This document shows, piece by piece, positions 1 through 44,048 of a stretch of DNA of 44,048 nucleotides. The notes under the pieces were generated by a model. That model was given only the letters and a program-made list of their open reading frames with translations. It searched no databases and was not told where the DNA came from. Origin of the DNA: a virus. Position numbers and translations under genes: made by a program. Position 1 is the stretch's first letter. The number at the start of each line of letters is the position of its first letter. The stretch spans positions 1-44,048 of the IMG/VR virus record IMGVR_UViG_3300043425_001171. One strand, written 5' to 3'.

Positions 1-127
1 CTGCCGGACGCGGCGCGGGACGACGACTGCACCGACTGCGACCGACTGCGCAAGCGAATGGCCGACCTGCTGACTCGCACCGCGATCTCGCTGCGCGGCG
101 AGCCGCCACCGCTGACGTCGTGGAGTT
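1..127. repeat. Left copy of 127-bp terminal direct repeat (circular overlap)
   Basis: Bases 1-127 are identical to bases 43922-44048. The length of 127 is a common largest k-mer size in de Bruijn assemblers, so the likeliest explanation is a circular assembly overlap and not a biological terminal repeat. Joining the ends gives a 43,921-bp circle, and one coding frame passes through the joint without interruption. The circle may reflect a cos or pac genome assembled from concatemeric or permuted DNA, or an excised prophage. Confidence 0.95.
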
Positions 128-384
128 GGCACGACCTGCCGGAGCTCGCAGCGGCCGCCATCGCTGCGATTGACGTCATGCAGAAAGCGGCTGCGCATGC
201 TGCTGCAGCGCCGCTGCCGGACGCGGCGCGGGAGGCGATGCGCGGGGCGGTGGAGTGGCTACAGAGCGAGCAGGACGCAGCCGACGAGGACTGCGGCGAT
301 CCGGGCTGCGACGAGTGCGAGGGCATCGTGCGGCCGAGGCAGCGGATCATCGACGCACTGCGTGCGCAGTTGGGGGCCGCATGA
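1..384 (+). CDS. 3' part of the Lar-like zinc-ribbon protein gene that crosses the contig junction
   Basis: This is the C-terminal part (127 codons plus stop) of the gene that starts at 43367. It is open from base 1 in frame 1, and on the circle it joins the open frame at the right end to give a 312-residue protein. The segment starts with an Asp/Cys-rich stretch (DDDCTDCDRLRKR). It continues with an Ala-rich helical region, typical of modular early phage proteins of the Ea22 kind, and ends with a second cysteine cluster (CGDPGCDECEG). The ATG at base 58 is internal and is not a real start. The stop overlaps the next start as ATGA, as is common in this operon. No function is assigned to this half by itself. 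Confidence 0.85.
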   Translation: MPDAARDDDCTDCDRLRKRMADLLTRTAISLRGEPPPLTSWSWHDLPELAAAAIAAIDVMQKAAAHAAAAPLPDAAREAMRGAVEWLQSEQDAADEDCGDPGCDECEGIVRPRQRIIDALRAQLGAA

Positions 385-461
385 CCCCCTCCGTCCGCCT
401 CATGCTCGCCCTGGCGCTGCTCGCGGTCGCGCTGTCGCCGCTGCGGGAGATGCTGGCGTGA
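381..461 (+). CDS. Tiny putative membrane protein (26 aa)
   Basis: This short frame begins with the ATG of the ATGA overlap and ends in a TGA that overlaps the GTG start of csf1. It encodes 26 residues, mostly a hydrophobic Leu/Ala/Val stretch (about residues 6-19) followed by a charged tail, so a single membrane helix is possible. The tight overlaps on both sides suggest translational coupling between the Lar-like gene and the csf cassette. Its coding status is inferred from this spacing alone. It could also be only the bridge that brings ribosomes to csf1. Confidence 0.45.
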   Translation: MTPSVRLMLALALLAVALSPLREMLA

Positions 462-1570
462 ACGACTCAACCCGTACGCCACGCGCCCTCGCTCGTTCAA
501 TGATAGCCCACGCCATCGGCGTCCCGCCAGGCGACGGGTGCCGATGCTTCGTCTGCGGCGACTCGCCGTTTCGGTCGGCTGGGTCGTGGCAAAAAGCGCT
601 CGGCGTGGGCTTCAGCGACTGGGACTGCTGCGAGGATCGGTATGCCGACGACGTCTGCGAGGGGTGTCTGCGCATCCTCAGCGGCCGACCTGGCGACGAC
701 CCGCCGCCGCTGCGCACCCGCACGATCGCGGTGATCGACGGAGCGTTGTCGCTGCCGACGATCGAGGAGACCTGGTCGCTTCTGCGTTCGCCGCCGGCTG
801 GCCTGCAGGTGTTGTCCTGGGCCGTCTCGAAGCAGAAACATCATGCGCTGTACGCGGAGCTTTCGACGCCGTCGTGCGTCCGTCTCGGCAGCGACTCGCG
901 GACGATCGACTACCGGCCCGAGCGCGACGATCTGCTCGTCGAGGCGGTCCTGAGATTGCGAGGCGGCGACGAGAAGGGCCGCGCATGGTTCACCCGCGAC
1001 GAGATCTTGAGCGGCTATTACCCGCCGCCGAAGATCGCCCGGAGCGCCTCCAGGTGGGCAGAGGCTGAGGCGGTCATTCTGCCCAGGAGGGGCGACGCCG
1101 TACTGTCGCTCATCGTCTCGCACGCTCCCGTTACTGCCGCAGATCAACACACAGAGGATCTCATGACCGACGACATCGACAATCGCGTGGTTGCGCTGCT
1201 CGCGGCGCTCGCGCAGGACAGTCAGCACCGGCGCCGAGACGGCTTGGCGTTCTGGCAGTCCCTTTTCCTGCGCCGCATCCAGCGGCACTCCGGCAGGCCG
1301 TTCGCTGCATTCGCCGCCCGAATGCTCGACGACCTGGCGGTCGAACCGCACAGCGCGGGCGCGCGGGCGGTCGCCGAGCAGGTGGCGGTCACCCGCAGCG
1401 ACGACGAGATCGCGTTGATGCAGCGACTTAGGGAGCGTCCCGTGCTGCTGCTCGCGCTGGTCTACCAGTCGCACCAACTCGCGGTCGAGGCGCGCAAGCC
1501 GAAGGCCAAGCCCGCACCCGCACCCGTCGTCACCGATGACTTTCCGCCCGACGCCATGGAGCTGTTCTGA
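458..1570 (+). CDS. csf1: Type IV-B CRISPR-Cas Csf1-Cas11 fusion protein
   Basis: This 370-residue protein has a GTG start overlapping the previous stop and a GGGAG ribosome site 8 nt upstream. Residues 1-235 match Csf1, the zinc-binding subunit of type IV effector complexes. They contain CFVC at about residues 30-33 and CEGC at about residues 65-68, then a segment (WAVSKQKHHALYAEL) and a late motif (FTRDEILSGYYPPPKI) that I associate with the family. Residues 236-370 form a helical, Arg/Leu-rich domain of the size of Cas11, the small subunit that IV-B systems normally encode as a separate gene between csf1 and csf2. No stop separates the two, so this is an in-frame fusion. A candidate internal start at 1163 is listed separately. 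csf2 follows at a TGATG overlap. The Cas11 assignment rests on position, length and composition, and the Csf1 assignment on motifs. ATG 500 is an alternative start. Confidence 0.8.
   Translation: MNDSTRTPRALARSMIAHAIGVPPGDGCRCFVCGDSPFRSAGSWQKALGVGFSDWDCCEDRYADDVCEGCLRILSGRPGDDPPPLRTRTIAVIDGALSLPTIEETWSLLRSPPAGLQVLSWAVSKQKHHALYAELSTPSCVRLGSDSRTIDYRPERDDLLVEAVLRLRGGDEKGRAWFTRDEILSGYYPPPKIARSASRWAEAEAVILPRRGDAVLSLIVSHAPVTAADQHTEDLMTDDIDNRVVALLAALAQDSQHRRRDGLAFWQSLFLRRIQRHSGRPFAAFAARMLDDLAVEPHSAGARAVAEQVAVTRSDDEIALMQRLRERPVLLLALVYQSHQLAVEARKPKAKPAPAPVVTDDFPPDAMELF
1163..1570 (+). CDS. cas11: Candidate internally initiated Cas11 small subunit
   Basis: An in-frame ATG at 1163 lies exactly where the Csf1-like part ends, with AGAGGA at 1153-1158 as a possible ribosome site 4 nt upstream. 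Starting here gives a 135-residue, basic, mostly helical protein, the usual size of Cas11 small subunits. In types I-B, I-C and I-D, Cas11 is known to be made from an internal start inside the large-subunit gene. Here I infer the same for a type IV-B cassette. The alternative is that only the fused 370-residue product is made. The effector needs several Cas11 copies per complex, which favours separate production. Confidence 0.5.
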   Translation: MTDDIDNRVVALLAALAQDSQHRRRDGLAFWQSLFLRRIQRHSGRPFAAFAARMLDDLAVEPHSAGARAVAEQVAVTRSDDEIALMQRLRERPVLLLALVYQSHQLAVEARKPKAKPAPAPVVTDDFPPDAMELF

Positions 1571-2496
1571 TGACCACCACTGCTGACCTCGAGCCCGTCA
1601 ACACCACCACCCCACCGGCGCCGCCGCCGCGTCCGCCTCGGTATGCGCCCTCTCATCGGATCGTGCTGACGGCCGAGGCGCCGTTGCATCACGGAGCGTT
1701 CGGCGGTGACGCCGGCAACGCGGTTCTGTTCCGCCGCGTGCCGATCGCGTCCTATCCCGACTCGTCTGGTGTGCCGGCGATCAGCGGCAACGCGCTGCGT
1801 GGTGCGCTGCGCCGCATCGTGATGCGTGACCTGCTGATGCGCTGCGATCTGACGGTCGCCACGTACAGTGCGGCCGGTCTGTCCGCATCGCAGTGGGACC
1901 GGCTCTACGCGGCACTGGCGAACGGCGGGCACCTGGACGGCTCTGAGACGAAGACGGACCCGGTGCGGATCCGCCAGGTGCGCGACACGCTGCCTGCGCT
2001 GTCGGTGTTCGGGGCGGCGCTCTACACCTGGATGCTGCCCGGCTTGGTGAGCCTCGGCTGGTCCTGGCCGCGGTGCGTCGAGACCGTATCGAGCGGCCTG
2101 GTGCCGGCCGATGTCGCCGTCGACCAGCCGCTCGTGCCCGGCGAGGCGCTACTGACCGAGATCACGCTGGTTCGGCATATCGATCGCGACGAGCAGGACC
2201 CGACCAGCAGCGGTGTCACGCCGATGCCGGTGACCGTCGAGGCGCTGATGCCCGGCACGACGCTGGTCACCTCGCTGATCGCAATGCGCCGCATGTCGGA
2301 CGTCGAGCTCGGCGTCATGGGGTACGGCCTGTCGCTGCTGCGCACTCTGGGCGGGAAGGCTGGCAGCGGATTCGGGCGGATGCGCGTCGTGCACGACGTG
2401 CCGGACGAGCCGTACGTCGGCTGGCTCGCGGATCCGGAACGCATCGCGGCGGCTCGCGAGATGCTGCTGACGATCGCGCGCTCGGCGGGGAAGTGA
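1570..2496 (+). CDS. csf2: Type IV CRISPR-Cas Csf2 (Cas7-like backbone subunit)
   Basis: This 308-residue RAMP-superfamily protein forms the Cas7 backbone that coats guide RNA in type IV complexes. After a Pro-rich leader it shows the opening strand APLHHGAFGG (about residues 37-46). Next comes the hallmark SGNALRGALRR followed by MRDL (about 72-87), and then a glycine-rich loop GGKAGSGFG near residue 260, typical of RAMP folds. Its ATG overlaps the csf1 stop (TGATG), with GGAG 8 nt upstream. The next gene starts 2 nt after its stop. No Cas6/Csf5 or DinG gene is present, which with the cysH neighbour points to subtype IV-B. Assignment is by motifs and gene order. Confidence 0.85.
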   Translation: MTTTADLEPVNTTTPPAPPPRPPRYAPSHRIVLTAEAPLHHGAFGGDAGNAVLFRRVPIASYPDSSGVPAISGNALRGALRRIVMRDLLMRCDLTVATYSAAGLSASQWDRLYAALANGGHLDGSETKTDPVRIRQVRDTLPALSVFGAALYTWMLPGLVSLGWSWPRCVETVSSGLVPADVAVDQPLVPGEALLTEITLVRHIDRDEQDPTSSGVTPMPVTVEALMPGTTLVTSLIAMRRMSDVELGVMGYGLSLLRTLGGKAGSGFGRMRVVHDVPDEPYVGWLADPERIAAAREMLLTIARSAGK

Positions 2497-2497
2497 C

Positions 2498-3307
2498 GTG
2501 CCGGTCACAGTCATCACCGCGACGCTCTCGGCTCCGATCGTGCTGGACGACGAGCTGCACTGCGATGGTCTGCTCGCGTCGGCGCATCCGCTGTGCCGAT
2601 CGTCGCCGATCTCGAGGTCGACTCCGCTCGATGCGATCCCGATGCCGGCGCTGCCGATCTACCGCCACGAGTTCGGCGGTGCGCTCGCGTACCTCGGGAC
2701 GGCGGCGCAGTTCGCGGACGGCGCGCGGGTCGCCACGTCGCACGTGGTCAAACGCCGCGACGGAGAGGACATCGAGTCGCTGGCCAGGCCCGTGCACCTC
2801 GGCCTCGGCCCAGGGAAGAACCGCCTGCACGCCCTGCAGACGATCGTCACGCCGACCGTGACGTGGCGCACGATCGGCATCCGACGCGAGGTGCTGCACC
2901 TGGTGCGGCGGATCCAGCAGCTCGGCATGTGGCGCAGCGCCGGCTACGGCATCGTCGCGACCTGGCATGTCGACTACGTCGAGGAGGATGGTGCGACGGT
3001 GCTGGTGCGAGACGGTGTCGCGCAGCGGCACCTGCCGGCTGCATGGTGCATGTGGGCCGAATCGATCACTGCGGGTCCGTGCCTGCCGCCGTACTGGCAC
3101 CCTGGACGGCAGTCGTCGCGCATCGTGCGCGCTGGCACCCGGTGCGCGTTGCAACCTACTGTGGAGGCCGTTTGTCGTGCCGTTTCTAGCCCAGATGCAC
3201 TCCGAGCGCACAAGGCTCGCAAGGACGCACGTGCGCTCGCTCGCCGCGCTGGGGCGTACCCGCCGGATGTCGATGCTCGTGGACCGCGCGCTGCGACTCA
3301 TCCATGA
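2498..3307 (+). CDS. csf3: Type IV CRISPR-Cas Csf3 (Cas5-like subunit)
   Basis: This 269-residue RAMP protein has a GTG start and GGGGA 6 nt upstream. In type IV complexes Csf3 caps the 5' end of the guide RNA, as Cas5 does. The sequence opens with a short beta strand and HCDGLLA. It carries the run ALPIYRHEFGGALAYLG (about residues 51-67) and the glycine loop MWRSAGYGIVATW (about 144-156), similar to the RAMP G-loop. The last 44 codons overlap the N-terminus of the cysH-like gene. Over that stretch the third codon positions are only about half G/C in this frame but above 80 percent in the cysH frame, so the Csf3 tail is probably under little constraint. The true functional end may be near residue 225. 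Confidence 0.78.
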   Translation: MPVTVITATLSAPIVLDDELHCDGLLASAHPLCRSSPISRSTPLDAIPMPALPIYRHEFGGALAYLGTAAQFADGARVATSHVVKRRDGEDIESLARPVHLGLGPGKNRLHALQTIVTPTVTWRTIGIRREVLHLVRRIQQLGMWRSAGYGIVATWHVDYVEEDGATVLVRDGVAQRHLPAAWCMWAESITAGPCLPPYWHPGRQSSRIVRAGTRCALQPTVEAVCRAVSSPDALRAHKARKDARALARRAGAYPPDVDARGPRAATHP

Positions 3308-3956
3308 TTGGCGCGCGCAGTGCCAGCGTCCCGCCGTATCGTGCAGCGGCGGGAAGGACTCGACAGCACTGCTGCTGCTGACGATGCGGGTAGACCCGAC
3401 CATCCCGGTCTACCGCGCGGACCCACCGAATCCTCTGTCAGACCGGGCGGCGCACGTCGAGCGGATGCAGCGAGCGACGCCGGCACCGTGGGTGATCGTG
3501 CAGTACGAGTGGGACGTGGAGGCTGTCCTCGACAGCCGCGCGCGGTATCCGGAGGGCCTGAAGATCCGTCGGCTCGACGAGCGGCTGCGCGCCGACGGCA
3601 TCGATGGCGTGGCACTGGGCCTGCGCGCGCAGGAGAGCCGCGGGCGGACCTGGAACGCACTCACGCGAGGCGAGCACTACGTGGCGATGGGGCGCCGCGT
3701 CTGCACGCCACTGTCGACGTGGACCGCCGACGAGGTCGTCGGCTTCGTCATGGCGGAGGATCGGCTGCCTTTGAATCCGGTCTACACGAAGCTCGACGGC
3801 GCGCCGGACCTCAACCGCGTCCGCGACGGCACCTGGTATCCGCGCGAGACGGCCGACGCACACGGTTACCGTGGATGGCTCGCGCGTCACTACCCCGAGC
3901 ATATCGAGCAGTACGACCGCGCGCTTGCCGCCGCGGCACGAGGGAGCAATCGATGA
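3177..3956 (+). CDS. cysH: CysH-like adenine nucleotide alpha-hydrolase of type IV-B CRISPR cassette
   Basis: This 259-residue protein of the PAPS reductase/DndC-like PP-loop superfamily carries the nucleotide-binding SGGKDS motif (about residues 57-62), then LGLRAQESRGR (an ARRxES-like signature) and PLSTWTADEVVGFV. The C-terminal Cys motif of true PAPS reductases (ECGLH) is absent, so sulfate reduction is unlikely. A cysH-like gene is the typical companion of csf genes in subtype IV-B, with unknown role. I chose GTG 3177 because of GGAGG at 3163-3167, 9 nt upstream, and the GC-rich third positions from there on. ATG 3267 is the conservative alternative. The choice implies a 131-nt overlap with csf3. 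Confidence 0.82.
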   Translation: MPFLAQMHSERTRLARTHVRSLAALGRTRRMSMLVDRALRLIHDWRAQCQRPAVSCSGGKDSTALLLLTMRVDPTIPVYRADPPNPLSDRAAHVERMQRATPAPWVIVQYEWDVEAVLDSRARYPEGLKIRRLDERLRADGIDGVALGLRAQESRGRTWNALTRGEHYVAMGRRVCTPLSTWTADEVVGFVMAEDRLPLNPVYTKLDGAPDLNRVRDGTWYPRETADAHGYRGWLARHYPEHIEQYDRALAAAARGSNR

Positions 3957-4192
3957 GCCTGCTGTCCGCCGCCTACCTGATCGAGCGCTACGGCCTGCGT
4001 CTGACCGTCGAAGATCTAGCCGAAGTCCTGGACATCACACCGGGCGCCGTCCGCAACCAGGTCAGCGCTCGGACGTTCCCGATCCCGACCTACGTCGAGG
4101 GGAACCGCCGGTTCGCGGACTACCGGGACGTCGCGGCGCACTTCGACGCGGCTCGGGCGAAGGCGCGGTCCGATGCAGGGACTCCGGCTTGA
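3953..4192 (+). CDS. PrtN/excisionase-like small HTH protein
   Basis: This 79-residue protein overlaps the cysH stop (ATGA) and has AGGGAG 6 nt upstream. Its sequence (LIERYGLRLTVEDLAEVLDITPGAVRNQVSARTFPIPTYVEGNRRFADYRDVAAHFD) resembles the pyocin activator PrtN family and small MerR-like excisionases: a helix-turn-helix, a wing with Pro-Thr-Tyr, and a closing DVAAHFD. It is the last gene of the rightward early operon and overlaps the 3' end of the convergent integrase gene by 131 nt. That position favours a recombination directionality factor. A transcriptional regulator is the alternative. Confidence 0.7.
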   Translation: MSLLSAAYLIERYGLRLTVEDLAEVLDITPGAVRNQVSARTFPIPTYVEGNRRFADYRDVAAHFDAARAKARSDAGTPA

Positions 4193-5174
4193 GCTGCGTG
4201 TATCGCTGCAACATCCTCCAGTTCTTGTGCCCGGTGACCAGGGCGGCCTGCTCGATGGAGTACCCGGCCTCGAAGAGCCGGGACGTCGCCTCGTGTCGCA
4301 GGTCGTGGAAGTGCAGATCTGCGATGCCGGCGACGCCGCAGACGATCCCGAAGGTGTCGGTGATCTTCTCGACCGAGTAGGGGAAGATCAGCGACCCGGC
4401 GCGTGGCTGGCGCTGCGCGATCTCCCAGGCGTCGTGGCCGGCGAGCGCGAGGAGCGGGACCTGCTGGTCATTCCCGGCCTTGCGCCGCGGATCCTTGCGG
4501 TCCCGCACGAGCACCAGGCGCTTCGTGGCGTCCAGGTCGGCCCACTGAAGCCGGGCGATCTCACCGCGACGCATGGCCGTCGCCAGCGCGAACCGGATGA
4601 CGTCGCCCAGCCAGGCCGGCGCCACCGTCAGCAGCCGCGCCTCCTCATCGCCGACCAGCCGCCGCTCCCGCTCGGTGCCCGGCCCGATCAGCTGCAGGTG
4701 GGTCAGCATCGGCCGAGCCGCGGCGACGACATCCGGCAGCGCCTGGTGCAGACCTACCGCGGCGAACTTCAGCGCCGTCCCGAGCTTGGAGAGCTCCATC
4801 CCGATCGTGTAGCCGCCGGCGCCCTCCTCGCGGCGCGTGCGCGCCCAGGCCGCCAGCCGCTTCGGCGTCAGTGCCTCGACAGCCTCCTCGCCGAGCGCGG
4901 ACTCGAGGTGACGGAGCATGTAGTGCTCGTTCGACTGCCCGCCGATCGGCCGCGGCGAGGCGTCACGCAGCTCGCGGTAGGTCTCGATCGCAGCTCGGAC
5001 GGTGATGCCCGCGGCCAGCGCTGGCGCGCGACCGGCATCGATGTCGGCCTCTACGCGGCGACCGAACGCCTCGGCCTCGCGCCGCGTCTCGAACGTCCGG
5101 GTGATAGCCTTGTGGCCCTTCCGCCGGATCTGCACGCGGAAGGCCTTCGGCCCCGTCTGGATGATGCTCGCCAC
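4062..5174 (-). CDS. int: Tyrosine recombinase (phage integrase)
   Basis: This is a site-specific integrase of about 370 residues. The N-terminal arm-binding-like domain reads VASIIQTGPKAFRVQIRRKGHK and ends ETRREAEAFGRRVEADI. A SAM-like core-binding region follows, then the catalytic domain with ATAMRRGEIARL (first Arg), a Lys in the beta hairpin (RKDPRRKAGN), HFHDLRHEA (His-x-x-Arg) and TGHKNWRMLQRYTQ (His and the Tyr nucleophile). I start at the GTG at 5174, where family similarity begins. The upstream extension to 5309 is in frame but looks non-coding. The last 40 or so residues are low-complexity Ser/Pro/Arg, read antisense through the PrtN-like gene, and are probably dispensable. Transcription converges on the early operon, so early read-through could give antisense control of int. 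Confidence 0.92.
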   Translation of the reverse strand: MASIIQTGPKAFRVQIRRKGHKAITRTFETRREAEAFGRRVEADIDAGRAPALAAGITVRAAIETYRELRDASPRPIGGQSNEHYMLRHLESALGEEAVEALTPKRLAAWARTRREEGAGGYTIGMELSKLGTALKFAAVGLHQALPDVVAAARPMLTHLQLIGPGTERERRLVGDEEARLLTVAPAWLGDVIRFALATAMRRGEIARLQWADLDATKRLVLVRDRKDPRRKAGNDQQVPLLALAGHDAWEIAQRQPRAGSLIFPYSVEKITDTFGIVCGVAGIADLHFHDLRHEATSRLFEAGYSIEQAALVTGHKNWRMLQRYTQLKPESLHRTAPSPEPRRSAPRRPGSPRTGGSPRRRSGSGTSER

Positions 5175-5177
5175 CGT

Positions 5178-5357
5178 GTAGCACTCGTAGCACTCGCCCG
5201 TAGCAGAAAATGCAAGGCGACCGTGAAACGCGATGATATGCGATGGCGGCACATGAGGCGAAAGCCGGGGAATCGTGGTAGCCTGCAGCCCGTAGCCCCC
5301 GTAGCTCACGGGGACGACATCGCGTATTGGCGCGGCTCTTCGGGCCTATGTAGCACT
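5178..5357. repeat. Cluster of GTAGC repeats upstream of int (candidate arm-type sites)
   Basis: Seven GTAGC motifs occur in one orientation within 180 bp, at 5178, 5187, 5200, 5278, 5292, 5301 and 5350. The first, second and last share the longer GTAGCACT. They lie between the integrase start and the next rightward promoter, in sequence with no convincing coding frame. Repeated short sites beside int are typical of arm-type integrase or excisionase binding sites in attP. This is inferred from position and repetition only, and no core site was identified. Confidence 0.4.
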
Positions 5358-5535
5358 TGGCGACGCACACGGTCGCCGGATGACACGATCTAACCCCAAC
5401 GGGCGACCCTCACGCAGCGAGACCGCGCCGACGCACGATAGCGCTTGACCCCGGCCCGGGGAGAGTGCAGTATCTGCACACGGTCGACATCCGACCAACC
5501 CGCGCCTCGGGGATCAACGGGGGCAGGAGATGACG
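5358..5535 (+). promoter_or_regulatory. Intergenic region with a sigma70-like rightward promoter and inverted repeat
   Basis: No gene is seen between the int start and 5536, about 360 bases including the GTAGC cluster. A promoter candidate reads TTGACC at 5445-5450, a 17-nt spacer and CAGTAT at 5468-5473. A perfect inverted repeat, TGCAG-TAT-CTGCA (5466-5478), covers the -10 box and could bind a repressor. The promoter points at the four-gene cassette beginning at 5536. Confidence 0.5.
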
Positions 5536-5736
5536 ATGGCCACGATCTACACCACCGACGGCGACTACCTCTCGCAGGGCCTGCAGGGCAGCGACGTCTG
5601 CGACCACGCGATCCAGACCGCGCGCATGTGGGCCGAGCAGCGCAACGAGGCTGTCGTGCTGGAGGACGACGACGGCGTGTGGCTCGTGCAGCCGGACGGC
5701 TCGACCTCGGACTACTCGCACGCATGGGCTCTGTGA
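5536..5736 (+). CDS. Hypothetical protein (66 aa), first gene of unknown cassette
   Basis: This small acidic protein (MATIYTTDGDYLSQGLQGSDVCDHAIQTARMWAEQRNEAVVLEDDDGVWLVQPDGS) belongs to no family I recognise. The ATG at 5530 touches the ribosome site AGGAG (5525-5529), so the start at 5536, 6 nt after AGGAG, is preferred. It lies about 60 bp after a promoter candidate and leads a rightward set of four genes between int and lysis. The sequence looks like a single small alpha/beta fold with two strands near the end (AVVLEDDDGVWLVQ). Confidence 0.65.
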   Translation: MATIYTTDGDYLSQGLQGSDVCDHAIQTARMWAEQRNEAVVLEDDDGVWLVQPDGSTSDYSHAWAL

Positions 5737-5763
5737 CTCCCGCCCGCCACCGGAGATAGCACT

Positions 5764-6027
5764 ATGACCAGCTTCGCACGGCGCCAGATCGCACACACCG
5801 CGTCCGACGGCACCTGGACGTTTCTGCCGGGCCGGCCGCATCAGTGGACCGGCGACGAGCTTGTCGGCGTGATCTCTCGCGATGACCGACGCCACGCCTA
5901 CCTGCTGCACGACGGCGAGCAAGAGGCCTTCTACGCGTGGGCGCGCACCTGCGGCGGCTGGGAGAACGCCGACGGCGAGTTCGACGGCGAGATGCACGTC
6001 GAGGCCGCCGACGACTGGACGGCATGA
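5764..6027 (+). CDS. Hypothetical protein (87 aa)
   Basis: This small protein is rich in Trp, Asp and Glu, with the run WTFLPGRPHQWTGDELVGVISRDDRRHAYLL followed by an acidic tail (ENADGEFDGEMHVEAADDW). It follows the 66-aa gene by 27 bp, and its stop overlaps the next start (ATGA), so it is the second gene of the cassette. No motif allows a function. The strongly acidic surface would fit a DNA-mimic or an inhibitor, but that is speculation. Confidence 0.65.
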   Translation: MTSFARRQIAHTASDGTWTFLPGRPHQWTGDELVGVISRDDRRHAYLLHDGEQEAFYAWARTCGGWENADGEFDGEMHVEAADDWTA

Positions 6028-6224
6028 CCCCCACGCCCGCCGACCTCCGGGCCGCGCGGGCGACCGCCGGTCACACGCAGGTGCAAGCGGCCGCCCTGGT
6101 GCGCGCTTCGCGCCGCTCGTGGATCGACTGGGAGGCCGGTACGACCGCCATGCCCGCGGGGCTCTGGCTGCTGTACCGGCTGCTGATCGGCCAGCTCACG
6201 CTCGACGAGGCGCGCCGTGGGTGA
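6024..6224 (+). CDS. XRE-like helix-turn-helix protein (66 aa)
   Basis: The protein is a minimal XRE-type HTH domain. LRAARATAGHTQVQAAALVRASRRSWIDWEAG gives the usual helix 1, the TQ..AA turn and the recognition helix. It ends in MPAGLWLLYRLLIGQLTLDEARR, a tail common in small phage regulators of GC-rich Proteobacteria. It starts at the ATGA overlap with the preceding gene and overlaps the next GTG start by 8 nt. It probably regulates its own cassette, perhaps through the inverted repeat at 5466-5478. It is distinct from the CI/Cro pair at 38 kb. Confidence 0.75.
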   Translation: MTPTPADLRAARATAGHTQVQAAALVRASRRSWIDWEAGTTAMPAGLWLLYRLLIGQLTLDEARRG

Positions 6225-6678
6225 CCGGTACGTGCAGCACGTGACGCTGGACACCGGCGACGTGCGCCGCTCGCCGCGGTCGGAGGTCCGCGACGACATC
6301 GTCGAGATGCTCGACGGCTGGATCGGCCGCATGCTGGCAGGCGAGACTGTCCAGGCCGGCGACGTCGGAATCGCGCTGACCGCGCAGTCCCGCGGCCGGT
6401 GCCTGCTGATCGAGGTCGCCGACTCCCGATCGCTCGACCCGCTGGCGACGATTGGCGTCGGCACGCATTCGCGCTGCGGCTCGCCGCTCTGGCGCGAGCT
6501 CCACGCCGACGCGCGCGGCACGGCGACCTCGCCAGATCGTCCGCCGCCCGAGCCGTGGGTCGCGGCTCGCCTGCGGCCGGACCTGCAGCAGCACCTCGGC
6601 GTGGCGGAGATCCTCGGAGACCTTGAGCGGTGCCTCGCGTGGGCGTGGATCGAGCGGCGGCCCCCCGGACGCGAATAG
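6217..6678 (+). CDS. Conserved hypothetical phage protein (153 aa)
   Basis: This 153-residue protein has a GTG start, overlaps the HTH gene and closes the cassette. Visible features are DRYVQHVTLDTGD at the start, a central beta-rich part (GIALTAQSRGRCLLIEVAD), GVGTHSRCGSPLWRELH, and the C-terminal LGDLERCLAWAWIE. I recall similar uncharacterised proteins in prophages of GC-rich Gammaproteobacteria and Betaproteobacteria, but I know no function for them. Its link to an XRE regulator makes an accessory role such as host modification or exclusion possible. Confidence 0.7.
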   Translation: MGDRYVQHVTLDTGDVRRSPRSEVRDDIVEMLDGWIGRMLAGETVQAGDVGIALTAQSRGRCLLIEVADSRSLDPLATIGVGTHSRCGSPLWRELHADARGTATSPDRPPPEPWVAARLRPDLQQHLGVAEILGDLERCLAWAWIERRPPGRE

Positions 6679-6773
6679 CGGCCCCAGGATCGATCGGCTC
6701 CTCGCGCCGCTACCCTCGCCCATCCAGCCGCCCGCCGCGCGCGTGGCGCCCCGCGTCGCAAGCCCCAGCCACG

Positions 6774-6806
6774 AGAAAAGCCCGCCCCGGTGACCCGAGG
6801 CGGGCA
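6774..6806 (-). terminator. Rho-independent terminator of the late (leftward) operon
   Basis: GCCCGCC (6780-6786) pairs with GGCGGGC (6799-6805) across a 12-nt loop. On the minus strand the stem is followed by TTTT (plus AAAA 6776-6779). It lies about 70 bp after the last lysis-region gene and marks the end of the 26-kb late operon. The region 6679-6876 holds no other feature I can support. Confidence 0.8.
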
Positions 6807-6876
6807 ACCCGCGCAGACACGAGCGCCTCCAGCCCGATTCGGACGGCGGCGCATCTCCAGGACATCCCGGAGCCGG

Positions 6877-7038
6877 TCAGGCGTCGCGCGATGGCGCGAT
6901 GCCCAGGATCCTGATCGCGAGCGGCAGCGGCGTGCCGAGCGCCCGCAGCAGCAGCGCGGCGGCCTGCGTACCGCGTTCGCGGCGCACACGTCGGGCGGCT
7001 TGGCAAACCTGCCAGCCGATGCCGTGGTGGGTGCTCAT
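6877..7038 (-). CDS. Small basic hypothetical protein (53 aa), last late gene
   Basis: The frame starts at the ATGA overlap with the holin-like gene and gives 53 residues (MSTHHGIGWQVCQAARRVRRERGTQAAALLLRALGTPLPLAIRILGIAPSRDA). It has a basic N-terminal half and a hydrophobic C-terminal half (AALLLRALGTPLPLAIRILGI) that could be membrane associated. It is the last gene before the late terminator. Function is unknown. An accessory lysis peptide is possible from its position. Confidence 0.5.
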   Translation of the reverse strand: MSTHHGIGWQVCQAARRVRRERGTQAAALLLRALGTPLPLAIRILGIAPSRDA

Positions 7039-7472
7039 GCGCCCGGCGTCGGGCGCGGAGGCACCATCGGGGTGTTGCCGGGCTGGCCGGCCGGGCGCAT
7101 CGCCAGCACCATCCTCTCGCCGAAGATGAACCCGAACGGAAACGTGGCGACCTGCACGCCGAGGTCGACGAACTGAGCGTCCCCGGTCAGGCCCCCGGTG
7201 AGCGCCATGGTCGCGCCGATCAGGATCAGAACGCCGGCCGCCACGTACCGGAACGCCGCGCGCAGGTCGACGACCCACTGCGACGGCGTACCGCCGGGCT
7301 GGTCGAGGCCCGCCAGCGCTTTCAGCCGCTCGATCGTCGCCTGCTCGAGCTTTAGTTGGTCGTCGACGCTCAACCCGCCCAGCCGGCGCGCGATGCCGCC
7401 GCCGATGGTCTTGACCAGGTCAGTCAGGATCGGGATACCGGCAGCGATGACCGTGGTGGTGATCGGATCCAT
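7035..7472 (-). CDS. Putative holin (3TM-holin-like membrane protein)
   Basis: This 145-residue protein starts with a hydrophobic helix (TTVIAAGIPILTDLVKTIGG). An amphipathic charged region follows (LSVDDQLKLEQATIERLKALAG), then two hydrophobic segments (AAFRYVAAGVLILIGATMALTGG and VQVATFPFGFIFGERMVLAM). The layout, with a short soluble helix and a W-x-x-x-x-R-A turn before the second membrane helix, resembles the phage 3TM holin family that permeabilises the inner membrane. It directly follows the endolysin gene, overlapping its stop. A structural membrane protein cannot be excluded. Confidence 0.65.
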   Translation of the reverse strand: MDPITTTVIAAGIPILTDLVKTIGGGIARRLGGLSVDDQLKLEQATIERLKALAGLDQPGGTPSQWVVDLRAAFRYVAAGVLILIGATMALTGGLTGDAQFVDLGVQVATFPFGFIFGERMVLAMRPAGQPGNTPMVPPRPTPGA

Positions 7473-7921
7473 CAGACCAGCCCCTGCTCATAGTAGACGC
7501 CCACCGGCCCGCGGATCGCGGTGAGCAGCTCGCCGTGTGGCTGCGTGCCGACCGGCGCGATCGCGACGTGGCACCAGGCGCGGAACTCGTGGATCACCTG
7601 GTGGTAGGGCAGCCCCATCGCCTTGATCTGCAGGCAGACCTCGAGCGGCGTCAGGCCCGGCACGATGATGTCCGCCGCGCGGCCGCTCATGTGCGCGGAC
7701 GCCAGTGCGCCGCCGACAGCCGCATTCACCGACGCGCTACGGTAGCCGGACGACACCACCACCGGCCGCCCGAGCCGGTCGCGCAGCGGCTGCAGGATCG
7801 TCTGAGCGAGTCGGCGCAGCTCGGCGACGACGGCGGCCGGCGGGGCGTTCGACAGGCCAAGCCGCGCCGCGGTCTGCGACGCGACCAGCTCGTCGAGCGT
7901 GAAGTTTCGCGACAGGTCCAT
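7472..7921 (-). CDS. Endolysin, M15-type peptidase
   Basis: This 149-residue D-alanyl-D-alanine carboxypeptidase-like endolysin cuts peptidoglycan cross-links. Visible are FTLDELVASQTAARLGLSN, the family motif VSSGYRSASVNAAVGGALASAHMSGRAADI (zinc His and Asp in SxHxxGRAAD), and the late WCHVAIAP carrying the third zinc His. The ATG at 7921 was chosen because the family begins with this short leader (MDLSRNFTLDEL), although the frame is open to 7999. The gene lies between a coiled-coil membrane protein and the holin. Confidence 0.9.
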   Translation of the reverse strand: MDLSRNFTLDELVASQTAARLGLSNAPPAAVVAELRRLAQTILQPLRDRLGRPVVVSSGYRSASVNAAVGGALASAHMSGRAADIIVPGLTPLEVCLQIKAMGLPYHQVIHEFRAWCHVAIAPVGTQPHGELLTAIRGPVGVYYEQGLV

Positions 7922-7923
7922 GG

Positions 7924-8178
7924 TCACTGCCAGTGCAGGTGCCTGCCGGCCCAGACCGCGATGGCGCCGACCACCGCGGTCGCGATGCTGCCCAGCCACA
8001 GCACGACGCGCAGGCCGCCCTGCGCCTCGGACAGGCGGCTCTCGATCGCCGCCAGCTGCCGCGTCTGCGCCTCGGCCTGCGACTCCAGCCGCGTCACTGC
8101 GCGCGCCATCGCCTCGACCGTCGCCTCGAGCCGCGCAATCGCGGCAGCCTGTTCACGCTCGTCCATACCCTGCCCCAT
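7924..8178 (-). CDS. XhlA-like coiled-coil membrane protein (84 aa)
   Basis: Residues 8-55 form a heptad-rich coiled coil (IARLEATVEAMARAVTRLESQAEAQTRQLAAIESRLSEAQ). A single membrane helix follows (VVLWLGSIATAVVGAIAVWAG) with a short basic tail. The arrangement resembles XhlA-type lysis-associated proteins. The frame is open further upstream, but ATG 8178 follows the previous stop by 2 nt, and ATG 8166 is also possible. In the lysis cassette it may assist the holin or act in spanin-like disruption. Confidence 0.65.
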   Translation of the reverse strand: MGQGMDEREQAAAIARLEATVEAMARAVTRLESQAEAQTRQLAAIESRLSEAQGGLRVVLWLGSIATAVVGAIAVWAGRHLHWQ

Positions 8179-8180
8179 GG

Positions 8181-8549
8181 TCAGAATCCGATCCGTACAC
8201 CGATCCCTGCGTTGTGGGCCACGTAGAACAGCCCGACGGTCACCCACGTCCCGAGGATCTGCCGCCGGTAGTCCGGCAGCGCGTACGCGAGCAGCGACAC
8301 CGTGAGCCCGACCCCGAAAAACCAGGCGTTCACGTCGCCGCGCGATGGGTGCCGGCCGAGCACGGGATTCGTCTCGTACATGCCCGGGGTGTCGATGATC
8401 CGCAGGGTCTGCGACCAGTCGGCCGCGTGCAGCACGAGCGCCGCGCCGAGCAGCGCTCGGTCCGTCGCCGTCCAGTCCTGCGCGCGGGCCCCAGAAACGA
8501 GAAGGGCCGCAACCGCGGCCCCGATGAGGTAGCGGACGGCGGCTTGCAT
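8181..8549 (-). CDS. Membrane protein of the lysis region (122 aa)
   Basis: The ATG at 8549 overlaps the tail-fibre stop (ATGA). The product starts with a signal-like segment (VRYLIGAAVAALLVSGARAQDW), has two or three further hydrophobic stretches (LLGAALVLHAADWSQTL, WFFGVGLTVSLLAYALPD, ILGTWVTVGLFYVAHNAGIGV) and carries TNPVLGRHPS between them. I have seen similar small membrane proteins in phages of GC-rich Proteobacteria but know no assigned function. It could be exported, since the leader ends in an ARA-Q cleavage-like site. Confidence 0.65.
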   Translation of the reverse strand: MQAAVRYLIGAAVAALLVSGARAQDWTATDRALLGAALVLHAADWSQTLRIIDTPGMYETNPVLGRHPSRGDVNAWFFGVGLTVSLLAYALPDYRRQILGTWVTVGLFYVAHNAGIGVRIGF

Positions 8550-11071
8550 CACCGGCCCTTCAGCCACTGCGTCCACGGCGAGACGACTGCCGCAGCTCCA
8601 GCCGCAGCGATCCGGATCGACAGCTGCGTCGCCGTGCTGCCGTAGCTGTTCGCGGCCTGCACGGTGACCGGGTAGCCGCCCGCGACGGTCGGTGTGCCGG
8701 CGATGTAGGCGTATCGCGGGTCGGCGAAGTAGGTGGGCGCGGCCGATAGCTCGAGCTGCCAGCCGCCGATGTCGAATGTCGCATCGATGGCGCCGCTCAT
8801 GCCCTCTATCGAGAGCAGAAGCCGTACTCCAGCCGTACTCGTCGTCGTGGTGACGGCCCCTGACACCGTGATCGCGCCGGACGGAGCGCCAGCGAATAAG
8901 CCGACGCGCGTGCCTCGCAGATAACCTCCGCTGCTGTTCCACTCCTCGATGTAGACCGAGTAAAAAGCCGACGGCATCGTCCCGGAGACCGGCTCAATGG
9001 TCACCTGGCCCGACCACGTCTGCCCGGGGGTGGCCGGCGCGACGATGTGCGCCGCGTCGACTGCGTCTGGCCGGAAGACGAAGTAGTCCGGACTGGGCGT
9101 GCCCTGCAAGCGGAACCGCGCTGCATCGATCGATCCGATCGCCTGCCCACCCGTGAACGTCAGGCTGAGCCCTGCGTTCGCCTCGTAGTACCAGTGCGTC
9201 GGCAGCACGCCGCCAGATCCGATTACGCCATTGGTGCCGCCGATTCCGGCCGGATTGCGGATCTTGTTTTTCGTGACCGGCGAGACGAGCGACAGCCCCG
9301 GCGGCAGCGAGCCCGCCGTGATCGACGCCGTGATCGGCTGCGCGCCCGTCACGACGATCGGGCGCGCGTAGGCTGTGCCGACGGTGCCGTCGGCCAGCGA
9401 GGTCGACGTGATCGCCGGCACGTTGCCCACGGCCCCCACCACGATCGTCAGCGCGCGGTCGAATGTGAGGCCGGTCGGGCCCGTGGCGCGGACCGTGAAC
9501 GTCGACGACCCGAGCGCCGTAGGCGTGCCGGAGATCACGCCGCTCGCGGTCGCGAGCGTCAGCCCCGCGGGCAACGTGCCGGCCTGCAGCGCGAAGGTGA
9601 TCGGCCCGGTGCCGGTGTACGCGAGCGCCTGCAGGTATGCGACGTTCTGTTCGGCATTCGGCAACGCGGTCGTCGTGATGCTCGGGGCCGTGACCGCAGC
9701 GCCCACCCCGATGACGACCGACACGTCCGCGGAGCCGGCCGCGTTCGTCGCGCGCACCACGACCGTCGCCGTCGTGGGCGAGCCGGTCGGCGTGCCGGTG
9801 ATGGCGCCCGTGCTGCTCGACACCGACGCCCACGCTGGGCCGCTCACCAGCGAGAACGTCGTGGTGTTCGACCCGGAGGCGAGCGTCGGAGTGAACGCGA
9901 ACGCGACGCCGACCGCCGCCGACTGCGTGCCGGGCGTCACCCAGACCGGCACGGTGATCGCCGAGGCGCCGATCGCGGTGAATGCCAGCGCGCCGGTCGT
10001 CGGGTCGGTGATCGCGTCCCACGCCAGATAGGACGGCAGCCACGACGGCGGCGGCACGACCGGCGGGGTGCCGCCGTCGACGTTGGTCGGGCGCGCGGTG
10101 ACGGCACGGCCGCCCGCGGCATTGACCGCGGCGATGGCATCGGTCCACGACCAGCGCATACCGGACCCAGGCTGCGGATCGGGGTCCCAGGCGATGAAGT
10201 GGCAGCCCAGCTCGTCGACCGCCCACCGCAGATGCTCGGCCGGCGACTCGATCGAGTCGTAGTCCGGCCATTCGTACTGCATCGCGTAGGCCGCGACGCC
10301 CTGGTAGCCGGGCCGCGTCGACGCCGTCGGCGAGTTGAACATGAACGAGCCGAAATTCGTCTGCAGCGTCGCGTAGTCGCCGTCCTTGCGCAAGTCGGTC
10401 GGACCGATGACGACCTTGCGCGTGCCGAGCGCGAGCTGGTCGAGCACTGGCTTGTCCTGCGTGTAGTCCGGCGGCCAGACCGTCGACCAGCCGGTATTGA
10501 TGTGCACCATGCAATCGCCCGCGTACGCATTCAGCCGGTCGGCCACGTCGCGCCACAGCAGGTCGAGCGCTGCGGCGGTGAATCCGGGCTGGATCCAGTC
10601 GCCCTGCACGCGGTACTCCTCGGTCGAGATCAGGACGAACTCGGGGTTGGCCGCGCAGTACGTCGCGGCGGCCTGGCACCAGTTGAGGAACGCCGACTTA
10701 GGCGAGGCCTCCCAGATCCGCGGCGCCCAGATGTTCTGTCCGCCGTCCGTCGACGTGTAGTCCCAGCCGTTTGTAGAGACGTAGGTCGGAAACGGTCGCG
10801 GGCGCGTGAAGCCGGTGAACGATCGTTCATAGAGCCGCAGCCAGATTTTCTTGCCGTCGGCTTGCGCGGCCGAGCGGATCGCGTTGAGCGCCGACGTCAG
10901 CGTCGAGTAGTCGCCGAGCGCGCCCTCCGTCTGGCCCCACCAGATCGAGACCTGATAGCCGACGAAATTCGGGTTGCTCGCAACGAGCGGGCGCTTCGAC
11001 GCGGCGATGCCCGAGCGATTGACCGCGTCCGTGCACTGCATGTAATGGCCGGGAAACCATCGTTTCGGCAT
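8549..11071 (-). CDS. Tail fibre / receptor-binding protein with TIM-barrel-like and Ig-like domains
   Basis: This 840-residue protein shows several parts. Residues 1-310 resemble a glycoside-hydrolase-like barrel (FVGYQVSIWWGQTEGALGDY, ISTEEYRVQGDW, FIAWDPDPQ). Ig-like repeats of the putative-Ig type follow, at about 376-456 and 462-546, each ending in GxIxGTPT and a VxxRAT strand. A third begins at about 552 (SLPPGLSLVSP). It is broken by about 190 residues of carbohydrate-binding-like sequence (NKIRNPAG..LPTHWYYEANAG) and resumes at about 788 (YIAGTPTVAGGYPVTVQA). The gene is last in the tail set, just before lysis, the usual place for adhesion fibres. Enzymatic activity is not demonstrated; the barrel may only bind sugar. 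Confidence 0.8.
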   Translation of the reverse strand: MPKRWFPGHYMQCTDAVNRSGIAASKRPLVASNPNFVGYQVSIWWGQTEGALGDYSTLTSALNAIRSAAQADGKKIWLRLYERSFTGFTRPRPFPTYVSTNGWDYTSTDGGQNIWAPRIWEASPKSAFLNWCQAAATYCAANPEFVLISTEEYRVQGDWIQPGFTAAALDLLWRDVADRLNAYAGDCMVHINTGWSTVWPPDYTQDKPVLDQLALGTRKVVIGPTDLRKDGDYATLQTNFGSFMFNSPTASTRPGYQGVAAYAMQYEWPDYDSIESPAEHLRWAVDELGCHFIAWDPDPQPGSGMRWSWTDAIAAVNAAGGRAVTARPTNVDGGTPPVVPPPSWLPSYLAWDAITDPTTGALAFTAIGASAITVPVWVTPGTQSAAVGVAFAFTPTLASGSNTTTFSLVSGPAWASVSSSTGAITGTPTGSPTTATVVVRATNAAGSADVSVVIGVGAAVTAPSITTTALPNAEQNVAYLQALAYTGTGPITFALQAGTLPAGLTLATASGVISGTPTALGSSTFTVRATGPTGLTFDRALTIVVGAVGNVPAITSTSLADGTVGTAYARPIVVTGAQPITASITAGSLPPGLSLVSPVTKNKIRNPAGIGGTNGVIGSGGVLPTHWYYEANAGLSLTFTGGQAIGSIDAARFRLQGTPSPDYFVFRPDAVDAAHIVAPATPGQTWSGQVTIEPVSGTMPSAFYSVYIEEWNSSGGYLRGTRVGLFAGAPSGAITVSGAVTTTTSTAGVRLLLSIEGMSGAIDATFDIGGWQLELSAAPTYFADPRYAYIAGTPTVAGGYPVTVQAANSYGSTATQLSIRIAAAGAAAVVSPWTQWLKGR

Positions 11072-11080
11072 GGCGCTACC

Positions 11081-12115
11081 TCAGACCACCGCGCCCACGC
11101 CAGGGCCCGCGCGCAGGCCCGTCGACGGCCGCAGCACCATGATCGTCACCGTGTCCGCGAGCAGCGCGGCCGGATCCGCGGGGAGCTTCAGCAGGTTCCG
11201 CGTCGCATCGCCGGGCTTGACGGTGATGGTGGGCGAGGCGATCACGTACCGTTCCGGCAGCGCGGAGTACCAGGCGACGTTTCGCCACACGTAGACCTCG
11301 AGGTTCGTCACCGACGTCGGGAACTGCGCGGCCGGGAGCTCGGCCTGGTACTGGTAGCTCGTCGTGGACTTGCCCTTGACCACGATCAACGCCGCGGCCT
11401 GTCCGGCGCCGCCTGCGCCGGAGTTGTTGTGCGGCATCGTCACCGACTGGCCGGCGGTGGTGCCGGTCAGAGCCCGATACGCGGTCTCGAAGCCGACCAG
11501 CCCCGCGCCGCTGCCGTTCGCAACGTTCCCGCCGCCCGCAGGCGACGTCGTCGTGGGCTCCGTCCACGTGCCGCCGGTCGTCGGCGTGCCTGGCGCGCCG
11601 TACCAGCCGCCGGAGACACCGACGAGCAGGTTCGTATCCTGCGCCAGCGTCGGCGTCGTGGCCGGCGTCGTCGACGTCGCGCCGGAACCGGACGTGCCGA
11701 ATCGCACGACATCCAGCACGCCGGTCGTCGGCACGTTGCCGAGCTCGTACGCGACGCCGGTGAATCGGATGTTCGCCGACGCAGCGACGTAGCTGCTTCC
11801 GTTCCACTTGAGGAACGGCACGGAGAACGTCGGCGAGGCGCCGGCCGACAGGTTCTGCGCGATGCTCACCACCACGTTCGGCGTGTAATCGCCGGGCGTC
11901 GCGTCTCGCGCGCTGCTCGGCGTGCTCCACGTGACCCCGCCGGTCGGCGTGCCGAGGAACAGCGTCTGCGACGTGCTCGAATCGACGGCCGCGCCCACGA
12001 GCAGGATCGCAGAGCCTGCCGTGAGGTTCGCCGTCATCGCGAACGTGATCGGGCCGGCGCCGCTCGCCTGCTGGATGGCGCGCGCCTGCAGTACGGTCGG
12101 AGTGCTGAACGGCAT
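11081..12115 (-). CDS. Tail-associated structural protein (344 aa)
   Basis: This protein is rich in Ser, Thr, Gly and Ala (VGAAVDSSTSQTLFLGTPTGGVTWSTPSSARDATPGDYTPNVVV). Its beta-strand pattern resembles fibre or appendage proteins, and a C-terminal segment reads NLEVYVWRNVAWYSALPERYVIASPTITVKPGD. It lies 3 nt after the tail hub gene and 9 nt before the fibre gene, so it is probably a tail-tip or fibre-attachment subunit. I do not recognise a named family. Confidence 0.6.
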   Translation of the reverse strand: MPFSTPTVLQARAIQQASGAGPITFAMTANLTAGSAILLVGAAVDSSTSQTLFLGTPTGGVTWSTPSSARDATPGDYTPNVVVSIAQNLSAGASPTFSVPFLKWNGSSYVAASANIRFTGVAYELGNVPTTGVLDVVRFGTSGSGATSTTPATTPTLAQDTNLLVGVSGGWYGAPGTPTTGGTWTEPTTTSPAGGGNVANGSGAGLVGFETAYRALTGTTAGQSVTMPHNNSGAGGAGQAAALIVVKGKSTTSYQYQAELPAAQFPTSVTNLEVYVWRNVAWYSALPERYVIASPTITVKPGDATRNLLKLPADPAALLADTVTIMVLRPSTGLRAGPGVGAVV

Positions 12116-12118
12116 GGG

Positions 12119-15100
12119 TTACCTCAAGACGGTCTTCAGGGCGTCGACCGTGACGGCCGTGTTCGCGAGCCGCGTGATCTGCCACTGCGACGCAACGGGC
12201 AGAAGCACACCGTTGGCCGCGCTGTAGAGCTGCAGGCCGAGCGTGAACGTCCGCGCGACGCCCGCGACGTGCGCGTACTCGATCGCAAATGACGCGGCGC
12301 CCTGCAAGTCGACGTTGACGAGCGGCGGCTCCGACGCGTAGTGCAGGTCGAACAGCGTGCCGGCGTAGGCCACCGATCCATCGCGAGAATCGGTCAGCGT
12401 CCAGATCGCCGAGAGGTCGCGCAGCGTGAGCGGCTCGACGACAGACACCAGCCGCCGCACGACCACGCCGCCGTTGATCTGCACGCGCAGGACGGCGCCT
12501 TGCGGTATGTCGGCGCTTGCGGGGATCGTGACGGTCGGCAGCTGGTCGCCGAACTGGTAGCCGTTCGGGCCGATCCAGTTGATCGTCTGGGCCACCGGGA
12601 ACGCGCTGCGGTAGACCGCGGTCACCGCGTCGTTCGCGATCAGCTGCGTGCCGACGACATTCGAGCCGCCGGGCGCCCACGGCGGATAGTCCGTCGTGCC
12701 ATCGGGCAGCGTGCCGAGGAATGGCTTCGAGGCGGCCACCGCCTTGATCGGCACGCCGAGCATGTTCCCAGCCGCGACGATTCCGAGCTGGCACGTCGTC
12801 GCGCCTGCAGGCCATGTCGCGATGACGCCCGAGACCGAGTACGCGGCCGGGTCGGCGAACATCGCCGCGAATGCGCCCAGCGTCCCCGGCACCACATTGC
12901 CGTTGACGGTCGCCACCCGCGCCCCCGAGCCGTCGTAGAACGCGAGCGAGACGAACGCGTCGATGCCGTACGGCACGAGGCCGACGTAGCCGACCACGCG
13001 GCTGCCGGGCTCACCGCTCACATGCCGCGACACGACCCCGCCGCCCTTGCCGTTGCCGACCGACGCGTCGTACACCATGATCGTCGCGCTCGACGGCGAT
13101 CCGGCGATGCCGAATGGCGCTTCGGCCGGGCGCCGCGCGAACGCCACGGCGGAGGCCGGCACGTTGACCTCGAACGTCGTCCAGCCGGCGGTGTTCAGCT
13201 CCCACGTCGTGTTCGTGAGGAGGTTCGCCGAGAGGGCCGGCGCCTGGCCGGTGTACGCCGGCAGCGCCGCGTCGACCCGGTACTGCTGCACGATCCACGG
13301 CGCCGAGCGCGCGCCGATGCCGTTGACCGCGACGCCAACGATCTGCAGCACGTCGCCGCCAGAGATGCCCTCGATGTCGATCGCGGTCTCGCCCGGCCGT
13401 GCGGTGAGCGTGCGATAGCCGGTCTCCGTGTGGCGCTTCCAGCGGATCTCGACGTACTCGCCCGCGCTGCTGCGGGCCGGCCACGAGATCCGGGCATATG
13501 GGATCTGCGAGCCGTCGCCGAGCACCTTGATGGTCGCGGGCGCGGTCGCCGTGCAAGTCACCGCCAGCACCGGCGATGCGACATCGGTCGGGCTCGGGAG
13601 CAGCGTATTCGGCGCCGGGTCGAGGAATGCGACCTCGGTGTACGACCAGTCGTCGTAGCAGGTCGCGTCGGTCTCCTGCAGCACGAGCTCGACCGAGCCC
13701 GGGAACTGGTGGCGCCACGAGACGACCTCGAATGGCTTGGCCGACAGGCCCATGCGCGCGAGCGTGACCGTGACCACGTTGCCGACCTGCAGCGGAAGAG
13801 CCTTCAGCTTCCAGGCGGCTGTGATCCGCGCGCCCTGCCGAGCGCGCCGCATGATCTGCTTCGCGATGCGATTCGCCGCGCGGTAGTCCGTGACGTACGG
13901 CAGGTCGATCCGGCGCTCGATCCTCTCGCCGTTGTCCTCGGCGATGTAGGCCGAGGACTCGTACGGCGTGTAGTCGGTGCGCGTGTAGAGCGCCACGCCG
14001 CCCACGGCGCGCGCGTCGCGGAAGATTCCGAGGACCGTGTTGAATCTGTCCTCGCGCGAGATCTCGCCCTGGTACTGGTAGCCGCCGGCGAGGTCGGCGT
14101 CCGACAGCGTGATCGACACAGGCGTGCGGTACGCGCCGGCGAGGACGACGAACTTGCCGGCCGACCAGGTGATCGTCCCGCCGCCCGCGAGCGCCATGTC
14201 CTGCAGCACCTCGACAGGGTCGGTCGTCGACTCGACGGGGCCGTTGATCGTGTAGCGCTTGAGCGAGCCGGTGTCGACCGTGACGAGCTGGTCCGCGATG
14301 TTCGCGCTCGCGATGATGGCCGTGTCGTCGATCTCGCTGTCGGTGCAGCTGGACGCGGACTTGAGGTAGTCGCGGATGCAGAGCGCCCAGTTGTCGGACC
14401 ACGCCGTGGTCGACGTGCGCGGGTCGAACACGCGCGCGCCGCGCATGAGCGCGTAGACCGTCGGGATGCCGTTGGCTGCGGTCGTCTCGTCCCACTCGAG
14501 CGTGACGATCGCGTACGTCTGGCCGTCGAGTCTGCAGGCCGACGTCCACTCGCCGCCCGAGTCCGAGATCAGCGTGGCGTCTGCGGTCTGCGGCACGGCG
14601 CCGAGGTACGTGCGCACCCGCGCGAGCGGCCGGCCGATGTCGACCACGTAGTCGACGACCAGATACGGCCCGAGCGCGCTGACGTCGCTCGTGAGCGTGA
14701 TCAACGTCTTGCCGGCGGATACGGACGTCGTGTAGTCGGTGCCGTGGACGAGCACGGTCTCGCCGATGCCGATGGCCGGCGTCGTGACCGACAGGCCACT
14801 CAACAAAAAGGTCAGTCCGACCGGGGCGAACTGCTCGGTCTGCGGCTCGCGGAGAGACTTCCACCACGGCGAGCCCGACTGCACATAGCCCGAGCCGTCC
14901 AGCGTGCCGAGCGAGCGGTCATCGAAGTGGATCTCCTCGATCGCGTCGCACGGGTGGTCCGCGAACACGTAGACGAGGGACAGCAGCCGGTTCTCCGGGC
15001 CGTGCGTCGTCCAGTACCGCAGCACGCCCGGCACGCGGTCGCGGCCGTAGACGCGGCGGCGCGGGGATGTCGGCAGCGTCAGCGTCAGGTCGCGCTGCTG

Positions 15101-15253
15101 CCTGTTCTGTTCGATCTGGCGGCGGACCTTGCGCGCATCGTAGGCGCCGATCGCGAGGTTGCCGCCGATCGCGATAGCGGCGCCTGCCGGGCCGCCGATA
15201 GCAGCCGCGGCGGCGGTGAAGAGTAGCCGACCGATCGCCGATGCGTTGCTCAT
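12119..15253 (-). CDS. Tail tip attachment/central hub protein (J-like)
   Basis: The 1,044-residue protein occupies the position of lambda gpJ. An N-terminal hydrophobic stretch (AAAAIGGPAGAAIAIGGNLAIGAYDARKVRR) leads into the hub-type core (VYGRDRVPGVLRYWTTHGPENRLLSLVYVFADHPCDAIEEIHFDD, WDETTAANGIPTVYALMRGARVFDPRTSTTAWSDNWALCIRDYL), familiar from phage tail-tip J proteins. A fibronectin-III-like segment (YVEIRWKRHTETGYRTLTARPGE) follows. At about residues 675-870 is a carbohydrate-binding-like module (NLLTNTTWELNTAGW) like those in the two head-region appendage proteins. It probably initiates host recognition and channels DNA. The start ATG overlaps the preceding stop. Confidence 0.88.
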   Translation of the reverse strand: MSNASAIGRLLFTAAAAAIGGPAGAAIAIGGNLAIGAYDARKVRRQIEQNRQQRDLTLTLPTSPRRRVYGRDRVPGVLRYWTTHGPENRLLSLVYVFADHPCDAIEEIHFDDRSLGTLDGSGYVQSGSPWWKSLREPQTEQFAPVGLTFLLSGLSVTTPAIGIGETVLVHGTDYTTSVSAGKTLITLTSDVSALGPYLVVDYVVDIGRPLARVRTYLGAVPQTADATLISDSGGEWTSACRLDGQTYAIVTLEWDETTAANGIPTVYALMRGARVFDPRTSTTAWSDNWALCIRDYLKSASSCTDSEIDDTAIIASANIADQLVTVDTGSLKRYTINGPVESTTDPVEVLQDMALAGGGTITWSAGKFVVLAGAYRTPVSITLSDADLAGGYQYQGEISREDRFNTVLGIFRDARAVGGVALYTRTDYTPYESSAYIAEDNGERIERRIDLPYVTDYRAANRIAKQIMRRARQGARITAAWKLKALPLQVGNVVTVTLARMGLSAKPFEVVSWRHQFPGSVELVLQETDATCYDDWSYTEVAFLDPAPNTLLPSPTDVASPVLAVTCTATAPATIKVLGDGSQIPYARISWPARSSAGEYVEIRWKRHTETGYRTLTARPGETAIDIEGISGGDVLQIVGVAVNGIGARSAPWIVQQYRVDAALPAYTGQAPALSANLLTNTTWELNTAGWTTFEVNVPASAVAFARRPAEAPFGIAGSPSSATIMVYDASVGNGKGGGVVSRHVSGEPGSRVVGYVGLVPYGIDAFVSLAFYDGSGARVATVNGNVVPGTLGAFAAMFADPAAYSVSGVIATWPAGATTCQLGIVAAGNMLGVPIKAVAASKPFLGTLPDGTTDYPPWAPGGSNVVGTQLIANDAVTAVYRSAFPVAQTINWIGPNGYQFGDQLPTVTIPASADIPQGAVLRVQINGGVVVRRLVSVVEPLTLRDLSAIWTLTDSRDGSVAYAGTLFDLHYASEPPLVNVDLQGAASFAIEYAHVAGVARTFTLGLQLYSAANGVLLPVASQWQITRLANTAVTVDALKTVLR

Positions 15254-15810
15254 TGCCGAGGCCCGAACTTAAGCGTCCGCTGCGACGTGATGTCGGTGAA
15301 CTTGAAGCCGTCATCCGTCGGGTAGCGCCGCTTCTGCTCGGCGTTCGTCCAGTACGTCGAGCGCGCCTTGAGCATCCATATCAGCCGCGACTCGATCCGC
15401 AGGACGATCGTCGCGGTCGCGTCGGTGTCGACGATCGTCATGTCGTTGATGGCGCCCTGCATGCGCAGGAACGGGGTCGACACGAGCGCGCCGGCCTCGT
15501 CGTAGCAGCCGACCCAGACGCTCGCACGGCGGCCGACCATCACGGTCTGTGCGGCGTCCGAGACCATCGCCGAGTCGGTGCCGGCCAGCGTGATCTCCCA
15601 GCCGAGCGCCTCGAGGCCCGCCGACTCGGCGAGCGGCTGCATGGACACGATCCGGCCGCCGCCCAGCCACGTGAATCCGTTCCAGGCGATGTCCGGCTGC
15701 GCGGTGACGTAGCGGCGCGAGCCTGCGTCGAGGGCCAGCTCGACGAACATCGCCAGCCGCACTTTCGCGGCTGACAGCGCAGCGATCGTCGCGGCGTCGA
15801 CCGCGATCAA
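15250..15810 (-). CDS. Tail-tip protein, second distal tail component (186 aa)
   Basis: This 186-residue protein begins MIAVDAATIAALSAAKVRLAMFVELALDAGSRRYVTAQPDIAWNGFTWLGGGRIVSMQPLAES, a pattern known from tail proteins between distal tail protein and hub in GC-rich Proteobacteria phages. The C-terminal YWTNAEQKRRYPTDDGFKFTDI is also typical. The N-terminal part forms a beta barrel-like series of strands. It overlaps both neighbours by 4 nt, so expression is coupled. The role is probably assembly of the tail tip between tail tube and hub. Confidence 0.75.
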   Translation of the reverse strand: MIAVDAATIAALSAAKVRLAMFVELALDAGSRRYVTAQPDIAWNGFTWLGGGRIVSMQPLAESAGLEALGWEITLAGTDSAMVSDAAQTVMVGRRASVWVGCYDEAGALVSTPFLRMQGAINDMTIVDTDATATIVLRIESRLIWMLKARSTYWTNAEQKRRYPTDDGFKFTDITSQRTLKFGPRQ

Positions 15811-16394
15811 GCGAACACCTCGACCAGGTCGAGCGAGAAGCCGGGGGAGACGCGCGGGCCGAGCGGCACACGCGTGGCGCCCGATTCGCGCGGGATGAAA
15901 AGCGTCCGCGGCCAGTCCCAGACGACCGCGGTGCCGGCCGCCTTGCTGGCCCGCAGGAACGGCGCGATCGGCACGGCCGAAAGCGACGGGTTGTCGGCGG
16001 TGACCATCACGAGCTCGCCGCCGATGCCGAGCATGTCGCCGGCCAGCAGCGTGCCGGTCCCGGTAATCGCGATCGTCGACGCCAGCGCGGATGCCGTCGA
16101 GGTGAGCGTCGGCGTCCCGCGCATCGTGCCGCGCGGCACACGGCGCAACGGATGACCCATCGACAGGCGGTTGCCCTGGCCGCGCATCTGCGCCATCAGC
16201 GACTCGACCGCGGCGCGCTCGGCGTTCTGGTGCGGCGTGAACGCGAGCGAGCAGACCCAGCGGCTCGCCAGCATGTCGACGGTCTGCACCGACAGGTCGG
16301 TCGGTGACTGCGCGGTCAGGGTCGCGGTCTCCAGGCCCCAGTCGGCCGTCGCCGGCGTGTAGACCCGCGTGTTCGGCAGCGTGATCGTCGCCAT
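15807..16394 (-). CDS. Distal tail protein (195 aa)
   Basis: The protein has MATITLPNTRVYTPATADWGLETATLTAQSPTDLSVQTVDMLASRWVCSLAF at the start. A central repeat-rich part (ASTIAITGTGTLLAGDMLGIGGELVMVT) follows, ending in a strand series (SPGFSLDLVEVFA). Position directly after the tape measure gene and before the hub, and length, fit a Dit-like ring joining tube and tip. Family recognition is moderate. It shares 1-base stop/start contact with the tape measure gene. Confidence 0.72.
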   Translation of the reverse strand: MATITLPNTRVYTPATADWGLETATLTAQSPTDLSVQTVDMLASRWVCSLAFTPHQNAERAAVESLMAQMRGQGNRLSMGHPLRRVPRGTMRGTPTLTSTASALASTIAITGTGTLLAGDMLGIGGELVMVTADNPSLSAVPIAPFLRASKAAGTAVVWDWPRTLFIPRESGATRVPLGPRVSPGFSLDLVEVFA

Positions 16395-18328
16395 CAGGCC
16401 CTCGCGAACGAACCGTTGCGGCCCATCGACGACAGGATCGACGCGCGGGTCTGCTGCGTGGCGGCCTGAATCGCGGCGTAGACGTCGGCGCGCGAGACCT
16501 CGCCGGAGACGTTGATGTGGTTGACCACCGTCACACCGCCGCCGAACTTGCCGTTCGGCACGATCGTCCCGGCGACCTTCGGCACGAACAGCTCGGGCCC
16601 GCGCTCGCCGACGATCGACGGGACACCGACTGGCGGTTCGCCGCCGTCGGCGAAGCGAAGGAGATCGCGAATCGCGCCGAAGAGCGTGCCCTTGCCGATA
16701 TCGGCGGTCGACTTGGACTTCGACAGCGCGCCGAGGTACTCGTCGATCGGACCCGTAAGCTGGTTCCGCAGCATGATTCGAGCGATGTCCTGCGCCAACC
16801 CCTTCGCCACGTCGCCGAGCGACCGCATGTTGACCAGAGCGTCTTCCAGCGCCGACGAGATCGGCGCGAACAGCGACGCCGACGCGTCAGCGACTTCCTT
16901 CAGTGGGTCCTTGAGGTTCAGGATCTTCGAGCCGAGCTTTTCGTACTCGTCGAAGGTGATCGCCCCGGCGTCCAGCAGGCTGTTCGTGGCCTCAAGCGCC
17001 GCGTCCCGGAGCTTCGACGCGGCGTCGACGCCCCGAATCTCCTTGAGCGTGTCCGCGACCTTCTGCCACCCAGCGTTGTCAGGTCGGAGAGCCCGCTCAA
17101 GCGACGAAGTGTTGATCTGCTCCAACCGCTCCATCTCGTCGACCGCAGCCTTGAGTGCATCGGCGAGCAGCTTCGCGGCCTCTGCGTCCTCGCGAAGCTT
17201 TTCGTCTGCAAGCGACTGCATGATGAGAGCGTCTAGCTCGGCATAGGCCGAGTCAGGCCGACCGCCGCTGTTCTTGCCTCCGCCAGAAGTTTTCGGGGCT
17301 TGGTCCTTTGGTGGTCCGCCGTACCCGGGTTCGCTCTGCTCGAGATCCACCAACGCCCGGAAGTACCGCAGGTCGCGCTCGTACTGGGCAATCTCTTCGC
17401 GCAGAGCCGCCGCGCGCCCGCCAGCGGCGGTTCGCGCGCCGCGGCCGAACGACGATCCCTGTTCCGCCTGCGCCTCGGCAGCCGCGAGCCGGGTGCGCGT
17501 TTCGGCCAGCCGTTTTGAGACGTCGTCAATCCGCTCAGCCGGCGACTTGTCGGGGCCATACATGAGGCCATAGCGGCCGATCGCGCTCCAGAACCCGCCC
17601 GCGGCCTCCTGCCCGAGCCGGAACTGCGTGACGAGGTCGTTGAGCGCCTTGACGACCGGGCCGGCGATAGACACGGCCAGCGCGTCGGCTGCGACCTTGA
17701 GCTTCCCCATCTCAACGTTGAGCCGCTCGGCCTGGGCGGCCTGTTCGGACGTGACGCTAGCCGCGGCCTTCTTCGCGCCCGCCAGGTCCTTCAGCATCGG
17801 CAGCAGTTGCGCGCCCGACTTTCCGAACAGTGTCTGCGCAAGAACCGTCTTGTTCGTGCCGTCCTCGTACTTGTTCAAGGCCTGCGCCACCTCGTCCAGC
17901 ACGTCGACAGTCGGCCGCAGGTTGCCGGCCGCGTCTCGCGTGGCAATCCCGAGCGCCGCGAACGCCTCGCCCGCGCCCTTTGTCTCGTCGTCGGCGCCGG
18001 CCATGGCGCGCGCCAGCTTGCCCGTCGCGTCGGTGATCTGCTCGAGCGACGCACCGTACGGCGCGAGCGTGTTCAGCAGCGAGGACAGATCCTCGACGCT
18101 GCTGCCCGTGCGATCCGCGGCATCGTTGAGCGCGTCCATCGACTCGACGGTCGTGCGCAGGCCACCGATGATGCCGGCCAGCGAAAGCCCGGCGCCGATC
18201 GCGCCGAGCGCCCCCACCGCGGAGGCCGCACCGTCCCTCAGCGACGACAGCGAGCGCTGCACCGAGGCGAACGCGCCTCTGGTCGCATCCTCGGCGGTGA
18301 TCGTGACCTTGACCTGATCAGCTGCCAT
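16394..18328 (-). CDS. Tape measure protein (644 aa)
   Basis: The N-terminus VKVTITAEDATRGAFASVQRSLSSLRDGAASAVGALGAIGAGLSLAGIIGGL and the MDALNDAADRTGSSVEDLSSLLNTLAPYGASLEQITDATGKLARAM block are characteristic of lambda-type tape measures. A long helical and coiled-coil middle follows, then a C-terminal part with GGEPPVGVPSIVGERGPELFVPKVAGTIVPN, the common late tape measure motif. At about 0.15 nm per residue the length predicts a tail of roughly 95 nm, a moderate siphovirus. It lies after the frameshifted chaperone genes, the usual order, and overlaps the T-frame by 11 nt. Confidence 0.92.
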   Translation of the reverse strand: MAADQVKVTITAEDATRGAFASVQRSLSSLRDGAASAVGALGAIGAGLSLAGIIGGLRTTVESMDALNDAADRTGSSVEDLSSLLNTLAPYGASLEQITDATGKLARAMAGADDETKGAGEAFAALGIATRDAAGNLRPTVDVLDEVAQALNKYEDGTNKTVLAQTLFGKSGAQLLPMLKDLAGAKKAAASVTSEQAAQAERLNVEMGKLKVAADALAVSIAGPVVKALNDLVTQFRLGQEAAGGFWSAIGRYGLMYGPDKSPAERIDDVSKRLAETRTRLAAAEAQAEQGSSFGRGARTAAGGRAAALREEIAQYERDLRYFRALVDLEQSEPGYGGPPKDQAPKTSGGGKNSGGRPDSAYAELDALIMQSLADEKLREDAEAAKLLADALKAAVDEMERLEQINTSSLERALRPDNAGWQKVADTLKEIRGVDAASKLRDAALEATNSLLDAGAITFDEYEKLGSKILNLKDPLKEVADASASLFAPISSALEDALVNMRSLGDVAKGLAQDIARIMLRNQLTGPIDEYLGALSKSKSTADIGKGTLFGAIRDLLRFADGGEPPVGVPSIVGERGPELFVPKVAGTIVPNGKFGGGVTVVNHINVSGEVSRADVYAAIQAATQQTRASILSSMGRNGSFARA

Positions 18329-18550
18329 CGGCGTCCTTCATCTCGTCCCGCAGTGCGACCAGCCAGGCAATCAGCAGGTCGACGTCGTCGATGCCGTGCA
18401 ACTCGCACAGCAGCGGCAGCGCTGCCCAATCGAGTGCGCCGCCCATCTCGTTCCAGACGCTCACAGCCACTCGGCCGAGCGGCTCGATCGCAGGCAGCGG
18501 CGCATCGGGCGCGTACCGCCGCTCGGCCCGCGCGGCTATGAGCTCTCGGA
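18318..18550 (-). CDS. Tail assembly chaperone, T extension made by -1 frameshift
   Basis: This is the second part of the G-T fusion. After slippage at GGGAAAG (18557-18551) ribosomes read VRELIAARAERRYAPD and go on to the stop at 18318, adding 77 residues to the first 116 of the G protein for a 193-residue product. No good start is seen for independent translation, and the frame has typical acidic and hydrophobic chaperone content (LDWAALPLLCELHGIDDVDLLIAWLVALRDEM). In lambda, gpGT binds the tape measure and recruits tube subunits. The same role is inferred here. Confidence 0.85.
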
Positions 18551-18898
18551 CTTTCCCGGGATGGCCTCCGTCGCCTTGCGGTGCTCCTCGTACCAGCCCA
18601 GGATCTCGTTCGCGGCGGCGCTGAACACGTCGAGCCGACCGGCCATGAACTCGCGCCACGCACCGGTCGAGAACGGCACGGCCTCGTCGCCTCCCACACC
18701 GGGCAGCAGCTGCGCCTCGGTGACCTCCCAGTCCACGACGTACGCGGCGACGACTGCAGCACGTACGCCGACTTCCCCCCGCTCGTGGATCTCTGCGAGC
18801 TCGAGCGGCAACGGGCGCCGGATCTTCACGCGCACGCCGGCAGCGTCGATCCAGCGCTCGCGCGCCGCCCGCATCCGTCGCTCGATGCTCGCGCTCAT
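18536..18898 (-). CDS. Tail assembly chaperone G
   Basis: This 120-residue protein starts at the ATGA overlap with the tail tube stop. It is mostly helical, with RRPLPLELAEIHERGEVGVRAAVVAAYVVDWEVTEAQLLPGVGGDEAVPFSTGAWREFMAGRLDVFSAAANEILGWYEEHRKATEA. The WYEEHRKA ending is familiar from chaperone G proteins of this phage type. The gene ends four codons after a slippery heptamer, so most ribosomes make G and a minority make G-T. The G to GT ratio is critical for tail assembly in lambda-like phages. Confidence 0.85.
   Translation of the reverse strand: MSASIERRMRAARERWIDAAGVRVKIRRPLPLELAEIHERGEVGVRAAVVAAYVVDWEVTEAQLLPGVGGDEAVPFSTGAWREFMAGRLDVFSAAANEILGWYEEHRKATEAIPGKSESS
18551..18557 (-). promoter_or_regulatory. 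Programmed -1 ribosomal frameshift site GGGAAAG
   Basis: On the minus strand the heptamer GGGAAAG is phased as G GGA AAG in the G reading frame, the X XXY YYZ form, and is the same heptamer used by lambda G/GT. A -1 slip joins the G frame to an otherwise start-less downstream frame that runs to the tape measure start. Confidence 0.92.
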
Positions 18899-19548
18899 CA
18901 GGCAGCGGCCAGGAACAGCACGCGGCCGATCACGCGAACCGAGAACTGACCGGTGAGCGACTGCCCGACCGAGGCGTCCTCGTTCGGCAGAGCGGGGATC
19001 CCGCGAAACACGCGGCGCTGGCCATCCTTCAGCGTCAGGCGGAAGACCAGCGGGGTCTGATCGATAGCGGCCTGCGTGACCCGCAGCATGGCGGCACTCT
19101 GCGCGGCCGAGAACCCGCTGATCGTCACCGTCTGCGCCGACAGGATGCCGGGGGTGATCTGTTCGATGTCGTCGATCAGCGTCGTCTGGTTGGCGTCCTG
19201 CGCCTCGCCGCCGCCGATCTGGTAGCTGGTCGAGTTTCCGATCGTCGACCAGGTCGCGATCGGCGTGAGCTGCGCGCTGCCGGTGAACGCCGGGAAGGCC
19301 GTCGTGTTGATGCCCTCCAGGTTGATCGTGCTGGCCGCCGGCGCGTCGACGCTGATCGCCTGACCCTCGAGCTGCACCATCCCGGCGACCGTGCCGAAGT
19401 ACGCGATGGCGCCCTCAGCGAGCCCGTGCGTCGTCGACGTCGCGACGCCGACGGATGCCTGCGTCACCGCGGTGACGGTCTTGGCGGCTGAGGTGGTCGC
19501 CTCGACCTCGACGCGGACGCCGCGGCCAATGGGAAAGGTTCCTGCCAT
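18898..19548 (-). CDS. Major tail tube protein (216 aa)
   Basis: The sequence MAGTFPIGRGVRVEVEATTSAAKTVTAVTQASVGVATSTTHGLAEGAIAYFGTVAGMVQLEGQAISVD has the beta-rich repeats of lambda-type tube proteins, and a tail of strands (SLTGQFSVRVIGRVLFLAAA) closes it. It lies upstream of the G/GT chaperones and downstream of the tail terminator gene, as in lambda. A strong intrinsic terminator lies just upstream of the start, suggesting that this gene has its own promoter or is reached by antiterminated transcription. An AAAGG at 8-12 nt before the ATG may be the ribosome site. Confidence 0.88.
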   Translation of the reverse strand: MAGTFPIGRGVRVEVEATTSAAKTVTAVTQASVGVATSTTHGLAEGAIAYFGTVAGMVQLEGQAISVDAPAASTINLEGINTTAFPAFTGSAQLTPIATWSTIGNSTSYQIGGGEAQDANQTTLIDDIEQITPGILSAQTVTISGFSAAQSAAMLRVTQAAIDQTPLVFRLTLKDGQRRVFRGIPALPNEDASVGQSLTGQFSVRVIGRVLFLAAA

Positions 19549-19557
19549 GTTCGGCCC

Positions 19558-19590
19558 CTAAAAAAGAAAACGCCCGCCGTCGGCGGGCCG
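19558..19590 (-). terminator. Strong intrinsic terminator inside the late operon, before the tail tube gene
   Basis: GCCCGCC and GGCGGGC (19572-19578 and 19582-19588) form a 7-bp perfect stem with a 3-nt loop. On the minus strand a T-rich tract (GTTTTCTTTTTT) follows. It sits between the tail terminator gene and the tail tube gene, so a Q-modified polymerase would have to read through it. It may set expression ratios between connector and tube genes. Confidence 0.85.
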
Positions 19591-19610
19591 GTTGGTGAAC
19601 GTTCCGGCTG

Positions 19611-20018
19611 TCAGATCGCGACGCGATACCGCATGCGCGCGATCACGATCGGCTGCTCGGACGAGTCGTCAATGACGACCGCGCAGTCCTGGTACACGGT
19701 CATCTGCACGACGCCACCCAGCGTCGGACCCGCTTCCAGCGCCGTCTCGACCTGCTCACAGATCGCGTCGACGGTGTCCTCGACGGCGCCGGTCGACTGC
19801 GCGCAGGCCTCGCACACCAGGTCGACCACTCGCATCGACGGCAGCACCTGATCGCCCAGCGCGTCGTCGCCGCGCTCGTCGCCGGGCGTGAACACACGCA
19901 GCGCCGGTAGCTCGGTCAGCGGGTAGCGTCGGGCCTTGTGGACGCGCGCGCCGGTCAGCGCCAGTCCGGTGACGGCGGTGGCGAACGCGTCGCGGACGAG
20001 CTTTCGCGGGTGCGTCAC
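19611..20018 (-). CDS. Tail terminator-like protein (U-like, 135 aa)
   Basis: The protein reads MTHPRKLVRDAFATAVTGLALTGARVHKARRYPLTELPALRVFTPGDERGDD and ends with beta strands (VVQMTVYQDCAVVIDDSSEQPIVIARMRYRVAI). This alpha-then-beta layout and its position before the tail tube fit the gpU-like terminator, a ring that caps the tail and joins it to the head. Its ATG overlaps the previous stop by 4 nt. Naming is by position and general pattern. Confidence 0.75.
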   Translation of the reverse strand: MTHPRKLVRDAFATAVTGLALTGARVHKARRYPLTELPALRVFTPGDERGDDALGDQVLPSMRVVDLVCEACAQSTGAVEDTVDAICEQVETALEAGPTLGGVVQMTVYQDCAVVIDDSSEQPIVIARMRYRVAI

Positions 20019-20281
20019 TGGCGCTCCAGGATCAGCGTCACGACCCCAGTGCCATCGGGCCGGATGTTGACGACGCGGTAGGTCGTCGCGGCGATCGTGA
20101 GCGTCGCGTTGACGGCGACACCGTAGGCCTCGCGCGTCACGAAGGCGGTCAGGCGCGTCGCGATGCCCTCGGGGTCCGCGTACTCGCGTTCGAAAATGCC
20201 GTTGATCGTGGCGGCGTTGTGGACGGCGGAAGTACCGAAGTCGGCGGGGTCGAAAAACGGCTCGAGGTCCTCGTTGAACAT
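20015..20281 (-). CDS. Head-tail joining protein (FII-like, 88 aa)
   Basis: The protein starts at ATG 20281 (MFNEDLEPFFDPADFGTSAVHNAATINGIFEREYADPEGIATRLTAFVTREAYGVAVNATLTIAATTYRVVNIRPDGTGVVTLILERQ). DLEPFFDPADFG and the late RVVNIRPDGTG are typical of short head-tail connector proteins of the lambda gpFII type. The frame is open further upstream, but that part lies inside the preceding gene. It comes right before the tail terminator gene. Confidence 0.85.
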   Translation of the reverse strand: MFNEDLEPFFDPADFGTSAVHNAATINGIFEREYADPEGIATRLTAFVTREAYGVAVNATLTIAATTYRVVNIRPDGTGVVTLILERQ

Positions 20282-20282
20282 C

Positions 20283-20777
20283 TCAGCCCCCCACCCCGAA
20301 CCACACGCGCCGACGGCGGCGGACCGCTGCGGGATCGAATAGCCGCACGCCATTCGGGCCCACGTATCCGCCGGGCACGTCGTCGGCCGCCGTCCAGGCA
20401 AGGCCGGGGATCAGCGTGAGCAGCCGCGACCGCTCGAACAGACCCAGCGGCATTCCGTCCTCGTCCGTTTGCGGCAGTCCAGCGGTCAGCATCGCCGCGA
20501 TCTCGCCGTACGCCAGCAGGTTCACGTGGTGCCCCCCGACCATCACCGCGGGCGTGATCACCGCGCCGTCATCTGCGAGCACCGCAGGCACCCTGACCAG
20601 CGCGCCGATCTCGTCGATGACAATGCCGGCGATCGGCACAAGCGCCGCGCCGTCGTCCGACAGCGTGCACAGCGTCGGCCAGTATTCCGGCGCCACGCCG
20701 GGCAGCGGAAGGCGAGTGCCGGTCATCCCCGCGACGAACATGTCGCGCGTCGGCGTCCAGCAGAGCACCTCGATCAT
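20283..20777 (-). CDS. Hypothetical connector-region protein (164 aa)
   Basis: The product is MIEVLCWTPTRDMFVAGMTGTRLPLPGVAPEYWPTLCTLSDDGAALVPIAGIVIDEIGALVRVPAVLADDGAVITPAVMVGGHHVNLLAYGEIAAML, ending in a basic stretch (RRRRRVWFGVGG). It starts at ATG 20777 by the TGATG overlap, and GTG 20780 is possible. No family is recognised. Between appendage genes and head-tail connector genes, it is likely a minor head or adaptor protein. Confidence 0.65.
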   Translation of the reverse strand: MIEVLCWTPTRDMFVAGMTGTRLPLPGVAPEYWPTLCTLSDDGAALVPIAGIVIDEIGALVRVPAVLADDGAVITPAVMVGGHHVNLLAYGEIAAMLTAGLPQTDEDGMPLGLFERSRLLTLIPGLAWTAADDVPGGYVGPNGVRLFDPAAVRRRRRVWFGVGG

Positions 20778-20986
20778 CACGCACGCGTGTCGGGGCCGTC
20801 ACCCGCGGCGCCGTCCTGCATCGCGCCGTATTGGGCCTCGTACGCGTCTCCGTACTCCTGCAGCTGCGCCGTCAGCGCCTGGCCGCTGTTGATGCTCACG
20901 AGCGTCTGCTCGAATGCGTGCTCGCCGAACTGCACCCGCACGGTGTAGTACGGCGCCGCCGCAGACAGGATCGATACCTCGGCCAT
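20777..20986 (-). CDS. Small hypothetical protein (69 aa)
   Basis: The product is MAEVSILSAAAPYYTVRVQFGEHAFEQTLVSINSGQALTAQLQEYGDAYEAQYGAMQDG plus a short tail, a beta-alpha fold. Its start overlaps the 428-aa gene stop by ATGA, so it is coupled. The many Tyr and Gln residues and the FGEHAFEQTL strand are unremarkable. It probably belongs to the same head or appendage set; no family is recognised. Confidence 0.6.
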   Translation of the reverse strand: MAEVSILSAAAPYYTVRVQFGEHAFEQTLVSINSGQALTAQLQEYGDAYEAQYGAMQDGAAGDGPDTRA

Positions 20987-22272
20987 CAGACAGTCCTCGA
21001 AAGCATGACCTTGACCTGACCCGCCGCGACTGCGGTCGTGTCGGTGTCGGCCGCTGCGCCGGTAATCGCGATGCCGAGGCCGAGCGCGAACCGGAATCCG
21101 TTGGTTCCGATCGGCAGGGTACAGACCCCCGGAACGCCGCCGACCGCAGCCGGCACCGGCAGGATGAGCGCCGGCACGTCGGTGCCGACGGTCGGTGCTG
21201 TCGCTTTGTTGAAGAGCTTCACGAACGCGGCGGTCGCGCCCGTGTTCGTCGCGTAGAACGCATGCAGTCCGGACGAGCCGGTCAGCACCAGCGCGGCGTT
21301 CGTGCTCGCCGCGCTGTTGAGGATGTAGGGCGTTGCCGGCGCTGCGGGCGTCCCAGAATTGGTCACCGTCGCCAGGGTCTGCGTCGCCGCCAGCGTGACT
21401 TGCCCGATCGGCGTCGTCGCGGAGGCCGCGCCGGCCAGATTTACGGAGATCGCATTTCCGGCCACCGCGTTGCCTCGGCCGGCGGTGATCTCGGCGGTGA
21501 GCTCCGCATAGTCCTGGACCGCGATGAACTGCATGACCGCGTTCGTGCCGCTCGCGGGCGGAGTCGAACCGTTGACCCATCGCAGCTGCACCTTGAACAC
21601 CGCGTTCGGATCGGGGATCTGCTGGTGCCGCCGGTACGAGTTCGCGCGGCTTGTGACCGCGTCCATCGTGCCCGAGTGCCACCAGACCTCGTCCGCGTAC
21701 GGCTCGATCTCGTACACACCGCTCGCCGCAGTCGTGACGACGGTGCTGGCCGCAGACGCGAGCCGCGCCAGCCCGCCGTTCTGCGTCTCGTAGATTGCCT
21801 GCGTCGCCGTGGTGCCGTCGAACCGCCACGCCACGGAGTGCTGGCCGTCGGGTACACCGGTCGACGGGTTGACCGAAAGCGCCTCGACCCAGAACGTCTG
21901 GTTCGCGATCCGCTGCGAGAGCGTGAGGCCGAGCACGACCCGAAACGGGATCGTGAAAGTCTCTTTCGTGATCGCGCTGACCACGGCGTCGGCCGTCGTG
22001 CCGCTCGCCATCGTGAGCGTGCCGCCGCTGACGGTGATGCTGCCGCCGGTGCCGACGCTGCTGTCCCAGCGGGCGGGGTCGAGCACCGCGCCCGAGAAGG
22101 AGTCGCGGTACTTCTTCTGGACCGACTTGACTTTCATCATGTCGTCGCCGGCATCGTATCCGGCCGCCACGACAGGCAGCCGATCGGCGACGGCGACCGA
22201 ATTGCCGGTGTCCGGCACGCGCGCGACGGTCTGGTTAACGCCCGCGCCGTCCTTGACTGTGATCGTTCCCAT
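20986..22272 (-). CDS. Head-associated appendage/decoration protein (428 aa)
   Basis: The protein starts MGTITVKDGAGVNQTVARVPDTGNSVAVADRLPVV, a leader common in phage head-fibre-like proteins. A lectin-like core follows (KKYRDSFSGAVLDPARWDSSVGTGGSITVSGGTLTMASG), of the kind often found in sugar-binding concanavalin-like folds. It carries RANSYRRHQQIPDPNAVFKVQLRWVNG and a C-terminal beta-rich part. With its large neighbour it sits between the capsid and connector genes, where decoration and head-fibre genes occur. I infer capsid surface exposure; the binding target is unknown. Confidence 0.65.
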   Translation of the reverse strand: MGTITVKDGAGVNQTVARVPDTGNSVAVADRLPVVAAGYDAGDDMMKVKSVQKKYRDSFSGAVLDPARWDSSVGTGGSITVSGGTLTMASGTTADAVVSAITKETFTIPFRVVLGLTLSQRIANQTFWVEALSVNPSTGVPDGQHSVAWRFDGTTATQAIYETQNGGLARLASAASTVVTTAASGVYEIEPYADEVWWHSGTMDAVTSRANSYRRHQQIPDPNAVFKVQLRWVNGSTPPASGTNAVMQFIAVQDYAELTAEITAGRGNAVAGNAISVNLAGAASATTPIGQVTLAATQTLATVTNSGTPAAPATPYILNSAASTNAALVLTGSSGLHAFYATNTGATAAFVKLFNKATAPTVGTDVPALILPVPAAVGGVPGVCTLPIGTNGFRFALGLGIAITGAAADTDTTAVAAGQVKVMLSRTV

Positions 22273-24074
22273 CAGGCGACTCCGATAGCTCTCAAAGCAA
22301 GATATTGGGTGTTTGCCGACTCGTCGAACGCGAGCGACGCGGCCGTGAGCGACTGCAGGGTGGCGTCGGGCAGCCGCTGCGGGGCGTAGCGGATTCGGAC
22401 GACGCCGCCACCGTTGAGGTTAGCCCCGCCAACCATCGCGCCCAGTTCGATCCGGGTGACGGCCGGGCCTGCACCAGCAGCCGCAGCGACGACCGTGGGC
22501 CGCCCTGCGTGCGACAAGGCGAGTTCCCCGTTTTGGTACGCGACCGCGACGCGACGAACCGCTCCCGGCGTGAACGCGTTGTCGGTCGTGTAGCGCACCA
22601 GCGCCGACGCCACCTGCTGCTCGGAGGTCATCTGCCCGTCGGTCGGTCGCGCGAACACCGCGGTGTAGTTTGCAATTGTGCCGTCGGTCAGCGCGGCCAG
22701 TATCCGCGACGAAACGCCTGCAGCGCCGTTCAGCAGCGCGTCCACGATGAGCGTGCCCGCAGCTTGATTCAGCGCCCCGCCGAGAATGATCGGGGCGTCC
22801 ACCGCCCGCGTCGCCGCCGCCCCGAACGTCAAAATCGGGGAGGTGGCGAAGGCGCCCTGCTCTAGCTGCGGGCACCAGAACTCCACCGTTCCCGTGCCGC
22901 CCGCGGCTTCGTTCATGACCGCAGCGTTCGCCGACGCACCCGACGACGCAACGGGAAGGGAAAACCGCTGCCACGTAGCACCGGCTTGGAAGTCCGCCGA
23001 GATGATGTCGGCCGCGCCGTCGTAGACCTTTAGTCGAAACTTCTTTGAGGTTGCCGAGCGAGCGAACACCGTAAGCGTCCGGGCGCCGGCCGCGACGGGG
23101 ATTAACTGGTACACCTGCGACGTGTTGCTGACGCCGAACGTGACGGAGCGCGCGTTCAGCGTTCCGTCCGGCGAGGTCACTGCACCGCCGACCGTTGGCG
23201 CGTTGAGTGTCAACCACGTAGCGGCTTGGCTGAGATCCGCCGACCACAGCAGCAGATTCGTCCGCGCCTCCTCACTCCGCAGCCCATACGCCCCGATGTC
23301 GCTCAGCCAGTCGATCGCGGGGGCGTAGACGGCGGTGGTGGTGGTGGGGACGTAGACCGTCGACGTGCCGAGGCTGAGATTCGCGAACGACAGGTCGATG
23401 TATTGCCCTACGCCGATCGCCACCGATTGGTCGGCCGTCGCCGGGTAAACGACCATTCGGTAGTTCGCCGCAGCCTTAACGTCGAGCGTCAGGGCGCAGT
23501 CGACCGTGCCATCCGCATTGACCGTCGTCGTCGCCGAAACGTGAGAAACGTTCGTTCCGGAAACGGACTGAGTGCCGAGGGCGCCCGTCGCAAGGTTGAA
23601 GAACGTGCCGTTGGCGTGAGCGGAGAAGTCGCTAAGCTGGATATAGCCCCAGCCGACGTTGCCTGCCTTGGCCCTGATCCGCATCGTCACTCGCTGAACC
23701 TGAAGCGCGATGTCGGTCGAATACAGGTACGCGGACGCGGCGCTCGTGACCTGCAACCGATTGCCCGTCGCCGACGAAGCGACCTTCGTCCAGTACGCGT
23801 CGGAGAAGTTGTCGGAGCGCTGCAACAGGTTATGCGCCGCGAACTCCCACGCCCCGTCCACGCGCTGCTGCATCGCCACCGACGCCCGCGCGCTCGCCTG
23901 GATCCGCGCGCCGGCCGTGCCGGGAATGCGCCAGCCGCCGGACGCGTACGACGCCGGGTCGAGCATCGCCGAACGGATGGCTGCGGCGGTCGCGTCGATG
24001 GCCCAGGCCGGCCCGGTGTCGCGCCGCTGCGCGATGACGCCAATCCGACCGACGCGGCCAGCTCGTAACAGCAT
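22272..24074 (-). CDS. Head-associated appendage with two carbohydrate-binding-like modules (600 aa)
   Basis: Two modules are visible. One, at about residues 82-245, starts HNLLQRSDNFSDAYWTKV. The other, at about 272-430, starts TNLLLWSADLSQAATW, and its later part includes a conserved FWCPQLEQGAFATSPI. These have the pattern of CBM-like domains in phage appendages. The C-terminal half (residues 430-600) looks like a further lectin-like fold (RILAALTDGTIANYTAVFARPTDGQ). The N-terminal 80 residues show RRDTGPAWAIDATAAAIRSAMLDPASYASG. It lies between the small capsid-linked gene and the 428-aa appendage and overlaps the latter's start, so it is probably a head spike or fibre. Confidence 0.68.
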   Translation of the reverse strand: MLLRAGRVGRIGVIAQRRDTGPAWAIDATAAAIRSAMLDPASYASGGWRIPGTAGARIQASARASVAMQQRVDGAWEFAAHNLLQRSDNFSDAYWTKVASSATGNRLQVTSAASAYLYSTDIALQVQRVTMRIRAKAGNVGWGYIQLSDFSAHANGTFFNLATGALGTQSVSGTNVSHVSATTTVNADGTVDCALTLDVKAAANYRMVVYPATADQSVAIGVGQYIDLSFANLSLGTSTVYVPTTTTAVYAPAIDWLSDIGAYGLRSEEARTNLLLWSADLSQAATWLTLNAPTVGGAVTSPDGTLNARSVTFGVSNTSQVYQLIPVAAGARTLTVFARSATSKKFRLKVYDGAADIISADFQAGATWQRFSLPVASSGASANAAVMNEAAGGTGTVEFWCPQLEQGAFATSPILTFGAAATRAVDAPIILGGALNQAAGTLIVDALLNGAAGVSSRILAALTDGTIANYTAVFARPTDGQMTSEQQVASALVRYTTDNAFTPGAVRRVAVAYQNGELALSHAGRPTVVAAAAGAGPAVTRIELGAMVGGANLNGGGVVRIRYAPQRLPDATLQSLTAASLAFDESANTQYLALRAIGVA

Positions 24075-24075
24075 G

Positions 24076-24417
24076 TCAGGAGACCGGCCGCTCGTAGAGG
24101 AACCCGGCCGCGCTCGCCTGGATCACAGCGACGCGATCCCCCGGCGCGGCGATGAGATACTCGGGCGAGTTCGCGGGCAGGTAGAACGACGTGTTAACGA
24201 CCGCCACCGGTGTAGGCGCGATCTCGACCCAGCAGTCCACAGTCGAGACCAGGCGGACCGCGGTCGTGCCACTCGGGAACGCCGTGCCGCTGGCCGCGCT
24301 GCTGGAACCGATAGCGATCGCCTCGCCCGCGCCCTGCGCGCGGCGACACACATCGGCCTGCTCGACCGCAGCGAACGAATTCGCCTCCCGGTTGTACCTG
24401 TACATCTCGCCCGCCAT
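24076..24417 (-). CDS. Hypothetical head-region protein (113 aa)
   Basis: The product is MAGEMYRYNREANSFAAVEQADVCRRAQGAGEAIAIGSSSAASGTAFPSGTTAVRLVSTVDCWVEIAPTPVAVVNTSFYLPANSPEYLIAAPGDRVAVIQASAAGFLYERPVS, a beta-rich pattern that looks like a small surface or decoration protein. It has AAGGAG 7 nt before the ATG and ends 1 nt before the 600-aa gene. No family name can be given. Confidence 0.65.
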   Translation of the reverse strand: MAGEMYRYNREANSFAAVEQADVCRRAQGAGEAIAIGSSSAASGTAFPSGTTAVRLVSTVDCWVEIAPTPVAVVNTSFYLPANSPEYLIAAPGDRVAVIQASAAGFLYERPVS

Positions 24418-24463
24418 CTGTACTCCTTATCGCTTCATCGGGTCAGTAGTTGCGCCGGATCCG

Positions 24464-24664
24464 TCAGGGAGCCGGCGGCGGGGCCGGGGCAGCCGGCGGC
24501 GGGGCCGGCTCCGCCAGGGCACGCAGCGCGCCGCTCGCCAGCAGCGTCCGCACCGCGTCGTCCGGCAGCGTGCTGATATCGCCGCCGATATCGATCCGCT
24601 CGCCGTCGTGCTCGATCGGCGACACGCACTCGCAACCGCTCGCGAGACTTTTGGTCTTGGCCAT
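24464..24664 (-). CDS. Small hypothetical protein (66 aa) after the capsid gene
   Basis: The product is MAKTKSLASGCECVSPIEHDGERIDIGGDISTLPDDAVRTLLASGALRALAEPAPPPAAPAPPPAP. It has a short beta part (IEHDGERIDIGGDI), a helix (LPDDAVRTLLASGALRAL) and a Pro/Ala tail, a pattern I have seen near phage capsid genes. AGGAG lies 8 nt before the ATG. It follows the major capsid gene after a hairpin. Function is unknown. Confidence 0.72.
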   Translation of the reverse strand: MAKTKSLASGCECVSPIEHDGERIDIGGDISTLPDDAVRTLLASGALRALAEPAPPPAAPAPPPAP

Positions 24665-24685
24665 CTTCGACTCCTGGAAGTAACA

Positions 24686-24715
24686 CGGGCTGGCGCCCCG
24701 AAGAGCGCCGGCCCG
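24686..24715. other. Hairpin between capsid gene and the 66-aa gene
   Basis: CGGGCTGGCGC (24686-24696) pairs with GCGCCGGCCCG (24705-24715), with one G-T wobble and an 8-nt loop. No T-tract follows, so it may protect the 3' end of the capsid message instead of terminating transcription. It lies directly downstream of the capsid gene in the minus direction. Confidence 0.55.
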
Positions 24716-24743
24716 CCTCGGCCATCAGGCCTATGGGCTCAGG

Positions 24744-25715
24744 TCAGGCGACCGCGTTCTGGAAGAAGTACGCGACGTCGTTCGCCGCGATCACTTCCCG
24801 CACGCTCTCGCCGACGCGCACGCGCTCGCCGCCGCGCAGACCGATCGACGAGTCGTTGCCGATCGTTCCGGCGATCCGGCTGCCCCATTGGGCCGTGAAG
24901 CCGAAGGTCATCGTGTTCTCGGTCCCGGCGAGGACCGGCGCACGGTAGATCAGCGCGGCATGCTTGCCCCACAGCCGACCCATGCTCGGGGTCTGGCCCA
25001 GCTTGGCCGAGTTGACCCAGCCCTGACCGACGACGACTTCCTCGATCTCCAGCACCTCGGCCAGCGCCTGGCGCGATACCGGAGAGCCGCCGGCACCGGC
25101 GTTGCCGCCGGCCGGGAAGATGGCCGCCGCCGCGCGCGGATGCTGACGCAGCGACGTCCACACCGCCTGACCGAGCACCAGGACGTTCGGCCTATAGATC
25201 GGCACGTCCAACGCGTTCAGCAAAGCGGTGATCGGGTCGCTGTTCGCCCGGTCCGACCACTGCGAGGTCCCCGACAGCGTGGTGCGGTTGGCTGCAGGGT
25301 AGGTGCCCAGCGTGAACAGCAGGTTCGCGACGCGCTGCTCGCGATCCAGCGCGACGAGCTCGGACAGCAGCTCGGTCGATCGCATCCGCGGGTCGATGCC
25401 ATTGCCGCCGGTGAGCGCGGCAGCGGCCCGGGCGCTCTCGACGTCCATACCAGCGACGCGATCGTCCAGACCGTAGTCGATGCACGACGAGGTCTGCTCG
25501 GTCGCGGTCCAGTCGATTTCGTTCGGCGCCGACTTGCGGCCGACCCGGGTATCCGGGATGGTGAACGAGTCGGCCAGCGTGTGCTGTGACCACTTGAACT
25601 GCTGCGACCCCACCGGGATGCGCGGCAGGACCGTGTCTGCGATGTATCGCTGGTTCCGGTACGCGATCGCGATCGCGGTCAGCTCCGGCTGTACGACAAA
25701 AGGCGCTTGTGCCAT
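24744..25715 (-). CDS. Major capsid protein (323 aa)
   Basis: The N-terminus MAQAPFVVQPELTAIAIAYRNQRYIADTVLPRIPVGSQQFKWSQHTLADSFTIPDTRVGRKSAPNEIDWTATEQTSSCIDYGLDDRV is a known major capsid pattern. Later come LGTYPAANRTTLSGTSQWSDRANSDPITAL, VLVLGQAVWTSLRQHP and the closing GRLWGKHAALIYRAPVLAGTENTMTFGFTAQW. The ribosome site AGGAG is 8 nt upstream. It comes after the decoration and protease/scaffold genes, the order of lambda C-Nu3-D-E. Fold inferred: HK97-like. No maturation cleavage site is apparent. Confidence 0.9.
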   Translation of the reverse strand: MAQAPFVVQPELTAIAIAYRNQRYIADTVLPRIPVGSQQFKWSQHTLADSFTIPDTRVGRKSAPNEIDWTATEQTSSCIDYGLDDRVAGMDVESARAAAALTGGNGIDPRMRSTELLSELVALDREQRVANLLFTLGTYPAANRTTLSGTSQWSDRANSDPITALLNALDVPIYRPNVLVLGQAVWTSLRQHPRAAAAIFPAGGNAGAGGSPVSRQALAEVLEIEEVVVGQGWVNSAKLGQTPSMGRLWGKHAALIYRAPVLAGTENTMTFGFTAQWGSRIAGTIGNDSSIGLRGGERVRVGESVREVIAANDVAYFFQNAVA

Positions 25716-25746
25716 GTTGGAATCTCCTGTTGATCAGGTTGCGCCG

Positions 25747-26121
25747 TCAGCCCTGAATCTGGCCGACCGACAGCAGAACGGGGATGACGTCGCCCGAGAC
25801 GCCCGAGATGAGCGCCATTCCGATCACGCCATTGTTCGTCCCGGCCGCAGGCGCCGCCGCGACGCCTTGGCCGGTCGCGTCCGAGGTGATCCGCTGCCCT
25901 CGGGTCACCGTGCCGCCCAGCTTCACGTCGGCGATTCCCTCGTGGATAACGTCGATTCGCTCGCCGAGGGCTGCATCCAGCCGAGAGCTGACGCCGACCA
26001 GCAGGTCGGTCGCGGCAGCGCCCTGGATGACGCTGAAGTCGGCAGCGCCGAACTTCACGATCCGATTGCCAGCGATTGCGGCTTCGGCGAGGTACGACTT
26101 GGTCAGACCGTTGAGAGCCAT
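25747..26121 (-). CDS. Head decoration protein (124 aa)
   Basis: MALNGLTKSYLAEAAIAGNRIVKFGAADFSVIQGAAATDLLVGVSSRLDAALGERIDVIHEGIADVKLGGTVTRGQRITSDATGQGVAAAPAAGTNNGVIGMALISGVSGDVIPVLLSVGQIQG is a typical small capsid cementing or decoration protein. Its beta strands and the DVKLGGTVTRGQRITSDATGQ motif resemble the DUF2190-type family. AGGAG sits 8 nt before the ATG. It precedes the capsid gene and would stabilise the shell, as gpD does in lambda. Confidence 0.85.
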   Translation of the reverse strand: MALNGLTKSYLAEAAIAGNRIVKFGAADFSVIQGAAATDLLVGVSSRLDAALGERIDVIHEGIADVKLGGTVTRGQRITSDATGQGVAAAPAAGTNNGVIGMALISGVSGDVIPVLLSVGQIQG

Positions 26122-26123
26122 GG

Positions 26124-26591
26124 TCAGATCTCCTGCATGACGTGGGCGACGGCCTCGGCCGCCGACACGCGACGGCCGGCTGCAGCCTGCGTCGCCTGGT
26201 AGTCCGCCGCGCGTGCGGCGATGTCCTGCGCGGCCGCCTTCGGCCGCTCGCTGCCGGCGTCGGCCGGCTTGTCGGCCGGCGCGGCCGCTGCCTTGACCGG
26301 TTCCGGCGCCTGTTCGCGAATCTGCTTCAGCGCGGAGGCCTGCTCGGCCTTCTGCGCCTGCACGATCGCTGCAGCGACGTCACCGGCAGTCGACCGGCCG
26401 TCGAACTTCGCCGCCTCGACGATCGCCTCGTAGCCGCGCATGGCCACGCCCTCGATCGCCTGGATGCGCTCGCGCTCGGCTTGCGCGCCCTGCTTGACAC
26501 CTTCGTCGCGACCTTCGGCGCGCAGCGCCTCCGCGACGGCCGGGTGCTCGGCCTTGATCACCTCTGCAGTGATCGGCTTGGCTTCCGCCAT
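26124..26591 (-). CDS. Nested scaffold protein (Nu3-like, internal start)
   Basis: Inside the protease gene, in the same frame, a perfect AGGAGG (plus CCTCCT 26597-26602) lies 5 nt before ATG 26591, and a second ATG lies at 26594. Starting at 26591 gives a 155-residue, highly helical, charged Ala/Glu-rich protein that consists only of the scaffold region. This copies the lambda C/Nu3 arrangement. Such a strong ribosome site in the middle of a gene is unlikely to be accidental. The exact start of the two ATGs is uncertain. Confidence 0.8.
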   Translation of the reverse strand: MAEAKPITAEVIKAEHPAVAEALRAEGRDEGVKQGAQAERERIQAIEGVAMRGYEAIVEAAKFDGRSTAGDVAAAIVQAQKAEQASALKQIREQAPEPVKAAAAPADKPADAGSERPKAAAQDIAARAADYQATQAAAGRRVSAAEAVAHVMQEI

Positions 26592-27509
26592 CATGTCCTC
26601 CTGGACGTTGACTCGACCCACAGGCTCTGGCGCACCGGCCGTCACCACTCGCGAGTCCCGGCGCACCGAGTACTCGCCCGAAGCCAGCTGGGCGATCAGG
26701 GCATCGCGCGACAGCACACCGTCTGCCAAGCCCGCCTCGACCGCCTGCCGGCCGATGAAAATCCGTCCATCAGCCATCTCGGCTAGGACGGTCCGTACGT
26801 CGACGCCACGGCCGGCGGCCACCGCGTCGACGAACACCTCGTAGACCGCGTCGACCTGCTGCTGCAGCGTCGCCCGGCCCTCCTCGGACAGCGGCTCGTA
26901 CGAGCTCGCGATCCGCTTGTACTTGCCCGCCGTGATCTCGGTGGTCTTCACGCCGCGCGCTGCTTCGGCGCGACTCATGTCCACGTGCGTCGCGACGACA
27001 CCGATCGAGCCGAGCACCGTCGTGCCGTTGGCGACATACACGCGATCCGCGGCCGTCGCGATCCAGTAGGCGCCGCTCGCCATCGTGCCGGCCGTCCACG
27101 CGACCACGGGCTTGTCGGCCGCAGCGGCACTGACTGCGTCGGCGACCTCGGGCACGCCCTGCACGGAGCCGCCAGGCGAGTCGATGTCGAGCAGGATGGC
27201 CCGAACGTACGGGTCGCCCGCGGCCTCGCGCACCTGGCGCTCGAGCACCTGCGCCGAGACGCCGCCCGAAACCTGCATGAACAGGTTGGCCTTCGGCGCG
27301 ATCACGCCGTCGACCTGGATGATCGCGACGCCGTCCTGCACTGCGTAGTCGCGGGTCTGGTTGTTCGCGAGCGGCTGGCCGATACGAGCCTCGAGAGCCT
27401 TCAGGTCGACCTTTTCGCCACGCAGGTGGGTCGCGTAGATGTCGCGGATCTCGACCAGCTTGTCGGGCATCAACGCCCAGGGCGAGGTGACGATATCGAT
27501 CAGTCGCAT
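26124..27509 (-). CDS. S49-family prohead protease with C-terminal scaffold (C-like, 461 aa)
   Basis: Residues 52-300 are an S49 (SppA-like) serine protease: DIDSPGGSVQGVPE, the nucleophile Ser145 in GTMASGAYWI, and the Lys in ITAGKYKRI (about 196-198) as general base. Residues 307-461 are Ala/Glu/Lys-rich and helical (EQASALKQIREQAPEPVKAAAAPADKPAD), as expected of scaffold. In lambda gpC this protease matures the portal region and shares its C-terminus with the scaffold Nu3. The gene follows the portal gene by 2 nt. Confidence 0.92.
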   Translation of the reverse strand: MRLIDIVTSPWALMPDKLVEIRDIYATHLRGEKVDLKALEARIGQPLANNQTRDYAVQDGVAIIQVDGVIAPKANLFMQVSGGVSAQVLERQVREAAGDPYVRAILLDIDSPGGSVQGVPEVADAVSAAAADKPVVAWTAGTMASGAYWIATAADRVYVANGTTVLGSIGVVATHVDMSRAEAARGVKTTEITAGKYKRIASSYEPLSEEGRATLQQQVDAVYEVFVDAVAAGRGVDVRTVLAEMADGRIFIGRQAVEAGLADGVLSRDALIAQLASGEYSVRRDSRVVTAGAPEPVGRVNVQEDMMAEAKPITAEVIKAEHPAVAEALRAEGRDEGVKQGAQAERERIQAIEGVAMRGYEAIVEAAKFDGRSTAGDVAAAIVQAQKAEQASALKQIREQAPEPVKAAAAPADKPADAGSERPKAAAQDIAARAADYQATQAAAGRRVSAAEAVAHVMQEI

Positions 27510-27511
27510 GC

Positions 27512-29194
27512 TCAGTCCTCGCTGCCCGGCTGCACGCGCGCCGGCGCGCGGTCGCTCTCGGAGTCCGTCAGGTCCTCCGCGTCGTCTTCCGGATCAGCTG
27601 GATCGGTCGCGTCCTCGCTGTCGTCGGATTCGGGTGCCGGCGCGGGGGCCGCCGCCGGCGCGCTCGAGATCGGGCCGATTCCCTTCTCGCGCATCAGCGC
27701 GGCCTCGCGTGACTTCTGGTCGAGCGTCGCCGACCAGTCGGTGCCGTACAGCTGCATTTCCGCCTGCTCCCGCGTAGCCAGGCCCGCGTCGATCGCTTTC
27801 GTCCAGCCCTCGACTTCCTTCACCGGGTCGATCGCCCCCGGCGAGTCGCCCGTCCACTGCGCGCGGCAGTACGCGGCGCGCAGCAGCGGGTCGCGGAAGA
27901 ACCCGGGCGCCGTCACACGCCCGAGCGCCACGGCTTCCTCCATCCAGGCCTCGAAGACCGGCTGGCAGAACGACTTCCGCAGCCAGTCGCGGCGCATGCG
28001 GAAAAAGATGTACGCGTCGAGCAGCGCAGCGCGCGCAGCGGAATAGCTCGAGGTGAAGTGCTTCAGCATCACCTCGAACGGCAGCTCGAGGCCGACAGCG
28101 ATCTGCCGCAGGATGGCCTGCACGAACGGATCAAACGCCGGGTTCGGACGCCCGGGATTCACCACGTTCGCCTTCTCGCCCGGCGACAGCCCGACGATCG
28201 CGCCGCTGTCGAGCCGGACGTCCTCGCTGCCGGGCTGGGGCACGCCATCGCCATCGGTACCGGCGAGCAGCGGGTTCTGCTCGGGCGCGTCGCTCTCGAT
28301 GAATACGGTGAGCATCCCCGAGATCACCGCAGCCATGATCTCGGCGTCGGTGTAGCGACCCAGCTGCCTGAGCAGTTCGATCACCGGCGCCAGGTGCGGC
28401 ACGCCGCGGGTCTGGCCGGGCCTCAGCACGCGGTAGTGGTGCAGCATCGCCGGCATGCCGCGCGGCGTCGCGGCCGGCACCCAGCGCCCGTCTTTCGAAT
28501 TCGCCAGCGTCAGGCCGCCCGGGTGCCGGTCATACACCCAGTAGCGCATCGCCGCGCCGGTCTGCGGCGAGAGCTCGACGCCTTGCACCATCACGTCGGA
28601 GTCCATCTTCCCCGCCGGATTGCCGACGCGGTCCGCCTCGAGGATCTGCAGCGCGAGCCGATACGGCAGGTTCGCGCGGCGCACCATCGGGAGCGCTGTG
28701 AACGCGTCGCCCGACTCCAGCGTCGAGCGGAACACGAGCTCCTGGAGCCCGTAGAAGTCCAGCCGGCCGGACAGGTCGCACCACGGCGACTCGGCCCAGA
28801 GCAGCCACTCCGCCTCGACCTCGGCACGCCACGCAGCGGCGCGCTCCTCATCCCAGCCGAGCACAGCCCGATTCGGCCGCAGCTGCAGCGCGAGACCCGT
28901 GCCCACCGTGCGCGTCACGATCGTGTGCAGCGCGCCGCCGGCGAGCGCGTGGTTGCGCGCGAGATCCCGCGACCGCGCCCGCAGCTGCGGCAGGCTGCCG
29001 ACGATGTCCGCGTCGGCACTGCGGCCCCAGGTGAACCACGAACGCATCGAGCGCGCCACCTCGGACGCCCCGGTGTAACCCCCCGTCATCGCCTGGAATG
29101 CACGCGCGTGCACACGCCGCTGCCCGGCGACCGGATCCCACCAGTTGACGACCCGGTCCGCCAGCGTCAGGCGGACGTCGAGGCCGCGCGTCAT
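27512..29194 (-). CDS. Portal protein (lambda B-like, 560 aa)
   Basis: Family features include RRVHARAFQAMTGGYTGASEVARSMRSWFTWGRSADADIVGSLPQLRARSRDLARNHALAGGALHTIVTRTVGTGLALQ at the N-terminus. Also present are WLLWAESPWCDLSGRLDFYGLQELVFRSTLESGDAF, the core LALQILEADRVGNP, HYRVLRPGQTRGVPHLAPVIELLRQLGRYTDAEIMAAVIS and LPFEVMLKHFTSSYSAARAALLDA. These are lambda-type portal hallmarks. The C-terminal 70 residues are acidic and low-complexity (Asp/Glu/Ala/Pro). It forms the dodecameric DNA channel. The start ATG overlaps the W-like gene stop. Confidence 0.93.
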   Translation of the reverse strand: MTRGLDVRLTLADRVVNWWDPVAGQRRVHARAFQAMTGGYTGASEVARSMRSWFTWGRSADADIVGSLPQLRARSRDLARNHALAGGALHTIVTRTVGTGLALQLRPNRAVLGWDEERAAAWRAEVEAEWLLWAESPWCDLSGRLDFYGLQELVFRSTLESGDAFTALPMVRRANLPYRLALQILEADRVGNPAGKMDSDVMVQGVELSPQTGAAMRYWVYDRHPGGLTLANSKDGRWVPAATPRGMPAMLHHYRVLRPGQTRGVPHLAPVIELLRQLGRYTDAEIMAAVISGMLTVFIESDAPEQNPLLAGTDGDGVPQPGSEDVRLDSGAIVGLSPGEKANVVNPGRPNPAFDPFVQAILRQIAVGLELPFEVMLKHFTSSYSAARAALLDAYIFFRMRRDWLRKSFCQPVFEAWMEEAVALGRVTAPGFFRDPLLRAAYCRAQWTGDSPGAIDPVKEVEGWTKAIDAGLATREQAEMQLYGTDWSATLDQKSREAALMREKGIGPISSAPAAAPAPAPESDDSEDATDPADPEDDAEDLTDSESDRAPARVQPGSED

Positions 29195-29418
29195 CCGGGC
29201 AGCCCGAACCGCATGCGGCCGCGCGTCGAGCCAGCCGCCGACTCGAGCCGCGCGATCTGCGACGACAGGACGTCGATCTGCTGGCGGACCTCCGACAGGT
29301 CGGCGCGCTGCATCCGCCGGTCGCCCAACTGGTACGACTGGCCGCTGAGGATCTTCGCCTCGGCCTCCAGGTACAGCGTCAGGCGATCGCGCAGCTGCTG
29401 CAGGGTCTGTGCGGTCAT
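29191..29418 (-). CDS. Head-tail joining protein W-like (75 aa)
   Basis: The product is MTAQTLQQLRDRLTLYLEAEAKILSGQSYQLGDRRMQRADLSEVRQQIDVLSSQIARLESAAGSTRGRMRFGLPG. The helical hairpin with LYLEAEAKILSGQSYQLGDRRMQRADL is a standard pattern of phage proteins encoded between terminase and portal, usually named gpW or DUF6148-like. It overlaps both neighbours by 4 nt. In lambda gpW joins the packaged head to the tail connector. Confidence 0.88.
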   Translation of the reverse strand: MTAQTLQQLRDRLTLYLEAEAKILSGQSYQLGDRRMQRADLSEVRQQIDVLSSQIARLESAAGSTRGRMRFGLPG

Positions 29419-31478
29419 CGCATTCCTCTCGACATCATTCGCCTGCCACGGGGCACGGCACCCGACGCGACCGGCGTGGTCGACGGCGGCGCGGCCGGTG
29501 CAGCCGGCGGGCGCTCGTTCGGTTCACCGGCCGGCACGGGCTCCGGCACTTCGATCGGCGTGGCGGCCATCGTCAGCAGATCCGGCTGGGCCGGCGCCAC
29601 ACGCTCACGCAGGCGGTTCCACATCGCTTCCGTGAACCGGTTCAGGTCCAGCGCGTGCGCTGCGAACAGCGCGTAGACGCTGCAGTCCCAGTCCTCGTTC
29701 CGCTTCCCGGAGTCCAGCACCCACACGTAGCGCTGTCCGCGCGCCGTACGCGCCAGCACGCGCTGCTCCGACGTCATCTGCTGGTACCACTCGTCCGGCA
29801 GGTCCGCCGCGAGGTGCACGTAGCCAGGGCCGGGCTCGCGGACCTTGAGGTGCGCGTGCCACCAGTCCTTTGCGGCCGTCACGCCGACCATCCAGAGCTT
29901 CACGCCGCCCTTGAGCACCGAGCCGCGCCAGTTCACGTCGACCGGGCTCGCCTTGCCCTTGACCGGCATGCCAGGGCGGTCCATGCCCTTGATCGCGAGG
30001 GTCTTGCGGATCCACTCGACGCCGCCGGCCCTCACCCGCACCGCCTCGCGGGCCCGGCAGTAGGCGTAGACCGCGTGCGTGCAGTGCCCGCCGGTGTCGA
30101 TCCCAACCGACTCCACGCCCAGCGTGTTCCCGCCCTCGTGGCGGTAGCGCTGCTCGAACGCGGCATCCAGCCGCTCCCACACGGTCGGCTGGCCGCCGGG
30201 AAGCCGCTCCGTCTGCGTCGGGTCGCCCCAGATCTGCAGCCGATCGACGATCGCGCACTCGTCGCCCGGCCCCCAGCCGTACACATTGACGTGCAGCCGG
30301 TTGTCCTGCGTGTCGACCCCCGCGGTCAGCACCAGGCACGCCGCCGGCACGAGCCGCAGCGGCCGCGTTCCGGCACGCTCGCGAAGCCGCCCTTCTTCGA
30401 GCCGCGCGCCCTCTTCCTTGTACGTCTCGGCGAGCCGAGTGTTGATCCAGGTCTTGCGCGGCTGCGGGTCACCGCGCGCCGCCGATTCCTTCGCGACCAG
30501 GTACTCGGCCGCGAGCTTTCGCCACGAGAACCACCCGAGCGGCGAGTACAGGCTCGAGAGGTGGTAGCTGCGCACCGCCGCGTCCGGCTGCTCCGCCACC
30601 CACACCCCGCCGGCGAGCATCGCCGTCTTGTGGTGCTCCTCGATCTGGCCACCGCAACCGGCGCACACATACGCCGCAGTCGCCGGGTCGCCGTCCCACA
30701 GCCGCAGCCCCGGCCGCTCGTCCTCGCCGGCCCACGTCAGCGTCTGGTAGTGGGCGCAGTGCGGACACGCCACCTGGTAGCGGAATCGCGTGCCCGCCTC
30801 GAACCTCGCCTCGATCAGCGACAGGCCCTTCGGCCGCTTCGGCGAGCTGGTGATCAGCTGCTTGCGCCGCGCGAAGGTGTCCTGCCGCGCCGTCGCGATC
30901 TGCAGCGGCTCGCCCTGCCCATCCACGTCGAGCGGGTAATCATCGACCTCGTCCGCGTGGATGTACCGGCACGGCATCGAGGCCAGGCCCGCCGCACTGT
31001 TGGCGCCGGTGATCACCACCAGGCCGCCCGGGAACTCCTTCAACAGCGTCGTATTGCCCGAGTCGCGCGATCGCGACTCTCGAACCTTGCCGGCCAGCAC
31101 AGGGCACGCCTTGATCATCGGCGCGATCCGCTGCTTCGAGTACCGCTTCGCCAGGTCGACCGTGGGCTGGATCAGCATCATCGGCCCAGGAACGTGGTCG
31201 ATGATGTAGCCGAGCCAGTTGTTCCCGCTCTCCGACTTCGACAACTGCGTGCCGAACATCAGCACGACCTCGGCCGCGTCCGAGTCGTCCGACAGGTCCC
31301 GCAGGATCTGCCGCATGTAGGGCGTCCGATCCGTCCGCCACGGCCCGGGCTCCGCCGAGGTCTCCCGCGGCAGGATCCGGTGCTGGTCCGCCCACTCGTC
31401 GACCGTCAGCAGCGTCGGCAGCGCGAGGTGCTCGGCGAACAGCTGGTCGATCAGCCGCCAGGCGTCGACCGTGCTCAC
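29415..31478 (-). CDS. Terminase large subunit (lambda A-like, 687 aa)
   Basis: The frame extends upstream to 31877, but a GTG at 31478 overlaps the small subunit stop (GTGA) and fits the family N-terminus. Motifs, with rough residue positions, are an atypical Walker A LMFGTQLSKSESG (about 73-85), Walker B YIHADEVDD (about 172-180), a zinc ribbon with CPHC (238-241) and CAGC (272-275), and a nuclease Asp in GVDTQDNRLHV (about 387-397). The protein packages DNA, with ATPase motor and cleavage activities. The C-terminal 60 residues are Pro/Ala-rich and may bind the portal. Confidence 0.95.
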   Translation of the reverse strand: MSTVDAWRLIDQLFAEHLALPTLLTVDEWADQHRILPRETSAEPGPWRTDRTPYMRQILRDLSDDSDAAEVVLMFGTQLSKSESGNNWLGYIIDHVPGPMMLIQPTVDLAKRYSKQRIAPMIKACPVLAGKVRESRSRDSGNTTLLKEFPGGLVVITGANSAAGLASMPCRYIHADEVDDYPLDVDGQGEPLQIATARQDTFARRKQLITSSPKRPKGLSLIEARFEAGTRFRYQVACPHCAHYQTLTWAGEDERPGLRLWDGDPATAAYVCAGCGGQIEEHHKTAMLAGGVWVAEQPDAAVRSYHLSSLYSPLGWFSWRKLAAEYLVAKESAARGDPQPRKTWINTRLAETYKEEGARLEEGRLRERAGTRPLRLVPAACLVLTAGVDTQDNRLHVNVYGWGPGDECAIVDRLQIWGDPTQTERLPGGQPTVWERLDAAFEQRYRHEGGNTLGVESVGIDTGGHCTHAVYAYCRAREAVRVRAGGVEWIRKTLAIKGMDRPGMPVKGKASPVDVNWRGSVLKGGVKLWMVGVTAAKDWWHAHLKVREPGPGYVHLAADLPDEWYQQMTSEQRVLARTARGQRYVWVLDSGKRNEDWDCSVYALFAAHALDLNRFTEAMWNRLRERVAPAQPDLLTMAATPIEVPEPVPAGEPNERPPAAPAAPPSTTPVASGAVPRGRRMMSRGMR

Positions 31479-32011
31479 TGCACCCCGCTCGGCGCTCGGC
31501 TCTGCGTCGACAACTGCGCGAGCACCTGGCGTATCTCGCTGCGCAGCATCGCGTAGACCTTCGCCGGATCGCTTTCCGCAGCCAGCAGCGGCGACAGCCG
31601 GTCGGCCAGCGTGTCGAGCGAGTCCCGCACTCCCAGCACCTTCGAGACCAGGGCCTTCTGGACGTCGGCCACAGGCACCAGCTCGCCGCGCTTCTCCGCG
31701 AGCTCGAGCTCGGCCAGCTCGGCCAGGGCCTGCTCTCGCCTGCGCCGCGCATCGTGCAGGTCCGGCGGCGCGCCCTCTTCGCCCGCGGGCGCTCGCGGCG
31801 CAATCGCCGCTGTCGACGCCATTGAGGCCAGGGCCGCCGCACCGCGCTGCTGCGCCGGGTCGGTGTTCCGCTTCCACTGCACGTCGGCCACGTCCGGATC
31901 GACCTTCCCGTCGATCAGCACGATGCGGCCGGCCTTCACCGCCTGCGTCACGGCGGCACGGCTGACACCGCGGCGCCGCGCGTACTCGGCCTGCGTGATC
32001 AGCTGCACCAT
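31475..32011 (-). CDS. Terminase small subunit (Nu1-like, 178 aa)
   Basis: The first 45 residues form an HTH (LITQAEYARRRGVSRAAVTQAVKAGRIVLIDGKVDPDVADVQW), the common DNA-binding start of Nu1-like proteins. A linker and a coiled-coil region follow (LHDARRRREQALAELAELELAEKRGELVPVADVQKALVSKVLGVRDSL), typical of the oligomerisation part. It recognises the packaging site. The upstream intergenic region has three short repeats, listed separately, that could be its binding sites. Confidence 0.85.
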   Translation of the reverse strand: MVQLITQAEYARRRGVSRAAVTQAVKAGRIVLIDGKVDPDVADVQWKRNTDPAQQRGAAALASMASTAAIAPRAPAGEEGAPPDLHDARRRREQALAELAELELAEKRGELVPVADVQKALVSKVLGVRDSLDTLADRLSPLLAAESDPAKVYAMLRSEIRQVLAQLSTQSRAPSGVQ

Positions 32012-32128
32012 CGCGTTAACCTGTCAGCGGACGTTAAGTCGGGCGTTAACCCCGGCCGAGCGCTGTCACTAGCGCAAAGTCGCGGCGCGAATGACCCGCC
32101 CGCTCTAGCTCTCCAGAGGGACCCGCGG
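32012..32128. promoter_or_regulatory. Candidate packaging (cosB-like) region with CGTTAA repeats
   Basis: The 117-bp gap between the small terminase and the next upstream gene contains three CGTTAA repeats, at 32014, 32032 and 32044. Two are the 8-mer GCGTTAAC, itself nearly symmetric, and one is ACGTTAAG. An inverted repeat GCGCT-N6-AGCGC lies at 32060-32075. Position next to terS resembles the lambda cos site with its R sites. No cohesive end position can be read. Strand is not meaningful here. Confidence 0.4.
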
Positions 32129-32821
32129 TCACCGAGCCGTCGTCATCGCTTCGCGCATCCTGCGCGCGAAGGCCGGCCCGATCTCGCGTCGCGCGATCCG
32201 CTCGGCGTCCTCGTACCAGCGCACCCGCTTCTCGTAGCGCGCCGACTGCTCCGGGAACACGATCAGCGGCACCAGCCGATTGTCTCCAGAGCCAGGAAGC
32301 GGCACACGCTGGTAGATCCCGGGCGGGCGGCCGTCGCCTGGGTCGCCGTAGAAGATCGTGACCTTCTGGCTGACCCGCAGCCGCGCCGACTGCTTGCCCG
32401 TCAACCGCCGCCCCCGCTCTGTCTTCGCGTTGGCCTTCGCGATCAGAGTCGCAATCGTGCGGGCCGGAAGGTTCCCGTATTGGTTCAGCGGCTGCTCGCT
32501 CGGCAGCCGCAGGGCTCGGCGCTGCGGCTGCCGAATGCCGCCCTCGATCTGGTACTTCAGATACCGCGCCTGCAGCGGCCGAAAGCCAACCACCGCCTCG
32601 AGTCGCGACTTGCTGGCACGCGCGACGAACACCCCACGAGGGTCCGTGGTGAACGGCGTGGGCCGATCAAGGTCGCGCTCCAGTATTCCGGGCGTGGCCG
32701 CTTTGACCTTTTCCGCTGCGTCGGTCAGTGCTCGAGCGGTTGCGAACGGGATCTGGTCTCGCCTCATGCGTTCCAGCCGACTCATCGCACCCGAGATGTC
32801 GACGGAGACGTCCAGCCTCAT
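32129..32821 (-). CDS. Minor tail protein Z-like (230 aa)
   Basis: The product is MRLDVSVDISGAMSRLERMRRDQIPFATARALTDAAEKVKAATPGILERDLDRPTPFTTDPRGVFVARASKSRLEAVVGF, followed by YLKYQIEGGIRQPQRRALRLPSEQPLNQYGNLPAR. This is a recognised phage tail/head-closure protein pattern (Z-like). It begins the late set before terminase, an unusual place for a tail completion gene but common in phages of GC-rich Proteobacteria. It is preceded by an intergenic hairpin. Helical, basic content suggests interaction with DNA or the connector. Confidence 0.78.
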   Translation of the reverse strand: MRLDVSVDISGAMSRLERMRRDQIPFATARALTDAAEKVKAATPGILERDLDRPTPFTTDPRGVFVARASKSRLEAVVGFRPLQARYLKYQIEGGIRQPQRRALRLPSEQPLNQYGNLPARTIATLIAKANAKTERGRRLTGKQSARLRVSQKVTIFYGDPGDGRPPGIYQRVPLPGSGDNRLVPLIVFPEQSARYEKRVRWYEDAERIARREIGPAFARRMREAMTTAR

Positions 32822-32947
32822 GCGTTACGCCACCCGCGAAAGACCCGACCATGCGGTCAGGCAGGTATGAGGTGCCGCGCTTCGCCCCGGGAGGAGGGAG
32901 AGGGCCCGCGCGCGGCGGCGGTCGACCACCGAGGAGTCGGAAACGAC

Positions 32948-32974
32948 AAGGCCCGGCAGACTGCACCGGGCCTT
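32948..32974 (-). terminator. Hairpin terminator between Q-like gene and late operon (tR'-like)
   Basis: AAGGCCCGG (32948-32956) pairs perfectly with CCGGGCCTT (32966-32974) across a 9-nt loop, with short TT tracts on either side, so it can act on both strands. It lies 50 bp downstream of the Q-like gene and upstream of all late genes, where lambda places the terminator that Q overrides. Confidence 0.65.
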
Positions 32975-33023
32975 CGGGGGCACGTGACCCCAGATTGCCG
33001 GATTCTGCACGGAAGTTCGCACA

Positions 33024-33437
33024 TTACATAATGGAATCCGCCGAGGTCCGCAGTGCGCGGGTCGGGTACGCGACAGCGCGGATCACCTCAGCGATCCGGC
33101 GATCGACCGTCGCCCACGCCATGCGGCGCGTACGGGCGATGAACGCGTAGGAAAAGCCGCGGGCGAAGTGCATCTGCGCGACCTGGTGGTACTCGGCACC
33201 CAGCGCCCGCACGATATCGTCGACCTGGCTGCACTGAGTTTCGACGATAGGCGCCACATAGTTGTCGGTGGAGCGCGCGACGCGCTGCAGGTTGGCGAGC
33301 GTGCCCTGCCCGTAGCCCAGGCCGCCGCTCGTCCGCTGCATCAGCCAGCGCCCCCACAGCTCGAGGTCGTGTCGGGCTCGTTCGAGGCGCGCGCGGTGCA
33401 GCGTGTCGTCGTCAGGCGTCGGGCGTCGGTTCGTCAT
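33024..33437 (-). CDS. Q-like late antiterminator / late gene activator (137 aa)
   Basis: The start is ATG 33437 (MTNRRPTPDDD). The product contains LERARHDLELWGRWLMQRTSGGLGYGQG, a Q-family N-terminal signature, and VDDIVRALGAEYHQVAQMHFARGFSYAFIARTRRMAWATVDRRIAEVIRAVAY, a sigma region-4-like HTH. Position at the end of the replication operon, followed by a hairpin and then 26 kb of late genes, matches the lambda Q role. The AT-rich minus-strand TATGTAAT overlapping its stop codon could be a late promoter -10. Alternative: a sigma-like activator of late promoters. It overlaps the 65-aa gene by 26 bp. Confidence 0.75.
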   Translation of the reverse strand: MTNRRPTPDDDTLHRARLERARHDLELWGRWLMQRTSGGLGYGQGTLANLQRVARSTDNYVAPIVETQCSQVDDIVRALGAEYHQVAQMHFARGFSYAFIARTRRMAWATVDRRIAEVIRAVAYPTRALRTSADSIM

Positions 33438-33609
33438 CGCGTGCTCCGCAGCGCGGCCACCAGGTGCCGAGCTCGTGGCCGCCCTCAGCGGCCCAGAAGT
33501 GAGGCCGGCCGCGCAGGCCGGATCGGATCGCGCCGTTGATCTGCTGCTCGCCGAACGCCGCACGCAGGTCGTCGACGAAGGCAGCCACCTCGGGCATCTG
33601 GTCTCGCAT
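33412..33609 (-). CDS. Small hypothetical protein (65 aa)
   Basis: The product MRDQMPEVAAFVDDLRAAFGEQQINGAIRSGLRGRPHFWAAEGGHELGTWWPRCGARDDEPTPDA has the pattern (FxDxLRxAFGxxxInxxIrxGlrGxPxFxAxExGxexGT) of small proteins found before Q in phages of GC-rich Proteobacteria. I start at 33609, since the earlier ATG at 33630 overlaps an iteron-like repeat. Function is unknown. It is first after the origin candidate. Confidence 0.72.
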   Translation of the reverse strand: MRDQMPEVAAFVDDLRAAFGEQQINGAIRSGLRGRPHFWAAEGGHELGTWWPRCGARDDEPTPDA

Positions 33610-33622
33610 CGAGCCGCTCACC

Positions 33623-33885
33623 TTCCACACCTCAGCGCGGTGTGGACAGGGTATGGAGCCCGGAGACCCTCATGGATGCTGACTCTTCCATACCTTCCAT
33701 ACCTTCCATACCCAAAAAGCGGGGTGGGCGCGCGCGTACGCGTACGCGCGGGCAGGTGCGCGCCCCCGCGCCTGTGCGCGCCTCCGCGCGGCGAGGTATG
33801 GAAGGTATGGAGGGTATGGAACCTTCGTTGAAAATCAGGCACTTGGGAGTCCACACCTCCCGTCCACACCTGCAGGGTATGGAAG
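33623..33885. repeat. Iteron array with central 20-bp palindrome: candidate replication origin
   Basis: The 9-mer TTCCATACC occurs three times in tandem (33686-33694, 33695-33703, 33704-33712). Its inverse GGTATGGA(A/G) occurs three times in tandem (33795-33821) and singly at 33650-33658 and 33876-33884. Degenerate copies (TCCACACC/GGTGTGGA) lie at 33623, 33640, 33850 and 33862. Between the two arrays lies a perfect 20-bp alternating palindrome (33731-33750) within a GC-repetitive stretch prone to Z-DNA. The region has no credible gene and abuts the primase-helicase gene. Lambda-type phages place origins beside or inside their replication genes. Confidence 0.6.
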
Positions 33886-36282
33886 TCAGATCGGCAGCGG
33901 ATCACGGTCCCCTCCCGATTCCTGCTGCGCGTGCGTGAGCTCGGACGACGCCGCCTTTCTGGTGGGCGGCCTGTACCAGAAACGGACCATGCCGTTTCGA
34001 CGCTCGACGCGCGTGCAGCCCAAGGCCTTCAGCGCGTTTCCGACCCGAGTCTGGACGTCCCGGGTCAGCTTGGAATAGTCGATCTTGAGGCCGTCAGCGG
34101 CAGCCTCGGCCAGCGAGAAGTCGGCCGTCCGTGAGTAGACCCAGTCGTGCAGTGCGTCAACGTAGCCCTCAGACTGCTGGCGGGCCAGCTGCTGCGGATC
34201 GAACAGCGTGCGCTGCTGATCGCGGTCCGGATAGCACGGCGAGCCCTTGCGGTACTCGACCGAGGCCTCGGCGAACAGCTGATCACGCACGGCCGCCAGG
34301 CCCATCAGGTTCACCTCGGTCACCTCGATCGGCCAGAACCGGCGGCCGCCCGTGGGGTCCCGCAGCCACTCCCACTGATTCGTGGTGCCCGCGAAAACGA
34401 CCTGCCGCGGCAGACGGATCTCGCGGCGCCCGTAGACGGGCCGAAACTCGTCGACCTGGCGCGAAAGGAAGGACTTCTGCTTGGAGCTCTCAGCACGCGA
34501 GAGCGAGTCGAGCTCGGCGATCTCGTAGAGCCAGGCGCCCTGCAGCGCGGTCATCGCGTCCTTCTGCTGCAGGTCGAGGTCGGTGTCCTTGAACCACCCA
34601 CCGCCCAGCACCCGCAGCGCCGATGACTTGTAGATGCCCTGCTGGCCCTCGAGCACGAGGCAGTAGTCGAACTTGCAGCCCGGCTCCATCACGCGCTTCA
34701 CCATGCCGATCAGGAAGAAGCGCGCCACCAGGCGGGTGTAGTCGGTCCCGACGACACCGAGGAAGTCGGACAGCCAGTCGTCGATACGCGTCGTGCCGTC
34801 CCAGGTGAGGCCCTCGAGATAAGTGCGAACCGGATGGAACGCGTTCTCGCGCGCGATCACCTCGACGGTCTCGGCCACGAGCGCGGACGACGGCGTGAAG
34901 CCCTGCGCGACGGCGAGCCACATCGCCGTGCGGGTGTCGTCGGTCGACTCCCACTCGCCGATCCGCTCCTCGCCACCGTAGGGCGGCGCCTGCAGCTTCA
35001 CGATGCGCTGGGCGAACTCGTCGAACGCGATGACGCCGCGCCACGCCGGCGCGCGCATCAGCAGCGAATGGACGTTGGCCGTGCACGGGACGAGATCTCG
35101 GCCGCGCCACACCAGCGGGTAGAGGTCCGAGTCCGGAAGCCCGGGCGGGCCTGCGCAGCCCGCTGCGACGACCTCGCCGCCGCCTCCCTCGCCTGCCCGC
35201 GCAGCTCGCGTCGGTGCGGAGGCCTTCGGCGCGCGCTGGTGGGCCGCCAGGTACTCCACGACCCGCTCGCGCGTCCAGCCCTCGGCGATCGCGTCGGCGA
35301 CGTCCCAGCCGTCCGCACGCTCGCCCAGCGGCTCGAGGTCGAGAATCGTCACCTCGCACCCGAGCTCGAGCAGCTGCTCAGCGATCGCCTCCATGGCCTT
35401 GATGCCGGGCTGCGCGTGCGCAGGCATCAGCGCCCCCGCCTTGTCAGCCTTGCGGTCGTGATCGGGCCAAAGAATGACCTTGCGTCCGGCGAGCGGCGAG
35501 AAGTCCGCCTTCTTGGTACCGTTCGCACCGCCCGGCCAGGTCAACACCGGGCGCGCGCCGGCGAGCAGTTCGTGCAGCGCATCGGCGCACTTCTCGCCCT
35601 CGACCAGGATCACGCATGGCGCGGCATCGCCGGCAAGCCTGGGCAGCCCGTAGAGCGGCCGCGGCTCGGGCAGATGCACGCCGTGCCACTTGAGCTCGCC
35701 GGCTGCGTTCTGGCACCAGGACAGCGGTCGGATCTCCTTGCCGCCCGCGCTGGTCGCGTACCTGCAGATCACATTGAGCAGCGCGCCATCGATCGACCGG
35801 TACTCCCACGACGCAGTGGGGAGCTCGTTGCGGTATCGATGTGACAACGCTCGGCGGTAGTCCGGCGCGGCCTCGGGTACCGGCACGATTGGCACCCATT
35901 CCGACTTCGGCTTCGCCGGCTCGGGGCGCGTATGCGAAATCGCCGGCGGAGGCGCGGCCGAGCCGCGATCGTCGTCGCGCACGAAGCCCAGTTGCCGCGC
36001 GGCATCGATCATGCGGCAGCCGTGCATCGCAGCGTACAGGGCCAGCAGGTCGCCGCCCACCTCGCCCGCGGCAAAGTCGCCCCATTGCCCGGTGACGAGG
36101 TTGATCGAGAGCGATCTGCCAGAGTCGCCGCGCAGGTTGCCGACCTTCCACTCGTGCCCCTCGCGCTTGCCGGCCGGTAGCCACTGCGGAACGAGCTGGT
36201 CCGCCCGACCCAGTAGATCCCGCGCGATGGCCGCGAAGTCGACGTCCCGGCGGCCTGAGGCCGCTCCTCCCCTGGTCGGCAT
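33886..36282 (-). CDS. Primase-helicase with TOPRIM-like and VirE-type domains (798 aa)
   Basis: Residues 15-100 form the zinc-less primase N-terminus. TOPRIM-like motifs lie at 223-236 (CVILVEGEKCADAL) and 270-280 (ILWPDHDRKAD). From about 420 a VirE/D5-like helicase domain begins with FDEFAQRIVKLQAPP. It includes the Walker A GQQGIYKSS (546-554), Walker B YEIAELDSL (586-594), a sensor region (PVYGRREIRLPRQVVFAGTTNQ) and the final FWPIEVTEV. The C-terminus (about 740-798) is a helical basic segment. It primes and unwinds phage DNA. Directly downstream lies the iteron origin candidate. Translation starts at ATG 36282. Confidence 0.92.
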   Translation of the reverse strand: MPTRGGAASGRRDVDFAAIARDLLGRADQLVPQWLPAGKREGHEWKVGNLRGDSGRSLSINLVTGQWGDFAAGEVGGDLLALYAAMHGCRMIDAARQLGFVRDDDRGSAAPPPAISHTRPEPAKPKSEWVPIVPVPEAAPDYRRALSHRYRNELPTASWEYRSIDGALLNVICRYATSAGGKEIRPLSWCQNAAGELKWHGVHLPEPRPLYGLPRLAGDAAPCVILVEGEKCADALHELLAGARPVLTWPGGANGTKKADFSPLAGRKVILWPDHDRKADKAGALMPAHAQPGIKAMEAIAEQLLELGCEVTILDLEPLGERADGWDVADAIAEGWTRERVVEYLAAHQRAPKASAPTRAARAGEGGGGEVVAAGCAGPPGLPDSDLYPLVWRGRDLVPCTANVHSLLMRAPAWRGVIAFDEFAQRIVKLQAPPYGGEERIGEWESTDDTRTAMWLAVAQGFTPSSALVAETVEVIARENAFHPVRTYLEGLTWDGTTRIDDWLSDFLGVVGTDYTRLVARFFLIGMVKRVMEPGCKFDYCLVLEGQQGIYKSSALRVLGGGWFKDTDLDLQQKDAMTALQGAWLYEIAELDSLSRAESSKQKSFLSRQVDEFRPVYGRREIRLPRQVVFAGTTNQWEWLRDPTGGRRFWPIEVTEVNLMGLAAVRDQLFAEASVEYRKGSPCYPDRDQQRTLFDPQQLARQQSEGYVDALHDWVYSRTADFSLAEAAADGLKIDYSKLTRDVQTRVGNALKALGCTRVERRNGMVRFWYRPPTRKAASSELTHAQQESGGDRDPLPI

Positions 36283-36292
36283 ACGGTGCGGG

Positions 36293-36553
36293 CTACCGGA
36301 ACCAGTCGTGCGCGCAGGCGGCGACTGGTGCAGCCTGCCGCGCTAGGGCGTACACGGCCACGGGTCGTGCGGCGTGGTCGACGCGAACGCGCTCGACGAC
36401 GGCGACCTCGCCGCTGCGCTGCAGGTGATGCAGCCAGCGCGACGCGTCGGCGACCGTCATCTGCACGCCGTAGGCAACCTCGCGGGCCGTCGCGCGCTCG
36501 CGGTCCCGGACGAACGAGCTGATCACCTGCAGCTTGACCCGTGGCCGTGCCAT
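36293..36553 (-). CDS. Winged-helix protein (86 aa)
   Basis: The product is MARPRVKLQVISSFVRDRERATAREVAYGVQMTVADASRWLHHLQRSGEVAVVERVRVDHAARPVAVYALARQ plus a short tail. Helix-turn-helix (ATAREVAYGVQMTVADASRWLHHLQRSG) followed by a beta wing (VAVVERVRVDHAARPVAVYAL) is a MarR/ArsR-like fold. Between primase-helicase and a second winged-helix gene, it may be a replication or transcription factor of the early operon. It is 10 bp after the preceding gene. Confidence 0.7.
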   Translation of the reverse strand: MARPRVKLQVISSFVRDRERATAREVAYGVQMTVADASRWLHHLQRSGEVAVVERVRVDHAARPVAVYALARQAAPVAACAHDWFR

Positions 36554-36563
36554 CCGCGCCCCC

Positions 36564-36923
36564 TCACCAGTTGAACCGGGCTAAGTGCGCCCGCAGCCGC
36601 GAGACCTCGTCCGGCGACAGATACACCGTCCCCTGCGCGCGCGTGATCGTCATCGCGCCGTCGTCCCAGACCGCATAGGACGCCGGTAACGGCGGCTCGG
36701 CCGCGTGCGTTGCATGGTCGACGACCGTCAACGCGCCGGCCACGAGCCGCCGGAACAGTCCAGTTCCGTCCGCGGTCTTCTCGACATGTCCGTCCCCCAC
36801 CAGGTGCCTGAGGGTCTGCGCGACCGCACGCACGGCCAGTCCGCTCGCCTCGGCGATCGCCGCGGTCGAGTGCCACGTGTCCTCGGCCATCACGGCGAGC
36901 ACAGCCTCGGAGTGCAGCCCCAT
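36564..36923 (-). CDS. Winged-helix protein (119 aa)
   Basis: The N-terminus MGLHSEAVLAVMAEDTWHSTAAIAEASGLAVRAVAQTLRHLVGDGHVEKTADGTGLFRRL is an HTH and wing. The C-terminal half has the strand pattern YAVWDDGAMTITRAQGTVYLSPDEVSRLRAHLARF, with the EVSRLRAHL helix. It is close in type to the 86-aa neighbour, and the two may have arisen by duplication with later divergence. Possible roles are initiation at the nearby origin or operon regulation; no experimental homologue is known to me. Confidence 0.7.
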   Translation of the reverse strand: MGLHSEAVLAVMAEDTWHSTAAIAEASGLAVRAVAQTLRHLVGDGHVEKTADGTGLFRRLVAGALTVVDHATHAAEPPLPASYAVWDDGAMTITRAQGTVYLSPDEVSRLRAHLARFNW

Positions 36924-36931
36924 CGCCTACC

Positions 36932-37168
36932 TCACAGCAGCGCCGGCTCGCCGGCCGGCATCGAGCGGGCCACGCGGATCGCGCGCAGCTCGGCAGGATG
37001 GAAGACCTGCAGCTCGGTGAACGGCCACAGCGGATCGAGCGCCACCAGGCGGACCGCGACGCCGTCGAGGCCGTGCATCTGAACGACGCCGACGCGGCCG
37101 CGGGCGGGGCCGGAGGTCACGGTGACGCGCTGGCCGGGCCGCCAGAGGCGAGAACGGCGCGCGCTCAT
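36932..37168 (-). CDS. KOW-like small protein (78 aa)
   Basis: The product MSARRSRLWRPGQRVTVTSGPARGRVGVVQMHGLDGVAVRLVALDPLWPFTELQVFHPAELRAIRVARS has the pattern of a small beta barrel with a KOW-like GPARGRVGVV segment. ATG 37168 overlaps the CII-like stop by ATGA. Such SH3-like proteins occur in phage replication operons. Function is not known. Confidence 0.65.
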   Translation of the reverse strand: MSARRSRLWRPGQRVTVTSGPARGRVGVVQMHGLDGVAVRLVALDPLWPFTELQVFHPAELRAIRVARSMPAGEPALL

Positions 37169-37584
37169 GCCCGGCTCCGCAGGGTTGCCACCGCGGCCGG
37201 CATCGGGTCCAGCCGCTCGATCCGCGTCGACAGGTGCGCCAGCACCTTCACCGCCTCGATGTACTCGCGCTGCAGCGCCGCGCGTTCGTCCTCCGGCTCG
37301 ACCGGCTGAGGCGGCGCGTACCCGCACTCGATCGCGAGGAACGCCATCACCGCGTGGCAGCCGCGCTCCCGGCCCATGCGGGTGAGCAGCAGCACCTGGT
37401 CGGGCGACAGCTTCTCGGCCCGCGTGTCGTTCAGGCAGTCCTGCAGCAGCCGCGCGGCGGCGTCCGGCGCCTTCTCCGGCCAGAGCTTGGCGCCGACCAG
37501 CTTGGATCCGCCGCATGCCCGAACGGCCTCGCGTAGCGCGTCCGTGAACGACTCCAGGAACAGCGACGGCTGAGCGGTCGTCAC
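37165..37584 (-). CDS. CII-like regulatory protein (phage_CP76 type, 139 aa)
   Basis: The protein starts at GTG 37584 with GGAGG 5 nt upstream. TTAQPSLFLESFTDALREAVRACGGSKLVGAKLWPEKAPDAAARLLQDCLNDTRAEKLSPDQVLLLTRMGRERGCHAVMAFLAIECGYAPPQPVEPEDERA resembles the phage CII-like family: SKxVGxxLWPEKxPxxAxxxLxDCLNxxRxEKLxPDQxLLLxRxGRExGxHAxMxFLA. Lambda CII drives lysogeny by activating the repressor; in this family the role is less clear. First in a block after the Cro side. Confidence 0.88.
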   Translation of the reverse strand: MTTAQPSLFLESFTDALREAVRACGGSKLVGAKLWPEKAPDAAARLLQDCLNDTRAEKLSPDQVLLLTRMGRERGCHAVMAFLAIECGYAPPQPVEPEDERAALQREYIEAVKVLAHLSTRIERLDPMPAAVATLRSRA

Positions 37585-37693
37585 GACGGCCTCCGAGACG
37601 GAGTCCGCGTGTCGGAACCCGTCGGAAAGTCGGCGACGGGCGTGCGCGATACCGTGGTCGACATGGAGACCTCAGCGATTCCGGTTACAGGGA

Positions 37694-37723
37694 GGCGACG
37701 GGCGACACGGTCAGCCCGTCGCC
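37694..37723. other. Perfect 10-bp hairpin upstream of the CII-like gene
   Basis: GGCGACGGGC (37694-37703) pairs exactly with GCCCGTCGCC (37714-37723) over a 10-nt loop. A third copy of GGCGACGGGC lies at 37632-37641. There is no T-run on either strand, so it is probably not a simple terminator. It lies in the 217-bp space between the rightward 78-aa gene and the CII-like gene. It could attenuate leftward transcription from the Cro promoter before CII, like the lambda tR1 region, or be a repressor site. Confidence 0.5.
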
Positions 37724-37801
37724 GATCGGATGGAGGGCGGGCGCCCGCGACCGTGGGACGATGGAAGTTCCACCGACCACTGACCCTCGGAAGGGGCGCC
37801 C

Positions 37802-38038
37802 ATGAGCCATTTCTGGTACCGAACGCGCGTCGGAATGTTCCGAATCGCGCAGTCCTCCGATGGCCGCTGGCACCCGTGGTTCGAGGACGAGGATCTCGGC
37901 TCGTACCCGACCGCGCAGCACGCGTGCGACGACCTCGTCGGCGGTCATACGCACTGGCCGTCCTGCGGCGATCCCTCGCGGCTCGGACTGCCGGACGAGA
38001 TCTCTGCCTGGAATCGCGGGTCGCCCGACCGGGACTGA
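37802..38038 (+). CDS. Conserved hypothetical protein, opposite to the early operon (78 aa)
   Basis: The product MSHFWYRTRVGMFRIAQSSDGRWHPWFEDEDLGSYPTAQHACDDLVGGHTHWPSCGDPSRLGLPDEISAWNRGSPDRD is a well-known small conserved type. FWYRTRxGxFxI, WHxxFEDEDLGSY, QxAxDDLVGGHTxWPS and LGLPDEISxW are its landmarks, seen across proteobacterial genomes and prophages; no function is known to me. It has AAGGGG 7 nt upstream. It is coded against the leftward operon and overlaps the 85-aa gene antisense by 94 nt. It may be expressed in the lysogen. Confidence 0.8.
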   Translation: MSHFWYRTRVGMFRIAQSSDGRWHPWFEDEDLGSYPTAQHACDDLVGGHTHWPSCGDPSRLGLPDEISAWNRGSPDRD

Positions 38039-38202
38039 CGCAGCAGGTCGAACAGGTGCCAGGCGGTGTCGGCGTCGATCGACAGCCGGACGACCGTGCC
38101 GCCGGCCAGGTCGAACGCGATCCCCTGTCGAGCCTCGGCGTCGACAGGCAGGACAGTGCGCCACGTTGCGCGGACGTAGCTCGGTGGTGTTGGATGACGC
38201 AT
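37945..38202 (-). CDS. Hypothetical early protein (85 aa)
   Basis: The product MRHPTPPSYVRATWRTVLPVDAEARQGIAFDLAGGTVVRLSIDADTAWHLFDLLRQSRSGDPRFQAEISS starts in the ATGA overlap with the Cro-like stop. It has two strands and a helix (DTAWHLFDLL), typical of short phage early proteins. The last 31 residues are coded antisense to the rightward 78-aa gene. Function is unknown. It is second in the Cro operon. Confidence 0.6.
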   Translation of the reverse strand: MRHPTPPSYVRATWRTVLPVDAEARQGIAFDLAGGTVVRLSIDADTAWHLFDLLRQSRSGDPRFQAEISSGSPSREGSPQDGQCV

Positions 38203-38429
38203 CACGCCGCCCTCGCCGCTTCGTCTCTGTCGCGGCGTGCCCTGACCGGCTTGAGCCGGTAGCCGAGATGCAGCGCAATCCGCTCGACCCGCTCGATGCT
38301 GGTTCCGGTCGCAACGCCGGCCCTGAGGTTCTGGAGGGTGCGCTCGGACACGTCGCACGCCTGAGCGACCCGGACGAGATCGACGCCCGGCGCCCGGAGC
38401 TGCTCCTGAATGAACTTGAGGGTGTTCAT
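38202..38429 (-). CDS. Cro-like HTH regulator (75 aa)
   Basis: The start is ATG 38429 (MNTLKFIQEQLRAPGVDLVRVAQACDVSERTLQNLRAGVATGTSIERVERIALHLGYRLKPVRARRDRD). A compact HTH is visible (VRVAQACDVSERTLQNLRAG). It is divergent from the CI-like gene and lies beside the operator pair. Basic C-terminal tail. As lambda Cro, it probably represses at the same operators during lysis. Confidence 0.85.
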   Translation of the reverse strand: MNTLKFIQEQLRAPGVDLVRVAQACDVSERTLQNLRAGVATGTSIERVERIALHLGYRLKPVRARRDRDEAARAA

Positions 38430-38439
38430 GGGCTTGGCT

Positions 38440-38498
38440 GCAAAGTTTTGAGGAGCATACCCGCAACACTTTGCGCCGTGCAACCCCTACCGTGGGGC
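38440..38498. promoter_or_regulatory. Operator/promoter region between Cro and CI (OR-like)
   Basis: Two copies of a near-palindromic operator are seen: GCAAAGTTTTG (38440-38450) and GCAACACTTTGC (38463-38474, inverse GCAAAGTGTTGC). The consensus is GCAAAGTnTTGC. The minus-strand promoter for cro fits TTGCAC (plus 38478-38483) and TATGCT (plus 38454-38459), spacer 18, with the second operator inside the spacer, so a repressor bound there would block it. The same two half-site types occur at 39205-39250. cI starts at 38499 directly. Confidence 0.8.
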
Positions 38499-38864
38499 AT
38501 GGCGAAGTCACTCGTGCAATTGGTTGCAGAAAACGTCCGCGCGGCGCGCGATGCAAAGGGGTGGTCGCGCGCTCAGCTAGCACGCGAGGCGACAGTCTCC
38601 GAGAACACCGTGAAGAACGTCGAGGAGCCGGAGGCGCGCATCATCGGAAAGCGCGGCGCCGCGTCACCGCGGCTTGACGTGCTAGACGCGCTGGCGCGCG
38701 CCATGAAGTATCCGACGTGGCAGCTACTAACCGAGAACTTCAAGCCAGACGACAAGTTGGCCGAGCGACCGATCACGGCGCGGGAGCAAGAGCTCCACAA
38801 GCAAATCCTCGAGAACTATCGGCAGCTGGACAAGTCGTCGTTTGATGGGAACGACCGTTCCTAG
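38499..38864 (+). CDS. CI-like phage repressor (HTH only, 121 aa)
   Basis: The product MAKSLVQLVAENVRAARDAKGWSRAQLAREATVSENTVKNVEEPEARIIGKRGAASPRLDVLDALARAMKYPTWQLLTENFKPDDKLAERPITAREQELHKQILENYRQLD has an XRE HTH (RAQLAREATVSENTVKNVEEP) and then a helical tail. No S24 LexA-like cleavage domain is present, so SOS cleavage of this protein itself is unlikely. It is divergent from Cro and next to matching operators. Its stop overlaps the convergent lipoprotein stop by 4 nt. Confidence 0.85.
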   Translation: MAKSLVQLVAENVRAARDAKGWSRAQLAREATVSENTVKNVEEPEARIIGKRGAASPRLDVLDALARAMKYPTWQLLTENFKPDDKLAERPITAREQELHKQILENYRQLDKSSFDGNDRS

Positions 38865-39121
38865 AAGGGCGTGAACCGGTAATCCGAGACCTTGCAGCTT
38901 TCGGACCCGCTCCAGGTGAACGTCTTGCTCAGACCCTTTTTGTACCACCAGTACGTCACTGAGTGGTAGTCGCCGCTGTCGTAGCTCGTTGACCGCTCTG
39001 GATTGCCGTAGTCGCGCTTTGCGGCGTCCATCTTGTCGCCACAGTCGTCGCCGAACAGGCCACCGCTGCCGCAGCCGACAAGCAGCGCCGCAACCAACAC
39101 CCCGCTTAATCCAGCCTTCAT
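38861..39121 (-). CDS. Small lipoprotein, candidate lysogenic-conversion/superinfection exclusion protein (86 aa)
   Basis: ATG 39121 has AGGAGGG 5-11 nt upstream. A signal sequence with lipobox is clear: MKAGLSGVLVAALLVGCGSGG, with Cys17 after LLVG. The mature part has DDCGDKMDAAKRDYGNPERSTSYDSGDYHSVTYWWYKKGLSKTFTWSGSESCKVSDYRFTPF, with two more Cys residues that could pair. Its tail-to-tail position with the repressor and own SD suggests expression in lysogens. Location in the envelope and size match small phage lipoproteins that block superinfection, but no direct evidence supports this. Confidence 0.78.
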   Translation of the reverse strand: MKAGLSGVLVAALLVGCGSGGLFGDDCGDKMDAAKRDYGNPERSTSYDSGDYHSVTYWWYKKGLSKTFTWSGSESCKVSDYRFTPF

Positions 39122-39160
39122 CGTGCCCTCCTGGCCGCAACCGTAGCATTCGGCCATTCC

Positions 39161-39250
39161 GCAAAGAAGTTACCCGCTTGAGCTACACACCGCATCGCCC
39201 GACCGCAAAGTTTTGGTTGACGGTCTCGCTCGCTGACTGCAATACTTTGC
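39161..39250 (+). promoter_or_regulatory. Operator/promoter region for the rightward early operon (OL-like)
   Basis: GCAAAGTTTTG (39205-39215) and GCAATACTTTGC (39239-39250) repeat the CI/Cro operator pair, and a further half-site GCAAAG lies at 39161. Between them, TTGACG at 39217-39222 and CAATAC at 39240-39245, spacer 17, form a promoter whose -10 lies in the second operator. It points into the early operon beginning at 39285. A repressor bound there would silence the operon that includes the CRISPR-Cas cassette. Confidence 0.8.
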
Positions 39251-39284
39251 GCTCCAGCCGCGTCATGCGGCGCACGGAGACGCG

Positions 39285-39476
39285 ATGCACATCACCCCTC
39301 GCAGCGACCAGACCTACCGCTGCCACCTTGCCCGCACGCACGCAGTCGCTGAGACCGGCGAGCGTCCCTTCGTCCAGCTGAGGGCGCCGAGCGCGGTTAT
39401 CGCCGCGCACTTGGCGCTCGCCGTCACCGGCGCGGTGGCGGTCGTCGAGGTCGAGCGGATCGAGGTGGCGTCGTGA
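39285..39476 (+). CDS. Hypothetical early protein (63 aa)
   Basis: The product MHITPRSDQTYRCHLARTHAVAETGERPFVQLRAPSAVIAAHLALAVTGAVAVVEVERIEVAS is the first gene after the early promoter. HLARTHAVAETGERPFVQLRA and the ALAVTGAVAVVEVERIE strand pattern are typical of a small beta/alpha early protein. Its stop overlaps the next start (TGATG). Function is unknown. Confidence 0.65.
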   Translation: MHITPRSDQTYRCHLARTHAVAETGERPFVQLRAPSAVIAAHLALAVTGAVAVVEVERIEVAS

Positions 39477-39703
39477 TGACCCACCTCGAGTTCAACGCGC
39501 AGGCCTACGGGCGCGTGCTGATCGCGCTGTGCCGGATGCCGGAGGGCACTGTCACGGTGCTGGGCGGCGAGGTCATCGAGCCCGGCTACTGCCTCGACGC
39601 GCCGAACGACCTACCGGCGGGCTCGCTGGAGGGGATCAGCCCGAGCCCCGCGAAGCGCCCCCGCCGCAACTGGGTGTCGATGGCATGGGTGTGCCGGCCA
39701 TGA
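39476..39703 (+). CDS. Hypothetical early protein (75 aa)
   Basis: The product MTHLEFNAQAYGRVLIALCRMPEGTVTVLGGEVIEPGYCLDAPNDLPAGSLEGISPSPAKRPRRNWVSMAWVCRP starts at the ATG overlapping the previous stop; GTG 39473 is in frame but less likely. A short beta segment (GTVTVLGGEVIEPGYCLD) precedes a basic Pro-rich tail. No family recognised. Confidence 0.58.
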   Translation: MTHLEFNAQAYGRVLIALCRMPEGTVTVLGGEVIEPGYCLDAPNDLPAGSLEGISPSPAKRPRRNWVSMAWVCRP

Positions 39704-40074
39704 GCGGCGCTCCGATCACCCTCGCCACCCTGCCCCAGGCCACCGCGCAGCAGGTGCTCGACCAGGTCGCGCGGCACCTGCTGACGCAGGGCGCCACCTC
39801 TTACGGCCGCGGCGCCATCGTCTGCGCCTACCGCAGCGACGGCGGCTGGCGATGCGCTGCTGGCTGCCTGATCGCTGACGACGAGTACAGGGAGGACTGG
39901 GAGGGACAGAACTGGGCGAACCTTTGCCGCGAGGGACTCGTGCCGGTCACCCATCGCGCGCTGATCCTCGACCTGCAGGGCCTGCACGACTGCGCCGGGC
40001 CCGACACGTGGGAGCGCGGTCTTGCCGTGATTGCGCAGCGCCACCGCCTCCAGATGCCGGATCTCGCGCGATGA
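39700..40074 (+). CDS. Conserved hypothetical phage protein (124 aa)
   Basis: The start is ATG 39700, in the ATGA overlap. MSGAPITLATLPQATAQQVLDQVARHLLTQGATSYGRGAIVCAYRSDGGWRCAAGCLIADDEYREDWEGQNWANL has the pattern GATSYG..CAYR..GG.RCAAGCLIADDEY, familiar from many phage and prophage early genes, with unknown role. The Cys residues (CAYRSDGGWRCAAGC) might coordinate a metal. C-terminal half is helical (LILDLQGLHDC). Confidence 0.75.
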   Translation: MSGAPITLATLPQATAQQVLDQVARHLLTQGATSYGRGAIVCAYRSDGGWRCAAGCLIADDEYREDWEGQNWANLCREGLVPVTHRALILDLQGLHDCAGPDTWERGLAVIAQRHRLQMPDLAR

Positions 40075-40268
40075 GACGCCGCACCCGCCCCGCCGTTATC
40101 GAGCCGCCGGCCTCGCGCCGCGCGCTCTCGCACCCCTACGGCCTGACCGGCCCGATGACCGAGCACGTCGTGCGCGAGCTCGCGGCTCGCATCACCGAGA
40201 AGTCCCAGGCGGCGATCGCATCGATGGGCGATCGCTACGTGTTCCACCCCTCGAGGATCCTGCGATGA
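40071..40268 (+). CDS. Hypothetical early protein (65 aa)
   Basis: The product MRRRTRPAVIEPPASRRALSHPYGLTGPMTEHVVRELAARITEKSQAAIASMGDRYVFHPSRILR starts in the ATGA overlap with the 124-aa gene and ends overlapping the next start. Basic N-terminus and one long helix (MTEHVVRELAARITEKSQAAIASMG). No family recognised. Confidence 0.6.
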   Translation: MRRRTRPAVIEPPASRRALSHPYGLTGPMTEHVVRELAARITEKSQAAIASMGDRYVFHPSRILR

Positions 40269-40453
40269 ACGCACCCCTGCGCCCGCCGGGCGAACTCACC
40301 TGGGCCGACCGCCCGACGCCGGCGGCCGCGAACGACCCGACCGCCGCCGAGGGCAACCCGATCCGCGGCCTGATCGTCGGCCTGCGCATGATGTTCGACG
40401 CCTGCGTCGCGATCCTGCTCGGCGTCTGGCTCGCCGTCTGGATGCTCGGATGA
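40265..40453 (+). CDS. Small membrane protein (62 aa)
   Basis: The product MNAPLRPPGELTWADRPTPAAANDPTAAEGNPIRGLIVGLRMMFDACVAILLGVWLAVWMLG has a Pro-rich soluble start and a C-terminal membrane helix (CVAILLGVWLAVWML). It is coupled by ATGA to both neighbours. It may be a small inner membrane protein of the early stage; no family recognised. Confidence 0.62.
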   Translation: MNAPLRPPGELTWADRPTPAAANDPTAAEGNPIRGLIVGLRMMFDACVAILLGVWLAVWMLG

Positions 40454-41070
40454 AGCTCATCGGCATCACCGGCTTCGCCGGCTCCGGGAAGGACGCGGTC
40501 TGCACGGCGATCCAGTCGCGGCGGCCGATGGTCGTCCGCGTAGCGTTCGCTGACGCGCTCAAGGTCGAATGCGCGGCAGCGTTTGCGGCGGATCCGGCGC
40601 TTTTCCACGACCCGACGCTGAAAGACACCGCGACACCGGTCCTCGCGCCTACCCGCTGCGTCGACCGGGCATTCGTGCATCACCTCGGCGCGACGCTGTC
40701 GTGGTTGGACTCGCTGCGGCCGAGGACCGTCATGCAGCAGTGGGGCGACTACAGGCGCGCGCAGGACCCCGACTACTGGACGAAGCGGCTCGAGCCGATC
40801 GTCGAGGCGGCGCGCATCGCCGGCGCGGCCGCAGTGATCGTCACCGACGTCCGGTTCCTGAACGAGCATCTCTGGCTGCAGATGGTCGGCGGCAAGCTCT
40901 GGCGCGTGGTGCGGGCGGGCCTGGTGCCGCGCTCCGGCCACGCGAGCGAGTGGCAGCTCGAGGGCGTGCGCGCGGACCTCACGATCCGCAACGACTACGG
41001 CATGGACGAGCTCGAGGCCCGCGCGATCGCGGCGTACGACGACCTCGTCGGGCAGGCGCGGCCCGCGTGA
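40450..41070 (+). CDS. Deoxynucleotide monophosphate kinase (206 aa)
   Basis: The P-loop GITGFAGSGKD lies at residues 5-15. FADALKVECAAAFAADPALFHDPTLKD follows, then RTVMQQWGDYRRAQDPDYW (about 92-110) and VIVTDVRFLNEHLWLQMVGGKLWRVVR. These are the motifs of phage deoxynucleoside monophosphate kinases (T4 gp1-like), which phosphorylate dNMPs for DNA synthesis. The late SGHASEWQLEG fits the active-site lid. It is the first clear metabolic gene of the early operon. Confidence 0.9.
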   Translation: MKLIGITGFAGSGKDAVCTAIQSRRPMVVRVAFADALKVECAAAFAADPALFHDPTLKDTATPVLAPTRCVDRAFVHHLGATLSWLDSLRPRTVMQQWGDYRRAQDPDYWTKRLEPIVEAARIAGAAAVIVTDVRFLNEHLWLQMVGGKLWRVVRAGLVPRSGHASEWQLEGVRADLTIRNDYGMDELEARAIAAYDDLVGQARPA

Positions 41071-41357
41071 ACAATCGCCTCACGCCGGCCCGGCTGCTGC
41101 GCCAGGGCTACTACTGCGTGGTGGTCGGCGACACGCGCTGTCCGTCGCTCGGCCTCTACAAGACGCGGCTCGAGGCGGAGCGCGTTGCCCGCGAGCACCG
41201 CGCGGATCGGCCGTGGCTGTCTGAGCTGGCGATGACGACAGAGCGGATCTGGATCACGGAGCGGATCCCGAGATCCTCGCGCGCCGTGCCGACGGCTGCG
41301 CCTGCAGAACGCGTGCATACCTCGAGCGAGGCAGCGAACGGCGGGCGACGGGCGTGA
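41067..41357 (+). CDS. Hypothetical early protein (96 aa)
   Basis: The start is GTG 41067 (GTGA overlap). The product VNNRLTPARLLRQGYYCVVVGDTRCPSLGLYKTRLEAERVAREHRADRPWLSELAMTTERIWITERIPRSSRAVPTAAP shows a small alpha/beta start (YYCVVVGDTRCPSLGLYKTRLEAERVAREH) and a less ordered tail. No family recognised. It bridges the kinase and the HNH gene. Confidence 0.55.
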   Translation: MNNRLTPARLLRQGYYCVVVGDTRCPSLGLYKTRLEAERVAREHRADRPWLSELAMTTERIWITERIPRSSRAVPTAAPAERVHTSSEAANGGRRA

Positions 41358-42043
41358 CGATCGCCAGAAGTGGGACCTACACCGAGGACGAAATGAAGCG
41401 ACGCCCGTGGACCGCAGCCGAAGAAGCGATGCTGCGCGACCTTTACCCGACCACGATCACGCGCCAGATTGCCCGCGCGCTCGGCCGGCCGCAGTCGTCC
41501 GTGTTCGGACGCGCCAAGAAGCTCGGGCTGACGAAATCGGCCGAGTTCTTCGCGTCGGACAAGTCGGGCCGGATGAGCCGAGGGGCCGCGTTCCGCGGCG
41601 TGCGGAACCGCTTCCAGAAAGGCCACGTTCCCGCGAACAAAGGCGTGCGCGGCGTGCACTACTCGCCTGTGACTGAGTTCCAGGCCGGCCATAAGCCGCA
41701 CAACTACGCGCCGATCGGCAGCCTGCGGATCCACTCGGCGGGCTACCTGCAGCGCAAGGTCACCGAGACCGGCTACCCGCCCGACGACTGGAAGATGGTC
41801 CACCGCCTGGTCTGGGAGGAGGTCCACGGCCCGATCCCTGCGGGGTTCTTGGTCACCTTCAAGGCGGGCCGGCAGACCACGGACCTCGAAGCGATCAAGG
41901 TCGACGCGCTCGAGCTCGTCAGCCGGCGCGAGCTGATGGCCCGCAACACGATTCACACGATGCCGCCTGAACTGGCCGAGCTGTCACGGCTGCGCGGGCG
42001 CGTGACCCGCGAAATCAACAAGCAGACGAAAGACGCAGCATGA
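41354..42043 (+). CDS. HNH homing-type endonuclease (229 aa)
   Basis: Residues 17-60 (RPWTAAEEAMLRDLYPTTITRQIARALGRPQSSVFGRAKKLGL) form a Myb/homeodomain-like DNA-binding unit. Further along are RFQKGHVPANKG, and the HNH nuclease part APIGSLRIHSAGYLQRKVTETGYPPDDWKMVHRLVWEEVHGPIPAGFLVTFKAGRQTTDLEAIKVDALELVSRRELMARN. The catalytic His is in HRLVWE. A start at GTG 41354 matches the GTGA overlap; ATG 41393 with GAGGA upstream is possible. It may be a free-standing mobile nuclease or assist DNA metabolism. It is followed by a commonly paired 85-aa gene. Confidence 0.88.
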   Translation: MTIARSGTYTEDEMKRRPWTAAEEAMLRDLYPTTITRQIARALGRPQSSVFGRAKKLGLTKSAEFFASDKSGRMSRGAAFRGVRNRFQKGHVPANKGVRGVHYSPVTEFQAGHKPHNYAPIGSLRIHSAGYLQRKVTETGYPPDDWKMVHRLVWEEVHGPIPAGFLVTFKAGRQTTDLEAIKVDALELVSRRELMARNTIHTMPPELAELSRLRGRVTREINKQTKDAA

Positions 42044-42297
42044 GCAAGAAGACGGTCGACGACCTGCGGGAGCACCTGTTCGCGACGCTGGAAGGCCTGC
42101 GCGACGGCACGATGCCGGTGGACAAGGCCCGGGCGATCAGCGAAGTCGCGCAGACGATCATCAACAGCGCGCGGGTCGAGGTGGAGGCCGCGCGCCTGGC
42201 CGAGAGCACAGACGTGCCGCGGTTCCTCGACGGCGACCAGGCGGAGTCGCTGCCGCCGGGGATCACGGGCGTCGTGCGGCATCGGCTGGCGGGGTGA
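42040..42297 (+). CDS. Conserved hypothetical protein (85 aa) paired with the HNH gene
   Basis: The product MSKKTVDDLREHLFATLEGLRDGTMPVDKARAISEVAQTIINSARVEVEAARLAESTDVPRFLDGDQAE has the pattern TVDDLRxHLFxTLExLRDGxxxxDKARAISEVAQTIINSAKVEVExxR, very common next to phage HNH genes. It is helical. Function is unknown, although the constant association suggests a functional link with the nuclease. It overlaps the HNH stop by 4 nt. Confidence 0.83.
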   Translation: MSKKTVDDLREHLFATLEGLRDGTMPVDKARAISEVAQTIINSARVEVEAARLAESTDVPRFLDGDQAESLPPGITGVVRHRLAG

Positions 42298-42301
42298 CGG
42301 C

Positions 42302-42754
42302 ATGAGCGACATCGACGCGTTGCGTGCGCTGGCCAAAGCGGCGACGCGCGGCCCTTGGCGCGTGGTCTACGGGCTGGGCGTGTACAGCGGCACGACGCTT
42401 ATCGCCGGCGCTCATACGCCGATTCAGCCCGGCCGAGACAACCGCGACGCCGCCTACATCGCCGCCATGTCGCCCGACGTTGCGCTGCGACTGATCGACC
42501 GCCTCGCTGCGGTGGAGCTGGAGCGTGATGCAGCCACCGAAAGCCACGGCGACGCAGTGCGTCTCGTGAACTACTTCAAGGCCGAGCGCGACGCGATGGC
42601 GGCGGATGCACAACGGTTTGCGTGGTGGTTCTCACCGCATGCAAAAAACGTCGACATTGCCGGTTACGTGGCCGGGTGCAACGAAAATTGGGCACTAGAT
42701 AAGTGGCGAAAGTTTATCGACGCCGCGATCAGCAAGGAGCAGAGCAATGGATGA
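42302..42754 (+). CDS. Ea-like hypothetical early protein (150 aa)
   Basis: The product starts MSDIDALRALAKAATRGPWRVVYGLGVYSGTTLIAGAHTPIQPGRDNRDAAYIAAMSPDVALRLIDRLAAVELERDAATE. The ALAxAATxGPW and DAAYIAAMSPDVALxLIDRLAxxExERD pattern is typical of ead/Ea22-like phage proteins. C-terminal segment RFAWWFSPHAKNVDIAGYVAGCNENWALDKWRKFIDAAIS is frequent in mosaics of such proteins. No function is known. It precedes the Acb2-like gene by 42 bp. Confidence 0.75.
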   Translation: MSDIDALRALAKAATRGPWRVVYGLGVYSGTTLIAGAHTPIQPGRDNRDAAYIAAMSPDVALRLIDRLAAVELERDAATESHGDAVRLVNYFKAERDAMAADAQRFAWWFSPHAKNVDIAGYVAGCNENWALDKWRKFIDAAISKEQSNG

Positions 42755-42795
42755 CTTTGCAGACGATTTTTCAACCGCCCAAGGAGGGCACCTAG

Positions 42796-43020
42796 ATGGA
42801 CAACCAGCACAGGCACATCAAGGGCTATCGCGAACTGTCGCAGGCCGAGATCGACGCGATGAACGAGATCAAGACGATGGGCGCGCAATTGGGCGCGCTG
42901 GTGGACAAACTCCGGGCACAGGAGGGACTGGATCAGCGGTGGGTGAGCATCGGCGCGACGGACTTGCAGAAGGCGCTGATGGCGCTGACGCGCAGCGTGG
43001 CGCAACCGACTTTCTTCTGA
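42796..43020 (+). CDS. acb2: Acb2-like anti-CBASS cyclic nucleotide sponge (74 aa)
   Basis: The product MDNQHRHIKGYRELSQAEIDAMNEIKTMGAQLGALVDKLRAQEGLDQRWVSIGATDLQKALMALTRSVAQPTFF fits the Acb2/Tad1-hairpin family. HIKGYREL, an acidic helix (SQAEIDAMNEIK), DQRWVSIGxxxLQxxxMALTRSVAxPTFF are its marks. Acb2 forms a hexamer that sequesters cyclic di- and trinucleotide messengers, blocking CBASS and related immunity. AAGGAGG at 42781-42787 is 8 nt upstream. It is coded in the early operon, so early action against host signalling is expected. A longer frame in another phase spans it and is rejected. Confidence 0.85.
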   Translation: MDNQHRHIKGYRELSQAEIDAMNEIKTMGAQLGALVDKLRAQEGLDQRWVSIGATDLQKALMALTRSVAQPTFF

Positions 43021-43040
43021 CGGAGGACGAACTTCGGGCG

Positions 43041-43367
43041 ATGTATCGCGAATGCCGTGCATCGCCCGATGCCGGGCACACGGTGTGGTGGATGCTCATC
43101 TGCCGCGCCGTCGAATCCGCCGTCATCGCCGCGCTGGCTGCGCGGGGCGGGGAGTTGCCGGAGATGCCGTCGGCACGCTTTACGAACGGCAAGCGCGATC
43201 TTTACGACGCGGCTGAGATGCAGCAGTACGCCCGCGACCACGCTGCGGCCATTGCAGCGCGCGACGAGACCGACGCGATGAAGCGGCGCGATGCGCTGCG
43301 GGCGCTCGCGGAGATTGAGCGCGACATGGGGCTCGATTACACGCAGCCGCCGAAGGAGACGAAGTGA
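43041..43367 (+). CDS. Hypothetical early protein (108 aa) with uncertain start
   Basis: The product is MYRECRASPDAGHTVWWMLICRAVESAVIAALAARGGELPEMPSARFTNGKRDLYDAAEMQQYARDHAAAIAARDETDAMKRRDALRALAEIERDMGLDYTQPPKETK. The middle (ELPEMPxARFTNGKRDLYDAAEMQQYARDHAAA) is typical of phage early proteins. The residues before the ATG (LTEDELRAM) look as if they belong to the protein, and GGAGG at 43022-43026 is 14 nt before ATG 43041, so the true start is unclear. Its stop overlaps the start of the Lar-like gene. Confidence 0.65.
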   Translation: MYRECRASPDAGHTVWWMLICRAVESAVIAALAARGGELPEMPSARFTNGKRDLYDAAEMQQYARDHAAAIAARDETDAMKRRDALRALAEIERDMGLDYTQPPKETK

Positions 43368-44048
43368 TGAGCGACGAACTGAAGCCGTGCCCGTTCTGCG
43401 GCGGGAAAGCATTCTTTGACCAAGAGGACGGCGGCGGGCACTTCGTTATGTGCGACCGATGCTCCGCGTCGACGAACCTCCGCTATGCGTGCGGCGATGA
43501 TCCTCGGCCGCTGCTTGCCGAACAGTGGAACCGCCGCACCAACCCTACCGCACCGAGCGCGGAAGATCGCTACTGCGACTCGCATTGCACGTGGGCCGAC
43601 CATGCGCCGGGCTGCAAATACGCACCGAGCGCGGAGAGCGAGGCGGTGCAGCCGGTGGCGTGGCTTTACAGGACCGGCGCAGCGCCGCACGACACGATCC
43701 TATCTCCGAGCCGGTGGCAGAGCGTGCCAGACCACACCACGGAAACGCCACTTTACGCTACCTCGCCCGCCCTGCCGGCCGAGATCAGCGACGCGAACAC
43801 TGTCCTTGAGACGTTCGACCTCATACGTAACCTAGCGCTACACCACGCATCGTTTAGTTGGGCGCCGGTTGTCATGGTCAGCACAGAACATTACGACGCT
43901 CTAATAGACCAAGTCCGCCCGCTGCCGGACGCGGCGCGGGACGACGACTGCACCGACTGCGACCGACTGCGCAAGCGAATGGCCGACCTGCTGACTCGCA
44001 CCGCGATCTCGCTGCGCGGCGAGCCGCCACCGCTGACGTCGTGGAGTT
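43367..44048 (+). CDS. Lar-like zinc-ribbon protein, 5' part of the gene crossing the contig end
   Basis: The start is ATG 43367 with AAGGAG (43353-43358) 8 nt upstream. MSDELKPCPFCGGKAFFDQEDGGGHFVMCDRCSAST is a Lar-type zinc ribbon (CPFC 8-11, CDRC 29-32), known from restriction-alleviation-like proteins. It goes on with two APSAE linkers, VQPVAWLYRTG and ETPLYATSP motifs common in phage mosaics. The frame runs off the end and continues at base 1 to 384, together 312 residues. The family name comes from Lar, which in Rac prophage reduces type I restriction; whether that holds here is not known. Confidence 0.82.
   Translation, partial: MSDELKPCPFCGGKAFFDQEDGGGHFVMCDRCSASTNLRYACGDDPRPLLAEQWNRRTNPTAPSAEDRYCDSHCTWADHAPGCKYAPSAESEAVQPVAWLYRTGAAPHDTILSPSRWQSVPDHTTETPLYATSPALPAEISDANTVLETFDLIRNLALHHASFSWAPVVMVSTEHYDALIDQVRPLPDAARDDDCTDCDRLRKRMADLLTRTAISLRGEPPPLTSWS
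43922..44048. repeat. Right copy of 127-bp terminal direct repeat
   Basis: This is an exact copy of bases 1-127 and should be trimmed before the genome is circularised. It lies inside the Lar-like gene that crosses the junction. Confidence 0.95.

Follow-up and report, generated by a model that had tools for sequence, protein, structure and literature searches.

An ordered array of 9-bp sites adjoining a primase-helicase gene as the probable replication origin of a phage

The stretch of about 320 bp that separates the Q-like gene (33024-33563) of this phage from its primase-helicase gene (33886-36282) is, judging from the sequence and with a probability that we put at roughly 0.9, the replication origin, and the product of the adjacent primase-helicase gene is the initiator. 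The design, an ordered constellation of short sites on both sides of a core, recurs in dozens of phages beside the same replication gene, and the word that makes up the sites differs between phage groups. A preliminary description of this DNA had called the stretch a probable origin; the conserved layout, the constant linkage to the helicase, the co-divergence of the word with a DNA-binding domain, and the same gene-origin arrangement in studied relatives all support that assignment.

The array and the adjacent gene

In the window (the entire stretch of 44,048 nucleotides analyzed here), the 9-mer TTCCATACC has 12 sites when up to 2 mismatches are allowed and the central CC is kept. Their layout, ><<>>><<<>><, is exactly palindromic, that is, identical to its own reverse complement, with gaps of 27 bp between the outer and inner sites on both sides and a core of 82 bp. 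The features of the array and of the adjacent gene are as follows:

33623-33884, no strand: palindromic constellation of 12 sites; the same layout class is found in 66 other modules
33623-33631, plus strand: outermost site TTCCACACC, 1 mismatch
33639-33647, minus strand: outer site GTCCACACC, 2 mismatches
33650-33658, minus strand: outer site CTCCATACC, 1 mismatch
33659-33685, no strand: 27-bp spacer on the helicase-distal side; a GARACCC-like family motif fits near its outer end
33686-33712, plus strand: inner array of three exact tandem 9-mers (33686-33694, 33695-33703, 33704-33712)
33713-33794, no strand: core, 82 bp, 80% G+C
33731-33750, no strand: 20-bp perfect palindrome CGCGCGTACGCGTACGCGCG within the core
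33795-33821, minus strand: inner array of three tandem inverse 9-mers (33795-33803, 33804-33812, 33813-33821)
33822-33848, no strand: 27-bp spacer on the helicase side
33849-33857, plus strand: outer site GTCCACACC, 2 mismatches
33862-33870, plus strand: outer site GTCCACACC, 2 mismatches
33876-33884, minus strand: outermost site, exact, adjoining the stop codon of the helicase gene
33886-36282, minus strand: primase-helicase, the proposed initiator, with a DnaG-like N-terminus, Toprim primase, VapE helicase and C-terminal winged helix
33958-34140, minus strand: C-terminal winged helix (about residues 715-775), the proposed reader of the 9-mer, from the model and co-variation
34204-34818, minus strand: VapE-like helicase domain (residues 489-693; PF05272, E 9e-75; hexamer 7pds)

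The location of the array in a gene-free stretch adjoining the primase-helicase gene was confirmed, and its arrangement is more ordered than first described. The opposed tandem triplets are present, the three forward copies being exact and the middle inverse copy, CTCCATACC, carrying one mismatch; the extra copies, initially given as two plus four degenerate ones, come to one exact site (33876) and five degenerate sites (two with one mismatch and three with two). Sites with at most 1 mismatch number 9 in 323 bp, whereas first-order Markov copies of this region (n=5000) averaged 0.04 and never exceeded 2, and the 11 matches in the window were never attained by whole-window shuffles. The ~320-bp stretch gave no match to an Rfam family and no recognizable sigma-70 promoter or terminator pattern, no DnaA box was found near the window array, and GC skew, a check named beforehand, does not turn at the array site.

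The DnaG-like N-terminus and Toprim primase of the adjacent gene product match 1d0q (E 4.5e-6) and the T7 gp4 and DnaG folds (Z ~13). Residues 385-778 match 7pds, the structure of PriRep1, a six-chain helicase, with dsDNA, with Z of 32.5 and rmsd of 4.2 over 389 residues, PriRep1 being the best structural match; the profile match of the helicase part to 7pds has an E-value of 1.5e-72, and the SaPI5 primase-helicase structures 7ola and 7om0 match the window helicase as well. The C-terminal 104 amino acids alone, used as a query, gave no phage match, and a Foldseek search with the winged-helix model yielded no single significant match, many of the matches being to winged-helix or related DNA-binding domains. 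A CHC2-type zinc-finger motif is degenerate in the window helicase and in most of its relatives and apparently intact (CCPFH...CFGC) in the helicase N-termini of two loci (L014, L052). At the opposite end, helicases of the array group have short tails resembling the C-terminal tip of SSB (for example DDDDIPF, DGIPF, DEDAIPF; loci L022, L030, L067, L075, L104 and L119; DRDPLPI in the window, 33886-33930, minus strand), which, by this resemblance, might recruit host SSB partners.

Recurrence of the module and variation of its word

A search of IMG/VR and GTDB genomes with the exact 18-mer TTCCATACCTTCCATACC, in which selection was on DNA only, yielded 66 further modules, 46 in viral contigs and 20 in genomes, whose helicases show 53 different C-terminal sequences, several loci being near-copies, so that the locus counts exceed the number of independent lineages. 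Matches of the 18-mer in coding DNA, including many of the genome matches, were set aside as chance after reading (L017, L019, L021, L024, L028, L032, L033, L047, L049, L050 and L057 among them). In all 66, the module sits at the 3' end of a primase-helicase gene of the VapE type whose product is 34-58% identical to that of the window, nearly all within about 40 bp of the gene end; two more modules (L015, L038) are located at contig ends, and the former still shows a helicase C-terminus. Phage relatives with the module are found in Betaproteobacteria: the genomes involved are labeled as members of this class or as unclassified proteobacterial or bacterial bins, and the taxa include Nitrosomonas, Methylophilaceae, Methylovorus, Methylobacillus, Dechloromonas, Rhodoferax-type Burkholderiales, Accumulibacter, Lautropia and others. 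BLAST searches of phage and plasmid records, queried with the entire stretch or with a consensus of half a module under a low-complexity filter that may hide tandem repeats, found no relative.

The most common layout among the modules, >><>>><<<><<, is itself palindromic. Three left inner sites are present in 58 of 65 modules, and the spacer is exactly 27 bp long in 53 of 65 on the left and in 43 of 65 on the right; in 13 more, the right spacer measures 35 bp, the outermost inner site being offset by one base (GGTATGGAGGTATGGAA) and hence uncounted. The spacer end that adjoins the outer site carries a recurrent motif, GCCTGAAARCC. Such fixed distances and orientations beside helicases that are only about half identical point to a defined nucleoprotein complex. 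The uniformity of the word among the 66 modules is partly by construction because the 18-mer search selects the TTCCATACC group; this selection does not account for the helicase linkage, the spacing, the outer sites or the alternation of the core. Three loci that lack outer iterons (L015, L027, L107) contain instead DnaA-box-like sites between the helicase gene and the inner array (TGTGGATAA ... TTATCCACA, about 41 bp apart, at 130-188 of L015), an independent hint at origin function. In Nitrosomonas communis Nm44 (L098, 2800-2850), the array stops inside the core, beyond which the DNA is different, perhaps because of an insertion.

Similar arrangements, built of other 9-mers, accompany helicases that are 26-42% identical to that of the window. 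The word is GGTCAYMCC in Marinobacter phage PS3 and TGTCCCACC in Pseudomonas phages LPPA36 and Haddon; each of the three has 11 sites in a similar layout and a helicase 40-42% identical to the window's in the aligned region. Staphylococcus phi2, Paenibacillus GIW2016 and APSE-7 have 8 to 10 sites versus 4 to 7 in shuffles, VarioGold and Aval have only a weaker opposed pair and an alternating stretch, and the more distant VapE carriers Bacteroides BK687P6 and Streptococcus satellite Javan323 show no array above shuffles at the same place. Among 73 helicase loci of viral contigs, a strict opposed-tandem pattern was detected downstream of the gene in 32, in none inside the helicase gene, and in none of the shuffled downstream sequences; the remaining 41 fall below the strict threshold, many of them with degenerate sites. 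Downstream of the helicase gene, L166, L171 and L182 carry extra three-site units (> < <) with a period near 57 bp, for 16-22 sites in total. APSE-7 (L149) has an annotated putative origin upstream of the VapE gene (888-988), unlike its iteron cluster, which is downstream of that gene (3488-3740).

Over 74 loci, iteron distance correlates with winged-helix distance when helicase-domain distance is removed (partial r 0.44, 0 of 999 permutations), against a partial r of 0.21 for the reverse (iteron versus helicase domain, winged helix removed), in a partial Mantel test that removes shared ancestry only in part. By this measure, the word appears to follow the winged helix at the helicase C-terminus more closely than the motor domain. 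For the TTCC group, the sequence of the helix is mostly TRDxQTR(V/I)G, ending with LGC; the corresponding helix in the TGTCCCAC group is mostly KPEQMRVG, ending with LGW. We propose the C-terminal winged helix, on the strength of the structural model and the co-variation, as the putative reader of the 9-mer. The preliminary description had named two separate winged-helix proteins (36293, 36564), as well as the helicase, as candidates for binding tests; the comparison does not support the first two because neither has a homologue near the other modules, 27 of which extend far enough, whereas the helicase, with its own winged helix, lies beside all of them.

The same comparison bears on the possibility that the stretch is an operator or antitermination region, where a phage regulator bound to the 9-mers would govern transcription in the interval from the replication genes to the Q-like gene. 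Such a role is suggested by the flanking genes, the helicase gene on one side and a Q-antiterminator-like gene (PHROG 79, E 1.6e-4) on the other, and by the small winged-helix genes upstream of the helicase gene. However, we consider it quite improbable: the stretch lacks a promoter or terminator pattern and the layout is strand-symmetric; the 36293 and 36564 winged-helix genes, a gene for a 194-aa protein and the tested repressor gene have no homologue near the 66 other modules (27 of which extend far enough); and the gene on the non-helicase side varies, whereas the arrays remain at the helicase gene. Out of six genes of the window that were tested, the helicase gene alone is common to all modules.

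The core between the inner arrays

In the window core, 68% of the steps alternate between purine and pyrimidine, and the longest alternating run is 23; for 53 distinct cores (mean 80 bp), the respective values are 73% and a median of 26. The alternation is above that of composition shuffles in all but a few of the 53, and the most strongly alternating segment of the locus is the core in 64 of 67 loci, the window core leading its own locus only narrowly (score 23 versus 22). The pairwise identity of the cores, 0.60 compared to 0.59, is no higher than in shuffles preserving nothing but the purine/pyrimidine pattern, which leaves this pattern and the composition as all that the cores have in common. 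The core is not AT-rich, and its stability predicted from nearest-neighbor energies is above that of its own locus in 50 of the 53. The alternation is present across G+C contents from 38 to 80%. In the Pseudomonas TGTCCCAC group, the alternating part of the core is GC-rich and gives way to an AT-rich part, and alternation over the whole core is often not significant; the rule is therefore strongest in the betaproteobacterial group.

The 20-bp palindrome, which the preliminary description placed at the center of the arrays, is real and perfect but lies 13 bp off their center of symmetry (33753.5). Together with the inner arms, which are 96% complementary over 27 nt, it could be taken to form a cruciform or an RNA hairpin that functions in termination, packaging or recombination. 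We regard such folding as very improbable, even more so than an operator. Across the 53 cores, the longest palindrome is 10.7 versus 10.2 in purine/pyrimidine-pattern shuffles and thus is not conserved, which tells against the cruciform first suggested; the hairpin energy of the cores averages only 0.77 sd better than in pattern-keeping shuffles; there is no Rfam match; and the outer sites retain an orientation of their own and a constant distance of 27 bp, as expected of protein sites. The window palindrome looks like a by-product of the alternation, and the cruciform, likewise, looks incidental. Altogether, the cruciform, an RNA element, a promoter or terminator, and the small winged-helix binders were rejected by shuffles, Rfam, pattern and homologue searches, respectively.

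The alternation may serve flexibility, a Z-transition or the preference of some protein. One possibility is that the core, predicted to be stable, might open via a left-handed (Z-like) or flexed state under supercoiling or protein torsion. More tentatively, and with the odds against it, these phages might represent a class of origins in which GC-rich alternating purine-pyrimidine DNA, rather than AT-rich DNA, is the opening element, and in which alternation alone is selected. Selection on alternation instead of the bases would be expected if the core must take up or pass through a Z-type or otherwise strained state, which would arise when two opposed helicase hexamers load. If true, such an opening element would make this a structure-encoded replication origin.

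Known origins and a proposed mechanism

SaPI origins contain an AT-rich core between two sets of iterons. The window module would, by analogy, work like an origin of this type, and it agrees with the SaPI scheme in every point but the AT-rich core, which leads to our conclusion on the origin and the initiator. The C-terminal domain of SaPI Rep recognizes an iteron origin directly downstream of its own gene, apparently as two hexamers, and both Rep and Cch2, the latter from SCCmec and with a putative origin, are self-loading helicases with iterons directly downstream of the gene (PMC7581432). Similarly, the window encodes a VapE/Rep-related helicase at the origin (PF05272, E 9e-75; 7pds), the array of multiple short iterons (12 x 9 bp) is directly downstream of its gene, with the last site abutting the stop codon, and the helicase has a C-terminal DNA-binding domain, putative in the window and assigned by model and co-variation. 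Unlike those of SaPI, the window sites, up to 12, are arranged as a palindrome whose spacers are fixed at 27 bp, the core is GC-rich (80% G+C) and alternating, and the primase is of the DnaG/T7-like Toprim type, fused to the helicase. Because the AT-rich feature is absent and iteron binding is putative, we do not file the module as SaPI-type.

The alpha protein of P4 combines on one polypeptide a primase, a hexameric helicase and, at the C-terminus, an iteron-reading winged helix. The window protein would share this combination, with a primase and a helicase from families other than those of alpha. Unlike the window, P4 uses two separated sites, ori and crr, and no copy of the P4 iteron GGTGAACAG within 1 mismatch was found in the stretch, which thus does not qualify as a P4-type origin. 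The iteron origins of plasmids (RepA/RepE/TrfA) consist of tandem repeats read by winged-helix initiators and, in this respect, resemble the module, where the winged-helix initiator is putative; in contrast to these origins, the window repeats are opposed rather than all in one direction, the stretch has neither a DnaA box nor an AT-rich region, and the helicase doubles as the initiator. Inverted-site arrays also serve in partition, packaging and recombination. The reading as a centromere-like partition site, or as a site for packaging or recombination, carried along with the replication module nevertheless deserves hardly any weight, given that the primase-helicase is the sole constantly linked gene among those tested and that relatives of the helicase use downstream iterons as origins (PMC7581432). 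A literature search, mostly of papers accessible without subscription, gave no report of the 9-mer array or of an alternating core in such phages.

For the module as an origin, we infer the following mechanism, from site binding and the loading of hexamers to melting and priming. The helicase would bind the 9-bp sites through its C-terminal winged helix, and the two opposed triplets would position two helicase hexamers face to face, with the 82-bp core between them; the outer sites, 27 bp off and oppositely oriented, would help to assemble or wrap the complex. The ATP-driven hexamers would then open the core and move apart, and the fused Toprim primase would lay the first primers, so that theta replication would begin in both directions.

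The module provides a sequence rule for finding the origin and the initiator in many VapE-type phages of Proteobacteria, including cultured phages of Pseudomonas and Marinobacter whose records carry no origin annotation at this place. The matched initiator domains and 9-mers make up a natural series that could be used to derive the recognition code of the winged helix. The conserved core, GC-rich, alternating and predicted to be stable, contradicts the usual expectation of easily melted, AT-rich DNA at an origin, and the question whether Z-prone DNA aids origin opening becomes directly testable in a small system.
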